Shown here: piece by piece, positions 1 through 64,000 of the stretch
Numbering within the stretch: position 1 is the stretch's first letter
Layout of the letters: each line of letters begins with the position of its first letter
From: Haloferula helveola
Lineage (GTDB): Bacteria > Verrucomicrobiota > Verrucomicrobiia > Verrucomicrobiales > Akkermansiaceae
Assembly (NCBI RefSeq): GCF_037076345.1
Contig: NZ_AP024702.1
Location: 4,092,001-4,156,000, forward strand
DNA length: 64,000 nt
Direction: 5' to 3'
Notes under the pieces: generated by a model
The model's input: the letters and a program-made list of their open reading frames with translations, nothing else
Told to the model about the DNA's origin: nothing
The model's database searches: none
Program-made: the position numbers and the translations under genes

Positions 1-1113
1 AGTACTGGCATCCTGACCGTGCGCGACTTCAAGCAGATCTGCGGCCGGGCCGGCCGACGGGGCTTCGATGACATCGGCTACGTGGTGGCTCAGGCCCCGG
101 CGTATGTGATTGAGAACAGGAAGGCCGAGGAGAAGGCGGCCGCCAAGGGCAAGAAGAGCAAGGCGGTCAAGAAGCGTCCGCCGGAGAAGGGGTTCGTGAA
201 TTGGGACGAGAAGACCTTCCAGCGGCTGCAGGACTCGCCGCCCGAGCGCTTGCAGTCGCAGTTCCGGATCAGCCACGGAATGCTGCTGAATGTTCTGGGC
301 AGGGAAGACGAGGACGGCTGCCGTGCCTTGCTGGCTTTGGTTTCGCAGTGTCACGAAACGCCGGCGTCAAAGCAGTCGCTGCGGAGTCGCGGCTTCGACC
401 TTTTCCGGGGCCTTGTCGAAGGCGGGGTGCTGCGGATTCTCCCCCAAAGCGAACGGTCCGGTCCCGCCAAGGTGGTGCTGCAGGACCGTCTGCCCGACGA
501 GTTCTCCATGCACCAGACGCTCGGCCTCTACCTGCTCGATGTGCTGCCGCAGCTCGATCCGGAGGACGGTGATTATGCCCTGAACGTTCTGTCCTTGGTG
601 GAGGCGATCCTCGAAGACCCCCGAGCGGTGCTGCGGAAGCAGACGGACAAGGCCAAGGGCGAGCTGTTGGCGCAGCTCAAGGCCGATGGAGTGGAGTACG
701 AGGAACGGATGGAGCGATTGGAGGAAGTCGAGCACCCGAAGCCGGGCAAGGAGTTCATTTACGCGACCTACAACGAGTTCGTCGTAAAACACCCGTGGGC
801 CAAGGAGGCGGGAGTCCGCCCGAAGTCGGTGGCACGAGAGATCGTCGAGCGCTGGGAGAGCTTCGAGGACTACGTGAAGCGCTATGGACTCGAACGGAGC
901 GAGGGCGTGCTGCTCCGCTACCTGTCGGAGGTCTACAAGGTGCTGGTCCAGACGGTGCCTCCCGATCTCAAGAATGACCTCCTTGATCAAGCTGAAGAGT
1001 TGCTCGGCAAGACGGTGAGGGGAGTGGATTCGAGTTTGCTCGATGAGTGGGAGAGAATGCGGGAGCTGGAAATGCAACAGGATTCATCTGCGGAATTAGC
1101 CAAGGGGAGTTAG
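1..1113 (+). CDS. DEAD/DEAH-box RNA helicase C-terminal part (Mtr4/DUF3516-like), 5' truncated
   Basis: The reading frame is already open at base 1, so the start and helicase motifs I-V lie outside the window. The visible part opens with helicase motif VI (QICGRAGRRG, about residues 12-21), the arginine-finger motif of superfamily II helicases. Next come a short Lys/Ala-rich insertion (EEKAAAKGKKSKAVKKR) and a long helical C-terminal region like that of bacterial DUF3516 helicases related to Mtr4/Ski2. Such enzymes unwind RNA 3' to 5' using ATP; the substrate in bacteria is unknown. The basic insertion could add RNA affinity (inference). It ends TAG at 1113, 21 bases before the next gene on the same strand. 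Family call is firm, exact function is not. Confidence 0.85.
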   Translation, partial: STGILTVRDFKQICGRAGRRGFDDIGYVVAQAPAYVIENRKAEEKAAAKGKKSKAVKKRPPEKGFVNWDEKTFQRLQDSPPERLQSQFRISHGMLLNVLGREDEDGCRALLALVSQCHETPASKQSLRSRGFDLFRGLVEGGVLRILPQSERSGPAKVVLQDRLPDEFSMHQTLGLYLLDVLPQLDPEDGDYALNVLSLVEAILEDPRAVLRKQTDKAKGELLAQLKADGVEYEERMERLEEVEHPKPGKEFIYATYNEFVVKHPWAKEAGVRPKSVAREIVERWESFEDYVKRYGLERSEGVLLRYLSEVYKVLVQTVPPDLKNDLLDQAEELLGKTVRGVDSSLLDEWERMRELEMQQDSSAELAKGS

Positions 1114-1134
1114 GGTCCGTTCGTTTGCTACGAT

Positions 1135-1533
1135 ATGTTTCGTAGTATCGCGATTGCAGCTGCCGGGGTCTTTGTCGCAATCCAGGTGATGGGACTGGCT
1201 CACCGGCCCGACTGGTTGATCCCATTGAATCCCGATCGTCCGTGGGTGGATTTGCCGGCCGCATCCCATGCCCGGTCGAGCCAAGCGCACAACGTGACCG
1301 AGCTGACGTGGACGGTTCGGCAGGGTTGGGTCTCCAGTGAGAGCGGGGTTTTGGCCGAGAACCAAGTCGCCTACTTCTTGGGCAAAGAGGTGGAGCATGT
1401 GAACCTAACTGGATACGCACCGATCCTCCGGCTCCGAATCCCAGCCGATGCGCCCGCACGGCACTTTGTTTCGATGGTGAACCACGCACAAAGCGCCGGT
1501 TTTGAGCGGCTTTTGGTGGCAGCCTACCGATGA
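1135..1533 (+). CDS. Small membrane-anchored protein with ExbD/TolR-like C-terminal half
   Basis: 132 residues. A hydrophobic N-terminal segment (about residues 4-22) looks like a signal anchor. The C-terminal half has the ExbD/TolR periplasmic pattern: an L-R-I-P-A-D stretch in place of the usual V-x-I-R-A-D, followed by a helix and a final AGFERLLVAAY strand, matching the family's 'aG...v.lat' end. No ExbB/TolQ partner is visible. The TolR transmembrane Asp is not evident in the N-terminal helix, so coupling to proton flow is doubtful. It follows the helicase on the same strand after 21 bases and may be co-transcribed. The ExbD resemblance is a pattern judgement; otherwise it is a hypothetical protein. 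Confidence 0.65.
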   Translation: MFRSIAIAAAGVFVAIQVMGLAHRPDWLIPLNPDRPWVDLPAASHARSSQAHNVTELTWTVRQGWVSSESGVLAENQVAYFLGKEVEHVNLTGYAPILRLRIPADAPARHFVSMVNHAQSAGFERLLVAAYR

Positions 1534-1546
1534 GCCCGGGGGAACT

Positions 1547-1605
1547 TCATTCACAACTCACTCATTTTCAGCACTGCTCCCAAAGTTGTTCACAGGTTAT
1601 TCACA
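1547..1605 (+). other. Cluster of three DnaA-box-like 9-mers
   Basis: Three same-direction 9-mers resemble the DnaA box TTATNCACA: TCATTCACA at 1547-1555, TTGTTCACA at 1586-1594 and TTATTCACA (perfect match) at 1597-1605. The last two start 11 bases apart. An AT-rich stretch follows at 1612-1640, in a region otherwise rich in G+C. This is compatible with a DnaA-controlled promoter, a DnaA-titrating site or a small origin-like element. Box spacing and the lack of an adjacent dnaA, rpmH or parA argue against a full oriC. The match is seen; the function is inferred. Confidence 0.4.
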
Positions 1606-1641
1606 AGTAACTCACTATCAATAATTTATGCAGATTCTATG

Positions 1642-1670
1642 TTGACGCCCCTGAAGGGCTGTGTTTAGCT
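1642..1670 (+). promoter_or_regulatory. Possible sigma70-type promoter for the ncRNA candidate
   Basis: TTGACG at 1642-1647 is a good -35 hexamer. It is followed after 17 bases by TTAGCT (1665-1670), a weak -10. A start near 1676-1678 would place the first GNRA hairpin (1678-1691) at the 5' end of the transcript. The position just downstream of the DnaA-box-like cluster would put the transcript under DnaA influence. The weak -10 keeps confidence low. Confidence 0.35.
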
Positions 1671-1674
1671 ATTC

Positions 1675-2728
1675 ATCGTTCCGCAAGGGACACTGATCTT
1701 TGACAGAACGGGAGTGCGGGAGAGGCCTTCGGGCAAGGAACGCGCTCAGGATGAGTCCGGACGAAAGTTCGGAGAATGGTCGGGATGAACTGACGTTCCC
1801 GGCCCCTTGGAAACTGCCGATTTTCGAATCATGGTGGGTCCGAGGCCAATGTCACCGGCTTCCCCGGGAAGGGTCGTTCCTTTCCGCAATCAAACGACTG
1901 GGAAGTCAGGCGGTGAGCGACGCCAGCGCGGTCCGGCCAGGACCGGCGGGCACAACCAGTCGCGAAGCCGAGTTACGCCGGAGCCTCAAGGTTGATCGAG
2001 GCAAGGGCGGACACAGTCGGTCGTAAGACCGGACGTTGCTACTGTGAGTCAGTGTGGTGGAAATGGAGTCCCGCGACCGCGGACGAAACAATCGAAATGG
2101 TCGCGGAATCCGGACGGCGTCGCAACCGGTCGGAGAAAAAGGGACCCAGCCATCGCGGAATGAGTGCTCCGCAAGGAAGGCGCCGGGTAATCGGTGATGA
2201 CCTGAGGGGGACAATAAGGTCCGAATCAGCGGGAGGCACCGGGAAACGGGGCCGTCCGCCTGGGAAAGTGAAATGCAATGTGAGGGTTAAGGGACAAGAC
2301 CCGTCACCCGGGGCAAACGATCTCGCGCAAGCGGGATGCCGACCTCGGGAGGAAAAAGGAGGGAGGATCCGTTCTCAGCGGATGCTTCAGCCGAAGTTCG
2401 GAGAACCAGCGCCGGCAGGCGTCAAAGCTCCGGGCCAAGAAGTCCCGCCCAAGAAACCGGCGATGGTGACATCCCGGTCGGCTCCGCCGCGGAGCCGGAA
2501 AGGAATGCGATTCGTCCTCGCAGACCGGTGCGGCGTCGGGGAACTGGCAGCCAACGAAGCTCGACGGGTGGAGTTGCGCGCCAAATGTCAGTCAACCGGG
2601 GAAAGAGAACGTGGCGAGTTCCCACTCCCCTCCTTTCTTTTGCCGCTCCCGAGTGGGGGAGGTAGGAAAGGATGGATCGATGATCCGGCATAAGGCCCTT
2701 CGGAGGGAAACTTCCGAAGGGCCTTTTT
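1675..2728 (+). ncRNA. Candidate large structured non-coding RNA (about 1.05 kb)
   Basis: No credible protein gene lies here: the long frames are low-complexity, Arg/Gly/Pro/Ser-rich, open on both strands and unlike any family. The plus strand is purine-rich and dense in short perfect hairpins with stable loops. Examples are 1678-1691 (GCAA), 1725-1734 (TTCG), 1983-2002, 2017-2032 (GTAA, 6 bp), 2071-2106 (8-bp stem), 2168-2177 (GCAA), 2199-2221, 2320-2337 (7-bp stem, GCAA), 2367-2383, 2385-2396, 2409-2422, 2479-2497 (7 bp) and 2632-2671. It ends at a canonical terminator (2692-2728). I looked for RNase P, tmRNA, SRP, 6S, rRNA and group I/II intron hallmarks and found none. Bounds are set by the possible promoter and the terminator. 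The case rests on structure and lack of coding signal. Confidence 0.55.
2692..2728 (+). terminator. Strong intrinsic terminator ending the ncRNA candidate
   Basis: A 12-bp perfect stem (2693-2704 with 2713-2724, GGCCCTTCGGA type) closes a short purine loop and is followed directly by a T5 run (2724-2728). It is oriented to end plus-strand transcription from 1.7-2.7 kb. The only gene downstream is on the opposite strand. Confidence 0.9.
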
Positions 2729-2754
2729 GCGTACCCGGGTGGCGGGAAAGTGCA

Positions 2755-2846
2755 GGTAGGGACGAGCGCCCCGCTCGTCCGCTGTCGGAAGGGAGGGCGT
2801 GGCCGTTTCGATTCTCCGCGGTCGGCCGGGGGCGTCCGACCCTACC
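2755..2846. repeat. Palindromic intergenic repeat (REP/MITE-like)
   Basis: The two ends are imperfect inverted copies: GGTAGGGACGAGCGCCCC on the left, and on the right a sequence whose complement is GGTAGGGTCGGACGCCC. The left arm itself folds into an 8-bp hairpin (GGACGAGC/GCTCGTCC around GCCC). Length is about 92 bp. The layout is like dispersed palindromic elements mobilised by REP-associated transposases. It lies between the RNA terminator and the stop codon of the methyltransferase gene. Only one copy is in this window, so the repeat nature is inferred from structure. Confidence 0.5.
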
Positions 2847-2861
2847 GCCTACGATTCACCC

Positions 2862-4028
2862 TTACAGCACCCGCGCCCAGATCACCTTGAGGTAGCGGGA
2901 CTCGGGGTAGTTCGAGAGGGTCGGGTGATCGGGGCCGGCACCGGTGCGGTCGAAGATCTGCAGGCGCTGCTGCTGTTTGTGCACGGCGGTGGTAACGAGC
3001 TTTTCGAACTCGAACTCGTTCACCAGCCCGGAGCATGAGCAGGTGACGAGCAGGCCGCCGGGCTTCACCAACTGGACCGCAAGGCGGTTGAGGTCGTTGT
3101 ATTTGCCACGGCCCCGTTCGTCGTCGCGGCCCGTCACGAACTTCGGCGGGTCGGCGAGGACCACGTCCCACTGGCGGCCGTTGTCGATCATCGTCCGCGC
3201 CCAGGTGAAGGCGTCGGCGTGGGTGAACTTGATCTTCGCTCCGTTGATGTTGGCGTTCCGCTTGGCCATCGCCACGGCGGTTTCATCGAGGTCGACCGCC
3301 GTGACCTCTTCGGCGCCGGCGAGCGCGGCATGCACGCTGAAGCCGCCGGTGTAACAGCAGAGATCGAGCATCGTGCGCCCCTTGGCCAGCTCGGCGAGCT
3401 TGCGACGGTTGTCGCGTTGGTCGCAGAAGAAGCCGGTCTTGTGGCCTTCCGCGAAGTCAACCTCGAAGGTCACGCCGTGCTCGACGATCTTGATCTTCCG
3501 GATGCCCGGTGTGGCGAGCGGGTGGTCGACCATCGGGATCCGCTCGATCCGCGCGAGGGCAGGATCGACGCGGATGTGGGTCCGTTCGGTGCCGAACGCC
3601 TCGTGCATCGCCGGGATCCATGAGTCGAGTCGCTGCCACGCTCCAAGACTTGTGATTTCCAGGGAGAGGATGTCCCCGAAACGGTCGGCCACGATCCCCG
3701 GAAGCCGGTCGGCATCGCCATGGATGCAGCGGTAGGCGTCGGTCGCGTCGTCGAGATGGAAAAGTCCGCGGCGCAGGTCGGCGGCCTGTCGGATGGCATC
3801 GAGAAAGAAGCCCTCGTCGATCGGCTCGCTGCCGTGACGGACGATCCGCAGCGGCATGTTGGACTTCGGGTTCCAAAGGCCCCAACCGAAGGTCTCGCCG
3901 TCCTTGCCGAGCACCTCGACCAGGTCGCCGGGGCGGGCGTCCGAGGACGCCTCGCCGATCATTTTGGGCCAGATCGACGGGTGGAACGAGACGGTCTTGA
4001 TCGAGACGGTGGGCACGGGGCGGAGCAT
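2862..4028 (-). CDS. Class I SAM-dependent rRNA methyltransferase, RlmI-like
   Basis: 388 residues. An N-terminal PUA-like domain (about 1-85) is followed by an inserted domain and a Rossmann methyltransferase domain. Motifs: CDQRDNR (about 202-208), SAM-binding DLCCYTGGFS (about 222-231) and catalytic-site ADPPKF (about 292-297), all typical of the RlmI/YccW group that makes 5-methylcytosine in 23S rRNA (C1962 in E. coli). A C-S-C-S-G stretch near residue 330 fits the C5-methyltransferase cysteine. Length matches the family (about 396). Substrate position is inferred from E. coli. It stands alone on the minus strand, divergent from the next membrane-protein gene. Confidence 0.88.
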   Translation of the reverse strand: MLRPVPTVSIKTVSFHPSIWPKMIGEASSDARPGDLVEVLGKDGETFGWGLWNPKSNMPLRIVRHGSEPIDEGFFLDAIRQAADLRRGLFHLDDATDAYRCIHGDADRLPGIVADRFGDILSLEITSLGAWQRLDSWIPAMHEAFGTERTHIRVDPALARIERIPMVDHPLATPGIRKIKIVEHGVTFEVDFAEGHKTGFFCDQRDNRRKLAELAKGRTMLDLCCYTGGFSVHAALAGAEEVTAVDLDETAVAMAKRNANINGAKIKFTHADAFTWARTMIDNGRQWDVVLADPPKFVTGRDDERGRGKYNDLNRLAVQLVKPGGLLVTCSCSGLVNEFEFEKLVTTAVHKQQQRLQIFDRTGAGPDHPTLSNYPESRYLKVIWARVL

Positions 4029-4115
4029 GGCGGGAACGGCGCATCCGGCTCAAGCGGGATCGGTGCGGTCGAAATTCGGCGCGGGTTTGGAATCGAAAGA
4101 CTGCCGGAGGCGTGC

Positions 4116-4724
4116 ATGCTTGGAGCCATGGAAAAGAAGTCTTCGGGTTGTGTTGGCGGAGCGGTCGCGCTGGTGATCGGCGTGATCGTTCTCGTGCTCG
4201 TGGTGGTATTCGGAGTGGTCGGTCTGTTCTGGAACGTGAAGCGGGATGCCGCCTATCAGGAGGCCGAGGCCGTCGCGACGATGAGCGAAATGGCAGCGCT
4301 TCACGGGCACGGGCATCTGGAGATCGAGGAGGACGAGTGGAAGGACCTGAAGCCGCTGAAGGCCGGGGAGCCGGTCAGTATCGAGCGCTATCTCTTTTCG
4401 ATGATCGACCAGACCGCCACCGAATTGGCGAAGGAGAACTTCCGCACCAACGCCGAAGGCGCCCCGATCCAGTGGGCACTCAAGCTCCGCAACGTCCGCG
4501 AGGCTGCCGACGGGATCGTCGGTGAGTTCGAGCTGCCCTACATGATCACGCGCTCCGACGGCAGCGGTTATGGTAGCACGCTCAACATCACCGCGACCTT
4601 CGACGAAGGGAGTCGCGATGCCCTGCTGGAGCTGCGCCGTGGGGACTGGGTGAACGTCTCCGGGCAGTTGTCCCTGGAGGGCAATGGCACGAGCATCCTC
4701 GAAGCCCGCCTCCCTGCCGAGTAG
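4116..4724 (+). CDS. Single-pass membrane protein of unknown function
   Basis: 202 residues from the ATG at 4116, chosen because GGAGG (4106-4110) sits 5 bases upstream; a second ATG at 4128 has poorer spacing. A long hydrophobic segment (about residues 13-38) is followed by a soluble domain of mixed alpha/beta character, with a stretch near residues 130-200 that could be an OB- or beta-barrel-like module (speculative). No catalytic motif is visible. It converges with the ABC-F gene, whose stop is only 5 bases away. I do not recognise a family. Confidence 0.7.
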   Translation: MLGAMEKKSSGCVGGAVALVIGVIVLVLVVVFGVVGLFWNVKRDAAYQEAEAVATMSEMAALHGHGHLEIEEDEWKDLKPLKAGEPVSIERYLFSMIDQTATELAKENFRTNAEGAPIQWALKLRNVREAADGIVGEFELPYMITRSDGSGYGSTLNITATFDEGSRDALLELRRGDWVNVSGQLSLEGNGTSILEARLPAE

Positions 4725-4729
4725 CCGGC

Positions 4730-6616
4730 TCAGGCCAGCGACTCGAGTTCCTCCCACCTCTCGTAAAGCTTCGCCACGGACGCCTTCGCTTCTTCGAGCT
4801 CGGCGGCAACACCGGCTACCTCGTTGAAGCGGGTCGTTTGGAATTCCGGGTCGTTGAGCTTCGTTTCGAGCTCGCCGACCTTTTCTTCCGCCTCGAGGAT
4901 CCGTTCTTCCATCCCTTCGAGTTCCATCTTCTCCGCCAGCGTGAGCTTGCGGGGTTTGGCGGGAGCCGTCTCGGATGCCTTCCGTCGGGCCGCGGCTTCG
5001 CGTGCGGCGGCCTGCGCCTGGATTCGCTCGGCGTTCTCGCGCTTCTGGCGTTTCTCCAGGTAGTAGGAGTAATTGCCCGCACTGACCTGGACGCCGCCAT
5101 CCTCGAAGGCAACGACCTGGTCGCAGATACGGTCGAGGAAGTAGCGATCGTGCGACACCACCAGCGCACTGCCGGGGAATGCCGCGATCGCTTCCTCAAG
5201 CATGCGAAGGGAGGGCAGGTCGAGGTCGTTGGTCGGTTCGTCGAGGACCAGCAGGTTGCCGCCGGTCTTGAGAACCTTGGCGAGCATCAGCCGCGCCCGC
5301 TCACCGCCGGACAGCAGGTCGACGCGCTCGTTGATGCGATGGTCGTCGAAAAGGAAGCGCCGGAGGTAGGCGCGGGCACCCAGCAACTGGTCGCCGAAGT
5401 GGAGTTTCTCGTTGCCGTCGGCGACTTCGTCGAGCAGCGAGCCGGATCCATCGAGGACCATCCGGGTCTGGTCGATGTAGTTCACCTTTACCCGTCGACC
5501 GAGTGTTGCCGTGCCCTCGGTCGGTTGGATTTCGCCGAGGCAGAGTTTCAGGAGAGTCGTTTTGCCGACACCGTTGCGGCCGACAATGCCGGTGCATTGG
5601 CCGGGCTCGAGCGACAGGTCGAGACGGCGGAAAAGCCAGCGGGGAGATGATTCCGTCCCGACGTTCACGCCTGCGCCTTCCAGTTCCACGACCGTGTCGC
5701 CCAATTGCGGCGGCGGTGGGATGAGCAGGTCCATTTCCCGCTCTTCGGGCGGGGCTTCCATGCCTTCGATCTCGTAGAACTTGTCGAGTCGCGTGCGCGA
5801 CTTCGTGGTGCGTGCCTTCACTCCGGCGCGCACCCACTCGAGTTCCTCCCGAAGGAATCGCTGGCGACGTCGCTCGGTCTGCTCGGCGATCTGCTGGCGC
5901 ACCGCCTTCGACTCAAGGAACGCGGTGTAGTTGCCGGGGTGCGAGTAGGCCTTGCCGTGATCGATCTCGATGATCCGGGTTGCGATGACGTCGAGGAAGT
6001 AGCGATCGTGCGTGACGAAGATCACCGCGCCCGAGTAGCTGGTCAGGAACTCTTCCAGCCAGCCGATCGAGTCGGCGTCGAGGTGGTTCGTCGGTTCGTC
6101 GAGCAGCAGCAGGTCTGGTTGCGAGGCGAGGGCACGGCAAAGCGCCACGCGCCGCTTTTCTCCGCCCGACAACGGCCCCGTTTCCGACTCGAGCGGCGGC
6201 GTGCCTAGCTTGTTGGAGAGCGAGCGGATCCGGGCGTCGAGATTCCATCCGTCGGCGTGCTCGATCAGGTGGAGCAGGTCGGCCAACTCGTCCTCGGTGC
6301 CGTCGCCGTCCTCATACCTTCGGATCGCATCGACGACATCCGCGGCCCCGGCGGCGATGTTCTCCTCGATCGAGAGATCCGGATCGAGCTCGAACTCCTG
6401 AGGCAGGTAGCCCACGCGAAGCTGCCGGCGGCGGGAGATGTCGCCGGAATCCGCGGCGGACTCTCCGGCAAGGATCTTCAGCAGGGAGGTCTTGCCGCAT
6501 CCGTTGCGGCCGACGAGTCCGACCTTTTCGCCCGCATCGACAGCCAGCGTGACCCCGTCGAGCAGGGTCTGGTAGCCGTAGGATAATCGGATTTCGTTGG
6601 CGGAGAGCAGGGACAT
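4730..6616 (-). CDS. ABC-F family ATPase (Uup/EttA-like)
   Basis: 628 residues. Two nucleotide-binding domains and no transmembrane part. Domain 1 has Walker A GRNGCGKTS (36-44), signature LSGGEKRR (149-156) and Walker B LLLLDEPTNHLD (169-180). Domain 2 has Walker A GRNGVGKTT (about 346-354), LSGGERARL and LLVLDEPTNDLD. A charged linker (about 235-290) joins them. The C-terminal tail (about 545-628) is Glu/Lys/Ala-rich and predicted coiled coil, as in Uup. ABC-F proteins act on the ribosome in translation or antibiotic protection; which role applies here is not shown. The frame continues upstream to 7240, but the ATG at 6616 precedes the conserved N-terminus. Confidence 0.9.
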   Translation of the reverse strand: MSLLSANEIRLSYGYQTLLDGVTLAVDAGEKVGLVGRNGCGKTSLLKILAGESAADSGDISRRRQLRVGYLPQEFELDPDLSIEENIAAGAADVVDAIRRYEDGDGTEDELADLLHLIEHADGWNLDARIRSLSNKLGTPPLESETGPLSGGEKRRVALCRALASQPDLLLLDEPTNHLDADSIGWLEEFLTSYSGAVIFVTHDRYFLDVIATRIIEIDHGKAYSHPGNYTAFLESKAVRQQIAEQTERRRQRFLREELEWVRAGVKARTTKSRTRLDKFYEIEGMEAPPEEREMDLLIPPPPQLGDTVVELEGAGVNVGTESSPRWLFRRLDLSLEPGQCTGIVGRNGVGKTTLLKLCLGEIQPTEGTATLGRRVKVNYIDQTRMVLDGSGSLLDEVADGNEKLHFGDQLLGARAYLRRFLFDDHRINERVDLLSGGERARLMLAKVLKTGGNLLVLDEPTNDLDLPSLRMLEEAIAAFPGSALVVSHDRYFLDRICDQVVAFEDGGVQVSAGNYSYYLEKRQKRENAERIQAQAAAREAAARRKASETAPAKPRKLTLAEKMELEGMEERILEAEEKVGELETKLNDPEFQTTRFNEVAGVAAELEEAKASVAKLYERWEELESLA

Positions 6617-6639
6617 GGGAATTGCCGGAGGGGCAATGA

Positions 6640-7827
6640 TCAATGATCGGCGGAAAAGGCAAGCGCCGCTTGGGCCGCCCGGGTGGCGGTGGCGAAGCAG
6701 CCTTGGATCAGGTAGCCGCCGGTCGGCGCCTCCCAGTCGATCATTTCCCCGGCCACGAAAACGCCGGGGAGCTTGCGCAGCATGAGTTGGTCGTCGATCT
6801 CGGACCAGGCGACGCCTCCCGCGGATGAGATGGCTTCCTCGATGGGTCTGGGGCCGTTCAGCGGAACTCGAAGGGTCTTCACGGCGTCGACCAGCGCCTC
6901 GATGCTGATGATCGGACCCGCAATGTGAGCAATCAGCGCGCGGGTGGCTTCGGTGAGCTTCAAACGGCCCGCGGCCGCGTCGAGGAAGTCGCGTCGCACG
7001 CTTTCCATCTTCCGCCGGATCACTTCGGCCGGAACCTCGGGCTTGAGGTCGATCACGAGTTCGGGATGGCCCGCGGCCCGGAGTTGCGGGCCGAGTTGGT
7101 AGATCGCGCCACCCTCGAAACCGTAGCGGGTGAGCATCAGTTCTCCCCGGACGGTTGTGTCTCCGGCCTTGGCCGCGATGTTCTTGAGCGGCTGTCCTTC
7201 GATGGTCGGAACCAGCGAATCGGGCCAGTTCGCCTCCCAACCGCAGTTCGCCGGTTCGAATGTGTTCACGGAGACTCGATGCGCCTTGAGGGCCGGAATC
7301 CAGCTTCCGTCGGAGCCGGTCTTCGGCCAGGAGGCACCGCCCATTGCGAGGATGGCCGCGTCGAAACTACGAGGTTCGCCGTCGTTGAATCGGAGCTGGA
7401 CGCCATCGCCATTCTCGATGGCAGTGAGTCGTTGATTCACGTGAAAGCGGACGCCCTGTTGCCTAAGTCGCTCCACCAAGCGTCGGAGTAGGGGAGCCGC
7501 CTTCATTTCCTTCGGGTAGACCCTCCCGGTCCGCTGCTCAAATGTCTCGATTCCGAGTTCGGCGGCCCAATTCCGCAACTTTCTTGGAGAGAAGGTGTCG
7601 AGCCACGAGCGAAAGCTGCGGGGGTCGAGATCCGGACCCGAGTAGCGGGTGGCGAAGGTTTCGACCGGTTCGCCGTGAGTGAGGTTCAGGCCTCCGTAGC
7701 CGGCGACCAGCAACTTGCGTCCGACCGACCGCTTGGCCTCGAAAAGGTCCACGGTGGCGCCACCTTCCGCGCACAGTTCGGCGGCCCGAAGACCGGCAGG
7801 GCCCCCTCCTACGACCGCTATGTGCAC
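6640..7827 (-). CDS. FAD-dependent oxidoreductase, HI0933/BaiN-like flavoprotein
   Basis: 395 residues from the GTG at 7827, which directly precedes the FAD-binding Rossmann motif (IAVVGGGPAGLRAAE). An upstream ATG at 7980 would add 51 unrelated residues and overlap the next gene. Further motifs are a GRKLLVAGYGGLNLTHG stretch typical of the family and a C-terminal ATG-box-like segment (PGVFVAGEMIDWEAPTGGY), which also contacts FAD. This family (TIGR03862/HI0933) includes BaiN-type reductases, but most members have unknown substrates. It lies 23 bases upstream of the ABC-F gene on the same strand and may share its transcript. Confidence 0.85.
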   Translation of the reverse strand: MHIAVVGGGPAGLRAAELCAEGGATVDLFEAKRSVGRKLLVAGYGGLNLTHGEPVETFATRYSGPDLDPRSFRSWLDTFSPRKLRNWAAELGIETFEQRTGRVYPKEMKAAPLLRRLVERLRQQGVRFHVNQRLTAIENGDGVQLRFNDGEPRSFDAAILAMGGASWPKTGSDGSWIPALKAHRVSVNTFEPANCGWEANWPDSLVPTIEGQPLKNIAAKAGDTTVRGELMLTRYGFEGGAIYQLGPQLRAAGHPELVIDLKPEVPAEVIRRKMESVRRDFLDAAAGRLKLTEATRALIAHIAGPIISIEALVDAVKTLRVPLNGPRPIEEAISSAGGVAWSEIDDQLMLRKLPGVFVAGEMIDWEAPTGGYLIQGCFATATRAAQAALAFSADH

Positions 7828-7919
7828 CGCCTTGCTCAGGTGGCTGAACGTGCCGACGGCACCGGGCCATTCCAAGCAGGATTTCGGCTCGCTCGGTGCG
7901 GTGCGTGAAGGTCCTGGCT

Positions 7920-8222
7920 TCAGTCCGCTTTCACCAGCATGGCCGCGACGAAGCCTGCAGCCATCGCGACGACTCCGCATGAGAGCGGGTAGCGGCGCAG
8001 CGGGTTTCGTTCGTAGGGTCGACGCCCGTCGGTCGTCTCCACGACCTTGTGATACTGGTTGTCGTAGTTGTGCTGTGGTTGTTCTTCAGGGTCCGGCCGG
8101 CGCAGTGCCATCACACCGAGGCCGGTCGCCGCAAGGGCAACGGTTCCCGCAGCCCCGGTCGAGATCGGGTTGCGCTTCGCGAAACCGCGGTTGCAGGTGG
8201 ATAAGGAGTTGAGCGGGTTCAT
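7920..8222 (-). CDS. Small membrane protein, hypothetical
   Basis: 100 residues with two hydrophobic stretches (about 22-42 and 80-97) separated by a polar, Pro/Asn/Gln/Tyr-rich loop. No known motif. It follows the DUF883-like gene on the same strand after a 12-base gap, so the two are probably co-transcribed and may act together at the inner membrane. Its arrangement near a DUF892 gene suggests a general stress set (inference). Confidence 0.6.
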   Translation of the reverse strand: MNPLNSLSTCNRGFAKRNPISTGAAGTVALAATGLGVMALRRPDPEEQPQHNYDNQYHKVVETTDGRRPYERNPLRRYPLSCGVVAMAAGFVAAMLVKAD

Positions 8223-8234
8223 GGCCGAATGCGT

Positions 8235-8633
8235 TCAGGAGTTGCGTGACGGGGTGGCGACGAGACCGATCAGGAATCCGAGCAACGCCATGGCGCCCAT
8301 GACACGGGCGGGTCTCCGGGTCGCCAGCCTGCGTGCGTCCGCCTTCATCTCCGACATGCTGTGGTCGTGCGCGTAGTCCTTCAGGCAGCGGCCATAGAAT
8401 GCTGCCTCGGATGCCTTGCGGGTAACGACGTGCTTTGCCCTGCTTGCGGCATTTTGAATGACCGTGGCGGCGGCTTCCGCCTTGTCCGCGATGCCGTTGT
8501 GGGACGGCCCATGGGTGCAGGGATCGGTTGGAAGACGCTCAGAGCTGGGGGCGAGTGTCAGCGCCCCCTTTTCATTCTCGGGGACATGCTTGGGAGAGAG
8601 GTCGTCAAGTTGGCGTTCAGGTTGTGTTTTCAT
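8235..8633 (-). CDS. DUF883/ElaB-YqjD-like membrane-anchored protein
   Basis: 132 residues. An N-terminal polar region and a central Ala/Lys-rich amphipathic helix (about 48-95) lead to a single C-terminal transmembrane helix (about 108-126) with the RPARVMGAMALLGFLIGL pattern typical of DUF883 proteins. E. coli YqjD and ElaB, the known members, are stationary-phase proteins that tether ribosomes to the inner membrane. Similarity here is by architecture, not a full-length match. The gene is first of a pair with the small membrane protein downstream. Confidence 0.6.
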   Translation of the reverse strand: MKTQPERQLDDLSPKHVPENEKGALTLAPSSERLPTDPCTHGPSHNGIADKAEAAATVIQNAASRAKHVVTRKASEAAFYGRCLKDYAHDHSMSEMKADARRLATRRPARVMGAMALLGFLIGLVATPSRNS

Positions 8634-8815
8634 CGAGGTTCAAATCGCAAGACACATGCCAACGCTGTAACCCCGGTACTATGGGCAACCGAAGGCTTCG
8701 GCGCCGTCAACGATGACTCAACATGAACGATGACCGTGGCGGAACGCACGATCCCTCATCCACGCAAACCGGAAGCCGCGACTGGCTGCACAAGCGACGC
8801 CTCCCGTTGAACGCA

Positions 8816-8847
8816 ACAACCCCGGGACCAAACGGTCCCGAGGTTGT
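8816..8847. terminator. Hairpin downstream of the DUF892 gene
   Basis: A near-perfect inverted repeat: ACAACC plus CGGGACC against GGTCCCG plus AGGTTGT, with a 4-base loop. It starts about 30 bases past the DUF892 stop codon. The minus-strand exit lacks a clear T-run, so this may be a weak terminator or an mRNA 3'-end stabiliser. The rest of 8634-8876 shows nothing but an unconvincing 44-codon frame. Confidence 0.5.
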
Positions 8848-8876
8848 CTCTTCGTGAATGGGACTGACCTCAGCGA

Positions 8877-9374
8877 TCAGGAAGCAGCCAGTGCCCGGAA
8901 GTTGATGACCTTTTCCGCGAGGCGGGTCAGCTTGCGGTCGGTCTCGCCTTCCTCTTCAAGCGTGGCGGTCAGGATGTCGGCGACTTCATGGTTGCCAACT
9001 TTCCTGGCGAAGGCGACGGCCGTGCCGTAACCTGCCATCTCATAGTGCTCGACCCGTTGGGCGGCGGCGATGAGGGCGGCGTCGCGGACTTCTCCGGCTT
9101 CGATTTCGGCGATGATTTCCTCACCTTCCTGGATGAGTCCGGCACATGCGGGACAGTGCTCGCCGTGGGGACCGAATTCGGTGTGCTCGAAGGCCTTTTC
9201 CAAGCGCTTCACCTGTCCGCGCGTCTCCTCAAGGTGTTCCTTGAACGCGGCTTTGAGTTCGGGATGCGTTGCGGCCTCGGCCATCTTCGGGAGGGCGCCG
9301 AGGATCTGGTTTTCAGCGCTGTAAAGGTCCTTCAGTTCGTGGACGAGGAGTCTCTCTAGGGAATCGATTTTCAT
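8877..9374 (-). CDS. DUF892 (YciE/YciF-type) ferritin-like protein
   Basis: 165 residues, all helical, forming a four-helix bundle of the ferritin-like superfamily. Family signature at the N-terminus: L-x-HELKDLYSAENQIL (about residues 9-25). Metal-ligand candidates are the Glu and His in HELKDLYSAE, the EHLEET and RVEHYE helices, and the late EEEGETD helix. A CPAC pair near the middle is unusual and could bind metal. The ATG at 9374 is preceded by GGAGG with 4-base spacing. YciE/YciF-type proteins rise in osmotic and general stress; biochemical activity is unsettled. The following region 9375-9581 shows no feature. Confidence 0.88.
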   Translation of the reverse strand: MKIDSLERLLVHELKDLYSAENQILGALPKMAEAATHPELKAAFKEHLEETRGQVKRLEKAFEHTEFGPHGEHCPACAGLIQEGEEIIAEIEAGEVRDAALIAAAQRVEHYEMAGYGTAVAFARKVGNHEVADILTATLEEEGETDRKLTRLAEKVINFRALAAS

Positions 9375-9581
9375 AGCACCTCCCAATATCGCAACAGGCG
9401 TGCCACGGCCGGGGAAGGGGCTGTGAGTCCCCGTCCGTTAAGGGATTGTGGGCCTCTGTGTCGTTCGGAAATCCAGTGGAAAACCTGCGATTTGCACCGC
9501 CATCGGTGCGGATTGCAGATCGGGGATCGATGTCCACGGGGTGATTTCGGGACCGGTCTCGCTTGGGGGCGGCAGGATCGG

Positions 9582-11327
9582 TCAGGGTGCGACGTAGTCG
9601 AAATCGAGCCTGAAGAAGTTCGCCGGTTCGTCTGCGGGAACAAGGAAGGAGGCCGCCATGCCATCGCCGATCACGGGTGATTCGCCGGGAGCGAGATTCC
9701 AGCCGGAGAGGTCGGGGCTTTCCCAAAGGACGTAGGTGATGGCGCGTCCTGTGGGGAAGAGGAGCTCGATGTCGTTCCCGTTGAGAGTTGGGTCGAGCCG
9801 GCAATCGGGGAGGGGGAACTGGCTTTCGCCACGGGTGCCCGGGCTGGCGAAGTCGGTGCCGAAGGGGGTGAGGGACTCGACGTAGTCGGTGTCGACAGTC
9901 TGCCCGTTCGGGTGGGCGTTACCGGTGGCGATCTCCAGCGCGACACCGACTCCGTAAGGGTCGCCGTCTTCGTAAGCGACCCGGCACACGAGATCGCCAT
10001 CGGCATCGAGGATGAAGATCGCGTCGCTGGTGTTGGTGATGGTCAGATCGCCGATGTCGTCGGTCCAAACCGCGTCGGGCGTCCCCCCGGGTTCGCCGCC
10101 ATTGAGGTCGCCGCTCACGCCGACGACGAAGAGGTCGCCCGGTTGGACGATGCCGGAGAAGGTCGCTGTGTTCCCTCCCCGGTCGCCGATCGTCCAGTTG
10201 GTCATGTCGATGGGTGCGCCGGTGTGGTTGAAGAGTTCGATGAACTCGCCCGTGCCGTCGCCGACCTGATCGGGGTTTGGCAGAATTTCGGTGATCACGA
10301 GATCGCCGGTGGGCAGGTCGGCGTCGGGATCGGAAAACAGCGGAACCTGTTCGTTCAACGTTTGGATGATGAACGCCCAGTTGGCGGGGTCGCCGTCGCG
10401 CACGTCCGGGTCGCACTCCATGTGGATGAAGCGTTCGGGAAAGATCGCGAAAAGGGCAGGCGTCTGGCACGGCTCTGTCGAGCCGTTGGTAACGCGTCCC
10501 TGGGTGTTGGTGCTGCCACTGAGGGCGGGGTCCTGGCCCGGTTCCTGGTGGCTCACGGCCACGCGTGAATCCATGGCAGCGCCAAGGATTTCGTTCATCC
10601 GGGTGGCAAGGGATCGTGACAGGGAGTTGCCGATGAACTCGGTCGGCGTGCCGTTGCTGATGCTGACATCGGCCGGGTCCGTCCCCTCGGCCATGCCATG
10701 GAAGCTGAGGCTTACGGTGGTGTCGAAATGCGCTTCGATCACCTCATGCGCCGCTTGGAACAGGCTTTCCGGCGCGTGTGCCATGTCCGAAATGCGGTAG
10801 GGGTCGCCGCCGAGGTCGCCATCGCAGTTTGACTCGGTGGGAGAGTTGTTGCGGTGGGTGCCGGCGAGCAGGAAGCCGACGGCGTTGGTGTCGAAGAACA
10901 GGTCCGTGGCCGGGACGCGGACGCCGTCGTAGAGAGGATGAGGACACTGAACGACCAGTTCCCGCTCGGGCGTCAGATCGATCGCGTAGAAGCCGCCCCA
11001 ATGCTGGTTGCTGTTCTTCTCCCGCAGCAGTGCGAAGACATCGCTGCTGACGTTGTCGGTGTAGGAAACCACATCGTAATTCGCATCGACCGCCGCGTCG
11101 GCAGCGGCCTGCAGATCGCCATCGAGGATGTGTTGGAGCGCCGCGCGAAAGGCGGTCATCTCCTGATTCGTGGGGAGCCGGTATTTGTCCGACGAGGCCG
11201 CCGAGGGGATCGGGTGGGCGTTGATCTCTGCCTGAAGGTCGCCTGATTCGATGAGGATCGGCACAGCACCGGCGGCACTGGCGGCGAGCAGAAACCCAAG
11301 GATGGAGCGGGATGGCGGGGTCATCAC
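9582..11327 (-). CDS. Secreted lamin-tail-domain (LTD) protein
   Basis: 581 residues with a signal peptide (about 1-21, ending AAGA). The N-terminal 320 residues are an uncharacterised region with several His/Asp/Cys that may be a catalytic or binding domain. A lamin-tail domain follows (about 345-455, beginning DLVITEILPNP and including EFIELFNHTG and MTNWTIGD). LTDs in bacterial secreted proteins accompany nucleases, CotH kinases and adhesins. The C-terminal region with VLWESPDLSGWNL and FFRLD looks like the short beta domain common at the ends of verrucomicrobial secreted proteins. No PEP-CTERM motif is visible, so the exosortase at 47 kb is unlikely to process it. Function unknown. Confidence 0.75.
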   Translation of the reverse strand: MMTPPSRSILGFLLAASAAGAVPILIESGDLQAEINAHPIPSAASSDKYRLPTNQEMTAFRAALQHILDGDLQAAADAAVDANYDVVSYTDNVSSDVFALLREKNSNQHWGGFYAIDLTPERELVVQCPHPLYDGVRVPATDLFFDTNAVGFLLAGTHRNNSPTESNCDGDLGGDPYRISDMAHAPESLFQAAHEVIEAHFDTTVSLSFHGMAEGTDPADVSISNGTPTEFIGNSLSRSLATRMNEILGAAMDSRVAVSHQEPGQDPALSGSTNTQGRVTNGSTEPCQTPALFAIFPERFIHMECDPDVRDGDPANWAFIIQTLNEQVPLFSDPDADLPTGDLVITEILPNPDQVGDGTGEFIELFNHTGAPIDMTNWTIGDRGGNTATFSGIVQPGDLFVVGVSGDLNGGEPGGTPDAVWTDDIGDLTITNTSDAIFILDADGDLVCRVAYEDGDPYGVGVALEIATGNAHPNGQTVDTDYVESLTPFGTDFASPGTRGESQFPLPDCRLDPTLNGNDIELLFPTGRAITYVLWESPDLSGWNLAPGESPVIGDGMAASFLVPADEPANFFRLDFDYVAP

Positions 11328-11433
11328 CGGAGACTAGACAGAAAGTGGAACCGGCAGCCAGTACGGTCGGGGCGAAGGTCGGACGGATTCGCCCCGTTGA
11401 CACGGCGGCGGGGATGGATTATCGGGCCGCGCC

Positions 11434-13278
11434 ATGAGCGAAGCGACCTCCGAAAAGCATGTGTTTCAGGCCGAAATCCAGCAGCTGCTGGATCTGGTGG
11501 TGCACTCCCTCTACACCGACCGGGAGATTTTCCTGCGGGAGCTGATTTCGAATGCCAGCGACTCGATGGAGAAGCTCCGGCACCTTGAGGGGACCGAAAA
11601 GGACATCCACGACGCGGGGCTGCCGCTGCAGGTCGAGGTCGTGGCTGACAAGGAAGCGGGCACGCTGACCATCCAGGACCACGGGATCGGGATGACCCGC
11701 GAGGAGTTGGTCGAGAATCTCGGCACGATCGCCCATTCCGGAACGAAGGCGTTCCTCACCGCGATGAAGGAGAGCGGCGGATCGCCGGAGAACATGATCG
11801 GCCAGTTCGGGGTCGGCTTCTACGCCGCCTTCATGGTGGCCGACGAGGTCAAGGTCTACTCGCGCAGCTGGCGCAAGGATGCCGAAGGCTTGGTTTGGAC
11901 CAGTGACGGCAAGTCGGGCTACGAGATCGAGCCGGCCGATGGCGTCGCACGCGGCGTCAAAATCGTGCTGAAGCTCAAAGAGGATCAGAAGGAATACGCC
12001 GAGGAACACCGCGTGAAGCACCTCGTGGAGACCTACAGCAACTTCGTCGGCTTCCCGGTGATGATCGACGGCAAGCGCGTCAACGAGGTCGAGGCGCTGT
12101 GGCTGAAGAACAAGAGCGAGATCAGCGACGAGGAATACAAGGCGTTCTACCAATTCCAGGCGAAGGCTTTCGACGAGCCGCAGTATCGCCTGCATTTCTC
12201 CGCGGACGCACCGCTCGAGATCAACGCGCTGGTCTTTGTGCCGTCGGAGAATCCGGAACGAATGGGCTTCGGAAAGGCCGATCCCGGTGTCGCGCTCTAT
12301 TGCAAGAAGGTGCTGATCGATCCCGAGCCGAAGGGACTGCTGCCGGACTGGATGCGCTTCCTCAAAGGGGTGATCGACAGCGCCGACCTGCCGCTGAACA
12401 TCTCACGCGAGACGATGCAGGACAGCGCGCTGGTGCGGAAGATCGGCACCGTGATCAGCAAGCGGGTGCTGAAGATGTTCGAGAAGGAGGCCGCGGGAGA
12501 TCCCGATAAATGGCGGGCGTTCTACAAGAAGTTCGACCGCTACTTCAAGGAGGGCGTGGCCACCGATTTCGCCAACAAGGAGGCGCTGGCGAAGCTGCTT
12601 CGTTTCGAAAGCTCGATGACCGAAGCGGGGGAAGTGACCAGCTTTCCCGAGTATCTGACACGGGCCAAGGACGGGCAGGAAAAGATCTACTACATCGTCG
12701 GCAGCTCGCGCGAACAGATCGAGGCTAGTCCTTATCTCGAAGCGTTCAAGAGCCGCGGGCTCGAGGTGATCTACTTCACCGACGCGGTCGACGAATACGT
12801 GGCCGACTCGCTTGCTGAGTTCGATGGCAAGAAGTTGCAGTCGATCACCCAGAGTGGGGTCGAACTCGAGGACACCGAGCTTGAGGGCGAGCCGCTTTCC
12901 GAGGAAGAGACGGCGTCGCTGTGCGAGTTCCTCAAGACCGAGTTCGGCGACAAGGTGACCAAGGTCGAGGCCGGTAAGCGTCTGGTCGACAGCCCGGTGG
13001 TGGCCCTTGTTCCCGAAGACGGCATGACGCCGCAGATGCGGGCGATGATGAAGGCGATGGACGAGAACTTCCAGGACGAGGTGAAGGTCGATCTGGAGAT
13101 CAATCCGCGCCACGAACTGGTGAAGCGTCTCGCCTCGGCCAAGGACGACAATCCGGATCTGGCCAAGCTGGTGGCCGGGCAGCTGCTCGACAACGCCCTG
13201 ATGGCGGCGGGTCTGCTCGAAGACGCCCGGGACACCGTGAAGCGGATGAACCAGCTGATGGAGAAGGCGCTGGGGTAA
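11434..13278 (+). CDS. htpG: Chaperone HtpG (Hsp90)
   Basis: 614 residues, close to E. coli HtpG (624). The N-terminal GHKL ATPase is clear: ELISNASDSMEKLR (about 30-43), DHGIGM and GQFGVGFYAAFMVAD. The middle domain carries the SRETMQ-type segment (about 325-333), whose Arg contacts ATP. The C-terminal dimerisation domain ends with KRMNQLMEKAL. HtpG is an ATP-driven cytosolic dimer that remodels client proteins under stress. It is transcribed alone, followed by a palindromic repeat rather than a classic terminator. Confidence 0.97.
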   Translation: MSEATSEKHVFQAEIQQLLDLVVHSLYTDREIFLRELISNASDSMEKLRHLEGTEKDIHDAGLPLQVEVVADKEAGTLTIQDHGIGMTREELVENLGTIAHSGTKAFLTAMKESGGSPENMIGQFGVGFYAAFMVADEVKVYSRSWRKDAEGLVWTSDGKSGYEIEPADGVARGVKIVLKLKEDQKEYAEEHRVKHLVETYSNFVGFPVMIDGKRVNEVEALWLKNKSEISDEEYKAFYQFQAKAFDEPQYRLHFSADAPLEINALVFVPSENPERMGFGKADPGVALYCKKVLIDPEPKGLLPDWMRFLKGVIDSADLPLNISRETMQDSALVRKIGTVISKRVLKMFEKEAAGDPDKWRAFYKKFDRYFKEGVATDFANKEALAKLLRFESSMTEAGEVTSFPEYLTRAKDGQEKIYYIVGSSREQIEASPYLEAFKSRGLEVIYFTDAVDEYVADSLAEFDGKKLQSITQSGVELEDTELEGEPLSEEETASLCEFLKTEFGDKVTKVEAGKRLVDSPVVALVPEDGMTPQMRAMMKAMDENFQDEVKVDLEINPRHELVKRLASAKDDNPDLAKLVAGQLLDNALMAAGLLEDARDTVKRMNQLMEKALG

Positions 13279-13325
13279 TAGGGAGGACTGCTTCGCTGGA
13301 CCGGTTCTGAAAGCTGGCTTCGGGT

Positions 13326-13399
13326 GTTTGTAGTTCCCCCTTCAGGGGGCTTTCGAATCCGGCAGTGCGCGTGGACCCCGTAAACGGGGAACTACAAAC
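13326..13399. repeat. REP-like palindromic element
   Basis: A perfect 14-bp terminal inverted repeat (GTTTGTAGTTCCCC at 13326-13339 against its complement at 13386-13399) encloses two inner hairpins: CCCCCT-TCA-GGGGG next to the left arm and CCCCG-TAAA-CGGGG next to the right arm. This nested design is typical of REP/BIME elements mobilised by RAYT transposases. It sits 48 bases past the htpG stop and could also stabilise or end the htpG mRNA. Confidence 0.6.
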
Positions 13400-13476
13400 C
13401 ACTGTGGCGGGCCCAGCAGGCGACTTCTTGCCGATTCTGGATTGCCTCGCCGGGGGAAGCCGCTAACCAGACGCCC

Positions 13477-14550
13477 GTGAATTTGCATTTGGACTTCGAG
13501 GGTGCCCGGATCGCGGGCCTGGTGTTGGCGAAAGTGGGCAATCCCGCACGCGACGAACCGCTCCAGACCTCGAAGCAGTTGTTCGAAGTCAGCGAGGACG
13601 ACCAGACGCTGCTTACGCCGATCTTCCTGCGCTCGTTCCGCAGTCTGGGGATGCAGGGCCAGCGGTTCAGCCACCACAGCTCGCTGGAGAAGAACGAGCT
13701 CAACCAGGCGACGGCGGCGATCTTTTCGGATCCGTCGACCTTGCTCGAGAAGGGCTGCGAAATCGCCAAGCGACTCTACTCGAAGTCGAACCACCCGAAC
13801 ATCAAGTCGGGTGATCTCTGCATTTCGCTCCTCGACGGCATCTCGTGCGACGGCGAGACGAAGCGCGCGATCTGCATCCTGAAGTCGGAGAGCGTGACGC
13901 CGTTCCTGAGCATCTCGACCCGCGACGGCGATCTCGAACTTCACACCGAGCAAGGGATCAACCCCGAGAAGATCGACAAGGGATGCCTGATCATCGACCA
14001 CTTCGGCGGCAAGGGCTTCTACGTCCTGACCTTCGATCGGGCCGGAGCGGAGTCGCGCTTCTGGGTGCGGGATTTCCTCGGCGTGGTGCCGATCGCCGAT
14101 GCGGCGCTGGTCAGCAAGAAGGTCGCCGAGATGGCGGTCGCCGCCGTTTCGAGCGGGGGCGGGTCGGACGACGATACACCGCCATGGGAGAGCAAGCAGG
14201 CGGCCAAGGACGCGCTGTCCTACTTCGACGGCAAGAAGACCTTCAGCTTGGCAGAGTTCGAGGAACAAGCGCTGCGCACTCCCGAGGCGAAGGCGCGCTT
14301 CGCCGAGGAGCGCCGGCGCATGGAGGAGGATGAGGGCGTGAAGATCGAGGACGGCTTCAGCATTTCGAAGAAGGACGTCACGAAGGCGAAGAAGCTGATG
14401 AGCTCGATCATGAAGCTGGACACCGGCGTCGAGGTCCGGCTCAAGCCGAAGTCGTTCGATCAGGCCGAGCCGGTGGTCGAGAAGGGCTTCGATGAGGAGC
14501 GGGGGATGAAGTATCTCAAAATCTTCTACCGCCGGGACTTCGGGGGGTGA
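13477..14550 (+). CDS. Nucleoid-associated protein, NdpA/YejK-like
   Basis: 357 residues. The sequence runs through the NA37/YejK pattern: an N-terminal region on long-term nucleoid binding, a central ICILKSESVTPFL segment, the GCLIIDHFGGKGFYVLTFDR segment (KxxxIxD-like), FWVRDFLGVVP, then a helical C-terminus with charged stretches. YejK-type proteins bind DNA without obvious sequence preference and are associated with the spermidine nucleoid fraction in E. coli. Start at 13477 follows GTGAATTTG at the ORF edge; no strong ribosome-binding site is seen, so a slightly different start is possible. Confidence 0.8.
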   Translation: MNLHLDFEGARIAGLVLAKVGNPARDEPLQTSKQLFEVSEDDQTLLTPIFLRSFRSLGMQGQRFSHHSSLEKNELNQATAAIFSDPSTLLEKGCEIAKRLYSKSNHPNIKSGDLCISLLDGISCDGETKRAICILKSESVTPFLSISTRDGDLELHTEQGINPEKIDKGCLIIDHFGGKGFYVLTFDRAGAESRFWVRDFLGVVPIADAALVSKKVAEMAVAAVSSGGGSDDDTPPWESKQAAKDALSYFDGKKTFSLAEFEEQALRTPEAKARFAEERRRMEEDEGVKIEDGFSISKKDVTKAKKLMSSIMKLDTGVEVRLKPKSFDQAEPVVEKGFDEERGMKYLKIFYRRDFGG

Positions 14551-14645
14551 GCATCTGAGCCGGGAATCGGACCGGGCGGCGTCCCGCGGTCCGTTGGTTT
14601 TTTCCGTGCGCGGGATGCGGCGGGAGGGTTTCTTCGGGCTGCCGA

Positions 14646-15566
14646 ATGAGCGAGCAAGCGTCCAGCGTTGAGGAGACTGTCGAGAAGAAGCCGCCCGGGC
14701 TTCGGAAGGACCTCGTCGTGCTGATGAAGGTCCGCCTGAACGTCTTCGTCCTGCTGACCACCTTCTTCGGTTTCCTGCTGGCATCGAAGGGAGCGGGGCT
14801 CGATCTCGTCCTGCTCGCCCATACCCTCGTCGGCACGGCGCTCGCGGCATTTGGGTCGTCGGCCTTCAACCAGCTGATGGAAGTCGATCTGGATGCCCGG
14901 ATGAAACGGACTGCCGACCGACCCTTGCCTTCGCGCCGGATGGATCCGGTGTTCGCTTTCGGCCTCGGCTGGATGCTCTCGGCGGCGGGGATCATCCACC
15001 TCGCGGTGAAAGTCGGAACGATGCCGTCCGTCCTCGCGGCGGTGACGGTGGGGATCTACGTATTCGTCTACACGCCGATGAAGCGCTGGAGCAGCGCCAA
15101 TACGCTGGTCGGCGCGATTCCCGGAGCGATCCCGCCGATGATCGGCTGGACGGCGGTTCCTGACCACGGCCTCGACGGAGGCGCCGCATTCCTTTTCGCG
15201 TTGTTGTTTCTCTGGCAGCTCCCGCACTTCGTCGCGATCAGCTGGCTGTGCCGTGAGGAGTACGAGGAGGCGGGCTACCGGATGTGGAGCAATGGCGACG
15301 TCAGCGGGCGGCGCTGCGGTCTGTTGAGTGCCGTTTTCTCACTGTTTCTCGCGGGTCTGCCGGTCTGGCCGTGGCTCGCCGGCTGGACCCCGGGGCTTCC
15401 CGGGCACATCGCTTTGGGGGCCGGGGTGCTGCTCGGGCTGGTGATGGCGGCATTTTCCGGCCGGTTCATGCGCGACGGCGAACGGTCCTCTTTTCGGCGG
15501 CTGTTTCTGTTCACGCTGCTCTATCTGCCGCTCGAACTCGGATTACTTGCCTTTGCATGGGGCTAG
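14646..15566 (+). CDS. cyoE: Protoheme IX farnesyltransferase (heme O synthase)
   Basis: 306 residues, about nine transmembrane helices, UbiA superfamily. The first polyprenyl-binding motif is NQLMEVDLDARMKRTADRPL (about 76-95), which contains the Mg-pyrophosphate Asp pair. A second conserved segment follows with YTPMKRWSSANTLVGAIPGAIPP. The enzyme converts heme B and farnesyl diphosphate to heme O in the inner membrane for haem-copper oxidases. It heads a compact operon with two Sco-like proteins and a DUF420 protein, which strongly supports a role in terminal oxidase assembly. Confidence 0.95.
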   Translation: MSEQASSVEETVEKKPPGLRKDLVVLMKVRLNVFVLLTTFFGFLLASKGAGLDLVLLAHTLVGTALAAFGSSAFNQLMEVDLDARMKRTADRPLPSRRMDPVFAFGLGWMLSAAGIIHLAVKVGTMPSVLAAVTVGIYVFVYTPMKRWSSANTLVGAIPGAIPPMIGWTAVPDHGLDGGAAFLFALLFLWQLPHFVAISWLCREEYEEAGYRMWSNGDVSGRRCGLLSAVFSLFLAGLPVWPWLAGWTPGLPGHIALGAGVLLGLVMAAFSGRFMRDGERSSFRRLFLFTLLYLPLELGLLAFAWG

Positions 15567-15584
15567 TCTAGGGTCCGCCGCCCC

Positions 15585-16379
15585 ATGAGACGGCCCGCCG
15601 AGAATCTGGAACCTGCCGTGCGCGATCCGCGGAAACTGCGGCTGACGGCTTTCATCCTCGTGGCCGTGATGGCGGTCAGCGGGGTGCTGATTCTCGTGGC
15701 CTACAACCGCGACGCGGCCCGCCGCGCCGAGGACGACCGCCCGGCCTTCGTGACCCGGCTGCGCACGGACAAGCATGACTTCAAGCTGTGGCGTCAGGAC
15801 GAGTCGGAGGCGAGCTTGCTGGACCTCTTGGGCGACGTGTTCGTGATCGTGCCGGTGGTCTTCGAACAGCCGGAGTCGTGGTCGACCACCCGGCAGGTTC
15901 TGCTCGACCTGAAGCAACGCTACGGGACCCGCGAAGACTTCCACATCGTTTGCGTCACTCTCGATCCCGAGAACGAGTCGCCGGAGAAGCTTGGAGAGTA
16001 TGCTTCCGATCTCGGCGCCGAGCTGCCGTTCTGGTGGTTGGCGGGAGCACGCGAGGAAAGCGTGCACAAGTATTTCAAGAACGTCCTCCAGTCCGGCTTC
16101 ATGCCGAAGGAGGAGGACGGAACGTGGGAGTTTGACCCGACTTTCATGTTGGTGGATCGCGACGGGCACCTACGGCAACCGACGGTCCGGGCGCGGAAGC
16201 CGAACGGTCGTGAGCTGAACTTCAGGAACAAGGTGCCCTTCAATTTCGAGCAGGCCGCGGAGTGGGACGAGCAGGGTAAGTCCGAGGGGCTTGAAAAGAG
16301 CAACGTCGAGACCCTCAAAGAGCTGCTGTTCAAGACAGCCGAAGAACTGCTCGCAACCCCGGCAAAGCAGGAACCATGA
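15585..16379 (+). CDS. Sco1/SenC-like protein lacking copper ligands
   Basis: 264 residues. One N-terminal transmembrane helix (about 20-41) then a thioredoxin-like domain with the Sco spacing and a VCVTLDPENESPEKL segment equivalent to the Sco 'tiDpeRDtpe' region. The CxxxC pair expected after the first strand is replaced (IVPVVFEQPESW), and the conserved His before the final strand is Phe/Asp (EFDPTFMLVDRDG). Copper delivery is therefore unlikely. It may be a structural or regulatory partner of the next protein. The ATG of the next gene overlaps its stop codon by 4 bases. Confidence 0.85.
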   Translation: MRRPAENLEPAVRDPRKLRLTAFILVAVMAVSGVLILVAYNRDAARRAEDDRPAFVTRLRTDKHDFKLWRQDESEASLLDLLGDVFVIVPVVFEQPESWSTTRQVLLDLKQRYGTREDFHIVCVTLDPENESPEKLGEYASDLGAELPFWWLAGAREESVHKYFKNVLQSGFMPKEEDGTWEFDPTFMLVDRDGHLRQPTVRARKPNGRELNFRNKVPFNFEQAAEWDEQGKSEGLEKSNVETLKELLFKTAEELLATPAKQEP

Positions 16380-17083
16380 ACCCGAAAGTCATTGCCATTT
16401 ACGGATTCGTTGTCGTCGCGTCGATCGCGATGATTCTTTTCTTCAGGCAGCTCGGAAAGGGTGTGCCCGAAACGGAGCTCCCGCCGGTGTCGGATGCGGG
16501 CGTGGGTCACGTCGATGAATTCTTTCCGATTGAGGAGGACCTGGATCTCGTGAAGCAGGACGGCACGGAGGTGAAGTTGTCCGACCTCAAGGGCAAGGTC
16601 ACGGTGCTGGCGCAGTTCTTCGCGGTCTGCCCGAAGTGCGCGGTCCGCAACGGCAGCGAGCTGGCGGAGATCTACAAGACCTTCGGCGACGATCCGGACT
16701 TCCGAATCGTGTGCATCACGGTCGACCCCGACGAGGATGATCAGGAGAAGCTGTCGGACTACGCGGAAACGCTCGGGGCCGATCCGGAGAACTGGTGGTT
16801 CGCCAGCGCCGGGGATCGCGACGAGACCCACCGCTATCTGGAGGAGGAGCTGAAGTTCTTCAAAATCCGCGAGCGCCGGGACCCGATCGATATCGCTTCG
16901 AACGGGCGTTACGCGCACGACCTCGGATTCCTCCTCATCGACCACGACCTCAACGTCGTCGGCAAGTGGCCGCTCGCCGACGCCGACACCGACGAGGCCC
17001 GCGAGCGGGACCCCGGACAGTATGATCGGGAGAAGAAGTCGATGTATGACCGCATCCGCAAAGAGCTTTCGGAGAACCCATGA
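16376..17083 (+). CDS. Sco1/SenC-like copper/thiol assembly protein with CPKC
   Basis: 235 residues. N-terminal anchor (about 5-23) and thioredoxin-like domain. The metal site reads AVCPKCAVRNG, a CxxC like thioredoxins rather than the usual CxxxC of Sco. The distal His is present (RYAHDLGFLLID). Sco proteins deliver Cu or reduce the CuA-site cysteines of cytochrome c oxidase subunit II in the periplasm. The CxxC version favours a thiol-disulfide role (inference). It overlaps both neighbours by 4 bases (ATGA), indicating translational coupling within the oxidase-assembly operon. Confidence 0.87.
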   Translation: MNPKVIAIYGFVVVASIAMILFFRQLGKGVPETELPPVSDAGVGHVDEFFPIEEDLDLVKQDGTEVKLSDLKGKVTVLAQFFAVCPKCAVRNGSELAEIYKTFGDDPDFRIVCITVDPDEDDQEKLSDYAETLGADPENWWFASAGDRDETHRYLEEELKFFKIRERRDPIDIASNGRYAHDLGFLLIDHDLNVVGKWPLADADTDEARERDPGQYDREKKSMYDRIRKELSENP

Positions 17084-17640
17084 GTGAGAGATCGGAATGG
17101 CTGGCGAAGCCGGCGAACGAGGAGCTCGCGCGGAAGCTGCGGGTGGTGGCGTGGGTGGTTTCCGCCCTCGTGCTGGTGCTGGTGGCGCTGATGCAGCGCA
17201 TCCGCCTGCCCCTGCCAGAAGGTTGGAGCACCGAGATGCTGCCGCCGTTCCATGCTGCGGTGAACGCGGCTGGAGCCGTCGTGCTGATCGCGGCGCTGGT
17301 TTTCATCAAGCAGGGCAAGGTGGCGCTGCACCGGGCCGCGATGTTGTTCGCGATGGTGCTCTCGGTGCTTTTCCTGCTTTCCTACGTCGCTTACCACATG
17401 ACCAACGATCCGACCCGCTTCGGCGGCGAGGGGGCGATCCGGGGCTTCTACTTCTTCCTGCTCATCACGCACATCGTGTCGGCCGCGGTGAGCTTTCCGT
17501 TCATTCTCTTCACCTTCATTGCGGCGTGGACGAACCGCTTTGCCGCACATCGCAAACTTGCCCGCTGGGTGTTTCCGCTGTGGCTCTATGTCGCGGTCAC
17601 CGGGCCGGTTTGCTACCTGATGCTCAAGCCCTACTACTGA
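17080..17640 (+). CDS. DUF420 membrane protein (CtaM-like)
   Basis: 186 residues with five predicted transmembrane helices. Conserved His residues sit in the PPFHAAVN, YVAYHMTNDPTRFGG and LITHIVSA segments, as in DUF420 proteins such as Bacillus CtaM/YozB, which are required for maturation of haem-copper oxidases. The placement at the end of cyoE-sco-sco fits. Start overlaps the previous stop (ATGA). Biochemical activity of the family is not established. Confidence 0.88.
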   Translation: MSERSEWLAKPANEELARKLRVVAWVVSALVLVLVALMQRIRLPLPEGWSTEMLPPFHAAVNAAGAVVLIAALVFIKQGKVALHRAAMLFAMVLSVLFLLSYVAYHMTNDPTRFGGEGAIRGFYFFLLITHIVSAAVSFPFILFTFIAAWTNRFAAHRKLARWVFPLWLYVAVTGPVCYLMLKPYY

Positions 17641-17653
17641 TCCCGTAACCGCC

Positions 17654-18940
17654 ATGAGAACCATCAGTCACAAGGACGAAGGATACGGAGAATTCGTCGC
17701 GACCCTCGACCGCCGGGCGATTCCCGGGGACGACGTCAGGGAGGCGGTTGCCGAGATTGTCCGTGAAGTCGGTGCCCGCGGGGATCGCGCGCTGGCGGAC
17801 TACGCGGCGCGGTTCGACAAGGTCGCGCTCGCGCCGGCTGCGCTGTTCGTCACCAAGGAGGAGATCGCCGAGGCGAGGAAGGCCGTGGCGCCGTCGACCA
17901 AGAAGGCGGTGGCCGCCAGCCTGCGGAACATCACCGAATTCGCGAAGCGCAGCATGCGCAAGGACTGGTCCTACCGGAATGCCGAGGGGGCGAAGGTGGG
18001 AGAGCGTTTCACCCCGTTTGACCGGGTGGGGGTCTACGTGCCGGGCGGCAAGGCTCCACTCGTCTCGACGGCGCTGATGACCGCCGGCTTTGCCAAAGCG
18101 GCGAAGGTTCCGGAGGTCCTCGGCGCGACTCCCTGCGGTCCGGACGGAAAGGTGAATCCCGAGTTGCTCTACGCCCTTCACGCCGCAGGTGTCAGCGAGG
18201 TCATCAAGGTCGGTGGTGCCCAGGCGATCGCGGCGATGGCGCTCGGCACCGAGTCGGTGCGGCCGGTCGACCGGATCTTCGGTCCCGGAAACAAGTTTGT
18301 GGTCGAGGCCAAACGCCAACTCGTCGGAGCGGTGTCGATCGATCTTTTGCCGGGCCCGAGCGAGGTGCTGGTGCTCGCCGACAAGACGGGCAATCCGGAT
18401 TTCATCGCCGCGGATCTTCTTGCCCAAGCCGAACACGGCGGGGACAGCGTGATCGGTTTCATCAGCGACTCAAAGGCGCTGATCGTCAAGGTCCTCAAGG
18501 CGATCGAGCGCCAACTCGAGACGCTTTCGCGGGCCGACTACATCCGTGAGGTTCTCGATCAGGGCGCCTTCGCGCTCCACGTGAAGAATCTCTCGAAAGG
18601 CGTCGAGATTGCGAATGCCTTCGCCCCTGAGCACCTTTCCCTGATGGTCGAAAAGGAGTCGAAGTGGCTGAAGCAGATTCGGACGGCGGGTGCGATCTAC
18701 GTCGGAAACCTGTCGGCCGTGGCGGTCGGCGATTTCCTCGCGGGTCCGAGCCACACCCTGCCGACGGGCGGGGCGGGCCGGTCGTTCTCCGGGCTCCGGG
18801 CCGACCAGTTCCAGCGCCGGACGAGTATCGTCAAGCTGGACCGCAAGTCGGTCGCGAAGTCGCTGCCGGTGGTCGAGGAATTCGCGCGTATCGAGGGCCT
18901 CGACGCCCACGGTCGGTCGGTCTCGATCCGCTGCGAGTGA
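17654..18940 (+). CDS. hisD: Histidinol dehydrogenase
   Basis: 428 residues against 434 in E. coli. Recognised by FGPGNKFVVEAKR (NAD-contact region), LLAQAEHGGDSVIGF (zinc Gln and His), EHLSLMV, and the C-terminal LDAHGRSVSIR (zinc His). The enzyme catalyses the last two NAD-dependent oxidations from L-histidinol to histidine, as a cytosolic zinc homodimer. No other his gene is nearby. It begins 13 bases after the DUF420 gene and may be carried on that transcript. It converges with the ZnuA-like gene. Confidence 0.96.
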   Translation: MRTISHKDEGYGEFVATLDRRAIPGDDVREAVAEIVREVGARGDRALADYAARFDKVALAPAALFVTKEEIAEARKAVAPSTKKAVAASLRNITEFAKRSMRKDWSYRNAEGAKVGERFTPFDRVGVYVPGGKAPLVSTALMTAGFAKAAKVPEVLGATPCGPDGKVNPELLYALHAAGVSEVIKVGGAQAIAAMALGTESVRPVDRIFGPGNKFVVEAKRQLVGAVSIDLLPGPSEVLVLADKTGNPDFIAADLLAQAEHGGDSVIGFISDSKALIVKVLKAIERQLETLSRADYIREVLDQGAFALHVKNLSKGVEIANAFAPEHLSLMVEKESKWLKQIRTAGAIYVGNLSAVAVGDFLAGPSHTLPTGGAGRSFSGLRADQFQRRTSIVKLDRKSVAKSLPVVEEFARIEGLDAHGRSVSIRCE

Positions 18941-19004
18941 TCCCGAATCGGTACGGGTTTCCGAAGGTCTCCTGAATGCGAGGTGACGAGCGCCAGTGGC
19001 GGGC

Positions 19005-19892
19005 TCACTTCGTCCCAAGAGCTCCGACGATCGTCTCGACGTTGTGCCGGACCATCGCCTCGTAGCTGTCCGTGGTGGTGCCATCGGAGATGAGCGGGTC
19101 GGCGATGCGGATGCCGGTGTCGGCGGTGAGAGCCTCGAGGATCTTCGGGTTGGACGACGTTTCGGGGAAGATCGCGGTCACGCCGGAATCGCGGAGCTTG
19201 CCGATCAGTGAGGCGAGGCTGGCGGCATCGGGCATCTGCTCACGGTTCACCCCTTGCACGGGTAGGGCGGTGAACCCGTATTCGTGGCAGAAGTAGCCGA
19301 AGGCGGCGTGGGCGGTGGCGAGCGTGCGTTTTTCTGCCGGGACTCGGGCGAGTTCGCGGCGCGTCCAGCGTTCCAACTGATCGAGCTTCCGGCGGTAAGT
19401 CATGCTACGGGAGCGATAGTAGTCGGCTCCGTCAGGGTCGGCCTCGGCGAATGTGGCGGCGGTGGAAGTGGCGGCGCGCCGGAAGGCGTCCACCGAATGC
19501 CACCAGTGCGGATCGGTATCTCCCTCGTCGTGATGATGGTCCGGATGGTCGCAACTCCCCGCGAGGGTCGGCAGTCCGGAGCCGATCTCCACCAATCTTG
19601 CGCCTTCAGGCAGGATCGACTTCAGCGAGGGGAGGTAACTTTCCAAACCCATGCCGGAGGCAAGGCACAGGTCCATGCCGGTGGCCTTGCGCAAGGTTGC
19701 CGGCGTCGGCTCGAAGTGGTGGGGATCGTCGTTGCGCGTCACCAGTTCGACGACTTCCACCCGATCGCCGCCGACCTGGCGGGCAAGATCGGCAAGCAGC
19801 GGGTGCAGGGTTGCGACCTTCAGCTCCTCAGCATGGCAGCCGAGGGCGAAGAGGATCAGGCAGGCGAGAATACGGGCCACGGCGGGAACCAT
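19005..19892 (-). CDS. Metal ABC transporter substrate-binding protein (ZnuA/TroA type)
   Basis: 295 residues. Signal peptide (about 1-21) with a Cys at about 19 that may be a lipobox (ALGCHA). Cluster A-I fold: the first His ligand is in DPHHFEPTP, a His/Asp-rich loop (DHPDHHHDEGD) follows, then a second ligand in DPHWWHS, a third in TAHAAFGYF, and an acidic ligand in FPETSSNP. The His-rich loop is typical of zinc-specific ZnuA proteins. No permease or ATPase gene is adjacent, so the partner transporter must be elsewhere. It is divergent from maf. Confidence 0.9.
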   Translation of the reverse strand: MVPAVARILACLILFALGCHAEELKVATLHPLLADLARQVGGDRVEVVELVTRNDDPHHFEPTPATLRKATGMDLCLASGMGLESYLPSLKSILPEGARLVEIGSGLPTLAGSCDHPDHHHDEGDTDPHWWHSVDAFRRAATSTAATFAEADPDGADYYRSRSMTYRRKLDQLERWTRRELARVPAEKRTLATAHAAFGYFCHEYGFTALPVQGVNREQMPDAASLASLIGKLRDSGVTAIFPETSSNPKILEALTADTGIRIADPLISDGTTTDSYEAMVRHNVETIVGALGTK

Positions 19893-19971
19893 GGGCAGAA
19901 AACCTGCAAATGCAAGTGGATTGCGTTAGCGGGGCTTGCGGGAGCCTCCGCCCAAGGTTAGGGAGGCGCTG

Positions 19972-20544
19972 ATGAAGATCGTGCTCGCGTCCGGATCGCC
20001 CCGGCGAAGGGAATTGCTGGCGGCTGCGGGCGTGGAGTTCGAGGTCCGACCGTCGCCGGCGGAGGAGATTCATGACGCCGGGATGGCTCCCGCCGAACTT
20101 TGCGAAACCAATGCCGAGCTGAAGGCGAGGGGGGTGGAGGTCGCGGGAGCGGCGGTGATCGGAGCCGACACGCTGGTCTTTCTGGAGGATGAGCCTCTGG
20201 GAAAGCCCGCCGATTTGGACGAGGCCCGGGCGACCCTGCGGCGGCTGTCGGGCCGGGTCCACACGGTCTGCACCGGAGTTTGCGTGGTCGCGCCCGACGG
20301 CACGGCCCATCCGTTTCACGAACTGACCGAAGTCCGGTTCCGGCCTTTCGGTGAGGAGGTGATCGATGCCTATTTCGCGAAAGTGGACCCCCTCGACAAG
20401 GCGGGGGCCTACGGGATCCAGGAGCACGGCGAGATGCTGGTCGAATCGATCGACGGCAGCTTCGACAACGTCATGGGATTGCCGGTCGCGCGCCTGCTTG
20501 AGGTCCTCGGGGCTTGCGGCGTCGACGGGCGGAGCCTTGAATAG
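19972..20544 (+). CDS. maf: Maf/YceF-like nucleotide pyrophosphatase
   Basis: 190 residues. The ATG at 19972 has GGGAGG upstream at good spacing; a TTG further upstream is less likely. Maf hallmarks are LASGSPRRRELL (about 4-15), the GADTLVF segment with the catalytic Asp (about 66-72) and GAYGIQE (about 144-150). Maf enzymes hydrolyse dTTP/UTP or modified nucleotides to monophosphates and may affect septum formation. It lies 5 bases before the lipid-kinase gene, suggesting an operon with the SanA-like gene. Confidence 0.93.
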   Translation: MKIVLASGSPRRRELLAAAGVEFEVRPSPAEEIHDAGMAPAELCETNAELKARGVEVAGAAVIGADTLVFLEDEPLGKPADLDEARATLRRLSGRVHTVCTGVCVVAPDGTAHPFHELTEVRFRPFGEEVIDAYFAKVDPLDKAGAYGIQEHGEMLVESIDGSFDNVMGLPVARLLEVLGACGVDGRSLE

Positions 20545-20549
20545 CGGCC

Positions 20550-21512
20550 GTGGTCCTCCCTCCGAGATATCCGGTACTTTTCAACCCGAAGGCACGGAGC
20601 CAGCGGGGGCGGAGAGCGCTGGAGTTCCTGATGGACAATGCCGCCGGGTTGGCGCTCTACGCCACGCGTTCGGCCGAGGAGGCGGAGGCCCTCTCGCACC
20701 GCTTCGCCGAGCAGGGTGAACCTGTGGTGATCGCCGCCGGAGGAGACGGCACGCTTAACGCGGTGGTCAAGGGCCTCTCCGGTTCGAAGACCGCGCTGGG
20801 AGTGCTGCCGACCGGCACGATGAACGTCTTCGCACGCGAGCTCGGCATTCCTTACGACAATCTCGACCGCGCCTTCGAGGTGATCCTCGAGGCCAACGTG
20901 AAAGAGGTGGATCTGTTCGAAGCGAACGGCACGCCATTCGTCCAGATGGCCGGCGTCGGATTCGATGCGGCGGTGATCGAGGAAACCACTTGGGAGAGCA
21001 AGAAGGTGCTCGGACCTCTGGCTTACCTTTTGTCGGCGGTGAAGGTTCTCGGTGAGAAGCCGCCGAGGATGAAGGTCGAGGGCGACGATGGTCGCGAAGA
21101 GGAGGGGGTCGCGGTGCTCGCCGGAAACGGCTCGCTCTATGGCGGCCAGTTCAAGCTCTTCCATCGTGCCGACAACCAGGACAGCAAGCTCGACGTGCTC
21201 GTCTTCAAGGAGGCCGGCTACAAGCTGGTGCTCGATTCGCTCCGAGGGATCGCGTTGGGTGGGGTCGACTTCGACAGTTCGACCGTCTCGTATTTCCAAT
21301 CCGGGTCACTGCATGTGACGGCTGACCGAGAAGTCCCGCTTGAAGTCGATGGCGAGCTGGTTGGCCGCACCCGCGAGGTGACCTTCGGCGACGAGCAACC
21401 GGAGCGGCTGCGGGTGCTGGCGCCGCGCGAGCCGATCGGGACCCGTTTCGAGGAGGCGATGAAGGCGATGATGGCGTGGACGAAGAAGACCGTCGGAGGT
21501 CCGCAACCGTGA
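20550..21512 (+). CDS. Diacylglycerol/sphingosine-kinase-family lipid kinase
   Basis: 320 residues, GTG start. The DAGK catalytic domain has the N-terminal NPKARSQRG phosphate-binding segment, GGDGTLNAVVKG (about 70-81) and the LPTGTMNVFARELG segment (about 90-103), then a two-domain fold with a beta-sandwich C-terminus (VPLEVDGELVG). Family members phosphorylate diacylglycerol or related lipids (DgkB, YegS). The substrate is not assignable from sequence. It overlaps the next gene by 4 bases (GTGA). Confidence 0.9.
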   Translation: MVLPPRYPVLFNPKARSQRGRRALEFLMDNAAGLALYATRSAEEAEALSHRFAEQGEPVVIAAGGDGTLNAVVKGLSGSKTALGVLPTGTMNVFARELGIPYDNLDRAFEVILEANVKEVDLFEANGTPFVQMAGVGFDAAVIEETTWESKKVLGPLAYLLSAVKVLGEKPPRMKVEGDDGREEEGVAVLAGNGSLYGGQFKLFHRADNQDSKLDVLVFKEAGYKLVLDSLRGIALGGVDFDSSTVSYFQSGSLHVTADREVPLEVDGELVGRTREVTFGDEQPERLRVLAPREPIGTRFEEAMKAMMAWTKKTVGGPQP

Positions 21513-22174
21513 GCCGAAAAGCGAAGAAGTTCCGTCCGCTCCGCACCCTCCGGCACTTCGCGATCGGGGGCGTGCTGTGTTTCGTCGGCTGGGTCGTGTG
21601 GGCGAACGTCGCGGCGGTGATCGCCGGGGCGGGAAAGCTTCACGACGAAATCGCCGACGTACCCGACGGGCGGGTCGGGCTCGTGTTCGGTTGTGATGAT
21701 CGGATTGACGGTCGGGAGAACCTCTACTTCCGCTACCGGATCGATGCCGCCGCCGAGCTTTGGAAGGCGGGCAAGCTCCGGTGCGTGATCGTTTCCGGCG
21801 ACAACCGCAAGGACAACTACAACGAGCCGAAGAAGATGAAGGAGGCGCTGGTGGCGGCGGGAGTTCCGGAGGACCGGATCTTCGGCGACAGCGCGGGGTT
21901 GCGGACGCTCGCTTCGGTGGTCCGGGCAAAGGAGATCTACGGAGTCGAACAGGTGACCTTCATCTCGCAGCGTTTCCAGAACGAGCGGGCCGCCTATCTG
22001 GCCAAGTCGATCGGACTCGACTTCGCCGGCTACAACGCACGCGACGTCGAAGGACAGGGAGGCTTCAAGACGAAGATCCGTGAGGTCGGCGCGCGGGTGA
22101 AGATGTGGCTCGATGTCCACGTGCTTGAGACCCGCCCGCAGGAGCTGGGTCCGCCGGTCCAGTTGCCTCTGTGA
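21509..22174 (+). CDS. SanA/YdcF-like DUF218 membrane protein
   Basis: 221 residues. Start chosen at GTG 21509, which overlaps the preceding stop and has GGAGGT 8 bases upstream; the longer frame from 21476 is unlikely. One N-terminal transmembrane helix (about 17-38) precedes a DUF218 domain with GLVFGCDDR, a FRYRIDAAAELWKAGK segment, VSGDN and LASVVRAKEIYG. SanA in enterobacteria affects envelope permeability to vancomycin. The mechanism is unknown. It converges with thiS. Confidence 0.88.
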   Translation: MSRKAKKFRPLRTLRHFAIGGVLCFVGWVVWANVAAVIAGAGKLHDEIADVPDGRVGLVFGCDDRIDGRENLYFRYRIDAAAELWKAGKLRCVIVSGDNRKDNYNEPKKMKEALVAAGVPEDRIFGDSAGLRTLASVVRAKEIYGVEQVTFISQRFQNERAAYLAKSIGLDFAGYNARDVEGQGGFKTKIREVGARVKMWLDVHVLETRPQELGPPVQLPL

Positions 22175-22242
22175 TCAGGCCGCTCGTCCGCACGTCTGAA
22201 AACAATCTCAGAACCCGTCAGGTCAGCGATGCGGGAATGGAA

Positions 22243-22446
22243 TCAGCCGCCTGCCGCGATCCGGACGATCTCGAGCGAGTCGCCGTCGCGGATGGTCGTC
22301 GTTGCGTAGTCGCTTGGCAGGACCGGTTCGCGGTTGAGCTCGACGACGACAGGCTTGCCGCCGAGGTCGAGTTCGCCGAGCAGGGCTTCGAGCGAAATCG
22401 AATCCGGCTCGAAGGCACGGCTTCCGCCATTGAGGGTCACGGTCAT
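22243..22446 (-). CDS. thiS: Thiamine biosynthesis sulfur carrier ThiS
   Basis: 67 residues, ubiquitin-like, ending in the essential Gly-Gly tail (IVRIAAGG) that becomes a thiocarboxylate. The N-terminus reads TVTLNGG and the middle holds the VVVELNREPV strand, both typical. ATG at 22446 forms a TGATG overlap with the thiH stop; a GTG one codon earlier is possible. ThiS donates sulfur to the thiazole formed by ThiG, with ThiH supplying dehydroglycine. No thiG or thiF is adjacent. Confidence 0.92.
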   Translation of the reverse strand: MTVTLNGGSRAFEPDSISLEALLGELDLGGKPVVVELNREPVLPSDYATTTIRDGDSLEIVRIAAGG

Positions 22447-23582
22447 CACGAGGTGGCGAGAATGGCTTCGTCCCAGTCTTTCCAGACGGGATCGAGTCCT
22501 TGGCGAGAGAGCATGGCCGCAACTTCGGCAGGGCTGCGGCTGTCATCGATGGTGAACTGCTCGGTGGCTTTCTCGCAGCCGGTGCGGTTCTCCATTTCGA
22601 CGCGCCGGCCGCGCAGCGTGAGGTGGAGGTCGTCGTGACCCGCGCCTGTGTAGCCGCCCGGTTCGGTGCGTGCGCCGGCGGACATCATGGTCACGCCGAG
22701 CGGGGCGATCGCGTCACGCAGCGTGGCGGGCTCACGGGTCGACATCACGATACCGACCTGCGGGAAGCACAGGCGGAAGGCGGCGACAAGCTGAACCAAC
22801 GCGCGGTCGGAGAGGAAAAGATCCGGGTCCGGCTCATACTCGTAGTTGCCGGCGTAGGGGCGCATGCGCGGGAAGGCGACCGTGAACTGCGCCTTCCAGC
22901 AATGCCTCAGCAGATACTCGACGTGGGCGGCGAGCGAGGTCGCCTCGTGGCGCCAGTCGGCCAGTCCGAAAAGCGCGCCAACACCGATCCTGCGGAAGCC
23001 GCCGCGGTAGGCCCGTTCGGGGCAATCGAGCCGCCAGCCGAACTTCTTCTTCGGTCCGGCGGTGTGGAGTTTCTCGTAAGTCTCGCGGTGGTAGGTTTCC
23101 TGGTAAACGACCAGTCCTTCCGCTCCGTGCGAAACGATTTCGCCGTATTGGTCGCCCTCCATCGGACCAACCTCGATCGCCAGGGTCGGGATGAAGGTCT
23201 TGAGGGCGTCGAGGCATTCCTGAAGGTATCCTTCCGAGACGAATTTCGGGTGTTCGCCCGCGACCAGCAGGACGTTCCGGAAGCCGAGATCGTAGAGGTG
23301 CCGGGCTTCCCGCACGACCTGATCCACCGTAAGAGTGGTGCGCAGGATCGGATTGTCGCGCGAGAATCCGCAGTAGCTGCAGTTGTTGACGCACTCGTTC
23401 GACAGATAGAGGGGGGCGAAGAGGCGCATCGTCCGGCCGAAGTGCCTGCGGGTGGTGGCGGCCGACTCGCGGGCCATGGATTCCAGGCGCGCGTCGGTGC
23501 ACGGATCGAGAAGTCCCCGGAAGCGCCGCATCAGCGGGGTCGGGCGGGCGAGAAGGGACTCGAATTGTTCGGAGAAGGCCAT
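22446..23582 (-). CDS. thiH: 2-iminoacetate synthase (tyrosine lyase)
   Basis: 378 residues, matching E. coli ThiH (377). Radical SAM site CVNNCSYCGF (CxxxCxxC, about 68-77), followed by the barrel motifs VLLVAGEHP and YQETYHRETY. The C-terminal biotin/thiamine-synthase-associated domain includes MMSAGARTEPGGY. The enzyme cleaves tyrosine to 2-iminoacetate and p-cresol for the thiazole of thiamine. It is first in a two-gene operon with thiS. Confidence 0.95.
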   Translation of the reverse strand: MAFSEQFESLLARPTPLMRRFRGLLDPCTDARLESMARESAATTRRHFGRTMRLFAPLYLSNECVNNCSYCGFSRDNPILRTTLTVDQVVREARHLYDLGFRNVLLVAGEHPKFVSEGYLQECLDALKTFIPTLAIEVGPMEGDQYGEIVSHGAEGLVVYQETYHRETYEKLHTAGPKKKFGWRLDCPERAYRGGFRRIGVGALFGLADWRHEATSLAAHVEYLLRHCWKAQFTVAFPRMRPYAGNYEYEPDPDLFLSDRALVQLVAAFRLCFPQVGIVMSTREPATLRDAIAPLGVTMMSAGARTEPGGYTGAGHDDLHLTLRGRRVEMENRTGCEKATEQFTIDDSRSPAEVAAMLSRQGLDPVWKDWDEAILATS

Positions 23583-23685
23583 CGGCTGCGGTGAGCATGG
23601 AGGCGGGCGGCGGCGAGGTCAAAAGCGGATCGGCGGCGAGGGCTTGCCAATTCCGGCTCCCGTGGTTTTTCTGCGCAGGAAACCC

Positions 23686-24504
23686 ATGAGTCAGCGGATC
23701 GTCTGCAAACCCACACCCTGGTTCCTGCTGCGCGCGGCGGCGATGATCCTGATGTTCGGGATTTTCGCGGCCATGTTCTTCAAGGACGGGCGTTCGGGAT
23801 ACCGTGAGGAGAACCTTTCCTATTACGTCTGGAAGGCGGTCGAGCGGGCGGTGGCCGAGTTCGGCGAGCGCAAGGACGAGATGTCGCCAAGCGAGTGGCG
23901 CCGCTTTGCCGAGATCCAGGAGGTCGAGTTTCCCGAGAATCGGAACCTGCTTCCGGAGGGAACGGTGGAGTCCGTGAAGTGGCCGGAGCTTCTCTCCGAC
24001 TACGATGCCATGTCCGCGGGACTGGGGAATCCGGAGCGGGATCTGTTCGACCCCATCCGAGACCAGCTGAATCTGGTCAAGGAAGCCCCCGAGCATGCCC
24101 ACACGGAGCGGGAAATTTTCGAGCAATGGGTGGTTTTCTGGATCTGTCTGGTCCTATTCCTTGGGGCCTTGTTCCTTCTGCTCCGCACCATGGCGCGCAA
24201 AATCGTGCTCGACGGCACAACGCTCCAGCCGGCCGGTGGGAAGCCGGTCGAACTTGGCGATTTGGTCCGCCTTGACCTGCGGAGGTGGAAGAGCAAGGGG
24301 CTGGCGTTTGCGTGGAGCGACAACGGCTCCGGTGGCGAGCGCAAGATCCGGATCGACGGCCTGACCTACGGGGGCTTCAAGCACGACGACGGCGAGCCCG
24401 CCGAAAAGCTGATCCAAGCGGTTCGGGCCGGATTCTCCGGAGAATTGATCGACTACGAGGGGGAATCGAGCGAACCCCCGCCGGAGAAGCCCTCGGATGT
24501 CTGA
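23686..24504 (+). CDS. Two-pass membrane protein, hypothetical
   Basis: 272 residues from ATG 23686 (AGGAAACCC upstream). Transmembrane helices at about 13-30 and 147-167. The region between is acidic and helical, without motifs. After the second helix comes a domain with alternating strands (LDGTTLQPAGGKPVELGDLVRLDLRRWKSKG) that resembles PH-like bYdbT or DUF304-type membrane modules (weak). Acidic tail. No adjacent partner beyond acpP downstream, which has its own leader. Unknown function. Confidence 0.65.
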   Translation: MSQRIVCKPTPWFLLRAAAMILMFGIFAAMFFKDGRSGYREENLSYYVWKAVERAVAEFGERKDEMSPSEWRRFAEIQEVEFPENRNLLPEGTVESVKWPELLSDYDAMSAGLGNPERDLFDPIRDQLNLVKEAPEHAHTEREIFEQWVVFWICLVLFLGALFLLLRTMARKIVLDGTTLQPAGGKPVELGDLVRLDLRRWKSKGLAFAWSDNGSGGERKIRIDGLTYGGFKHDDGEPAEKLIQAVRAGFSGELIDYEGESSEPPPEKPSDV

Positions 24505-24592
24505 ATCGCCTGCTTTTCAAAGGTTTTCGGGGTTGCCAAGATCGGGCCAGATCGCGTAATCCCTCCCCAACGCAATCACCACAAGCACATCC

Positions 24593-24835
24593 ATGTCTGA
24601 CAAGAGTATCGAAGACCGCGTGAAGGACATCATCGTCGACCAGCTCGGCGTGAATGCCGACCAAGTGACCCCGGAAGCAAAGTTCATCGAGGACCTCGGC
24701 GCGGATTCGCTCGACACGGTGGAGCTCGTGATGGCTTTCGAGGAAGAGTTCGAAATCGAGGTTCCCGACGAGGAGGCCGAAAAGCTCCAGTCCGTGGGTG
24801 ATGTGATCACCTACGTGAAGGGCGCGCAGGGCTGA
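24593..24835 (+). CDS. acpP: Acyl carrier protein
   Basis: 80 residues. Phosphopantetheine attachment serine is S39 in [18 protein letters not shown]. Small, highly acidic, four-helix pattern. It carries acyl chains as thioesters in fatty-acid synthesis. accA lies two genes further along on the same strand. An intrinsic terminator follows the gene, so it is mainly expressed alone. Confidence 0.97.
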
Positions 24836-24858
24836 TTTCCCTCAAAGCGACTTTCAAG

Positions 24859-24896
24859 CGGGCGGCCCCGGATCACCCGGGACCGCCCGTTTTCTT
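24859..24896 (+). terminator. Intrinsic terminator after acpP
   Basis: A 7-bp GC stem (CGGGCGG/CCGCCCG) plus a further 5 bp after one mismatch, with a short loop, is followed by TTTTCTTT. It lies 23 bases after the acpP stop codon. Confidence 0.88.
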
Positions 24897-24928
24897 TGCG
24901 ATCGGCACGGAACGAGCGAGATTTGGGC

Positions 24929-25465
24929 ATGCATTCACCCGACGACGTCCAGTACGCGATGGAAACCACGCGCGTGCTGCTGGAGCCGGACCGTCGCATC
25001 GATACGTTCGGCGACACCCGGTTCGAGTTCCTCCTCCTCAGCGAGCTGATGGACCGGACCGGCGAGATCCGGATCCGCAGCGGTGACGTCGAGGCCGTGC
25101 GGCCGCGGCTGGTGAAGCCGGACGCCTATAGCGAACTCGAGCTGGAGGGGTTCGATCCGACCGCCAAGGAAAGGATCGAGCGGATGGTCGAGAAGATGAA
25201 ATCGGAGGGTAAGGACATGGCCTTTCTCAACTACGGATTCCGGTTCGCCCGGAGCGCGGTGAGCGAAGAGATCGTGCACGACCCGATCGAGCAGGTGCGC
25301 GAGCGTGTGCTCGAGGATGCCCGGCAGCGCGGCAATCCGGCCCAAGCGGTGATCGAGGGCGTGGACGACGCGTGGGAGGTCTCCGTGGTGAAGTTCGCTC
25401 TCGACATGATCATGCACTCGATCCCGATCAACCGTTTCGACTTCCAGCGCCGGGGTCTTCTCTGA
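24929..25465 (+). CDS. Conserved-looking hypothetical cytosolic protein
   Basis: 178 residues from ATG 24929. No signal peptide and no transmembrane segment. Mostly helical, acidic, with a Lys-rich helix ERIERMVEKMKSEGKDMAFL in the middle and a regular C-terminus ending PINRFDFQRRGLL. No known motif. The start is uncertain by a few codons because no clear ribosome-binding site is visible. It ends 14 bases before the LysM protein gene on the same strand, so the two probably form an operon with accA. Confidence 0.7.
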   Translation: MHSPDDVQYAMETTRVLLEPDRRIDTFGDTRFEFLLLSELMDRTGEIRIRSGDVEAVRPRLVKPDAYSELELEGFDPTAKERIERMVEKMKSEGKDMAFLNYGFRFARSAVSEEIVHDPIEQVRERVLEDARQRGNPAQAVIEGVDDAWEVSVVKFALDMIMHSIPINRFDFQRRGLL

Positions 25466-25479
25466 ATGATCGGCGGCGG

Positions 25480-26367
25480 ATGAGTCTCTGGACGCTGATC
25501 AGGATTATCGCGGGCCTCATGGTGATGGCTGCGGTGGTCTTCACCATCCTCCTTGTCCGGCACGTCCGCGAGGAGCCGATGGAAGGGTTCTTCGCCGAAC
25601 TGGTCCCGGTGACGGTTGATTCGCAGCCGATGGTCGCCCTCCCGCAGGCCGGCTCGGACATGCCGGACATCGATCCGGGGATGAAGGTCTTCGAGAAGGC
25701 GCGCGAAATGATCGCGATCGGCGATCTCGCGGGCGCGCGCGACCGGCTCCGAACGGTCGTGAGCATCTACCCCCGCTCGAAGGCGGCACCCGAGGCCCGT
25801 CGGATTGTTGGCGAGATGAACCTGGATGAGGTGCTCTCGACCGCGAATCTGGAGAACAAGTCGGTCTACACGGTGGTGCGGGGCGATTCCTACCTGGGCA
25901 TTACGGCCAAGCACCGGACCAGCCTCGACATGCTGATGTATCTGAACGCCCTGATGGACCTGAACTCGCTCCAACCCGGCGATGAGCTGATGGTGATGCC
26001 GCTGGAATTTCGCCTGCTCATCGAGCCGAAGCGCGAGGCGCTCTCCGTCTGGGACGGTGGGGTGTTTGTGAAGGAATTTCCGCTCAAGGCGGTGGTCGGC
26101 GCTCCCGGAGGGGATCAGAAGACCACGATCGCCGGCAAGAGTGCTGTTCGCGAGGGACGTCGCTACGGACCCGCAACGCCCGGATACCGGGGAGCGTCCA
26201 AGGTGATCACGATCGAGCGCATGCCGCTTGTCATTGCGGCCATTCCCGAAAATGCCGATCCCGAGGAGCTGGCCCGCGGATTTTACCTCGATCCCGCCGA
26301 TATGGAGGAATTGGCCCTCTTGACTCGGACGGGGAATGAGGTGGAAATCCGCTCGTCCGCCCGTTAG
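25480..26367 (+). CDS. LysM protein with degenerate L,D-transpeptidase (YkuD)-like domain
   Basis: 295 residues. N-terminal transmembrane anchor (about 5-25), a TPR-like helical segment (about 68-112), one LysM domain (about 126-173: YTVVRGDSYLGITAKHRTS...LQPGDELMV) and a C-terminal domain arranged like YkuD. There the catalytic site that should read S-x-G-C-I-R is ARGFYLDPADMEEL, with no Cys, followed by the usual GNEVEIR end strand. It should bind peptidoglycan but not cross-link it. Periplasmic, anchored in the inner membrane. It precedes accA. Confidence 0.75.
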   Translation: MSLWTLIRIIAGLMVMAAVVFTILLVRHVREEPMEGFFAELVPVTVDSQPMVALPQAGSDMPDIDPGMKVFEKAREMIAIGDLAGARDRLRTVVSIYPRSKAAPEARRIVGEMNLDEVLSTANLENKSVYTVVRGDSYLGITAKHRTSLDMLMYLNALMDLNSLQPGDELMVMPLEFRLLIEPKREALSVWDGGVFVKEFPLKAVVGAPGGDQKTTIAGKSAVREGRRYGPATPGYRGASKVITIERMPLVIAAIPENADPEELARGFYLDPADMEELALLTRTGNEVEIRSSAR

Positions 26368-26402
26368 CCTCCTGGCACCGAGCCGCCCGCACCCCGATCC
26401 CG

Positions 26403-27365
26403 ATGCAGTTGCTGGAATTTGAGAAGCCGATCGTCGAACTCGAACGCGAGTTGGAGAAACTCCGTGCCAAAGCCGATTCGCAGGACATCGACATGTCCGG
26501 AGAAATCGCCACGATGGAGGGCAAGCTCGCCGAAACCCGTCGGCAGATCTACCTCAACCTGACCCCATGGCAGCGGGTGCAGATCGCACGTCATACCCAG
26601 AGGCCCTTCATGCTCGATTACCTCGCTCATGCGTTCTCGGAATTCTGCGAGCTCCACGGCGACCGGCGGATCGGCGATGACCTGGCGATGCCCGGCGGTT
26701 TCGCCCGCCTGAATGGCAAGAAGGTGGTCGTCCTCGGCCATCAGAAGGGCCGCGACACCAAAGAGAATCTCAAGCGCAACTTCGGCAGCGCGAATCCGGA
26801 AGGCTACCGCAAGTCAATGCGCCTGATGAAGCTCGCCGAGAAGTTCGGCATCCCGGTGGTCGCCCTGATCGACACGCCCGGCGCTTACCCCGGCATCGGT
26901 GCCGAAGAACGGAATATCGCCGAGGCGATCGCCTACAACCTGCGCGAGATGATGACCCTCAAGGTGCCGGTCGTGGCGGTGGTCCTGGGTGAGGGAGGTT
27001 CCGGTGGCGCGCTCGGCATCGGGGTCGCCGACCGGGTGCTGATGATGGAGAACGCTTACTATTCGGTGATCAGCCCCGAAGGCTGTGCTGCAATTCTCTG
27101 GAAGCATCGCAAGCACGCGCCGGAAGCCGCCGAGGCCATGAAACTCTCCGCTCCCGATCTGCTTTCGCTCGGACTGATCGACGGGATCATCCCCGAGCCC
27201 GAGGGAGGCGCGCACCATGATCACAAGGCCGCCGCCGCTGCACTGGGCGAGATCGTGCTGAGCGAGATCGAGGAGCTTGAAAAACTTCCGGTGAAGAAGC
27301 TGCTCGACGGCCGCTACGAGAAGTTCCGTCGCTTCGGCGAGTGGGAAGAAGCGGGTGGGGAGTAA
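26403..27365 (+). CDS. accA: Acetyl-CoA carboxylase carboxyltransferase subunit alpha
   Basis: 320 residues, as in E. coli (319). Crotonase-like fold with the N-terminal LEFEKPIVELE segment, RPFMLDYL, GDRRIGDDLAMPGG, IDTPGAYPGIGAEERNIAEAIA and GEGGSGGALGIG. The subunit pairs with AccD to move the carboxyl group from carboxybiotin to acetyl-CoA, the committed step of fatty-acid synthesis. accD is not in the window. It converges with the Nudix gene. Confidence 0.97.
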   Translation: MQLLEFEKPIVELERELEKLRAKADSQDIDMSGEIATMEGKLAETRRQIYLNLTPWQRVQIARHTQRPFMLDYLAHAFSEFCELHGDRRIGDDLAMPGGFARLNGKKVVVLGHQKGRDTKENLKRNFGSANPEGYRKSMRLMKLAEKFGIPVVALIDTPGAYPGIGAEERNIAEAIAYNLREMMTLKVPVVAVVLGEGGSGGALGIGVADRVLMMENAYYSVISPEGCAAILWKHRKHAPEAAEAMKLSAPDLLSLGLIDGIIPEPEGGAHHDHKAAAAALGEIVLSEIEELEKLPVKKLLDGRYEKFRRFGEWEEAGGE

Positions 27366-27376
27366 GGACCGTCTGC

Positions 27377-27892
27377 TCAGCGCAGATCCGCTGCCCAGAG
27401 TGCCGCGTGGATCTTGAAGTCGACCAGCAGGCCTTCCGACTCTTTGGCCCGGAGCCATGTCCGGAGGTCCGCGACCGGAACCCGGTGGAGTTGGATATCC
27501 TCGTTGCCGACGCCTCCGCCGGGGCCGACCTGCTCGAGCTCGGTGGCAAGGAACAGGTGGGTGAGTTCTCGTGCCATGCCGGCGGATGTCGGCGAGACGA
27601 TCAGCGGCTCGATCTTGCCGGCCTGGTAGCCGGTTTCCTCGAGTAGCTCGCGGCGGGCTGTCTCGGCAATGGACTCTCCCTCGTGCTCGACCTCGTCCCC
27701 GACCAGTCCCGCAGGGATCTCGATCACCCGGCGCTGCAAGGGGATGCGGAATTGCTCGACCAGCAGCACCTCATGGTCCCCGGTGACGGCCAGGATACCG
27801 ACGCAGCTCTCGGAGTTCGGGCGCTGCACGAAATCCCAGTGGCCGATGCGGTACAGGCCAAGCCACTTCGTTTCAAACAGGGTCTCCGTCAC
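27377..27892 (-). CDS. Nudix hydrolase, ADP-ribose pyrophosphatase-like
   Basis: About 171 residues from GTG 27892. A longer frame from ATG 27970 would add 26 residues that do not look like family sequence. The Nudix box is complete: G followed by EGESIAETARRELLEETGYQAG (the RELLEETG core carries the metal-binding Glu). The preceding VLLVEQFRIPLQRRVIEIPAGLV segment is typical of the NudF/ADP-ribose group. The enzyme cleaves nucleoside diphosphate sugars such as ADP-ribose. Substrate is inferred from this group. Confidence 0.88.
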   Translation of the reverse strand: MTETLFETKWLGLYRIGHWDFVQRPNSESCVGILAVTGDHEVLLVEQFRIPLQRRVIEIPAGLVGDEVEHEGESIAETARRELLEETGYQAGKIEPLIVSPTSAGMARELTHLFLATELEQVGPGGGVGNEDIQLHRVPVADLRTWLRAKESEGLLVDFKIHAALWAADLR

Positions 27893-28026
27893 GGCGGCAG
27901 CCTGCGGCGATCGGGCGACAATCCGCCAGCGCGAAATCGCGCCGGTCGCGGTTGACACGGCCAGCGCCACATGGCGCTAAGAATCATTGGAATCCGGCCG
28001 TAGAAAGGGCATCTTTCCAACAGCCC

Positions 28027-29214
28027 ATGTCCCGACATGATTTCCAGATTCCGGTCAACTTCCAGCACCGGATTTGCTTCACCCGCGGAGCGTTCGCACC
28101 GGACAACCGGCTCCTTGCCGAACTGCTTGAGGAAGGTGGCGGACGTCGCGTGCTGGTGTTCGTCGAGGAGGCGGTCGCAGCGGCTTGGCCGGAACTGAAG
28201 CGGCAGATCGCCGGCTATTTCGCCGATCTCGGCCATGACTGGCGAGGGGTTTCGGTGCTTCCGGGCGGAGAGGAGGTCAAGGTGGATGATGCTCTCGTCC
28301 AGAGGGTTTGGACCAAGATCGACGACGAGCACATCGATCGTCACTCCTACGTCATCGTCATCGGAGGCGGTGCGTTTCTAGATGCCGTGGGTTTCGCCGT
28401 GGCGACCGCTCACCGCGGTGTCCGGCTGGTGCGGTTTCCGACGACGACCCTTTCGCAGGACGACAGCGGGGTGGGTGTGAAATGCGCGATCAACGGCTTC
28501 GGAAAGAAGAACTGGATCGGTGCTTTCGCGGTGCCCTACGCCGTTGTGAATGACTTTCTGTTTCTCCAGAGTCAGGATGAGGAGACGCAGCGCTCGGGCC
28601 TGATCGAGGCGGTGAAAGTCGCGTTGGTGAAGAACGGTGAGTTCTTCCATTGGATCTTCCGGAATTCAGAGGCTTTGGCCGCGCTGGAGACCGCTCCGTT
28701 CGAGGAATGCGTCGAGCGCTCGGCACTCGCCCACGCCCGGCACATCGCCGAGGGCGGCGATCCGTTCGAAACCGGCAGCAGCCGCCCGCTCGATTTCGGC
28801 CACTGGTCGGCCCACAAGCTTGAGCAGCTCAGCAATTTCACGGTCAGCCATGCGCATGCGGTGGCGACCGGGGTGGCCCTCGATACGCTCTATTCGGCAC
28901 GCTGCGGACTTCTCCGCGAATGCGATGCCGAACGCGTGCTCGACGTTCTTGAAACGCTGCGCCTGCCCTTGTGGCACGATGCGCTCGATCTGCGCGATGC
29001 CAACGGTCGCCGTCGGGTTCACGAAGGTCTCGAGGAATTCCGCGAGCATCTGGGCGGCGAACTGACCGTGCTGTTGCTGCGCGAACTCGGCCGCGGTCAG
29101 GACATCCACCATCTCGATGAGGGGCTCGTCGATGCCTGCCTCGACGATCTCAGGCTGCGCCACGGCGTGCGGCACGCCGAGGACGACGAGCAGATCGGCA
29201 GCGCGGGTCTCTGA
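28027..29214 (+). CDS. 3-dehydroquinate synthase-like protein (EboD-like)
   Basis: 395 residues. Sugar-phosphate-cyclase fold: IGGGAFLDAVGFAVATAHRGV (NAD region), PTTTLSQDDSGVGVKCAIN (in place of AroB's PTTxxxQVDSSVGGKTxIN), IEAVKVALVK and the metal-binding DFGHWSAHKLEQLS, where AroB has NFGHTxGHxxE. The canonical aroB lies at 40.7 kb, so this paralog probably has another cyclase role. It resembles EboD-type proteins of the ebo cluster, but no other ebo gene is nearby. Assignment to a reaction is not possible from sequence. Confidence 0.85.
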   Translation: MSRHDFQIPVNFQHRICFTRGAFAPDNRLLAELLEEGGGRRVLVFVEEAVAAAWPELKRQIAGYFADLGHDWRGVSVLPGGEEVKVDDALVQRVWTKIDDEHIDRHSYVIVIGGGAFLDAVGFAVATAHRGVRLVRFPTTTLSQDDSGVGVKCAINGFGKKNWIGAFAVPYAVVNDFLFLQSQDEETQRSGLIEAVKVALVKNGEFFHWIFRNSEALAALETAPFEECVERSALAHARHIAEGGDPFETGSSRPLDFGHWSAHKLEQLSNFTVSHAHAVATGVALDTLYSARCGLLRECDAERVLDVLETLRLPLWHDALDLRDANGRRRVHEGLEEFREHLGGELTVLLLRELGRGQDIHHLDEGLVDACLDDLRLRHGVRHAEDDEQIGSAGL

Positions 29215-29239
29215 GGGGGGACGGAGCTGCTTCGGAAGG

Positions 29240-29644
29240 TCAGTCGTTCGGCGACGGACCTTTGCGTAGCTGCTTTTTTCGCGAGAGCAGCCGCTTGTCC
29301 TGAATCGACTTCTGCTTCGACCGGCGCGAGCGACGGCGTTTCTGGCGTCGGATCTTCTCGATCGCCTGACGCCGCTTCGATTCCCGGCCGAGGCGGCGGT
29401 CATCGAGTTCGTCGCACAGTTCCTTCCGGGCGTGAAAGCGGTTCAGTTCGCGCGACCTCGATGACTGACACTTGATCTCGATCCCGCTCGGCTCGTGCTT
29501 CAGGTAAACGCAGCTGTGGGTCTTGTTGATCTTCTGGCCGCCGGAACCCGATCCGAGGATGAACTTCTCGACGAGATCATCTTCGCTCACTCCGAGTTGC
29601 TCCATCCGTGCCGCGAGGGCCGCCTGCTTGTCCGGAGAGATCAT
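29240..29644 (-). CDS. Peptide chain release factor-like protein (GGQ domain only)
   Basis: 134 residues from ATG 29644, which overlaps the panB stop by 4 bases. Contains the GSGSGGQKINKT motif whose Gly-Gly-Gln hydrolyses peptidyl-tRNA, then a basic Arg/Lys tail (RRQKRRRSRRSKQKS). Codon-recognition domains of RF1/RF2 are absent. Single-domain proteins of this sort (ArfB, mtRF-R type) rescue stalled ribosomes, with the basic tail entering the empty mRNA channel. Rescue is inferred from architecture. It is last in the trpA-dap-folK-panB operon. Confidence 0.88.
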   Translation of the reverse strand: MISPDKQAALAARMEQLGVSEDDLVEKFILGSGSGGQKINKTHSCVYLKHEPSGIEIKCQSSRSRELNRFHARKELCDELDDRRLGRESKRRQAIEKIRRQKRRRSRRSKQKSIQDKRLLSRKKQLRKGPSPND

Positions 29645-30450
29645 GATTCCTGAACCCGGTTGACGTAGGCGAGTGCGGCTTTCCGGACCGAAGTCGCGAC
29701 ATCTGCCTCGGGTTTGGCAAAGGGAGGAACGAACCATGGAAACGAACCGACGAGATCAGTGACCACGGCCACCTCGCCGTCGCAGGTGGTTTCCCCGCAT
29801 CCGATGCCGATCGTGGGAACGGAGATGCTGCGGGTGATTTCGGCCGCGGTGTCGGCGACCACACTCTCGAGCACGATCGCAAAGACTCCCGCTTCGATCA
29901 GGGCCTCGGCACCTTCGAGGATCGCCGCGGCCTGCTCCGGGGTCTTGCCCTTCTTCCGGTAGCCGCCTTCCTCAAGGACCCGCTGCGGTAGCATTCCCAG
30001 ATGCCCGCAGACCGGGATGCCGGCCTCGGTGATGGCCCGGACTTTTTCGGCCTGACGGATGCCGCCCTCGAGTTTGACCGCATCCGCACCTGCCTCGACC
30101 AGCTGGCGGGCGCTGGCCAGTGCCGTTTCAGGGTCGGGGTAGGAATCGATGGGAAGGTCGCCTAGCACCAGAGCCTTGGGTTCGGCGCGGGCGACCGCGG
30201 CCGTATGATGAAGCATGTGTTCGAGGGTCACATGGGTCGTGTCCGGATATCCGAGCACCACCATGCCGAGTGAATCGCCAACCAGCAACAGGTCGACACC
30301 CGCCTCGTCCAACAGACGCGCCGTCGGGTAGTCGTAGGCGGTCAGCGCGGTGATCCGCCGGTCGCCTTTCCGCTGGCGCAGCGCTGTCGCTTTCTCAATG
30401 CCGGACACGCGCGCAGCTTCGGTGCTCGGGAAGAAAGTTTCAAGCGGCAC
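29641..30450 (-). CDS. panB: 3-methyl-2-oxobutanoate hydroxymethyltransferase
   Basis: 269 residues (E. coli 264). TIM-barrel motifs: TAYDYPTARLLDEAGVDLLLVGDSLGMV (metal Asp in GDS), VTLEHMLHH, AGADAVKLEGG, CGHLGMLPQ and a catalytic Glu in LESV. The enzyme makes ketopantoate from 2-oxoisovalerate and methylene-tetrahydrofolate, the first pantothenate step. It follows folK by 1 base and is coupled to the release-factor-like gene by an ATGA overlap. Confidence 0.96.
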   Translation of the reverse strand: MPLETFFPSTEAARVSGIEKATALRQRKGDRRITALTAYDYPTARLLDEAGVDLLLVGDSLGMVVLGYPDTTHVTLEHMLHHTAAVARAEPKALVLGDLPIDSYPDPETALASARQLVEAGADAVKLEGGIRQAEKVRAITEAGIPVCGHLGMLPQRVLEEGGYRKKGKTPEQAAAILEGAEALIEAGVFAIVLESVVADTAAEITRSISVPTIGIGCGETTCDGEVAVVTDLVGSFPWFVPPFAKPEADVATSVRKAALAYVNRVQES

Positions 30451-30451
30451 G

Positions 30452-30964
30452 CTACCATGCCGCCTGAACCAGGTGCAGGGGAGGTTCGTCGGATTCGAGA
30501 TGCTTCAGGTGCTCGCGGATCTCGGCGCTGTCGCCCGGCAGAACGAGGTCGGGTCGAATGTCGCACAGCGGCTGGAGGACGAAGCGTCGGGAGGTCAGCC
30601 GTGGATGGGGGAGTTCGAGCTGCTCGGAGTCCACACGGGAATCACCGAGGTAGAGGATGTCGACATCGATGATCCGCGGAGCGTTGCGTCCGGCGTTGGG
30701 GTCGCGCCCGAGCTTCCGCTCGATTTCCTGGGTGACGGCGAGAAGGGAGTCGGGATCCCCCGGATACGCGATTTCCACCACACAGTTGTAGAAATCGGGG
30801 GAGCCGTCCGGACAATGGACGGGTGCGGTTTGGTAAACGGCCGACTGCAGGAGCGGTTCGTCCGGGGATAGCTTCCTGAGCAGATCGCGAGCCGTCTGGA
30901 GGTGCTTCAGGCGGTTGCCCAGGTTCGAGCCCAAGGCGATTCCGGCACGGGGGGAGTTGTTCAC
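30452..30964 (-). CDS. folK: HPPK (6-hydroxymethyl-7,8-dihydropterin pyrophosphokinase)
   Basis: 170 residues. HPPK pattern: GIALGSNLGNRLKHL (about 8-22), QTAP, FYNCVVEI, LGRDPNAGRNAPRIIDVDILYLGD (ATP and Mg-binding Asp pair) and LELPHPRLTSRRFVLQPL. Transfers pyrophosphate from ATP to the pterin in folate synthesis. folE2, the first step of the same pathway, is at 51.4 kb. It lies 11 bases after dapB. Confidence 0.95.
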   Translation of the reverse strand: MNNSPRAGIALGSNLGNRLKHLQTARDLLRKLSPDEPLLQSAVYQTAPVHCPDGSPDFYNCVVEIAYPGDPDSLLAVTQEIERKLGRDPNAGRNAPRIIDVDILYLGDSRVDSEQLELPHPRLTSRRFVLQPLCDIRPDLVLPGDSAEIREHLKHLESDEPPLHLVQAAW

Positions 30965-30975
30965 GTTGGGAGAGA

Positions 30976-31713
30976 CTACTGGAGTCCCAGTACGTCCTGC
31001 ATGTCGTAGAGCCCGGCCGGTTTGCCGGCCAACCAGACCGCGGCGCGCGCGGCGCCGGCGGCAAAGGTCATGCGGGATGAGGCCTTGTGGGTGAGTTCGA
31101 CGCGCTCTCCGTCGGCCGCGAACATCACGGTGTGGTCGCCGACCACATCGCCGCCACGCAGCGTGTGCATGCCGATCTCGCGCTGGGTGCGGGCACCGGT
31201 GAGGCCGACCCGGCCGTGTTTGACGTCGTCCTCATAGGACGTGCCGGTCTCTTCGTTGAGGATCTCCAGCAGACGTCGGGCGGTTCCCGAAGGTGCGTCG
31301 ATCTTGTGGCGGTGGTGCATTTCCGTCACCTCGATGTCGAAGCGGTCCTGGGTGAGGATGCGGGCCGCGTGTCGGGTGAGCCAGAAGAGCGTGTTGACTC
31401 CGACCGAGAAGTTCGGCGCGAAGACGATCGGCAGCGACTTCGACGCCTCGAGGATCGCGTGCTTCTCTTCCTCGCTGTGGCCGGTGGTGCCGATCACCAG
31501 CCGTGTGCCTGCCTTCTTGGCGGCTTCAAGCAACTCGCCGGTGAAGGAATGGATGGTGAAGTCGATCGCGGTGTCGGCCTTGGCGATGGCGGCGGTGAGG
31601 TCCTCGCCGGCGTCGTGGGTCGAGGCGAGCTCGGTATCCGGGTTCGCGTTGACGGCGGCGATCACGGCCTGGCCCATGCGGCCGGACTTTCCGGTGACGA
31701 GGATCTGGTTCAT
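30976..31713 (-). CDS. dapB: 4-hydroxy-tetrahydrodipicolinate reductase
   Basis: 245 residues. N-terminal dinucleotide motif GKSGRMGQAV (about 8-17). The conserved site EMHHRHKIDAPSGTA holds the catalytic His and Lys. GTTGHS and FAPNFSVGVN also match the family. Reduces hydroxytetrahydrodipicolinate with NAD(P)H in diaminopimelate/lysine synthesis. It starts 4 bases after dapA on the same strand. Confidence 0.97.
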   Translation of the reverse strand: MNQILVTGKSGRMGQAVIAAVNANPDTELASTHDAGEDLTAAIAKADTAIDFTIHSFTGELLEAAKKAGTRLVIGTTGHSEEEKHAILEASKSLPIVFAPNFSVGVNTLFWLTRHAARILTQDRFDIEVTEMHHRHKIDAPSGTARRLLEILNEETGTSYEDDVKHGRVGLTGARTQREIGMHTLRGGDVVGDHTVMFAADGERVELTHKASSRMTFAAGAARAAVWLAGKPAGLYDMQDVLGLQ

Positions 31714-31717
31714 GGCG

Positions 31718-32599
31718 TTAGAGAAGGTCGAAGCTCTCGAGCAGTTCGCGGAGCGCGGACGACTTCGTGGATTCGAGTCCGACGAGCGGCAGGCGGAATT
31801 CGTTGGAGCAGTGGCCCTGCATCGCGACGGCTTCCTTGATCGGTACCGGATTGGTGTCGAGCGACATCAGTCCGCGGAATAGCGGATACCATTGCTTCTG
31901 CATCGCGAGCGCCTCGTCGTAGGACCCGTTGAGGCAGGCACGGACCAGTCGGACCATGACGTCGGGAATCAGGTTGGAGGCGACGGATACGAGTCCGACC
32001 GCGCCGCACGACATGAACGGGAGCGTGAGCGGATCATCTCCCGACAGAATGGCGAAGCCGTCGGGCAGGGCCTGGACGAGTTGGTTCACCCGGTCCACGC
32101 AACCGCCGGCTTCCTTGATGGCGACGATGGTCGGGCAGTCGACCGCGAGCCGTGCGGCGACTTCCACCGGGATCGGGATCGCGGAGCGGCCGGGCACGCT
32201 GTAGAGCATCACCGGCAGTGCGGTGGCGTCGGCGACCGCCTTGTAGTGCTGGTAGAGCCCCTCGGCCGACGGCTTGTTGTAGTAGGGGCAGACCTGCAGC
32301 GTGCCCGTTGCCCCGGCCTTTTCCGCGGCAATCGTGAGTTCGACGGCCTCGGCGGTGGCGTTGGCGCCGGTACCGGCTACAACTTCGCACCGGCCATTGG
32401 CGTAATCGACCGCCAGTTGGATGACCTCAATGTGCTCGGGTGTGTTCAGGGTAGGTGACTCACCGGTGGTGCCGACGGGCACGATGCCGTCGATCCCGGC
32501 AGCGACCTGGCGGTCGATCAGGGCCTGGAACGCGGGGCGGTCAATCTGGCCGTCGCAGAAGGGAGTGATGAGGGCGGTGTAGGTGCCTCGGAAGCTCAT
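31718..32599 (-). CDS. dapA: 4-hydroxy-tetrahydrodipicolinate synthase
   Basis: 293 residues. TIM barrel with GTTGESPTL (about 43-51), YSVPGRS holding the catalytic Tyr, and the Schiff-base Lys in VAIKEAGG. Condenses pyruvate with aspartate semialdehyde. The neighbouring dapB and dapF complete the visible part of the diaminopimelate route, which provides lysine and peptidoglycan precursors. dapA is separated from dapF by an 88-base gap that holds a short heptad repeat. Confidence 0.97.
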   Translation of the reverse strand: MSFRGTYTALITPFCDGQIDRPAFQALIDRQVAAGIDGIVPVGTTGESPTLNTPEHIEVIQLAVDYANGRCEVVAGTGANATAEAVELTIAAEKAGATGTLQVCPYYNKPSAEGLYQHYKAVADATALPVMLYSVPGRSAIPIPVEVAARLAVDCPTIVAIKEAGGCVDRVNQLVQALPDGFAILSGDDPLTLPFMSCGAVGLVSVASNLIPDVMVRLVRACLNGSYDEALAMQKQWYPLFRGLMSLDTNPVPIKEAVAMQGHCSNEFRLPLVGLESTKSSALRELLESFDLL

Positions 32600-32614
32600 G
32601 GGCGGAGGGTGGAC

Positions 32615-32649
32615 GTTGAACCTCGAACGTCCAACATCGAACGTCGAAG
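32615..32649. repeat. Five tandem heptads, consensus NTCGAAC
   Basis: Reads GTTGAAC, CTCGAAC, GTCCAAC, ATCGAAC, GTCGAAG in perfect 7-base phase between dapF and dapA. Short tandem AAC-type heptads of this sort recur in intergenic DNA of Verrucomicrobiota and Planctomycetota (general familiarity, not checked). No protein-binding role is known. Confidence 0.7.
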
Positions 32650-32689
32650 TCAGTTGAAAAAGAGGGGTTCGGGAGGTGCGGGCCGGGTT

Positions 32690-33502
32690 TCAGATCTCGA
32701 TATCGCCTTCGAAGACGAAGTCGGCGGTGCCGGTGAGGGTGACCTTGGTGAACTGCTGCTCCCCGGTCTTCTCGAATCCGATCTCAAGCGTTTCGCCACC
32801 CTTCACGTCGACCTTGACCGGGGCCGGGGCTCCGGTGAGCAGGTGATGCATCAGGGCACAGGCGACCATGCCGGTTCCGCAGGCCAGTGTTTCGTCTTCG
32901 ACCCCGCGCTCGTAGGTGCGGATCGCGATGTGCCCGGGGCTGAGGACGGTGGCGAAGTTGGCGTTGGTGCCTTTCGGGGCGAATCGTTCGTGATTCCGGA
33001 TGGCGCGGCCGTGGCGGACCACGTCGGTGTTCTCGAGGTCGTCGACGTAGGCCACGACGTGGGGCACGCCGGTGTTGACGCTGTGAAGGGTGGCGTCGAG
33101 GCCGTCGACCGAAGCGCCGCTGTCCATTTGCAGGTCGACCGGGTCCGACATCGCGATGCGGATGTTTTCATCGACGATCTCCGCGGCCAGCGTGCCGGCG
33201 ATCGTTTCGAACGTAACCTGATCGGGTGCTTCTTCCATTAGGGCGGCGGTGAAGCGGCCGAAGCAGCGGGCACCATTGCCGCACATCTCGGCTTCGCCGC
33301 CGTCGGCATTGTAGTAACGGAACTTGAAGTCGGCACCGTTTTCGGCGGGCTCGACCGCCAGCAGTCCGTCGGCTCCGACGCCGCGGTGGCGGTCGCATAG
33401 AAGCTCGATCTGATCGCCGGTGAGGTTCAGCGAAAGGTCGCGGTTGTCGACCACGACGAAGTCGTTGCCGGCACCGTTCATCTTGTAGAAGTGCAGTAGC
33501 AT
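32690..33502 (-). CDS. dapF: Diaminopimelate epimerase
   Basis: 270 residues. Both catalytic cysteines are visible: EMCGNGARCFGRF and ETLACGTGMVACAL. N-terminal KMNGAGNDFVVVDNRD and the central VNTGVPHVVAYVDD segments are standard. Converts LL- to meso-diaminopimelate without a cofactor. It lies 27 bases downstream of trpA and 88 bases upstream of dapA on the minus strand, probably all one operon. Confidence 0.97.
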   Translation of the reverse strand: MLLHFYKMNGAGNDFVVVDNRDLSLNLTGDQIELLCDRHRGVGADGLLAVEPAENGADFKFRYYNADGGEAEMCGNGARCFGRFTAALMEEAPDQVTFETIAGTLAAEIVDENIRIAMSDPVDLQMDSGASVDGLDATLHSVNTGVPHVVAYVDDLENTDVVRHGRAIRNHERFAPKGTNANFATVLSPGHIAIRTYERGVEDETLACGTGMVACALMHHLLTGAPAPVKVDVKGGETLEIGFEKTGEQQFTKVTLTGTADFVFEGDIEI

Positions 33503-33529
33503 GGGAGCTGGGAGTTGCAGGGCGAAGGA

Positions 33530-34324
33530 TTACGCACCGTGAGTGGCATCGATCAAGGGTGCGACGAATTCACGGACCGCCTCGGCGGCGCGGTCGGGGT
33601 GAAGTTCAATCTGTTTGACGATGGCCGAGCCGACGATCACCCCGTCGCCGGCTTTCGCAACCATGGCGGCCTGCTCGGGAGTCGTGATTCCGAAGCCGAC
33701 GCAGACCGGCGTTTCGGTGTGGGCGGTGATCCGGGCGACCTGGTCGGCGATCTGATCGGACGGTGCTCCATGGGCGCCGGTGACGCCGGTGCGGGAGAGC
33801 GCGTAGATGAATCCCTCCGAGCCGTCGGCGAGAAGCGTGACCCGTTCGTCCGGGGTGGTCGGAGCGATCAGGCGGATGTGCCGGAGACCCTCACCGCGGG
33901 CGAGTTCGGTGTTCTGCGCGGCCTCGTCGGGCGGCAGGTCGAGCAGCAGGATGCCGTCGGCCCCGGCCGCGGCGGCATCGGTGTGGAACTTCTCGTAGCC
34001 GTAGGTGAAGACCGGGTTGAGGTAAGTGAAGAGCACGATGGGCGTGTCGTGGGTCTTCCGGAACTCGCGGATCAGGTCGAGGACGCGTGGCGTGCTCATG
34101 CCGGACTTCAGGGCGCGGTCGGCGGCGAGTTGGTTGACGATGCCATCGGCCAGCGGGTCGGAAAACGGCACGCCGAGCTCGATCACGTCGGCGCCGGCGT
34201 CGGCGAGTGCGCGGACGACCTCCAGCGAGGCGTCGAAGGACGGGTCGCCGGCGGCGACGTAGGCGACAAAGGCCTTTTTCCCCTCGGAGCGCAGGCGGGC
34301 GAAAGTGGCATCGATGCGGTTCAT
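33530..34324 (-). CDS. trpA: Tryptophan synthase alpha subunit
   Basis: 264 residues. Catalytic Glu and Asp are in [15 protein letters not shown] (about 47-61). Phosphate-binding [10 protein letters not shown] and the VVGSAIV segment follow. Cleaves indoleglycerol phosphate to indole, which is channelled to TrpB. trpB is not in the window. It is the first gene of the minus-strand biosynthetic operon and is divergent from nuoB. Confidence 0.97.
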
Positions 34325-34376
34325 GGGCGGGCGGGGGTGATAGGGCCGGAAGCGGCATTTGGCAATCTTGGGGAGC

Positions 34377-34394
34377 TTGTGAAAACTTTCACAA
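34377..34394. promoter_or_regulatory. Perfect palindrome between trpA and nuoB (operator candidate)
   Basis: TTGTGAAA-AC-TTTCACAA, an 8+8 perfect inverted repeat with a 2-base spacer. It lies midway between the divergent trpA and nuoB starts and is AT-rich in a GC-rich neighbourhood. The shape fits a dimeric repressor or activator site. The protein is unknown. Confidence 0.45.
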
Positions 34395-34416
34395 ACCGCT
34401 TGAGGGTCCGCTGGGG

Positions 34417-34436
34417 GCGGGGCAATGTCGCCCCGC
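34417..34436 (+). promoter_or_regulatory. Hairpin in the nuoB leader
   Basis: GCGGGGC-AATGTC-GCCCCGC forms a 7-bp all-GC stem (one of the strongest in the leader) ending 4 bases before the nuoB ATG at 34441. No Shine-Dalgarno lies between hairpin and start. It could limit ribosome access or be part of the promoter. Confidence 0.4.
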
Positions 34437-34440
34437 AGCC

Positions 34441-34980
34441 ATGGTTTCCGACAACAGTCAGCTCGCCCACGCGGCCTACGACTCCAAGATCGAGGGCAAC
34501 GTGATTTTCACGCGCGTCGATGCCGCCATCAACTGGATGCGGAAGAACTCGATGTGGCCGATGCCGATGGGCTTGGCCTGTTGCGCGATCGAAATGATGG
34601 CCTCGGCCTGCTCGCGCTTCGACCTGTCGCGTTTCGGGATGGAGGTGATGCGATTCTCGCCGCGTCAGGCCGACGTGATGATTGTGGCGGGCACGGTGAC
34701 CTACAAGATGGCGCTCGCGGTGAAGCGGATCTGGGACCAGATGCCGGAGCCGAAGTGGTGCATCGCGATGGGCGCGTGCGCGTCGAGTGGCGGCATGTAT
34801 CGCAGCTATGCGGTGCTGCAGGGGATCGACCGCCTTATCCCGGTCGACGTTTACATTTCCGGCTGCCCTCCGCGTCCCGAGGCTCTGATCGAGGGACTGA
34901 TGAAGGTTCAGGCCAAGGTCGAGGGCGTGAAGGCCATCGAGGAGCAGAAAAAGGAATTCTTCGAAGATCTTTCCTCCTGA
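34441..34980 (+). CDS. nuoB: NADH-quinone oxidoreductase subunit B
   Basis: 179 residues. The four cysteines of Fe-S cluster N2 are visible: [10 protein letters not shown] (two adjacent Cys), [10 protein letters not shown] and [13 protein letters not shown]. Subunit B connects the hydrophilic arm of complex I to the quinone site. Start is the ATG at 34441, not the longer upstream frame. nuoC follows after 5 bases, but nuoA and nuoD are not adjacent, so the nuo locus is split. Confidence 0.96.
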
Positions 34981-34985
34981 ATCCG

Positions 34986-35555
34986 ATGTCGGCCGTCAAA
35001 GATTCCGAATCCCTGAAGGAGAAGTTCGGCGACAAGGTCGTCGAGACCGTCGAGTTCCGGGGCGAGCACACCGTGGTGGTCGAACTGTCGGCCCTGGCCG
35101 AAGTGCTGGCGACCGCGAAGAACGATCTCGGCTACGACTTCCTGCTCGATATCTCGAGCCTCGACCACTTCGGAGAGGACCCGCGCTTCGAGATGGTTTA
35201 CGAGCTGGCGACGACCGATGATTCCAAGCATCTGCGCATCCGCGCCAAGGTGGGCGAGGACCAGGAAGTTCCGACCGCGGTGAAACTCTGGGACGGAGCC
35301 GAGTGGCACGAGCGTGAGGTCTACGACATGATGGGCATCCGTTTCGCGGATCATCCGGATCTGCGTCGCATCCTCATGTGGGAGGGCTACCCGTTCCATC
35401 CCTTGCGCAAGGATTTCCCATTGGCCGGTCGCCCGAGCGAGATGCCGGACGTCGCCTTCACCGGAGTCGCGCCACTGGAAGGCGGGCCGTTTGTGACGTC
35501 CCCGGGAAGCGGGGATCCGGTCAGCCGCGAGCCACGCTCGCGCGAGATCGACTGA
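34986..35555 (+). CDS. nuoC: NADH-quinone oxidoreductase subunit C
   Basis: 189 residues from ATG 34986. The 30-kDa subunit signature is present: WHEREVYDMMGIRFADHPDLRRILMWEGYPFHPLRKDFPL (about 113-152). Stands alone, not fused to NuoD as in E. coli. Part of the peripheral arm of complex I at the cytosolic face. The C-terminus is a short Ser/Pro/Arg-rich tail. The next gene (rhomboid) starts 28 bases on. Confidence 0.95.
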   Translation: MSAVKDSESLKEKFGDKVVETVEFRGEHTVVVELSALAEVLATAKNDLGYDFLLDISSLDHFGEDPRFEMVYELATTDDSKHLRIRAKVGEDQEVPTAVKLWDGAEWHEREVYDMMGIRFADHPDLRRILMWEGYPFHPLRKDFPLAGRPSEMPDVAFTGVAPLEGGPFVTSPGSGDPVSREPRSREID

Positions 35556-35583
35556 TTTCCCGGTTTTCGAAAGCCTCCGAGCC

Positions 35584-36333
35584 ATGCACCGTCCCGACTT
35601 CATGAGCGGACGTGTGTCCAGATGGCGGGAACTCGGGGACGATGTGTTGGCCGCGAAGGCGACGCTGCTGCTGGTGCTCGTGCTAACCGGGATCCAGCTC
35701 GGGATCGCGATGCTCGGTGGCGTCGATGGCGTGCCCGCTATCTACCAGGATTTCGGGCTGAGCCGTGCCGGCATCCTCAGAGGTCAGATCTGGCAGCTCG
35801 CCACCCATGGCTTCCTCCACGGGGGCTGGTTGCACCTCGGTTTGAATGTCGCGGTGCTGCTGGCGGTGGGGACCCGGATTGAGCGGATCGGAGGCTTCGG
35901 ATTGTGGTGGCGGGTGCTGCTGGCCGGGTTGTTGGCCGGCGGTGCCATGCATCTGGTGCTCGGAGGGGCCGGCGAATCGGCGCCCTGTCTCGTCGGCGCT
36001 TCAGGTGCCGCGGTCGCGGCGATGCTGTGGCTGACCGGAGTCTCGCCGGGCTCGAAGATGTGGCCGGTGCCGTTGTCCGGTCAAAGCCTGGGCTACGGGC
36101 TGCTGCTCTCGGCAGGACTGCTGGCGATCATGAATCCCGCCCTTGGTGTTCCGTTGCTCGGCACTTGGGGCGAACACGCCGACACATGGGCGCGGGGATC
36201 CCTGTTCGGTGCCTCGCATGCCTGCCATTTCGGAGGAGGAATGGCAGGCTTTCTGGGTGCCCGCTGGACCTTGAGGCCGCGGGTCACCCTTGAAAAACTC
36301 CAGCGTGATCGAAGACGCCGGGAGGGAGCCTGA
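35584..36333 (+). CDS. Rhomboid-family intramembrane serine protease
   Basis: 249 residues, about six transmembrane helices. The N-terminal H-G-G-W-L-H-L-G-L-N motif (about 78-88), the catalytic Ser in LVGASGAAVAAML (about 136-148) and the catalytic His in SHACHFGGGMAGF (about 214-226) are all present. Such enzymes cleave transmembrane substrates inside the inner membrane. The short tail is basic. Substrate is unknown. It converges tail to tail with the next gene, with no gap. Confidence 0.9.
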   Translation: MHRPDFMSGRVSRWRELGDDVLAAKATLLLVLVLTGIQLGIAMLGGVDGVPAIYQDFGLSRAGILRGQIWQLATHGFLHGGWLHLGLNVAVLLAVGTRIERIGGFGLWWRVLLAGLLAGGAMHLVLGGAGESAPCLVGASGAAVAAMLWLTGVSPGSKMWPVPLSGQSLGYGLLLSAGLLAIMNPALGVPLLGTWGEHADTWARGSLFGASHACHFGGGMAGFLGARWTLRPRVTLEKLQRDRRRREGA

Positions 36334-37167
36334 TCAGCGGTTCTTCCGCTTCTGGTTCCAGTTCTGCAGAGCCTCTTTCTGCTTCTGATAAGCTTGGGCC
36401 TGCTGCTGGCGGGCGTTCGACATCGCGTTGCGAAGTTGCTCATTCCGCTGCTTCTGGGCCTGCACGGCGCTGTTCACCGGCTTGTTGTAGCCTGACCGCT
36501 GGACGTTGTTGTTCTGCGGCGGATTGTAGTTCTGGCGCGTACGCTGGTTGTAGTTCTGCGGAGGCTTCGGTTGCGTGACCTGGGGCGAGAACCGGCCCGG
36601 CGCCACCGTTTGTCCTTGGTAGTTGTTGCCCCGGTTGGCCCGGCTGTAGGCGTTCCGCAGCTGCTGGTTGCGGATCTGCTGGTTGGCCTTCGCGACTTGG
36701 AAGTTCGACGCGGCACGGGCGCGGGCATTCTGCCAGTTGGCGGATGCTACGGCTTGGTTCAGCCGGACCTTTTCCGCCCATTGGTAGTTGCGCGCCTTCA
36801 GCAAAGCGATCCGGTCCTTGTAGCGATCGATCTGGTTGTAGCGGACATTCCTCGGAGGAGGGCAGGTGCCGTGACCGCTCCATCCGTAGGGGTGGGGGAC
36901 ATGGTAGACGGGCTGGGGGCAATAGCCGCTCGGATAGTAGCCTCCCAGCCAAGGGTCGTAGTAGGCGCTGCGGCTGCGGTCGTAGTAGCAGCGCACCTTC
37001 GAGTCATAGAACCAGTTGTCGCTGCTGGTGTGGATGAAAGCCGTGCCGCCGCCGCTGTAGCCGTAGGAGTCGGCGTAGCCGTAGCCGCTGGAGTAGGGGT
37101 CGTAGTAGCAGGAGCTGAAGAGCCCGGCGCCTGCCGCCACGAGGGCGATTTGGAAAAGTCGTTTCAT
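36334..37167 (-). CDS. Tyr/Gln/Asn/Arg-rich predicted lipoprotein
   Basis: 277 residues. Signal peptide with lipobox LFSSC (about 15-19), so probably an outer-membrane or surface lipoprotein. Residues about 20-80 are YYDPYSSGYGYADSYGYSGGG-type, rich in Tyr and Gly. The rest is dominated by Asn, Gln and Arg with repeats such as QNYNQRTRQNYN and a C-terminal helical Gln/Lys-rich segment. Composition suggests a disordered, sticky surface or biofilm protein (inference). A longer frame from 37278 is unlikely because it places the signal peptide internally. No family recognised. Confidence 0.75.
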   Translation of the reverse strand: MKRLFQIALVAAGAGLFSSCYYDPYSSGYGYADSYGYSGGGTAFIHTSSDNWFYDSKVRCYYDRSRSAYYDPWLGGYYPSGYCPQPVYHVPHPYGWSGHGTCPPPRNVRYNQIDRYKDRIALLKARNYQWAEKVRLNQAVASANWQNARARAASNFQVAKANQQIRNQQLRNAYSRANRGNNYQGQTVAPGRFSPQVTQPKPPQNYNQRTRQNYNPPQNNNVQRSGYNKPVNSAVQAQKQRNEQLRNAMSNARQQQAQAYQKQKEALQNWNQKRKNR

Positions 37168-37292
37168 TTCGGTCAATGGGACGGTTCGGATGTGGCGGAT
37201 ATTCAACGAAATTCGCGGGTCATCCCCGCTGGGCGGGGTTGACAGGCTGGAAGGCGGTCCGTTTGCTCGCCGCAGCAAAATCCCCGAATCTG

Positions 37293-38294
37293 ATGTCAGC
37301 GTCCATACTTGTTACCGGCGGTGCCGGCTACATCGGCTCCCACACCGTTCGCCTGCTCGCGTCGCAGGGATTCCGGATCGTGGTGCTCGACAACCTCGTC
37401 TTCGGGCATCACGACGCGATTGTCGACGAATCCGTGGAGTTGGTGGTCGGTGAAATCGGAGACCGGGCGCTGCTTGAGCGGCTGTTCGACGAGCACGGTT
37501 TCCAAGCTGTCGTCCACTTCGCCGCTTACGCCTACGTCGGTGAGTCGGTTACCAATCCACTCAAATACTACCGCAACAATACGGCGGAGCCTCTCACCTT
37601 GCTGGAGGTGATGCAGGACCGGGGCTGCAAGAATTTCGTCTTCTCTTCGACCTGCGCAACTTATGGGGTCCCGGCGGCGATTCCGATCACCGAGAGCAAT
37701 CCGCAGGACCCGATCAATCCCTACGGCAGAAGCAAGCTGATGCTCGAGTGGGTGCTGCGCGACTGCGAGCAGGCATGGGGCCTTAAGAGCGCCTGCCTCC
37801 GGTATTTCAATGCGAGCGGTGCCGCGGATGACGGCAGCATCGGGGAGGATCACGACCCGGAAACCCACCTGATTCCCCGCGTGCTGATGGCCGTGACCGG
37901 TGAAATCTCCCATGTCGACGTCTTCGGGACCGACTACCCGACGCCCGACGGGACCTGCATCCGGGACTACATCCACGTCGCCGATCTGGCCGATGCCCAT
38001 GCCAAAGCCCTTTCCTATCTTGCCGATGGCGGTGACTCGGTCCGCTGCAATCTGGGAACCGGCGTCGGGGTTTCCGTGAAGGAAATCATCGAGGCGGTCG
38101 AAGAGGTCACCGGAAAAGAAGTGCCGGTGAAATACGGCCCTCGACGGGAGGGTGATCCGCCGCAATTGCTTGCGGATCCCCAATTGGCCAAAGACGTCCT
38201 CGGCTGGGAGGCAGCGCACAAAGACGTGCGGGATATGGTTCGCTCAGCTTGGGCTTGGATGAGCGGCCCGAATCAAGGACACTATCGAAAATAA
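37293..38294 (+). CDS. galE: UDP-glucose 4-epimerase
   Basis: 333 residues from ATG 37293. NAD-binding GGAGYIGSHT (about 9-18), the catalytic Ser in FSSTCATYG and the Tyr/Lys pair in NPYGRSK, with the C-terminal NLGTGVGVSVKE. Interconverts UDP-glucose and UDP-galactose for exopolysaccharide or LPS. Extended SDR family; a related UDP-sugar epimerase is possible. No sugar cluster is adjacent. Confidence 0.93.
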   Translation: MSASILVTGGAGYIGSHTVRLLASQGFRIVVLDNLVFGHHDAIVDESVELVVGEIGDRALLERLFDEHGFQAVVHFAAYAYVGESVTNPLKYYRNNTAEPLTLLEVMQDRGCKNFVFSSTCATYGVPAAIPITESNPQDPINPYGRSKLMLEWVLRDCEQAWGLKSACLRYFNASGAADDGSIGEDHDPETHLIPRVLMAVTGEISHVDVFGTDYPTPDGTCIRDYIHVADLADAHAKALSYLADGGDSVRCNLGTGVGVSVKEIIEAVEEVTGKEVPVKYGPRREGDPPQLLADPQLAKDVLGWEAAHKDVRDMVRSAWAWMSGPNQGHYRK

Positions 38295-38378
38295 GGGGAT
38301 GCACGTAATCGCGATGTAATCACATTCCCGCTTGCTTGCGCCCAATAAATGAGCTCAATTTCCCTAAACCCAACGTTC

Positions 38379-39062
38379 ATGGACATCAAACCTCACCTTT
38401 CGCGCAAAGGCTTCACATTGGTGGAGCTTTTGGTCGTGATTCTGATCATCAGCATTCTCCTGACCATCGGTTCGGTCGCGCTGCGCGGCAGCGGTGGCAA
38501 GGGGGTTTCGACCGCGATCGCCGCGACCGAGGCGCTGTTTGATGAAGCCCGTTCGGTAGCGGTCGGAAAAGGGACCAATACCCGGATCCTCATCGATATT
38601 GATGATGCGACTTCCGAGTCCTATCTGCGTCGAATTGCGATCGCTTATGAGGAACTTGATGACGACGGCAAGCCGACCGGCGATTGGAAGCTCTCCAGCC
38701 GGGCCTACACACTTCCGGACAAGGTGTTCTTCAGCCGCACCTTCAGCCGCCCCGACCACGATGGTGCCGGTGGCTCGCTCGAGGAAATGAACCTGACGGG
38801 CGCCGGCGGCTTCTACGACGGCAAGTATCTTTACTACGAGTTCAACTCCGAGGGCATCTGCACCACGGGCCTCTCGGGCAGCAACTACACCGGGCCGAGC
38901 TTCGTGATCGGAAGCGGCGCCCGGGCGATGGGGCAGGATCCGAAGACCACCAGCGAAGGCAGGCGGGATTTTGCGGGCTTCGTCATTTGGCGCAACGGTT
39001 CAACCTCGGTGTTCCGTGACCCGACCCAGATCATCGGCAACTCCGACCCCCAAACCTTCTAA
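38379..39062 (+). CDS. Type II/IV pseudopilin, Verru_Chthon cassette D-like
   Basis: 227 residues from ATG 38379 (38349 is an alternative start; neither has a clear ribosome-binding site). Prepilin leader then RKGFTLVELLVVILIISILLTI, with cleavage before the F and the conserved Glu at +5. The rest is a globular domain with a C-terminal GFVIWRNGSTSVF strand like 'cassette protein D' of Verrucomicrobium/Chthoniobacter. Minor pseudopilins assemble in the inner membrane and extend a short periplasmic fibre. It is first of three. Confidence 0.78.
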   Translation: MDIKPHLSRKGFTLVELLVVILIISILLTIGSVALRGSGGKGVSTAIAATEALFDEARSVAVGKGTNTRILIDIDDATSESYLRRIAIAYEELDDDGKPTGDWKLSSRAYTLPDKVFFSRTFSRPDHDGAGGSLEEMNLTGAGGFYDGKYLYYEFNSEGICTTGLSGSNYTGPSFVIGSGARAMGQDPKTTSEGRRDFAGFVIWRNGSTSVFRDPTQIIGNSDPQTF

Positions 39063-39068
39063 CTTATT

Positions 39069-39779
39069 ATGCGTATCCCTCAGCTGAAGAACCGGGGTGG
39101 TTTCACCCTGATGGAAACGGTCATCGCGATCGGTGTGCTCGCATTGCTCCTGACGGCCTTCCTCGCGGTGTTCGCGCCCGCTGCCCAAGGCATTCGCAAG
39201 GCGATCAGTGTCCAGGAAGCCGACCGGCTCGCCTACGCGCTGGAACGGGAACTCGTGACCCTGCGCTCGGACGACACCGACGACTTCGATACCGGCTTCG
39301 AGAAGGCCTACCAGTGGATCGAGGAATCCGCCGACTCCAGCAAAGCGCTGTTGATTTACCAATACCGTGGAAATCCTGGATCCATCCGGTCCGACGGCAC
39401 CATGGAGCCTTACAAGGGTGACGGCGTTGCCGGTCAGGACTTCATCGTCCAACCCGTCGTGCGCCGCCGTGACTCGGCAGAGCTTCAGGAAGACCTCAAG
39501 GCCCTCGAAGGGCGTGTTTTCACGGCAAGGTTGACCCAACTCGTCTTTGATGGCGGTGAGCTCCGCAAGGGTACGGCGGGCACGATCAGCGATCCGACGC
39601 CGGGCGATGGTGACACCGCCTCCGGAGCGGGAGCCGACGGTTATCCGGAGGCCTACATCGCCTTCGCTGCGGAATTCTTCTCGGTGCCGAACTCATCGTA
39701 CACCTACATCCGGGACCGGCTCGACCTCGACCAGCTCGAGAACCCGATCTTCACCCGTAACCTCGCGGTCCGCCGCTGA
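39069..39779 (+). CDS. Pseudopilin, Verru_Chthon cassette B-like
   Basis: 236 residues. Prepilin signal with GGFTLMETVIAIGVLALLLTAFLAVF: cleavage before F and Glu at +5, followed by a hydrophobic helix. The remaining sequence is low in cysteine and shows mixed alpha/beta character. It sits 6 bases after the first pseudopilin gene and 11 before the third. Cassette B-type placement in the middle agrees with order D-B-C. Function unknown. Confidence 0.75.
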   Translation: MRIPQLKNRGGFTLMETVIAIGVLALLLTAFLAVFAPAAQGIRKAISVQEADRLAYALERELVTLRSDDTDDFDTGFEKAYQWIEESADSSKALLIYQYRGNPGSIRSDGTMEPYKGDGVAGQDFIVQPVVRRRDSAELQEDLKALEGRVFTARLTQLVFDGGELRKGTAGTISDPTPGDGDTASGAGADGYPEAYIAFAAEFFSVPNSSYTYIRDRLDLDQLENPIFTRNLAVRR

Positions 39780-39790
39780 TTCCGATCCCT

Positions 39791-40726
39791 ATGAAAACCC
39801 ACTTTTCCAACCGCCGCTCCTCGGGCTTCACTCTGATCGAGTTGATGGTCGCGATGGGGATCACCGCCATCATCATCACCGTGCTGGTGACGATCACCGG
39901 CGTGGCGACCGACACGTGGACCCGCAGCCGGTCCGAGATCCGCGCTTCGCGTCAGGCCAAGACGATGCTCGACACGATGGCGAAGGACTTCGAGTCGCTG
40001 GTTTCACGCCGCGGAAACAATTTCGAATGGCTGCATGCCGCGATCGTTCAAGGTGGCAATCTTCCGAAGGTTGCGAAGAACCAAGGATCCGCAGCCGACG
40101 CGGTGGGTGTGACTTTCCTGACCGCGGCGACTGACCGCTACCTCGGACAGGTCGGCGATCCGAATGTCGACAAGGGTGGGGACGTTTCCTGTGTCTCCTA
40201 CCGCCTGCGCTTCAAGGATCCCATCGACGGCGGCAACAACAAGCGCACCTCGACTTTCGTGCTCTACCGCCTGCTCGTGAATCCGGACGACACCTTTAAG
40301 GATCTTCTTGGAAAAGACGACCTTGAGGACGCCTTCAGCAGCTACGAGACGAATGTCGACGACGAGGAGAACTTCATCTGCGAGAACGTCCACCAATTCA
40401 CGATCACCTTCCACGTTGAGATCTCCAAGAGCAGCGGGTCCTCCGGCGCCAGCGTTCCTGAGACCGTCCGTGTCACGCTCAGCAGCGATCAGTCACAGGG
40501 CGAGTTCAGCCTCACCGGCAGCGGCATCGACAGCAACATCAGCGTGAGCGGTGTGACGACCGACGAGCTGAAGGCGGGCCGCCTGAAAGCGGTTGAGATC
40601 AGCATGTCGGTGGTTTCCGACGCCGGAATCATCCGCATGAATGCCAGCGGCCAAGGTCTCTCGGAAGACGACTACGCGCGCAACGTGTATCACTACTCCC
40701 GGATGGTCGAGCTGCCGGGAATGTGA
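39791..40726 (+). CDS. Pseudopilin, Verru_Chthon cassette C-like
   Basis: 311 residues. Prepilin leader and SGFTLIELMVAMGITAIIITVLVTI. The long helix region TWTRSRSEIRASRQAKTMLDTMAKDFESL (about 50-78) matches cassette C proteins and minor pseudopilins such as GspJ in general shape. The large member A of the cassette is expected next but is absent; the following gene is aroB on the other strand. Confidence 0.78.
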   Translation: MKTHFSNRRSSGFTLIELMVAMGITAIIITVLVTITGVATDTWTRSRSEIRASRQAKTMLDTMAKDFESLVSRRGNNFEWLHAAIVQGGNLPKVAKNQGSAADAVGVTFLTAATDRYLGQVGDPNVDKGGDVSCVSYRLRFKDPIDGGNNKRTSTFVLYRLLVNPDDTFKDLLGKDDLEDAFSSYETNVDDEENFICENVHQFTITFHVEISKSSGSSGASVPETVRVTLSSDQSQGEFSLTGSGIDSNISVSGVTTDELKAGRLKAVEISMSVVSDAGIIRMNASGQGLSEDDYARNVYHYSRMVELPGM

Positions 40727-41812
40727 TCAGGGCTCGGACCTGAGGCTTTCGATCGCCTCGCGAAGGTCGTCGAGGTCGAGGGACTTGTCGACGTAGGCAT
40801 CACCCGCCGCGCGCAGGAGCACGAAGCGGATCTGGCCCGCGACGAATTTCTTGTCGCGCGACAGCCGGTCCAGCACCGCCTCGGTCGTGATTCTCTCGTC
40901 GAGCCGGACCGGAAGTCCGAAGCGCTTGAGAAGGCCGAGAACCTTTGCCGCCGTGTCGTGGCTCAGGCCGGCGTGTTTCTGACTGAGGTACAGTGCCGCC
41001 CGCAGGCCTAGTGAAATGGCTTCGCCGTGCAGCAGTTCGCCGTAGGGAACAGCGGCCTCGATGCCATGGCCGATCGTGTGGCCGAAATTGAGCAATGCCC
41101 GGGTGCCCGACGTCTCGTGTTCGTCTTCCTCGACGATCCGCGCCTTGATCGCGATGTTGCGGGCGATCAGGTCGGCCGGTACGGCGGTCGAGTTGGGATC
41201 AAGACCCATGAGTTCGTCGAGCATGGCCGCATCCCGGATGGCGGCATGCTTGATGACCTCCGCGAAGCCTTCGCGAAGTTCGCGGGAGGGTAGGGTAGCC
41301 AAGGTCTCCGGATCGACGAGAACGAGCCGCGGTTGGTGGAAGGCGCCAACCAGGTTCTTGCCTTCCGGCAGATTGATTCCGGTCTTTCCTCCCACTGACG
41401 AGTCGACTTGGGAAACAATGGTGGTCGGGATCTGCACCAGCGGCACACCCCGGAAGAAAGATGCCGCTGCATATCCCGCGAGATCGCCCACCACGCCGCC
41501 TCCGAGTGCGACGACCGATGACGAGCGGTCATGCCGTGAGGCCGCCATTTCGCTGCACAGCGATGCGAGTTGACCGAAACCCTTCGAAGCCTCGCCCGCG
41601 GGAATGACATGCAGGGTCGTCTCGAAGCCCGCCGCCTCAAGTGATCCGATGAGCGTTCCTCCGTGATGCTTCGCGACGTTCGAATCACTGACGATGGCAA
41701 TCCGCGAGCCGATGCCGAGCCGGGCGATCCGCTCTCCCGCCTCGCGAAGGAGTCCGTTCTCGACCACGACGTCGTAGGCGCGGTCGGCGAGATCTACGTG
41801 GACGGAAGGCAT
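40727..41812 (-). CDS. aroB: 3-dehydroquinate synthase
   Basis: 361 residues from ATG 41812. Canonical motifs: GGGVVGDLAGYAAASFFRG, PTTIVSQVDSSVGGKTGIN, EVIKHA and NFGHTIGHGIE (metal His pair). Converts DAHP to 3-dehydroquinate in the shikimate pathway with NAD and a divalent metal. It is distinct from the diverged paralog at 28 kb. It ends immediately next to the pseudopilin stop on the opposite strand. Confidence 0.97.
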   Translation of the reverse strand: MPSVHVDLADRAYDVVVENGLLREAGERIARLGIGSRIAIVSDSNVAKHHGGTLIGSLEAAGFETTLHVIPAGEASKGFGQLASLCSEMAASRHDRSSSVVALGGGVVGDLAGYAAASFFRGVPLVQIPTTIVSQVDSSVGGKTGINLPEGKNLVGAFHQPRLVLVDPETLATLPSRELREGFAEVIKHAAIRDAAMLDELMGLDPNSTAVPADLIARNIAIKARIVEEDEHETSGTRALLNFGHTIGHGIEAAVPYGELLHGEAISLGLRAALYLSQKHAGLSHDTAAKVLGLLKRFGLPVRLDERITTEAVLDRLSRDKKFVAGQIRFVLLRAAGDAYVDKSLDLDDLREAIESLRSEP

Positions 41813-41864
41813 GCCGGGAACAGACCAGAGCGGGCCAACCGGAGGCGAGCGAAAACCGCGGCTG

Positions 41865-42479
41865 CTACGGCCGCCGCAGTCGGTGCCACTCGCTGAGGTC
41901 CGGGCGGAGCAGGCACTCCAGTGGACGGTCGGCGAGTTCGAAGGCATCGACGATGTTCCGAAGCAGGAAAAGCGAGGCTGCGGCGTCGAAGAGGGCATCG
42001 TGCCACTTCCTCGCCTCAATGAATTCCCGCAGATCGTCGACAAGCCCCCGGTGCTCGCAGAGCGCGGAGAGCGAGTGGGATCCGAGGTCGGGCCACGCCG
42101 CGCGGGCCAGCAGCAGGGTGTCGATCCAAGGACCGAATCCATGCCCCGGGAACGCGCGGAGGAAGCGTTTTTCCGTGCCTTTCCCATGAGCGACCACGAC
42201 AGCTCCGCCCAGCCGTTTGCGGAGGGTCGGCCAGAGCTCCTGAAGGCGCGGCGCACCGACGAGATCCTCGTCGCGGATCCCGTGAACCTTGCGGGCCGAC
42301 CAGGTGACGGGGCGGTCGCTGCGCAGGTAGGAGACGAAGGGTTCGGTCATGCCGTGCTCCGGAGTCCACGACGCGATCCCCACCTGCACCGGGATGTCCG
42401 TCAGCCCGCGCGCGGCTCCGGCGGACTCGAAATCGATCGCCGAGTAGCCGAGGGTTCGGATGGGTGACTCCGGATTCAT
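41865..42479 (-). CDS. DnaQ-like 3'-5' exonuclease (DEDDh)
   Basis: 204 residues from ATG 42479. DEDDh site: Asp/Glu in AIDFESAG (about 15-22), Asp in VVAHGKGTEKRFL plus a downstream D, and His/Asp in KWHDALFDAAAS, giving the H-x(4)-D signature. The HGIRDEDL segment matches ExoX/DnaQ-type exonucleases. Degrades single-stranded DNA or RNA from the 3' end; which substrate is not determined. It lies 52 bases upstream of aroB on the same strand. The longer frame to 42674 is unlikely. Confidence 0.85.
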   Translation of the reverse strand: MNPESPIRTLGYSAIDFESAGAARGLTDIPVQVGIASWTPEHGMTEPFVSYLRSDRPVTWSARKVHGIRDEDLVGAPRLQELWPTLRKRLGGAVVVAHGKGTEKRFLRAFPGHGFGPWIDTLLLARAAWPDLGSHSLSALCEHRGLVDDLREFIEARKWHDALFDAAASLFLLRNIVDAFELADRPLECLLRPDLSEWHRLRRP

Positions 42480-42588
42480 CCGCACCACCGATGGGTCCGC
42501 CACGGGGCGGAGGGAAGCAGATTCCTTCAAAAGGCATTCGAACCGGTGCTTGCCAAGCCGCCGGGTGTCGCGAATGGTCCGGCGTCGG

Positions 42589-43479
42589 ATGTCGGAGGGA
42601 CGAAAGCCTTGGTGGCTATGGCCAAATCTCCTGAGCCTCGACGCACCCTTGGTCGCGATGGCATGGCTCTTCATGTTCGCGAAGGCATGGCAGGTGAACT
42701 ACCTCAAGTGGGAAGCCTATGCGGCGCTGGGTCTCGGGGTGTGGGTGATCTACGTCTGCGACCGGCTGATCGACCAGCGTCTCCGCGATCCGAACGACCC
42801 GTCTCTCGGCGAAAGGCATACTTTCCATGCGCGGCACCGGCTGTGGTTCATCGGCGGGGTCGTGCTGAGCCTCTGCCTGATTCCTTGGTTCGTGCTGACC
42901 GAATTGCCGGTCGAACTCCTGCTGTCGTACTCCGCGCCGGCCGTTGGGCTGGTCGTCGCGTTCTTCATTCTCGTGATCGCGGTGCCGCGGGAGGGTGAGG
43001 TTCCTTATCTGCGCAACCTGATCGCCGGTCTCGCCTTCGGCTACGGGACCGCGATGATGGCCCACACGTCGGTCCCGTCGCAGGGGATGATGTCGATGGT
43101 CCTCTCGCGCGAAATGATCGCCTTCGCCGTTCTCTGCGTGCTGAACATCACGGCGATCCATCTTTGGGAGCACTCGAGGATGTCTTCCGATCCGGAGGTC
43201 AAGGCGGCGGACGAGATGAGCCTGACGCTGCCTCTCACGCTCCTCGGCGGCAGCGCGCTGGTGTTCGCGTATTTCGACAACCCCGGAATGTTCGGTCGCG
43301 GAGTGGACGGAGCCAACGCCCCTGCGCGCCCGTTCTTCTATGCGGTGCTGATCTCCGCGGCGCTGCTGCAGGTCCTGAACCGGACCCGCCGGCGTTTCTC
43401 TCTGGATGCGCTGCGGGTGATGGCGGACGTCGCGCTTGTCGTCCCGCTTCCGCTTTTCCTCATCTTCTCGCAAGGCTGA
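42589..43479 (+). CDS. UbiA-like polytopic membrane protein
   Basis: 296 residues, with about eight hydrophobic segments. The segment VWVIYVCDRLIDQRLRDPNDP resembles the first Asp-rich motif of UbiA prenyltransferases (DRxxD), and EHSRMSSDPEVKAADEMSL may stand for the second region. The typical NDxxDxxxD is absent, so catalysis is uncertain. The start is taken at ATG 42589; 42574 is possible. It is divergent from the exonuclease with overlapping upstream regions and precedes adk. Confidence 0.7.
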   Translation: MSEGRKPWWLWPNLLSLDAPLVAMAWLFMFAKAWQVNYLKWEAYAALGLGVWVIYVCDRLIDQRLRDPNDPSLGERHTFHARHRLWFIGGVVLSLCLIPWFVLTELPVELLLSYSAPAVGLVVAFFILVIAVPREGEVPYLRNLIAGLAFGYGTAMMAHTSVPSQGMMSMVLSREMIAFAVLCVLNITAIHLWEHSRMSSDPEVKAADEMSLTLPLTLLGGSALVFAYFDNPGMFGRGVDGANAPARPFFYAVLISAALLQVLNRTRRRFSLDALRVMADVALVVPLPLFLIFSQG

Positions 43480-43524
43480 TCGGGCTTGCGGCCGTTTGGG
43501 CGGATCCCTAGGGTGCCCGCCTTC

Positions 43525-44157
43525 ATGAGCAAGGCATTCGACGTTCGCAGACCGGCATTCCTGATCCTCGGGGCTCCCGGGGCGGGGAAGGGAACCCAGG
43601 GAAAGGTTCTCGGTTCGATTCCACGGTTTTTCCACTGCGCCTGCGGTGACGTCTTCCGCTCGCTCGATACGCGGACGCCGATCGGCAAGCGCTTCGTCGA
43701 GTACTCAAGCCGCGGCGAGCTGGTGCCCGACGAATTGACGATCGAACTGTGGAAGGCCCAGGTCGAGAACTGGGCGGAGTCGCACGTCTACAAGCCGGAT
43801 ATCGATTTCCTCATCCTCGACGGGATTCCGCGGAATGTCGACCAGGCCAGGATGATCGACAAGTTCCTCGAGGTTCATCAGGTCTTCCATCTCTCGTGTC
43901 CCGACCGCAACGAGCTCGCCCGGCGCATGCGCAAGCGGGCCCTCAAGGAGAACCGGATGGATGATGCCTCCGACCGGGTGATTTCGAACCGGATCGCGAC
44001 CTACGAGGCCGAAACGAAGCCGATCCTCGAGCACTACTCGGAAGCGCTGGTGACCAATATCGATGCGACCAAGCCACCGGTTGAGGTGCTGGGAGACATC
44101 ATCGCCCGAATCATCGAGTTGCCTGCCTACCGTTCGATCGGTAAGGAAATCGGCTGA
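43525..44157 (+). CDS. adk: Adenylate kinase
   Basis: 210 residues from ATG 43525. Walker A GAPGAGKGTQG (about 14-24), AMP-binding CGDVFRSL, LDGIPRN (consensus DGFPR) and the RRMRKRALKE lid segment with a downstream RMDDASD region; the zinc-type insertion of the lid is absent. Converts ATP plus AMP to two ADP. Ile replaces Phe in the DGFPR motif, which still fits the family. Its stop overlaps the fmt start (TGATG). Confidence 0.9.
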   Translation: MSKAFDVRRPAFLILGAPGAGKGTQGKVLGSIPRFFHCACGDVFRSLDTRTPIGKRFVEYSSRGELVPDELTIELWKAQVENWAESHVYKPDIDFLILDGIPRNVDQARMIDKFLEVHQVFHLSCPDRNELARRMRKRALKENRMDDASDRVISNRIATYEAETKPILEHYSEALVTNIDATKPPVEVLGDIIARIIELPAYRSIGKEIG

Positions 44158-45104
44158 TGCCATCCCCACGGATCGTCTTTCTCGGTACGGGCGATATCGC
44201 CCTGCCGACCTTCCGCTGGTTGCTCGGATCCGACCATCCGCCGATCGCGCTGGTCACGCAGCCTGATCGTCCCGCGGGGCGTCGGCGGCAGCTGAAGGCG
44301 CCGGCGATCAAGACTCTGGCTCTCGACGCGGGGCTGGAGATCCTGCAACCGGAGAAGGTCAGGGATCCGGAAGCGCTCGGACAACTCGAGGCGTTGGCGC
44401 CCGACCTGATCATCGCGATGGCTTACGGGCAGATCCTGCCACAGCGGCTCATCGATCTGCCGAAGTTGGGCTGTGTGAACCTCCACGCCTCGCTGCTGCC
44501 GAAGTATCGGGGAGCGGCCTGCATCCAGGCGGCGATCGATGCCGGCGACGCCGAAACCGGGGTGACGCTGATGCACGTCGTGAAGAAGCTCGATGCGGGG
44601 GATGTGATTCTGGCCAAACGCACGCCGATCCTGGCGGACGACACCGGAGGATCGGTGCACGATCGTTTGTCCGAAGTGGCGGTCGAAGCGATGCGCGAGG
44701 GTTTGCCGTTGTTGCTCGAAGGATCCGCGCCCCGGTTCCCCCAGAGCGGACTGGGTGAAGTCAGCCACGTGCCGAAGCTGGAGCGGGACGCCGGGAAGAT
44801 CGACTGGTCGTGGCCGGCGAACCGTCTTGAGCGAAGATTGCGCGCCTACGATCCGTGGCCCGGCTGCTGGTGCGTGTATGGGGACTCCGATGCCCCGAAA
44901 CGCCTGAAGCTTTATCCCGTCTCCGGGGTGGTCGATCTCGATGCGGAGCCTGGCGAGTTCCGTGAAGTCGACGGGGCTGTGCAGGTCGCCTGTGGCGAAG
45001 GCGGCCTCGTGCTCGGTGATGTGCAGCCCGATGGCGCCCGCCGGATGACCGCACTCGACTGGTGGCGCGGGTTGCGCCTGTCCGGGCCGGGACGTCTCGG
45101 TTGA
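44157..45104 (+). CDS. fmt: Methionyl-tRNA formyltransferase
   Basis: 315 residues, as in E. coli. FLGTGDIALPTFR (about 7-19), QPDRPAGRRRQLKAPAIK, and the catalytic NLHASLLPKYRGAA (about 110-123) with a later D in KLDAGDV. The C-terminal domain binds tRNA. Transfers formyl from 10-formyl-THF to initiator Met-tRNA. No def gene is adjacent. Coupled to adk by a one-base overlap. Confidence 0.97.
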   Translation: MPSPRIVFLGTGDIALPTFRWLLGSDHPPIALVTQPDRPAGRRRQLKAPAIKTLALDAGLEILQPEKVRDPEALGQLEALAPDLIIAMAYGQILPQRLIDLPKLGCVNLHASLLPKYRGAACIQAAIDAGDAETGVTLMHVVKKLDAGDVILAKRTPILADDTGGSVHDRLSEVAVEAMREGLPLLLEGSAPRFPQSGLGEVSHVPKLERDAGKIDWSWPANRLERRLRAYDPWPGCWCVYGDSDAPKRLKLYPVSGVVDLDAEPGEFREVDGAVQVACGEGGLVLGDVQPDGARRMTALDWWRGLRLSGPGRLG

Positions 45105-45143
45105 TTCCGTCGGGGCGAAATGCCAGACTCTCCGCTACCTTCC

Positions 45144-45683
45144 ATGAAGCTCCTCATTGCCCTTGCTCTCTGCGCCGGTTCGTTGTGCGCCACGACCATT
45201 TCCGTGGTGCCGGTCTTCGAGCCTCTCAGTCTCCACGGAACCGACGTCGATGAGGCGGTCAGCGAAACCGGTGAGGCCTTGCAGGCGACGGTGATGTCGC
45301 GGCCGATGGCATTGAGCGGAGCGTTTCCCGAGACCCTGATCGAAGCCGTCCGCACGCCCCATCGGCTGCCATCCAACGATCCGAACTACGTGGTCGACGA
45401 GGCCAACCTGCTGGTCCTTTGTCGGATCGGGATCTCGGCCGAGATGGACGAGGACGGGATACTCGTCCAATTCAACGTCGCTGACCTCGCGATTCCCCAA
45501 GGGATCGACCTCACCGTGAGGCAGGTTCTCAAATTGGGAATTGTCGCTGTCCGCAAGACGGTGGAGGCCTATCAGGCCCCGCAGACGGACAAGCTGAAGG
45601 TCCGCGTGAGGATCCTCGGAACCGATGAGGGGACCGATTCCCTGCGAGAGCTCGATTGTGAGTTCGAGGTCAAGGGATCCTGA
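45144..45683 (+). CDS. Secreted hypothetical protein
   Basis: 179 residues from ATG 45144 with a signal peptide (about 1-16). The mature part has no transmembrane helix and few motifs; the VDEANLLVLCRIGISAEMDEDG region and basic/acidic ends suggest a small alpha/beta periplasmic domain. One Cys remains after cleavage. It lies 39 bases after fmt and 54 before pyrH. Unknown function. Confidence 0.65.
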   Translation: MKLLIALALCAGSLCATTISVVPVFEPLSLHGTDVDEAVSETGEALQATVMSRPMALSGAFPETLIEAVRTPHRLPSNDPNYVVDEANLLVLCRIGISAEMDEDGILVQFNVADLAIPQGIDLTVRQVLKLGIVAVRKTVEAYQAPQTDKLKVRVRILGTDEGTDSLRELDCEFEVKGS

Positions 45684-45737
45684 TGGGTTTTGCCTTTGCA
45701 ATGACCACGGCGGGCGCTTGGATCGGCCCAAGCAGCA

Positions 45738-46475
45738 ATGAGTAGCCAGTCGCCCTCCTCCAAACGCCGGGTCATCCTGAAATTGAGTGGGGAGGCCCTT
45801 CGGGAGATCGGTAGTACCGACAACATTTCGCCGGAGATCGTCGACCGGATGGCGAACGAGGTGAAGGAAGCGATGGGCTCCGGGAAGGTCGAGCTGGGCA
45901 TCGTGGTCGGTGGCGGGAATTTCTGGCGGGGAGCCGCCGCAAGCGCCCGTGGCATGGACCGCGCGACAGCCGACTACGTCGGGATGCTGGCCACCGTGAT
46001 GAACGCCCTCGCCTTGCAGGGCGCGCTCGAGCACAAGGGCGTGCCGTGTGTCGTGCAGTCGGCGATCGAAATGAAGAACGTCGCCGAGACCTTCATCCGC
46101 CGCAAGGCCGTGCGGCATCTTTCCGAAGGCAGGGTGGTGATCTTCGCCGCAGGCACCGGAAGCCCCTTCTTTTCGACCGACACGACCGCAGCGCTTCGGG
46201 CCAGCGAGATGTCGGCCAATGTGGTCCTGAAGGCGACGATGGTCGACGGGGTTTACGACTCCGACCCGAAGAAGAATCCGGATGCCAAGCGGTTCGACCG
46301 CGTCACTTTCCGCGAGTGCATCACTCGGCAGTTCCAGGTCATGGACTCGACCGCGTTCAGCCTTTGCATGGACAATCACATTCCCATTGTGATCTTCGAT
46401 CTCCAGAAGCCGGGCAACGTCGCCGCCGCGCTCATGGGCGCGGAGATCGGGACGATTGTCGACGGCGGTGACTGA
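45738..46475 (+). CDS. pyrH: UMP kinase
   Basis: 245 residues (E. coli 241). [11 protein letters not shown] (about 10-20), [36 protein letters not shown] and a downstream [16 protein letters not shown] match the bacterial hexameric UMP kinase. Makes UDP from UMP and ATP. It is followed by frr after 38 bases, the common pyrH-frr arrangement. Confidence 0.97.
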
Positions 46476-46513
46476 CTCATCCCACAAGCCGATTCCACCA
46501 ACCCATCCGCGTC

Positions 46514-47080
46514 ATGGACCCAGAAGTATCCCTACTCGAGACCGAAGAGAAAATGCAGAAGGTGCTGGAGCACCTGGTTCACGAATTCGCTTCGGTGCGG
46601 ACGGGCAAGGCATCGCCGGCGCTGATTGAGAACATCGATGTCTTCGTCCACGCCTACGGCAGCCAGATGAAACTCAAGCAGCTCGCCGTGATCAGCGTGC
46701 CCGAGCCGCGGATGCTGACGGTGTCGCCGTTCGATCCCTCCACCACCCAGGAGATCGAGAAGGCGATCCGGGAGTCGAAGCTCGGCCTCAATCCGGTCGC
46801 CGGCGACCGGTCGATCCGTGTGCCGATCCCCGAACTGTCAGAGGAGCGGCGTCGTGAGATGACCAAGCTGGTCAAGCAGCTCGGAGAGGAAGCCAAGGTG
46901 GGCATCCGTGCCGCCCGCAAGGACGGTATGGACGAAGCCAAGAAGATGAAGGCCGACAACGATTTGACCGAGGACGGCCAGAAGGATCAGGAAGCCGAGG
47001 TGCAGAAGCTGACCGACCGCTTCGTCAAGGAGATCGACGACCACGTGGCCCACAAGGAGGCCGAAGTGATGAAGGTCTGA
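46514..47080 (+). CDS. frr: Ribosome recycling factor
   Basis: 188 residues, the usual size (185). Three-helix bundle with an inserted beta domain: FASVRTGKASPALIENI, ISVPEPRMLTVSPFDPS, IPELSEERRREMTKLVKQLGEEAKVGIRAARKDG. Together with EF-G it splits post-termination ribosomes. Ends at 47080; no clear terminator follows before the exosortase gene on the other strand. Confidence 0.97.
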   Translation: MDPEVSLLETEEKMQKVLEHLVHEFASVRTGKASPALIENIDVFVHAYGSQMKLKQLAVISVPEPRMLTVSPFDPSTTQEIEKAIRESKLGLNPVAGDRSIRVPIPELSEERRREMTKLVKQLGEEAKVGIRAARKDGMDEAKKMKADNDLTEDGQKDQEAEVQKLTDRFVKEIDDHVAHKEAEVMKV

Positions 47081-47141
47081 GGTTGCCTCGTGTCCAGCGT
47101 GGCCACCCGAGGTCGGATAGACGGTCCGTCCAGCGCCTACG

Positions 47142-48125
47142 TCAGTTTTTTGGGACTTGGCCGATCTGGGAATACAGGTGGCTAAGCTTCGGGAATTCTC
47201 GTTTCAGAAGCGCGTGGGTCGCGTATATCAGAGTCAACGCGACCGGGTAGAGGAGTAGCAGACCTGACCAGTCCCACCACTGTCCTTGGGCGAACTCTGG
47301 ATCTCCATGCTCATAGATGACGAAGATCGAGGTGAGTCGTAGACCATTGCCGATAATCTCGATGGGCACGACCGCCAAGATCAACAGCAGCTTCTTCCAC
47401 GGTGCCATTGTGGCCAGACAAGCCCAGACGGAGGCAACCAGCATCAGGATCTTCAACGAGAAGTTTCCGCCGCAGATTTGGGAGATCTCCAGCGGAGGTA
47501 AACTCCCCGGGCTTGAGAAAACCACCGATCCACTGACGTTGACTTCGATCCCAAACCAGCTCGTGGTGATTTGGCAGAGCTTGGTCGAGAAAACCTCTAG
47601 GAATTGGCTGAAACGCCACAAGGAGGGAAATGGAATTGCCAAGACGAGAAGGAAGAGTGGAGAAAACGAAAGTTTGGCGACTTTCCATCCCCAAAAGTAC
47701 CAGGCGCTACCCCAAAGGAGCATTGGTAAGGACAGGACTGCGATGCGCGGTTGAGGGATGCGATGGGCAATGAAAAACAGGCAGGCTGCGATCAGAAGAA
47801 TCGGAATTGCTTTTGAAGACGAGGGGCCGATCGAGCTTCGCAGGGATCTCCAGCGCCAGATGAAAAGCGCGAGCATAATGAATGGAATGCAATGCGCGTG
47901 TTCGTAGCCTAACTCCACGTTCCAGCTTGATCCAAGCCATGTCAGTGCGGCCATTTGTTGGTCTGGTCCGAAACCGGGCATGACCCAGTAAAGACCCGCC
48001 GCGAGGACAACGGTGAGGCTGACGCCGAGCCACTCGCAGACTATCGAGGCACGGGAGCGGAGTTGCGGAAGTTCTTCCACGGATTGAATCGTGAAAGGAT
48101 TGGCGAATTCTCGCTGGCCCGTCAA
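47142..48125 (-). CDS. Exosortase/archaeosortase-family membrane protein
   Basis: 327 residues with about eight transmembrane helices, TTG start. The triad of the exosortase family fits: Cys in EISQICGGNFSLKI (about 217-230), Arg in IGNGLRLTSI (about 262-271) and His in VIYEHGDPE (about 273-281). Exosortases cleave C-terminal PEP-CTERM-type tails and pass proteins to the surface, usually with EPS. No EPS gene or PEP-CTERM substrate is in the window. G+C of the gene is about half by eye against 64% around it, which suggests a different origin. Confidence 0.82.
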   Translation of the reverse strand: MTGQREFANPFTIQSVEELPQLRSRASIVCEWLGVSLTVVLAAGLYWVMPGFGPDQQMAALTWLGSSWNVELGYEHAHCIPFIMLALFIWRWRSLRSSIGPSSSKAIPILLIAACLFFIAHRIPQPRIAVLSLPMLLWGSAWYFWGWKVAKLSFSPLFLLVLAIPFPSLWRFSQFLEVFSTKLCQITTSWFGIEVNVSGSVVFSSPGSLPPLEISQICGGNFSLKILMLVASVWACLATMAPWKKLLLILAVVPIEIIGNGLRLTSIFVIYEHGDPEFAQGQWWDWSGLLLLYPVALTLIYATHALLKREFPKLSHLYSQIGQVPKN

Positions 48126-48205
48126 CGCAACCCTTCGGCCGTATGCGGGGGATACCGCTGGATGGCGAAAACCCCGGAAGGACGTCGGGGAGCAGGACAG
48201 GCGGC

Positions 48206-49275
<1,070 letters not shown>

Positions 49276-49279
<4 letters not shown>

Positions 49280-50031
49280 GATTCGCCGGCGGGGTTGGTG
49301 ACGGTTTCCTCGGTCGGCTCGGCATCGCCTTCCTCTGGGGCAGCTTCACCGCCCTCGGCCGCTTTCAGCGCCAGTTGTTCTTCCGGGCTCGGCTCGGCAT
49401 CTTCGGGAGCGGGTTCCGGAAGCTGGACCTTCCGCAGTTCGGCGGAATTCGGCAGATCGTCGATCGAGCGGATGCCGAAGTGTTCGTAAAAGATATCGGT
49501 CGTTTCGTAGAGCAGCGGTCGGCCGGGGAGCTCCGCGCGGCCGCCAATCCGGACCAGCTCCCGGTCGAGGAGCTTCTGAAGCATGCCGTCGCACGAGACG
49601 CCGCGGACCGCCTCGATCGCCGCCTTGGTGATCGGCTGGCGGTAGGCGATGATCGCGAGGGTTTCCATCGCCGGGGCGCTGAGGCGCTCCGGCCGACGCC
49701 CCGGGAATAGTTGGCGCACGAATTCGCCGTACTCGGCCCGGGTGAAGATCCGCCAGCCTTTGGCCCGCTCGCTCAGGCTGAAGGCGCGTCCTGCGGCTTC
49801 GTAGGCCCGGTTGAGTTCGGCGATGGCGGCGACCACCTGTTCCTCGCTCACGGCTTCCAGCTCCCGCAACCATTCCGGCAGCGGTTCCGGGTCCTCGCCT
49901 TCCTCGACCTGACGGGCCCGGACATCCTCGGCCTCGGCGACGCGCGAGCGCACCAGACGCGCGAGTTCTTCGGAGGAGAGGGCGTCGTCGGACGCGGTCA
50001 GGAGGGCTTCGATGATGGAGCTGAGTTGCAT
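49276..50031 (-). CDS. scpB: Segregation and condensation protein B
   Basis: 251 residues. Tandem winged helices: SSIIEALLTASDDALSSEELA at the start, GWRIFTRAEYGEFVRQLF, then ETLAIIAYRQPITKAAIEAVRGVSCDGMLQKLLDRELV, the most conserved ScpB stretch. A charged insertion (about 30-55) and an acidic Pro/Glu/Ala-rich tail (about 205-251) extend it beyond the typical size. ScpB binds ScpA and SMC in chromosome condensation. scpA is not adjacent. Confidence 0.94.
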
Positions 50032-50234
50032 CGCAGGGCGCGCAGCTTAGGCAAGAGGGGAGGCAGTTCAAGCGTGCTGCTGCGGATTGACAGGGTGCCC
50101 GGCGGAGTTCGCGCAAGGATCAAAGAAATTTCAACTTGCAGCGGAGCCGAACAGGCGCTAATCGACCGCGCCCCGTTGGTTCCGACCCGCCTCAGGCGGT
50201 CCGGACGGGGGCAAGTTTCTGACAAACTCAATCC

Positions 50235-50897
50235 ATGGCAGCGAAGAAGAAGACGGCGAAAAAGGCCGCAAAGAAGGCCGCGAAAAAGGCGGCGCCGAAG
50301 AAAGCCGCGAAGAAGGCGGTGAAAAAGGCCGCTCCGGCGAAAAAAGCAGCCAAGAAAGCCGCTGCGAAGGTCGCCACGACCGCCGCCAAAAAGGTTGTCA
50401 AAAAGGCCGCGAAGCCTGCCAAGCCCCAGAAGCTGACGGCTTTCGCCTCCAAGCAGCGCCAGCGCCTTCTCGAGTTGCGCGACGAGCTCGTTGACGCGAT
50501 GTCCGGCGTGACCGGTGAGATCCGCAACGGCCCGGAAGGCAGCGAGGCCTCCGGTAGCGGAATGCACCAAGGTGACGCCGGTAGCGACGCCTACGACCGC
50601 GACTTCGCCCTCAGTGTCCTCGCCAAGGAGCAGGACGCCCTTTACGAGATCGAGCAGGCCCTGCGCCGGATCGAGCGCGGGACCTACGGAACCTGCGAAA
50701 TGTCGGGTGAAAAGATCCCTCAGGCCCGTCTCGAAGCCATCCCGTTCGCCCGCCTGACGGTCCAATGCCAGGCCGATTGGGAGAAGGAATACGGAAACAC
50801 CCGGTTCCGCCCGAAAAGCGAGGTTGGCTTCAGCAACGGCCACCTTTCCGACGACGACGATTCCGAATCGGTTTCGCTTGACGACGATAAGGATTGA
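50235..50897 (+). CDS. DksA/TraR-like protein with histone-H1-like Lys/Ala tail
   Basis: 220 residues. Residues 1-65 consist of Lys/Ala/Pro repeats (KKAAKKA, PAKKA), like histone H1 tails and likely DNA-binding. The C-terminal part is DksA-like: coiled coil KQRQRLLELRDELVDAM, a GDAGSDAYDRDFAL region near its tip, and GTYGTCEMSGEKIPQARLEAIPFARLTVQCQ, the zinc-finger region. Only two of the four zinc Cys remain (CEMS replaces CxxC; TVQCQ replaces CxxCQ). Ends in an acidic D/S tail. Probably modulates RNA polymerase or compacts DNA. It precedes the ribosomal-protein pair. Confidence 0.9.
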   Translation: MAAKKKTAKKAAKKAAKKAAPKKAAKKAVKKAAPAKKAAKKAAAKVATTAAKKVVKKAAKPAKPQKLTAFASKQRQRLLELRDELVDAMSGVTGEIRNGPEGSEASGSGMHQGDAGSDAYDRDFALSVLAKEQDALYEIEQALRRIERGTYGTCEMSGEKIPQARLEAIPFARLTVQCQADWEKEYGNTRFRPKSEVGFSNGHLSDDDDSESVSLDDDKD

Positions 50898-50932
50898 ACT
50901 AGTCTCCGCCTCCCAACTTTCCAGCCGGTCCC

Positions 50933-51106
50933 ATGCCACGCGAAATCATCATCCTCGAATGCACCGAAGCCCGTCCTGAGGGCAAGTCGCCGTCGCGCTA
51001 CGTGACGACGCGCAACAAGAAGAGTCTTCGCACGCCGGGACGTCTTGAGAAGGTCAAGTTCAACCCGGCGCTCCAGCGCCGCACGCTCCACCGCGAGCTT
51101 CGCTAA
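50933..51106 (+). CDS. rpmG: Ribosomal protein L33
   Basis: 57 residues, read directly from the bases because it is very short. MPREIIILECTEA start, SRYVTTRNKK in the middle and RLEKVKFNPALQRRTLHRE at the end match bL33. It has a single Cys, so it is a zinc-free (C-minus) type. Part of the large subunit near the E site. It is 18 bases upstream of rpsR. Confidence 0.93.
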   Translation: MPREIIILECTEARPEGKSPSRYVTTRNKKSLRTPGRLEKVKFNPALQRRTLHRELR

Positions 51107-51124
51107 TCCCCGAATCTTTTTCCC

Positions 51125-51367
51125 ATGTCCGAACCGAAGACCGTTGAGCGCCGGATCGCCTTCCGCAAGGCGAACCGCACCATGCCCCGCCGCCGTCTCG
51201 ACATCCCCGTCGAGCAGGTGGTCTACACCAATCCCGACCTTCTTGCGAAGTTCACGTCGGACACCGGCAAGATCCTTCCGCGTCGCGTGACCGGGGTTTC
51301 GGCCAAGCTTCACCGCAAGATCACCCGCGAGATCAAGCGCTCCCGCGCTGTGAATCTCATGCGCTGA
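51125..51367 (+). CDS. rpsR: Ribosomal protein S18
   Basis: 80 residues. Conserved core is YTNPDLLAKFTSDTGKILPRRVTGVSAKLHRKITREIKRSRAVNLM, which includes the ILPRRxTG rRNA-binding motif. Binds S6 in the platform of the 30S subunit. Forms a two-gene unit with rpmG, closed by the strong terminator downstream. The more common neighbours rpsF and rplI are absent. Confidence 0.96.
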   Translation: MSEPKTVERRIAFRKANRTMPRRRLDIPVEQVVYTNPDLLAKFTSDTGKILPRRVTGVSAKLHRKITREIKRSRAVNLMR

Positions 51368-51397
51368 TCCGGCGGGAGACTTCAGACCCTCTCGAAC

Positions 51398-51432
51398 AAG
51401 GCCTGCCCGTGAATCACGCGGCGGGCCTTTTT
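51398..51432 (+). terminator. Strong intrinsic terminator after rpsR, abutting folE2
   Basis: A 10-bp stem (51398-51407 with 51420-51429, one G-U pair), extended by a further 4 bp around the loop, is followed by a T5 run at 51428-51432. It lies 30 bases after the rpsR stop and 3 bases before the folE2 ATG. Confidence 0.88.
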
Positions 51433-51435
51433 CAT

Positions 51436-52212
51436 ATGAAGGAACTCAAGGATACGCAGAACGAGCGCGACGACCGCAACCTCGCGATCGACCGGGTCGG
51501 GGTGAAGGGACTGCGGTTTCCGGTGGAAGTGCGCGACAAGGACGGCTCCGTCCAACGCACCGTGGCCACGGTCGCGCTGGCGGTGGATCTGCCCGAGCAC
51601 TACAAGGGCACCCACATGAGCCGCTTCGTCGAAGCGCTCAATGCCCACGGCGGCTGCCTCGATGTCCGCTCGATGGCCGGGCTGCCCCGCGAGCTGCTGG
51701 AGCGTCTCGATGCCCGCAAGGCCCACGTCGAGTTCCAGTTCCCGTTTTTCCGATCCAAGCCCGCGCCGGTGACCGGCAAACACGGGCTGATGGATTACGA
51801 GGTCCGTTTCGAGGTCGAGGCGGAGAAAGACGGCCACGTCGACTTCGTCGTGACCGTGATGGTGCCGGTCGCGACCCTGTGCCCGTGCTCGAAGCAGATC
51901 AGCGAGCGAGGCGCCCACAACCAGCGGGGGGTGGTGACCTACTCCGTCCGTTTCCGTGAGCCGATCTGGATCGAAGACCTGATCGCCTTGGTGGAGCGCT
52001 CCGCGAGCTGCGAACTCTACAGTCTGCTCAAGCGGCCGGACGAGAAGGCGGTCACGGAACGGGCCTATGACAATCCGGTCTTTGTCGAAGACCTCGTCCG
52101 TAACGTTGCGTCGCGATCCAACGGCCACGAGGAGATCCTCTGGTACCGGGTCGAAGCGGAGAACTTCGAGTCGATCCACAATCACCAGGCCTACGCGGTG
52201 ATCGAAAAGTAG
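51436..52212 (+). CDS. folE2: GTP cyclohydrolase FolE2 (type IB)
   Basis: 258 residues. N-terminal DTQNERDDRNLAIDRVGVKGLRFPVEV and the catalytic TLCPCSKQIS (the CPCSK Cys) with HNQRG and EIL(W)YRVE... are FolE2 hallmarks. Makes dihydroneopterin triphosphate from GTP for folate or queuosine; type IB enzymes tolerate metals other than zinc. The ATG at 51436 directly follows a terminator, so expression must come by read-through, attenuation, leaderless initiation or an unusual promoter. A GTG at 51409, inside the hairpin, is an alternative start. Confidence 0.95.
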   Translation: MKELKDTQNERDDRNLAIDRVGVKGLRFPVEVRDKDGSVQRTVATVALAVDLPEHYKGTHMSRFVEALNAHGGCLDVRSMAGLPRELLERLDARKAHVEFQFPFFRSKPAPVTGKHGLMDYEVRFEVEAEKDGHVDFVVTVMVPVATLCPCSKQISERGAHNQRGVVTYSVRFREPIWIEDLIALVERSASCELYSLLKRPDEKAVTERAYDNPVFVEDLVRNVASRSNGHEEILWYRVEAENFESIHNHQAYAVIEK

Positions 52213-52242
52213 GGGCGGCCGAACTTCTGCCGTCGGCCGACG

Positions 52243-52278
52243 AAAAAGCCCGAATCCCGGACGAACCGGAATTCGGGC
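52243..52278 (-). terminator. Intrinsic terminator ending the bat operon and cyclophilin gene
   Basis: On the minus strand GCCCGAATTCCGG pairs with CCGGGATTCGGGC around a short loop (one bulge), followed by a T5 run. It lies 28 bases past the cyclophilin stop. The plus strand, after folE2, has the same hairpin but no T-run. Confidence 0.88.
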
Positions 52279-52305
52279 GCTGATAAGAGTCCCGATTCGG
52301 GAAGC

Positions 52306-52974
52306 TTACGGCTTGGCGTCGAGGATCTGGTTCCAGTCGGCGAGTTGTGCCTTCTCCTTCTCGAAAAGGGCATCCGTGGGATCGAGAACCTCGATGTCCT
52401 TGATCTTGTCACCGATGGCGATCGAGTTGACGACGTCCTGTCCCTTGGTGACTTCGCCGAAGACCGAGTGGCGGTTGTCGAGGTGCGGCGTCGGAACGTG
52501 CGTGATGAAGAACTGCGACCCGTTCGTACCGGGCCCGGCGTTGGCCATCGACAGGATGCCGGGCTTGCTGTGGCGGAGGGACGGCTCGAACTCGTCCTTG
52601 AACTTGTAGCCCGGGCCACCGGTGCCGTTGCCGGCGGGATCTCCACCCTGGATCATGAAGTTCGCGATGACCCGGTGGAAGGTAAGGCCGTCGTAGTAGT
52701 CGCGCTTCGCGAGGTTGAGGAAGTTGGCGCAGGTGAGCGGTGTCTTGGTGGCGAACAGTGTCGCTTCGATGTCGCCCTTCGAGGTGACGATCTTGATCCG
52801 GACGTCCTTCAGTTCTTTCGGCTCGGCTTCAGCCTCGGCGGGAGCCTCTGCCCCGGCATCGGCAGTGGCGGCTGTGGGTTCGGCCGCGGCGGGTTCGGTG
52901 CCGGTCTGCTCCTTGGGTGAGCAGGAAAGAACAACTCCGGTCAGCAGGGCTGGAATGAATAGGTAGTGTTTCAT
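52306..52974 (-). CDS. Peptidyl-prolyl cis-trans isomerase, cyclophilin type, lipoprotein
   Basis: 222 residues from ATG 52974. Lipobox VVLSC (about 14-18) and an Ala/Glu/Pro-rich linker (about 25-55). The cyclophilin domain follows with [15 protein letters not shown] (catalytic Arg), GSQFFITH and HSVFGEV. Accelerates proline isomerisation in periplasmic folding. It is last in the moxR-bat operon, 23 bases after batDE. The longer upstream frame is spurious. Confidence 0.92.
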
Positions 52975-52997
52975 GGTTGGTAAGAGAGGGAAGCCCG

Positions 52998-55469
52998 TCA
53001 GGCGCTCTTGTCGTCCTCGGTCGGTGCCGGGATTGCCGGCGGGACCGGATCGCCTTCGGGAATCAGTTTTCCGATCCGGCTCGTTTGGAGCCAGCCGCGG
53101 GTGTCGTTGGTGAAAGCGATGTAGCTCCATTCGCCGCGTTCGCTGACGACGCGGCACAGCGATCCGGCCGGTGCCTCGATCACGAGCGGAGCGTTGCGGG
53201 CGGCGTCGGTGCGGACCGACGCTCGGTCGGCCGTGATCACGGCCTGCTCGGCGAGGGGAGCGAAGCGGGCGTCGTCGGGGTAGTAGTACCACCCGCAAAT
53301 CCCTGCACCCGTCAGCAAAGGAGAGGTGACCATGGCGGCGATCGCGACGATCCGGAGTCGCGAGCCGTAGCGGGTGGCCGGAAACACGAGCAAGCCGAGT
53401 CCGAGCATCCACGCGCCCGCCCAGACGAAGTTCTTCCAGGCGACCAGAGGCAGCTTCGCCAGCGTGTATTGGTAGTCAGGTCGCTTGATGGCGATGGAGC
53501 CGAACTTGCGCTCGAAGAAGCGGAGGTTCTGGCGCGCTTCCGCGTGCGTTTCATCGCGGCTCAGCGCGCGGCGCCAGTAGAGGGCCGCTTCACCGGGCAC
53601 TCCGAGGCGGTAGGTCGCGTTGCCGATGTTGTAGAGCGTGTCGGCGGGCAACCGGTCGTAGGGTCCGCTTTCGAGCCAGATGCGGGCGGCTTCTCCGTAG
53701 CTCCCTTGTTCGTAGGCGGCGAGGGCGTCGGGTTCGCCGTCGGCCGGTTCCGTGGCGGGCATGTCCTCGGCGCGGAGCGTCGGGCTCAGGCAGGCCAACA
53801 GCACCAGAACCGGCAGCGCCAGCTTGCGCAGCCCGCGCAGGACGCGCTGGCGTTCGGACCGGCTGACAGACTCACCTTCCACCTCTTCGGTGAAACAGGT
53901 TTGGTCGCGCTTGGCGAGGATATCCCGGGTGACGGGGTCCTCCCGGTCACCCAGCCATCGTTCCACAAAGTGGCCGGTGGCGCGGTAGAAACCCCGGGCA
54001 TCGGACGGTGCCCGGTCGAGTTTGCGGAGTTCGCGCATCCGTGCGACTTCATCGGGGTCCTTGTGGAATCGGGGGAACCAGTGGAGCTGCAGCATCCGGA
54101 AGAAAAGGATCACCGCGATCGCCGCAGGGATCAGTTGCCACCACTTGGCGATGAGACCGTCCGTGCCGGCCGGTAGCAGCTTCGCGCCGGTGTTCACCAG
54201 GCCAAGGATGTCGGTCATCTCTTCCACCGGCATCGGCAGCGCCATCGGAACGGCCCGGTGGCCGGGTGCCGGATTGGTCGACGGCAGCATCTTGAGCGGG
54301 ATCGAGTTGCTCAGGAGGCGGACGTATTCCTCGGTTTCAGGGTCGAAATAGACGAGGCGGAATGGCGGGATGGCATTTTGCGGGCGCAGCGGCCGCATGA
54401 ACTGCCGGAAAGATGCCGCGCCCTGGATCGCCCGCCGCTCTCCGAGCTGCACGCTGCTTGGCGGGTAAAGTTTCCAGCCCTCGGAGTCGATGGGCTGGGG
54501 CGGATCCATCGTGTCGAGATTGCCGGCTCCGCTGACGATGATGTTGACGTTTACCGGGTCGCCTTCGCGCACCTCGGTTTCGGAGGCGGTGACGGACAAC
54601 TCGAATTTGCCGACGGCGTCCTTGAAGCCTTCAGGGGCACCGCCGGGGAGATCGCGGGCGTTCAGGGTAAGCGGGGAAATCACCAGATTGGCGGGGGCGT
54701 AGAACGCGCTGCCGAAGTCGCGGACCGAAGTCTGCACCGTCATGAGGCGGAGCTTCGCAGGCCCGAGCCGCACTTCGCCGGAGCGGGTAGGGGACAACGT
54801 GCTGGGGTAGCTCACGGCGTAGTAGCTGGTGCCGAGTAGATTGGCACGGCCGAGCGACGGACGCGGCTCGAAGCGCCAGGCCGCAATGCCGTCACGCTCG
54901 AACTCCGGAATGCCCCAGTCCTCGACGCGTTGGTTCGCGGGAAGGTAGATCTTGAGTTCGGTCGGCAGGACCTCTTTGACGAAAGGCTGGTCGTCGATCG
55001 TGCGGAAAGCCGCAGCGTAGCGCATGTTGGTTCCACCGACATCGACAGTCGACCACTCGAGGTCCGTCTCGTGATAGATCCTCACCTTGACCGGCGCGCT
55101 GGAGGTCGTGGCACCATCGCTGTCGAGAACGGCCGGAGGGATCGTGTAGGTCCCCGGTTCGTAGCTGGTCACGGCATAGCTGAAAACGAACTCGCGGCGG
55201 CGGCCGAAGCTCATCCGCGGTTCCGCGCCGTAGCCGACGGGACGGATGCTGAGATTCGGAACCTCGGGAATGGTGAGGCGGGCCCGCGGATTCAGCGCGC
55301 CTTCCACCACATACTCGAGGATCGCCTGCTCACCCTTGACCAGGAACTGGGAAGACATTCGCACCTCAAGCTGGGCATGGGCGAGCGAACTGGCGGCTAG
55401 CAGCAGTGCAGTGGCCAGCCAACGTCGGGCGCGGGTGATCGGGGATCTCGGGAACATGCTCATCATCAC
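52998..55469 (-). CDS. BatD-BatE fusion protein
   Basis: 823 residues. Signal peptide (about 1-32), BatD-type beta domains (about 33-430), transmembrane helix (about 448-464), a linker, then a second hydrophobic segment and a TPR region (about 590-680: [48 protein letters not shown]), more helices and an SH3-like C-terminus (about 750-805). The second half looks like BatE. BatD/E belong to the Bat/aerotolerance operon of Bacteroidetes and spirochaetes; the cellular role remains unclear. Overlaps batBC by 4 bases. Confidence 0.85.
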
Positions 55470-57535
55470 CAGTCTTTTTCGGGTCTGCGGTACTCGATGC
55501 GCCCCGGCGAGAGCGCGCCTTTCTGGAGGTCGGCATTCTCACGGAGAACGCGGCGGGCAGCTTCTTCGGGACTCTCGCCCGGCTTGGCTCCGGTCTCGGC
55601 GTCCTCCTCGTCGTTGCCATCTCCTTGATCGTCCTGTTCGTCGCCGCCCTCGCCTTCGTTTTCCTGTTCCTCCCCGCCATCACCACCGGGCTCTTTCTCC
55701 CCCTCATCCTCTCCTTGCTCGCCCTCGCCCTGGCCATTGTCCTGTGGTTCTTCTCCTTCGCCCTCCTGAGGTTGCCCCTCACTGGGGTCACCTTCGCCGG
55801 GCGTCGGGATTGCCTGGATCTGCTGCGCGTTTTCCTCGGTCTGATCCAGGATCTCCCGCAGCTTCCTGAGGTAGGTCATGGTCAGCTCACGGTTGTGGGT
55901 GGAGTCCTCCAGCCCGCTGGCGGCGTCGTAGTGCTTCACCGCATCGAACCAGTCGCTGAGCAGTTCGTTGAATAGTTCCGAGCCACGGCTGACGGCGCCT
56001 TCCTCGGTTTCCTCCTGCATCCACTCCGCGAGGCGCTCCTTTGCCATCTTCTCGAACTCCCCAAGCTCGATTTCGTCGATGTCCTCATCGGCGGGCATGT
56101 CGAGCAAGGCGTCCGACAGGCGGTCAAAGGCGGCGTTCTCATCTTCCTCGTCCTCCGACTCCTCCGGCTTCCGCGTTTCCGGGTATGCCGGACCACCCGA
56201 AAGGCGAGCCCAGCCGACTTCGAACAGGGTATTCCCCATGCCGTGGTGGGCGGCACGGACGACTTCCCGGTCCTTCGAGCGGAGGGCATCGCTGAAGGCC
56301 TGGCGGGCCGTCGCCCAGTCGCCCTTCTTGTAAGCGGCGGTGCCTTGGGCGAGACGGAACCGGAAGCCGTCTTCGGTGTCCTTGTGCTTCTCGGCGAGGG
56401 CTCCGAAGGCTTCGGCCGCATCCTCGAAACGCTCTTCCTTCAGGGCACGCTTGGCGTCGGAGTAGGACTGGGCATGGGCCGAGTCGGGGAGAAAGACCAG
56501 CAGTGCGATCGCCGCGGTGGCGGCTACGGGTGCCGGAGATCCGGCGGCCCTCCAGCGGGTGGCGGCGACGACGGAAGCGATGAGAAACAGGATCCCGGGA
56601 AGCAGGAACCACTGGTAGTAATCGACCACCACCGTCCGTTCGCGTCCTTCGAGTTGGACGCGATCCAGATCGGCGACGGCGGTTTCCACCATGGCCGGAA
56701 TATCGGCCCCGGAGGCCGCGATGGCAAATCGTCCTCCGGTCACTGCCGCGACCCGTTCCAGTGGCAAAGGCTCCAGACGGCTGATGACCTCCCGGCCATT
56801 GCGGTCGCGGTAGCGCCCGTCAGGCATCTCGGGATTTGGAACGAAATCGCCCTGGGTGGTTCCGAAGCCGATCGTGATCACTTCGATGCCCGCCGCCTTC
56901 GCGTCTTCCGCGACCTCGGCGATGTGACCTTCGTGCTCTTCGCCGTCGGTCATGAGAATCAGCGCGTTCTGGCGGGTGCCGGTCGCCTTCAGGGTCTCGA
57001 CGGAGAGTTCCAGGCCTTCGACAAGGTTCGAGCCACCCGTCGGGATCCAGTCGATTTCCAACTCGCTGATGGTTTCCCGGACTGCGGCGTGATCGACCGT
57101 CAGGGGTGCGAAAAGATACGCGGATCCCGCGAAGCCCACCACTCCGATCCGATCGTTCGGAAGCGCTTCAAGCAGCTCGTAGCAGGTCGCCTTGGCCTGT
57201 GCGAGGCGGTCGGGTTTGACGTCGGCCACCTTCATGCTGCGCGAAAGGTCGAGCGCGATCAGAATATTGCGGCCGAGCAGGGTCTCCGTCTCGGTGCCGC
57301 GATTGCTCTGCGGTCGGGCGAGCGCGATGATCATCAGCGCGCTGGCAACGATCAGGCAGCCGAAAGCGATCCAGCGCGGCACCGGGCTCGAGCGACGGAG
57401 GAGTCGCTGGCGCAGGCGTCCGGCCATGAAGGCAGCCCAGCGTTTCGAGCGGGAGCGCGCGACGACGACCGCCACCGTGGTCAGCACGGGCAGCAGAAGC
57501 AGCAGGGCAAGCCAGCGGGGTTCGGCGAAACTCAT
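55466..57535 (-). CDS. BatB-BatC fusion: VWA plus TPR protein
   Basis: 689 residues. Two N-terminal transmembrane helices (about 7-25 and 54-74), a von Willebrand A domain with MIDAS ALDLSRSMKVAD (about 92-103), SRSMK/TGGSN/ILMTDGEEHEG, then a helix (about 312-332) and a C-terminal TPR region (FEDAAEAFGALAEKHKDT, GDWATARQAFSDAL). A long acidic Glu/Gly/Gln-rich linker (about 575-660) precedes the end. This joins BatB and BatC of other phyla. Membrane-bound. Its start overlaps batA's stop. Confidence 0.88.
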   Translation of the reverse strand: MSFAEPRWLALLLLLPVLTTVAVVVARSRSKRWAAFMAGRLRQRLLRRSSPVPRWIAFGCLIVASALMIIALARPQSNRGTETETLLGRNILIALDLSRSMKVADVKPDRLAQAKATCYELLEALPNDRIGVVGFAGSAYLFAPLTVDHAAVRETISELEIDWIPTGGSNLVEGLELSVETLKATGTRQNALILMTDGEEHEGHIAEVAEDAKAAGIEVITIGFGTTQGDFVPNPEMPDGRYRDRNGREVISRLEPLPLERVAAVTGGRFAIAASGADIPAMVETAVADLDRVQLEGRERTVVVDYYQWFLLPGILFLIASVVAATRWRAAGSPAPVAATAAIALLVFLPDSAHAQSYSDAKRALKEERFEDAAEAFGALAEKHKDTEDGFRFRLAQGTAAYKKGDWATARQAFSDALRSKDREVVRAAHHGMGNTLFEVGWARLSGGPAYPETRKPEESEDEEDENAAFDRLSDALLDMPADEDIDEIELGEFEKMAKERLAEWMQEETEEGAVSRGSELFNELLSDWFDAVKHYDAASGLEDSTHNRELTMTYLRKLREILDQTEENAQQIQAIPTPGEGDPSEGQPQEGEGEEPQDNGQGEGEQGEDEGEKEPGGDGGEEQENEGEGGDEQDDQGDGNDEEDAETGAKPGESPEEAARRVLRENADLQKGALSPGRIEYRRPEKDW

Positions 57536-58533
57536 GGCGCGGGTGGCGGGTTGAAGGCGAGAATCGAAGCTCCGGCGAGCGCCAGCAGCACGGCGGCACC
57601 GCAGAACCAGAGGTAGAGCTCGGTGTCATCGATCACGGTGTGGCCTTCGCTCTCCGACTTCTCGAGACGGTCGATGGTTTTGAAGGTGTCATCGAGTTCG
57701 GCAACGTTCTGCGCCCAGTAGTGCTCGGCACCGGTCAGCCCCGCGATCTTGCGTAGCGTGGGAAGGTCGAACTCCTGGCGCGGGAAGCGCTGGATGCCTC
57801 GCGACACCCGGCCTTCCATCGTCCCGATGGCGACGGTGTAGATCTTGATGCCGAGCCGCTTCGAGAGCTCGGCGGCTTCGATCGGCGACAGCTTGCCGGA
57901 ATTCGAGGCGCCGTCGGTGATGAGCACGATGATCCGGCTCTTCGAGTCGCGGGCGTTGAGCTTGTCGGCCGATGCCGCGATGGCCGAGCCGATGGCGGTT
58001 CCCTGCTCCTTGAGAATCTCGAGCCGGACGTCCGACAGCTTGTTCAGCAGCCACTCGTGGTCGAGAGTGATCGGTCCGGAGATGTACGGCTGGCCGGAGT
58101 AGATCACCAGACCGATGCGGTCGTCCGGGCGCCCTTCGATGAAGTCGCGGACCACCGACTTGGCGGCATCGATACGCCGCAGCGGGCGTTGGTCGGGCGT
58201 CCGGAAATCGTCGATGCTCATCGACAGCGAGACGTCGAGCGCGACCACGATGTCGATCCCGCTCGCGGTCTTCGCCTGGTATTCGTTGCGCCAGACCGGC
58301 CGGGCCATTCCGAGGATTGCAGGGATCAGCGAAATGATAAGCAGCGGCAGGCCGATCGAGAAAGCGGTGCGGCGAACGGTCGCGCCGAGGCTGACGAGGA
58401 TCGACAGCGAGGAAAAGCTGACCGCGGCCTCGGCGCCGCGTCCCCGGCGCAGAAGGAGAAGCAGCACCAGCGGCACGAAGAGCAACAGCCACTGCGGCTG
58501 GGCGAAACGGAAATGTTCGATGAACTCCCTCAT
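57532..58533 (-). CDS. BatA-like VWA membrane protein
   Basis: 333 residues. N-terminal transmembrane helices (about 14-28 and 54-77), MIDAS VVALDVSLSMSIDD (about 93-106), VLITDGASNSG and a TGAEHYWAQN segment, and a C-terminal helix (about 305-328). Typical BatA length. The VWA domain likely binds a divalent cation and a protein partner. Overlaps neighbours at both ends by 4 bases. Confidence 0.9.
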   Translation of the reverse strand: MREFIEHFRFAQPQWLLLFVPLVLLLLLRRGRGAEAAVSFSSLSILVSLGATVRRTAFSIGLPLLIISLIPAILGMARPVWRNEYQAKTASGIDIVVALDVSLSMSIDDFRTPDQRPLRRIDAAKSVVRDFIEGRPDDRIGLVIYSGQPYISGPITLDHEWLLNKLSDVRLEILKEQGTAIGSAIAASADKLNARDSKSRIIVLITDGASNSGKLSPIEAAELSKRLGIKIYTVAIGTMEGRVSRGIQRFPRQEFDLPTLRKIAGLTGAEHYWAQNVAELDDTFKTIDRLEKSESEGHTVIDDTELYLWFCGAAVLLALAGASILAFNPPPAP

Positions 58534-59039
58534 GCCGGCGCCTGCTGGTGGATCTGCCGGAGAACCGACAGCGGTTGATCGGTTGCCACCTCGCCGGGTG
58601 AAGTACGAGGTTGATCGTATTTCATCTGTGCGAGACGGCAGAGAAGTGTGGAAACCTGCTCGCGGGTGATCTCGGGGAGATCGTCGAGCGCCTCGTGGCG
58701 GGCGAGGAACTCCTCATGGGTTTCATACAGCGACGGGTCGCGGAAAATCTTGGCGAGGTAGAGGCGGAGGGCTCCGGAAATCCGCGTTGCTGCCTCGTGC
58801 AGGGGCAGCTCGGCCGACGACTGGATCTGCTCTTGTGCCAGACGGTAGGCGGCCTCGCGGTCGACCGGGATCTGCATGCCGGCGGTCGCCGGTTTCCTGC
58901 GGATCAGGAACACGACCGCAACCGTCACCAGCACCGCGCCGACCGCGATCAGCAGCCAGCCCCACCATGGCAGTCCCGGATGGGACACCAGCGTGTCGGC
59001 GGGAACCACGTCCCGAAGTTGGAGCGGATCGTCTTCCAT
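58530..59039 (-). CDS. DUF4381-like membrane protein
   Basis: 169 residues. An N-terminal short domain with LRDVVPADTLVSHPGLPWWGW leads into one transmembrane helix (about 28-48) then a helical cytosolic domain with a Arg/Ala/Leu-rich four-helix look (ATRISGALRLYLAKIF, EEFLARHEAL). This is the DUF4381 pattern, regularly found between DUF58 and batA genes. No catalytic motif. It shares one base with the DUF58 stop. Confidence 0.85.
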   Translation of the reverse strand: MEDDPLQLRDVVPADTLVSHPGLPWWGWLLIAVGAVLVTVAVVFLIRRKPATAGMQIPVDREAAYRLAQEQIQSSAELPLHEAATRISGALRLYLAKIFRDPSLYETHEEFLARHEALDDLPEITREQVSTLLCRLAQMKYDQPRTSPGEVATDQPLSVLRQIHQQAPA

Positions 59040-59938
59040 CAGCGGACGCGTTTGCGGGCTCGTTGCTTGAGCATGCGGTGAAGATCGCGGAGGCGGTCGC
59101 GGTCGGTCGAAAGTCGGGCGAGGTCGATGCCGTGCTTGCGGCAGATGCGGGCGAGGCCCTCATGCTGCCTCCGCATCAGCTTCTCGTAGCCCATGCGGAG
59201 GTTGGCGTTGTTGGTGTTCACCGAGACCTCCCAGCCGGTCTCCGGATCGGTGAGGACCACGCGTCCGGCCTGGGGGAGCTTTTCCTCGAGCGGGTCGGTC
59301 ACCTCCAGCGCGAGTGTCTCGTGCTTGCGGGCAAGCTTCCCGAGCGGCTTCTCGAGCGGATCGTCGAAGAAGTCGGAAATCATGAACACCACCGCGCGGC
59401 GTGACAGCGTTTGCACGAGGAAATCGCAGGCTCCCTTGATCGAGGTGCCGGGAGCGGTGGGGCGCGCGATCAGGATTTCGCGAACCATCCGCAGCAGGTG
59501 ACGGGAGCCCTTGGCAGGCGGCACGAACACGATCGGCTCGTTGGCGAAGACCAGCAGGCCGACCTTGTCGCCATTGCCGATCGCGCTGAAGCCGAGGATC
59601 GCCGCCGCTTCCGCCGCTGCCTCGCGTTTGCTGAAGTGCACGCTGCCGAAATCGGCCGAGCCCGACACATCGACCGCGAGGATGACCGAAAGTTCCCGCT
59701 CCTCGCGGAACTTGCGGATGAACGGCGTGTTCATCCGGGCGGTCACGTTCCAGTCGATGAAACGGATTTCGTCGCCGTGCTGGTACTCGCGGAAGTCGTC
59801 GAAATCGAGACCCTGTCCGCGGAACGAGGACTGGTACTCGCCGGCGAACGACTCGCGAACGAGTCGGCGCGCCTTCAACTCGAGCTTGCGGACCCGGTTG
59901 AGGATTTCCTCGATCTCTTCTTCGGACGGCTGGTTCAT
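59039..59938 (-). CDS. DUF58 protein
   Basis: 299 residues, soluble. The diagnostic DUF58 block is GQGLDFDDFREYQHGDEIRFIDWNVTARMNTPFIRKFREERE (about 42-83), followed by a VWA-like domain (LAVDVSGSADFG). Always found with MoxR ATPases. It probably helps assemble or regulate membrane VWA proteins (inference from context). Starts 60 bases after moxR, with a decamer repeat in the gap. Confidence 0.93.
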   Translation of the reverse strand: MNQPSEEEIEEILNRVRKLELKARRLVRESFAGEYQSSFRGQGLDFDDFREYQHGDEIRFIDWNVTARMNTPFIRKFREERELSVILAVDVSGSADFGSVHFSKREAAAEAAAILGFSAIGNGDKVGLLVFANEPIVFVPPAKGSRHLLRMVREILIARPTAPGTSIKGACDFLVQTLSRRAVVFMISDFFDDPLEKPLGKLARKHETLALEVTDPLEEKLPQAGRVVLTDPETGWEVSVNTNNANLRMGYEKLMRRQHEGLARICRKHGIDLARLSTDRDRLRDLHRMLKQRARKRVR

Positions 59939-59947
59939 TCAGAAACC

Positions 59948-59973
59948 GCGAATGGACGCGAATGGACGCGAAT
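59948..59973. repeat. Decamer tandem repeat GCGAATGGAC
   Basis: Two full copies (59948-59957, 59958-59967) and a partial third (GCGAAT) between DUF58 and moxR. Read on the other strand it is ATTCGCGTCCATTCGCGTCC, a type of short intergenic repeat. No function known. Confidence 0.75.
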
Positions 59974-59998
59974 CTCTTTTTTGGATCCCGGTGTTTTC

Positions 59999-60997
59999 TC
60001 AGGGCACCGGCACCTTGCTCAGGATACGGTCGAGGATTTGGTCGGTGGTGATGTCCTCGGCCTCGGCCTCGTAGCTGAGGAGGATCCGGTGACGCAGGAC
60101 GTCGTGGGCCATGTCCTTGACGTCCTGTGGCGTGACGAACGCCCGGCCGTTGATGAACGCGTGGGCGCGGGCGGTAAGCGCGAGGTTGATCGTGCCCCGC
60201 GGCGAAGCCCCGGCGCGGATGAGATGCTTCAGGCCGCCGTCAACCTTGGCCGGCTGGCGGGTGGCCCGGATCAGGTCGACTACGTACTCGCGCACGGCGG
60301 GATCGATGTAGATCTGGTTGACCAGGTCGCGGGCCTCCTTGACCTGCTGCGGGCTGGCGACGGTGGTCGTCTCGTAGACGGGGGCCGAGGTCGCCATGCG
60401 GTCGAGGACGGTAAGCTCCTCGTCCTTGGTCGGGTAGCCGACGCTGACCTTGAGCAGGAAGCGGTCGAGCTGCGCCTCTGGCAGTTGGTAAGTGCCCTCC
60501 TGATCGATCGGGTTCTGCGTGGCGAGCACGAGGAACGGCTCGGGCAGCTTGTGGGTGCGGTCGCCGAGGGTGACCTGCCGTTCCTGCATCGCCTCAAGCA
60601 GCGCGGACTGGACCTTGGCCGGCGCACGGTTGATTTCGTCAGCGAGGATCAGGTTGTTGAAAATCGGTCCGAGCTTCGGCGCGAAAGTCGCTTCCTGCGG
60701 GTTGTAAACCATGGTGCCGACGAGGTCGGCCGGGAGCAGGTCGGGCGTGAACTGGAAACGGGCGAAGGATGCGTCGAGCGAGCCCGAGAGGGCCTTGACG
60801 GCGAGGGTCTTGGCAAGGCCGGGGACACCTTCGAGGAGGATGTGGCCGTTGCAGAGGAGGCCGACGATCAGACGGTCCACGAGGTCCTGTTGACCGACCA
60901 GCACTTGGCCCATCTCTTGTTTGACTGCGTGGATCCACGCACTCGATGCGGCGATGCGGTCCTGGAGTTCTTCGGTTGTCATGCTTGTTTCGGGCAC
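59999..60997 (-). CDS. MoxR-family AAA+ ATPase
   Basis: 332 residues. Walker A GVPGLAKT (about 58-65), Walker B LILADEINRAP (about 116-126), sensor 1 LATQNPID and the Arg-finger region. MoxR ATPases act as chaperones with VWA and DUF58 partners, in keeping with the operon that follows. First gene of the moxR-DUF58-DUF4381-batA-batBC-batDE set. Confidence 0.95.
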   Translation of the reverse strand: MPETSMTTEELQDRIAASSAWIHAVKQEMGQVLVGQQDLVDRLIVGLLCNGHILLEGVPGLAKTLAVKALSGSLDASFARFQFTPDLLPADLVGTMVYNPQEATFAPKLGPIFNNLILADEINRAPAKVQSALLEAMQERQVTLGDRTHKLPEPFLVLATQNPIDQEGTYQLPEAQLDRFLLKVSVGYPTKDEELTVLDRMATSAPVYETTTVASPQQVKEARDLVNQIYIDPAVREYVVDLIRATRQPAKVDGGLKHLIRAGASPRGTINLALTARAHAFINGRAFVTPQDVKDMAHDVLRHRILLSYEAEAEDITTDQILDRILSKVPVP

Positions 60998-61094
60998 AGC
61001 TTGTCAGGGTGAGGGATTGGGGCGAGCAGGAAAGCGGTTTCCCGCCCGCAAGATGGTAGCGGACCCGCGCGGCGGGGCTGTCTGGGAAAGCCGG

Positions 61095-61604
61095 TCAGCG
61101 CGACTTGATCCACTTGGCGACCGCAGCATCGTCGTCGCCCGCCGCCCACACGTGACGGAGGAAATCCGCGGGGTGGATGTCGCCGTTTTCCCGGAGGAAT
61201 TTCCGGTCGCCCCCGCAGCCGTACATCAGGTCGGGATCGAGCTCGCCGAGCAACTTGCCGCGTGCCTTGGCGAGGATCCGGGGGAGGTAGGGAATCCCGT
61301 CGAGGGTGTCGCCGAAAGTCGGGATGTTGTCCCGGGTGATGGTCGGCTGGGCGATCTCACCCTTGAGCACCACATTGAAATAGTCGCGTCGGACCGCTGC
61401 CACCAGCAGGGCGTCGGTGGGCGAAGGCGCCCCTTCATCGCACCAGTCCTCGACAAAATCGAAGAACTCGCGGCTGCGGTAGCCGATCGCACGGAGCAAC
61501 TCGATGTCCTCGTCGTCGTAGTAGCTTGTGTAGGTCTTGTCACCGTTGCGGTAGCGTTTCACGCAGCGGTCGAACAGGTGCAGGAAGTGGTCGTTCCAGG
61601 TCAT
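61095..61604 (-). CDS. DUF5069 protein
   Basis: 169 residues from ATG 61604; the longer frame reaching 62006 would overlap the radical SAM gene. Soluble, acidic. The C-terminal half (LPRILAKARGKLLGELDPDLMYGCGGDRKFLRE...FLRHVWAAGDDDAAVAKWI) matches the DUF5069 pattern, including Leu-Ala-x-x-x-x-Lys-Ala-Arg and the YGCG-DR-FL element. No catalytic residues identified. Position near the KamA-like gene does not suggest a link. Confidence 0.75.
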   Translation of the reverse strand: MTWNDHFLHLFDRCVKRYRNGDKTYTSYYDDEDIELLRAIGYRSREFFDFVEDWCDEGAPSPTDALLVAAVRRDYFNVVLKGEIAQPTITRDNIPTFGDTLDGIPYLPRILAKARGKLLGELDPDLMYGCGGDRKFLRENGDIHPADFLRHVWAAGDDDAAVAKWIKSR

Positions 61605-61684
61605 GGTGGTTGGGTGAATGACAGATGCTCGGATCCCGGTGCCGAACGGACAAGCCCTGTGCGCGACCGCCGCACCGCGACGAG

Positions 61685-62869
61685 TCAGGAGCAGCAAGCG
61701 GACCGGTCTTTCAATGCGGTGAGGGCATCCGCCGGAGCACGGGTGGGTTCGGGATATTCGAAGGTCTCGCCTTCGTAATTCCGCAGGACGGTTTTTCCAT
61801 CCGTACGAGACAGCACGTAGTCGGGGTTCAGCGGGATTTTTCCGCCGCCGCCGGGACCATCGATGACGAACTGGGGAATGGCGTAGCCGGTGGTATGGCC
61901 GCGCAGGTTCTCGATGATCTCGAGGCCTTCGGAGACCGAAGTGCGGAGGTGCGACGAGCCTTTGATCAGGTCGCACTGGTAGAGGTAGTAGGGCCGCACG
62001 CGGCACATCAGCAGTTTGTGCACGAGTGCGCGCTGGACTTCTGCCGAGTCGTTCACGCCGCGCAGCAGGACGCTCTGGTTGCCGAGCGGGATGCCGGTGT
62101 CGGCGAGTCGCCCGAGCGCGTCACGCACCTCGCTGGTCAGTTCCTTCGGGTGGTTGGTGTGGATCGAAATGAACAACGGATGATACTTCCGCAGCATCGC
62201 GCACAGGTCGGGTGTGATCCGTTGCGGCAGAAAGATCGGGATGCGCGAGCCGATCCGGATGAACTGGATGTGCGGGATCGCGCTGAGGCGGGAGAGGATC
62301 TTCTCCAGCTTCGCGTCGGAGAAGAGCAGGGGATCTCCGCCGGAAAGGAGGACGTCGCGGACCTGGGGAGTTTTTTCGAGATACTCGAAAGCAGCTTCCC
62401 ATTGGGTCTCGAGCTGCTGGTCGCCGACACCCGACACGACCCGCGAGCGGGTGCAATAACGGCAGTAGGAGGCGCAGCGGTCCGTGACGAGGAACAGCAC
62501 GCGGTCCGGGTAGCGGTGAACCAGTCCGGGCACGGGCATGTGCGAGTCCTCGCCGCAGGGGTCGGCCAACTCCTCCGGAGCGGTCCATGCCTCCTCGAGG
62601 CGCGGGATCACTTGCCGCCGGATCGGGCAGTCCGGGTCCTCGCGGTCAATCAGATTGAAGAAGTGGGGAGTGATCGACATCGCCAGCTTGTTGCCGGCGA
62701 GCAGCACGCCGGCCCGCTCCTCGTCGGTGAGCGGGAGGTGCGGCTCGAGGTCGGTCAGGCCGGAGATCCGGTTCTTCAGCTGCCACTTGTGGTCGTCCCA
62801 CTGATCCATAGCACTGGCAGGCCAGTACCCCGGGGCGTGGGAGCGGAAATCGAGGAAGTCGTCGGCCAT
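61685..62869 (-). CDS. KamA-family radical SAM enzyme (lysine 2,3-aminomutase-like)
   Basis: 394 residues from ATG 62869. Radical SAM CASYCRYCTR (CxxxCxxC, about 135-144), PLP-Lys region near the C-terminus (IDGPGGGGKIPLNPDYVL, as in KamA, where the PLP-binding Lys follows GGGG), and LLSGGDPLLFSD. It ends with a Cys-Cys-Ser tail. Family enzymes move the alpha amino group of lysine to the beta position, or modify EF-P lysine (EpmB). Which activity applies is not shown; ectoine or beta-lysine roles are alternatives. Confidence 0.88.
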   Translation of the reverse strand: MADDFLDFRSHAPGYWPASAMDQWDDHKWQLKNRISGLTDLEPHLPLTDEERAGVLLAGNKLAMSITPHFFNLIDREDPDCPIRRQVIPRLEEAWTAPEELADPCGEDSHMPVPGLVHRYPDRVLFLVTDRCASYCRYCTRSRVVSGVGDQQLETQWEAAFEYLEKTPQVRDVLLSGGDPLLFSDAKLEKILSRLSAIPHIQFIRIGSRIPIFLPQRITPDLCAMLRKYHPLFISIHTNHPKELTSEVRDALGRLADTGIPLGNQSVLLRGVNDSAEVQRALVHKLLMCRVRPYYLYQCDLIKGSSHLRTSVSEGLEIIENLRGHTTGYAIPQFVIDGPGGGGKIPLNPDYVLSRTDGKTVLRNYEGETFEYPEPTRAPADALTALKDRSACCS

Positions 62870-62989
62870 GTGCTGAGGCGAGGTTAGAGGGGAGGGGGGA
62901 TGTGTCAAATAGGGGTCTGGCGGAGCGCCGATTATGAGATCGGCCCTTTTCTACGGTGCCATCGCCCCGATTTCACTATCGGCTCTCCT

Positions 62990-64000
62990 TCACCAGCGGC
63001 TGGCGGGCATTTCGGCGGCGATCATGCCCGAGTGCGCGTCTGTGAGACCGGCTGCAGTGGCGAACTCCGGCCAGCGGCGCACGGTCTCGACGATCCGGCC
63101 AATCCGGTCGTCGGGAGTCCGGATTCCCTGATCCTTTGCCAGTTGCAGAAGATCGGCGATCCCGAGCCCGGAGAACCTCCCGCGGATCCCTGCGGCTCTG
63201 AAGCCGGATCCGAGCGGGTAGGACGTCCGGGTCAGGTCGTAGGCCGGCGAGAGTTTCCAGCCTTGGTCAGGGTCGAGAAGATAGGCGTGATTCCGTGAAT
63301 GATCGTCGTCATTGGCGATCGCGATGTTGAAGGCGGCGCGGGCAAACGCCTCTTCGACCTCGGCCTCGTGAAGGGTCAGATCCCGCGTGAGGCTCATGAA
63401 ATCGCCGTAGTCAATCGTGTCGCGGACCGGCGTGTGGGTGAGCCCGGCGAAGGTGTGGAGATGCAGGGGCAGTTGACCGGGTTGGCGGTCGAAGCGTTTG
63501 GTGAGGAAATGGGCAAGCCCGTCGGAAGTCTTCAGCAGCCGGGTTTCCGGCGTCCGGATGCCTGCCGCGGACGCCATCCGCGTGATGGCATGTTCTTCGC
63601 GGCCGACAGGATCGTCCGGGTCGAGTTGGAATTTCACCAGCCAGGAACTGAAGTCTTCCGGTGCCGGGCCCCCGCCGGCGACCACCCGGGAGAAGTCGGG
63701 GTCGCACGCGATGAGTGCCTTGGGCTGGGCACCGCCGGGTGAGAGGCCGCCGCGGATGAGCGCGGGCAGCACCTCTCCCGGTTCACCATCAAGAAGCTGG
63801 CGCGCCGCCGACACGAGGTCCGCCACCTCGGTCGAGATCGTCTCGCGGAATGACTTCGGTGACAGGTCCGGCTCATAGCTGAGCGCTCCCAAGCTGAAGG
63901 CACCCTGACAGGCCAGTTTCTCCAAGGGACGAACCTCGTTCCACGGCACGTTCATGGTCGCGAAGTGGTGCCGCATGATCCGTTGCCCCCACCAGTCGGG
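62990..64000 (-). CDS. HipA-like serine/threonine kinase toxin, N-terminus beyond window
   Basis: The frame stays open to base 64000 and starts with the typical PDWWGQRIM segment (compare HipA's DGWGRRL), so the true start is outside the window. At least 336 residues are visible. Conserved HipA motifs are GGAQPKALI (phosphate loop, about 80 residues in), FNIAIANDDDHSRNHAYLLD (catalytic loop, in place of NxDxHxKN) and LSPAYDL (metal-binding Asp). HipA phosphorylates GltX and causes dormancy in E. coli. The antitoxin HipB would lie upstream, outside the window. Confidence 0.88.
   Translation of the reverse strand, partial: PDWWGQRIMRHHFATMNVPWNEVRPLEKLACQGAFSLGALSYEPDLSPKSFRETISTEVADLVSAARQLLDGEPGEVLPALIRGGLSPGGAQPKALIACDPDFSRVVAGGGPAPEDFSSWLVKFQLDPDDPVGREEHAITRMASAAGIRTPETRLLKTSDGLAHFLTKRFDRQPGQLPLHLHTFAGLTHTPVRDTIDYGDFMSLTRDLTLHEAEVEEAFARAAFNIAIANDDDHSRNHAYLLDPDQGWKLSPAYDLTRTSYPLGSGFRAAGIRGRFSGLGIADLLQLAKDQGIRTPDDRIGRIVETVRRWPEFATAAGLTDAHSGMIAAEMPASRW

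Follow-up and report, generated by a model that had tools for sequence, protein, structure and literature searches.

The structured, non-coding stretch at positions 1675–2728 of the window (the whole 64,000-nucleotide piece of DNA analysed here) is, with near certainty, a divergent MISL RNA (Rfam RF03079) and not an orphan. The locus is a new, divergent copy of an already known family. It is probably a single-copy gene, running from its own promoter to its own terminator, and its product would be a stand-alone transcript, about 1.05 kb long, that acts in trans. An earlier note on this DNA had placed and described the stretch correctly, as a non-coding, highly structured and free-standing transcription unit, and had proposed an orphan large structured RNA. 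The large structured RNA, bounded by a promoter and a terminator of its own, stands. The orphan status falls with the match to RF03079, a hit to a known Rfam family being among the findings that the note itself had named as refuting it. A conserved cluster of DnaA-box-like sites lies at the promoter, which gives a handle on when and why MISL is made.

Identity and distribution of the MISL copy

At the Rfam gathering thresholds, no family is listed for the whole 64 kb. In a covariance-model scan with an E-value threshold, a known family was found: RF03079 matches positions 1749–2622 of the plus strand over its full model (1–751 of 751), with 267.6 bits and an E-value of 3.7e-80. The gathering cut-off of this family is 274.6 bits, 7 bits above the window copy, which is thus missed by a default Rfam scan; this copy illustrates how real MISL RNAs are lost at the cut-off. 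The matched part extends over 874 nt for a model of 751 positions, and the MISL consensus helices are mostly present in the alignment. The runner-up among the Rfam matches, at an E-value of 0.054, is far under its own cut-off. ROOL, GOLLD and OLE, to which the stretch had been likened, are absent among the ten Rfam matches obtained in the window at E-values up to 10, so that the likeness holds for size and ornateness and not for their models. An orphan class unrelated to known families, which would agree with the lack of any window match at the gathering cut-off, can practically be discarded in view of the full-length match, sub-threshold as it is, and of congeneric homologues above the threshold.

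The genome of the window contains one MISL copy. MISL was found in five of the 18 genomes of the genus, with 295.6, 291.3 and 280.4 bits for the three copies above the cut-off, and 273.5 and 267.6 bits for the two below it, the last one being the window copy. The same five genomes were retrieved by blastn among 57 genomes, the four congeners carrying MISL at 69–77% identity. Matches to MISL were obtained in 67 of the 285 genomes of the class, 62 of them above the cut-off, and two genomes have two copies. The phylum sample, which overlaps with the class sample, yielded 30 matching genomes out of 387, two of which lie outside the class, and none of 14 control genomes matches. A scan of sequence collections relied on a loose pattern, with 2 of 96 viral stretches and 16 of 119 genome stretches true by nhmmer among the matches listed; at least 16 contigs with MISL were confirmed in this way, 15 with titles of the Verrucomicrobia lineage and one entitled bacterium, again among the matches listed. 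The patchy occurrence of MISL, even among genomes of one genus, means that many lineages can do without it. The comparisons described below involve 70 loci, namely 67 of the 69 places of the class search and three congeners; the two left out (G247 and G311) lie at contig ends.

MISL does not look like a phage or plasmid element, which was rejected because blastn gave no match in the GenBank phage collection (two MISL queries) or in the GenBank plasmid collection (one query). Among the 96 viral pattern matches, two IMG/VR contigs of ssRNA phages (Leviviricetes-like) carry MISL at their 5′ end in sense orientation: L122 at 1–813 and L207 at 1–481. A second viral pattern, which retrieved 34 stretches, found MISL in none beyond these two. 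L122 combines MISL at 543 bits over the full model with a replicase (3e-42) and a weak match to a maturation protein (22.1 bits for a cut-off of 25). L207 has a maturation protein (7e-28) and an incomplete MISL that scores under the gathering cut-off; the short length of this contig would leave no room for a replicase to be seen. Of 17 relatives inspected at their 5′ ends, nine start at, or within, a short hairpin made of a C-run and a G-run; such a hairpin comes directly after MISL in L122. Among the best 80 of 295 replicase relatives, one is L122 itself and the other 79, many of them 5′-incomplete, are devoid of MISL. Besides, the MISL parts of L122 and L207 resemble two different host families, at 83% and 86% (in the listed matches, of which the eight longest were considered for either contig). 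The post-MISL hairpin, the 79 relatives devoid of MISL and the two host families indicate that both contigs are most likely chimeras; their junctions lie at different MISL positions. Otherwise, they would represent RNA phages that have taken up an ornate RNA of their host, which looks quite improbable. Because RNA-phage sequences come from RNA, the two contigs nevertheless provide an indirect hint of MISL transcription, on the strand that was predicted.

Extent and architecture of the gene

The upstream neighbour is a gene of 132 amino acids at 1135–1533, which has no Pfam match at an E-value of 0.01, and its former description as ExbD-like found no support there. Downstream lies a convergent methyltransferase gene (2862–4028, minus strand; PF10672 at 3e-20). 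Further upstream, positions 19–1113 hold the 3′ portion of a gene for a DUF3516 (PF12029) protein, a relative of which adjoins MISL in G013, in G017 and, in another family, in G160; it was not seen beside MISL in G014 and G001. A survey of the neighbours, made with a simple ORF caller and with some loci shortened by contig ends, found no conserved protein partner beside MISL among the 70 loci, the largest cluster of neighbours covering 13 of them. The gene names given to MISL neighbours were assigned by eye and are presumptive.

The stretch had been said to hold no plausible protein, and this is confirmed. The three plus-strand ORFs inside 1675–2728 have no Pfam match at an E-value of 0.01, and comparison with the four congeners revealed no consistent third-position excess of substitutions. 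Most indels within 1992–2634 have a length that cannot be divided by three (13 of 14, 14 of 15, 12 of 16 and 18 of 20 for the four congeners). A protein gene was thus rejected, with no Pfam match and no coding signal. The predicted fold of 1695–2634 reaches −415.7 kcal/mol, as compared with −389.8 ± 9.2 for shuffled sequences (z = −2.82), none of 20 shuffles being as stable.

Both ends of the gene extend beyond the Rfam model. The −35 box, TTGACG, is present at 1642–1647, where it had been proposed, and is retained as TTGAC[GCT] at the same place in the four congeners. It is followed by a weak −10-like sequence, TTTAGC(T), at about 1664–1670, and a −10-like sequence often precedes the 5′ motif of MISL at other loci. 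Two elements outside the model then come in succession: a 5′-terminal hairpin, GUUCC-GCAA-GGGAC (1678–1691), which has equivalents in congeners and in G248, and the conserved 5′ motif GATCTTTGACAGAAC (1695–1709), which emerged from the multi-locus comparison. In its family form, GUUC-N-UUGAAAGAAC, this motif was found by pattern at 67 of the 70 loci, and variants were placed by hand in the other three; it usually lies 35–70 nt before the Rfam model and farther in a few cases, such as L091 and L092. The P1 hairpin, GAGUGCG...CGCGCUC (1712–1747), is present in the centroid fold just before the model. It has no covariation support, the sole pair listed (1712–1745, E-value of 6.3) being two bases out of register.

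At the other end, the announced intrinsic terminator is found at 2692–2728, with a perfect stem from 2692 followed by five T at 2724–2728, and it is also seen in the fold. It was not listed by a consensus terminator scan of the window, as we think because its stem uses part of the T run. Terminator-like hairpins, defined by a perfect stem and a T-rich tail, occur at most 160 nt after MISL at 50 of the 70 loci and in 11 of 133 control stretches. Transcription would start at about 1675–1678 and end at about 2728. Given its own conserved 5′ end and terminator, and a next gene that is convergent in the window, MISL is best read from sequence as a stand-alone transcription unit and not as a leader.

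The other hairpins previously pointed out are also present, with a GCAA loop at 2320–2337, a GTAA loop at 2018–2031 and a UUCG loop at about 1725–1734. Covariation was analysed with 62 of the 70 loci, including the window copy; those dropped were one incomplete locus (L100), five near-duplicates (L049, L101, L102, L103 and L105) and two second copies (L077 and L093). All column pairs were tested with a home-made test following the R-scape idea, in which the substitutions of the tree are replayed in shuffled columns; with 12 null alignments, the E-values are coarse. Eighteen pairs beat this tree-based null at an E-value of 0.05, each being canonical in at least 88% of the sequences. Among the 49 pairs with E-values up to 10, nine are non-canonical at the 80% level. 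The hairpin at 2320–2337 is one of the best covarying helices, since three of its pairs (2320–2337, 2321–2336 and 2323–2334) exceed the highest null score, as does pair 2608–2620 in the 3′-terminal hairpin of the MISL body, GAAC...GUUC (2607–2621).

Three of the significant pairs sit in long-range helices that are absent as such from the structure line of RF03079, a format unable to carry pseudoknots. Each of these three pairs exceeds the highest null score. They are pair 2036–2278 in pseudoknot PK1 (2034–2039 with 2275–2280), pair 1877–1894 in the loop helix PK2 (1873–1878 with 1893–1898) and pair 2264–2374 in pseudoknot PK4 (2260–2266 with the loop 2372–2378). These helices were also probed by swapping partners between families. 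Five Watson–Crick pairs are formed with the own partner in 52 of 62 sequences for PK1 (the segments used hold five of its six pairs), in 57 of 62 for PK2 and in 38 of 61 for PK4, against means of 17.4, 20.5 and 10.5, respectively, with partners from other families. A further putative pseudoknot, PK3 (loop 2485–2490 with 2530–2535), is the least certain. Its own partner gives four pairs in 49 of 61 sequences against a mean of 25.8, and five pairs in 33 of 61 against 14.7; at six pairs it does no better than swapped ones (7 against 6.3). Its in-register pair 2489–2531 has an E-value of 1.4, and the significant pair 2485–2530 is off the helix register. Outside any placed helix, the lone pair 1850–2011 displays two-sided covariation (T-A in 32 and A-T in 27 of 62 sequences, E-value of 0.08) and is a possible tertiary contact. 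Compared with the Rfam core by itself, the mapped ends and the long-range helices offer an improved construct for probing and structural studies.

These features also bear on whether the window copy is a decayed pseudogene, as its lowest score among the five copies of the genus might suggest. This is very improbable, since its long-range helices still pair through two-sided changes (CGUUGC/GCAAUG versus GGUUGC/GCAACC) and the promoter-like sequence, the 5′ motif and the terminator are all present.

DnaA-box-like sites upstream of MISL

Two sites in tandem, TTGTTCACA (1586–1594) and TTATTCACA (1597–1605), lie 11 bp apart on the plus strand of the window, their distances to the conserved 5′ motif downstream being 109 and 98 bp. 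The 9-mer sites at MISL were judged to be DnaA-box-like against the DnaA-box consensus. In the 5.68 Mb genome of the window, the 11-bp tandem occurs once, before MISL; TTATTCACA occurs six times (its reversed control twice), once at MISL and three times in one intergenic cluster of 340 bp at about 4.42 Mb.

The pattern TTRTNCAC, which was chosen after viewing the MISL upstream sequences (the genome-wide and dnaA checks came later), is present in the 160 bp upstream of 63 of the 70 MISL loci, versus 12 of 566 other ORF upstream regions of the same loci. The seven loci where it is absent upstream, by the pattern used, include three of the four f22 copies. All 23 families have it in at least one MISL locus, and with one locus per family it is found in 21 of 23, versus a mean of 1.2 and a maximum of 6 upon shuffling. 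At 51 of the 70 loci, the 9-mer core TTATTCAC occurs in the 160 bp leading up to the 5′ motif, with a density of 6.15 per kb versus 0.025 per kb elsewhere in the same loci (244-fold). The site counts at MISL are 68 for TTATTCAC, 33 for TTGTTCAC, 5 for TTATCCAC, 3 for TTATACAC and 6 for TTATGCAC, position 5 being mostly T. Paired sites are often 11 bp apart, clusters comprise up to five boxes, and in the region counted the boxes sit at about −49 to −158 from the 5′ motif. The two genomes with two MISL copies (G203 and G304) each have one copy (L093, L077) without upstream TTRTNCAC.

Such sites are also encountered at dnaA. In 30 genomes, 23 of which have MISL, the 11-bp tandem occurs 11 times (its reversed control is never found): six times before MISL, three times before dnaA and twice elsewhere. 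The dnaA tandems, with the same T form, belong to three genera that also carry MISL (G104, G160 and G237), the dnaA gene being identified by Pfam in G104 and, in G160 and G237, from its reading frame together with its ATP-binding motif. TTRTNCAC lies near the dnaA start in seven of 16 genomes chosen regardless of the box, and in 10 of 19 when three box-selected ones are added, two loci of this survey (G147 and G074) being without upstream sequence. In the genus of the window, no box was found within the 171–342 nt before the dnaA frame in any of five genomes, nor, for the genome of the window itself, within the 2.2 kb upstream of dnaA; the MISL carriers G107 and G267 have no box at dnaA either. 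In several families, these sequences point to a DnaA box as the most likely identity of the upstream site. For the genus of the window, since no box was found at its dnaA, this reading would be borrowed from the other families, and a control of MISL by DnaA, plausible in general, is weakest there.

The sites may be bound by DnaA, in which case the RNA level would vary with the replication cycle or with how much DnaA is in its active form. To this step we give somewhat less than an even chance, because three of the ten boxed dnaA loci were box-selected and because the window's own dnaA has no box within 2.2 kb. Such binding would couple MISL synthesis to the replication state. The RNA, with a predicted length of about 1.05 kb between its own promoter and its own terminator, would act in trans with its body held by the long-range helices. 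Since no cluster of neighbours is common to more than 13 of the 70 loci, the folded RNA is tentatively viewed as a trans-acting scaffold that either assembles with itself or joins a protein whose gene lies at another place. A broader and still speculative extension places MISL within a DnaA regulatory circuit, as a replication-coupled RNA. In bacteria of the Verrucomicrobia type at large, DnaA would then control a large architectural RNA that serves in the cell cycle or in replicating or segregating the chromosome.

Another regulator might instead use a TTATTCAC-like site, in which case MISL would answer some other signal. This is conceivable but doubtful: it would fit with the predominance of T at position 5 at MISL, where TTATTCAC and TTGTTCAC dominate, and with the dnaA regions of the window's genus, where no box was found, whereas the same T form and the 11-bp tandem precede dnaA in three MISL-carrying genera. 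E. coli datA is a DnaA-titrating element, and the boxes at MISL could likewise be a titrating or replication-related DNA element, or even an origin, merely located beside an RNA gene and not acting as a promoter switch. In line with this proposal, up to five boxes are clustered upstream of MISL, the same boxes are met at dnaA, and the genome has an intergenic cluster of four boxes at another place. We regard the proposal as unlikely given the bounded distance to the 5′ motif and the repeated 11-bp spacing. As for an origin at MISL, it is unsupported by the sampled GC skew (19 stretches, with one lone positive sample at 1.21 Mb), which turns durably at 2.41–2.71 and 5.11–5.41 Mb and not near MISL at 4.09 Mb.

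Two box clusters away from MISL were observed in the course of these searches. In the window's own genome, four TTATTCAC boxes lie in one intergenic stretch of 340 bp (4,419,602–4,419,940; L487, 1402–1740), next to a frame that we take by eye to be hisH-like. It is a candidate origin or DnaA-titration site, and the sampled GC skew puts no origin there. In G074, where MISL was not found, five TTRTTCAC boxes (L118, 1500–1619) adjoin a presumably ribD-like frame, also named by eye, and form another candidate origin or titration site.

Comparison with known systems

The source paper of the MISL RNA is reportedly Weinberg et al. 2017. In a limited literature search, to which this source paper did not belong, no function of MISL was found in print, nor any report of the association with DnaA boxes or of the conserved MISL ends. 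MISL is used as a test molecule in Ribonanza (PMC10925082). As compared with RF03079, the window copy is just under the cut-off, its 5′ motif and terminator lie outside the model, and its genus has its own 5′ double-hairpin variant.

With regard to DnaA-regulated promoters, the TTRTTCACA-type sites at MISL have the form observed near dnaA in 10 of the 19 genomes. The differences are that the presumed target at MISL is a non-coding RNA and that no box was found at dnaA in the window's genus.

As for large RNAs, ROOL and GOLLD are described in phages and prophages (PMC12286853), whereas the MISL queries had no blastn match in the GenBank phage and plasmid collections. The window copy matches none of the OLE, ROOL and GOLLD models, and MISL is nonetheless, like these three, a large and ornate bacterial RNA. 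ROOL is described (PMC12286853) as having multiple pseudoknots and no identified protein partner.
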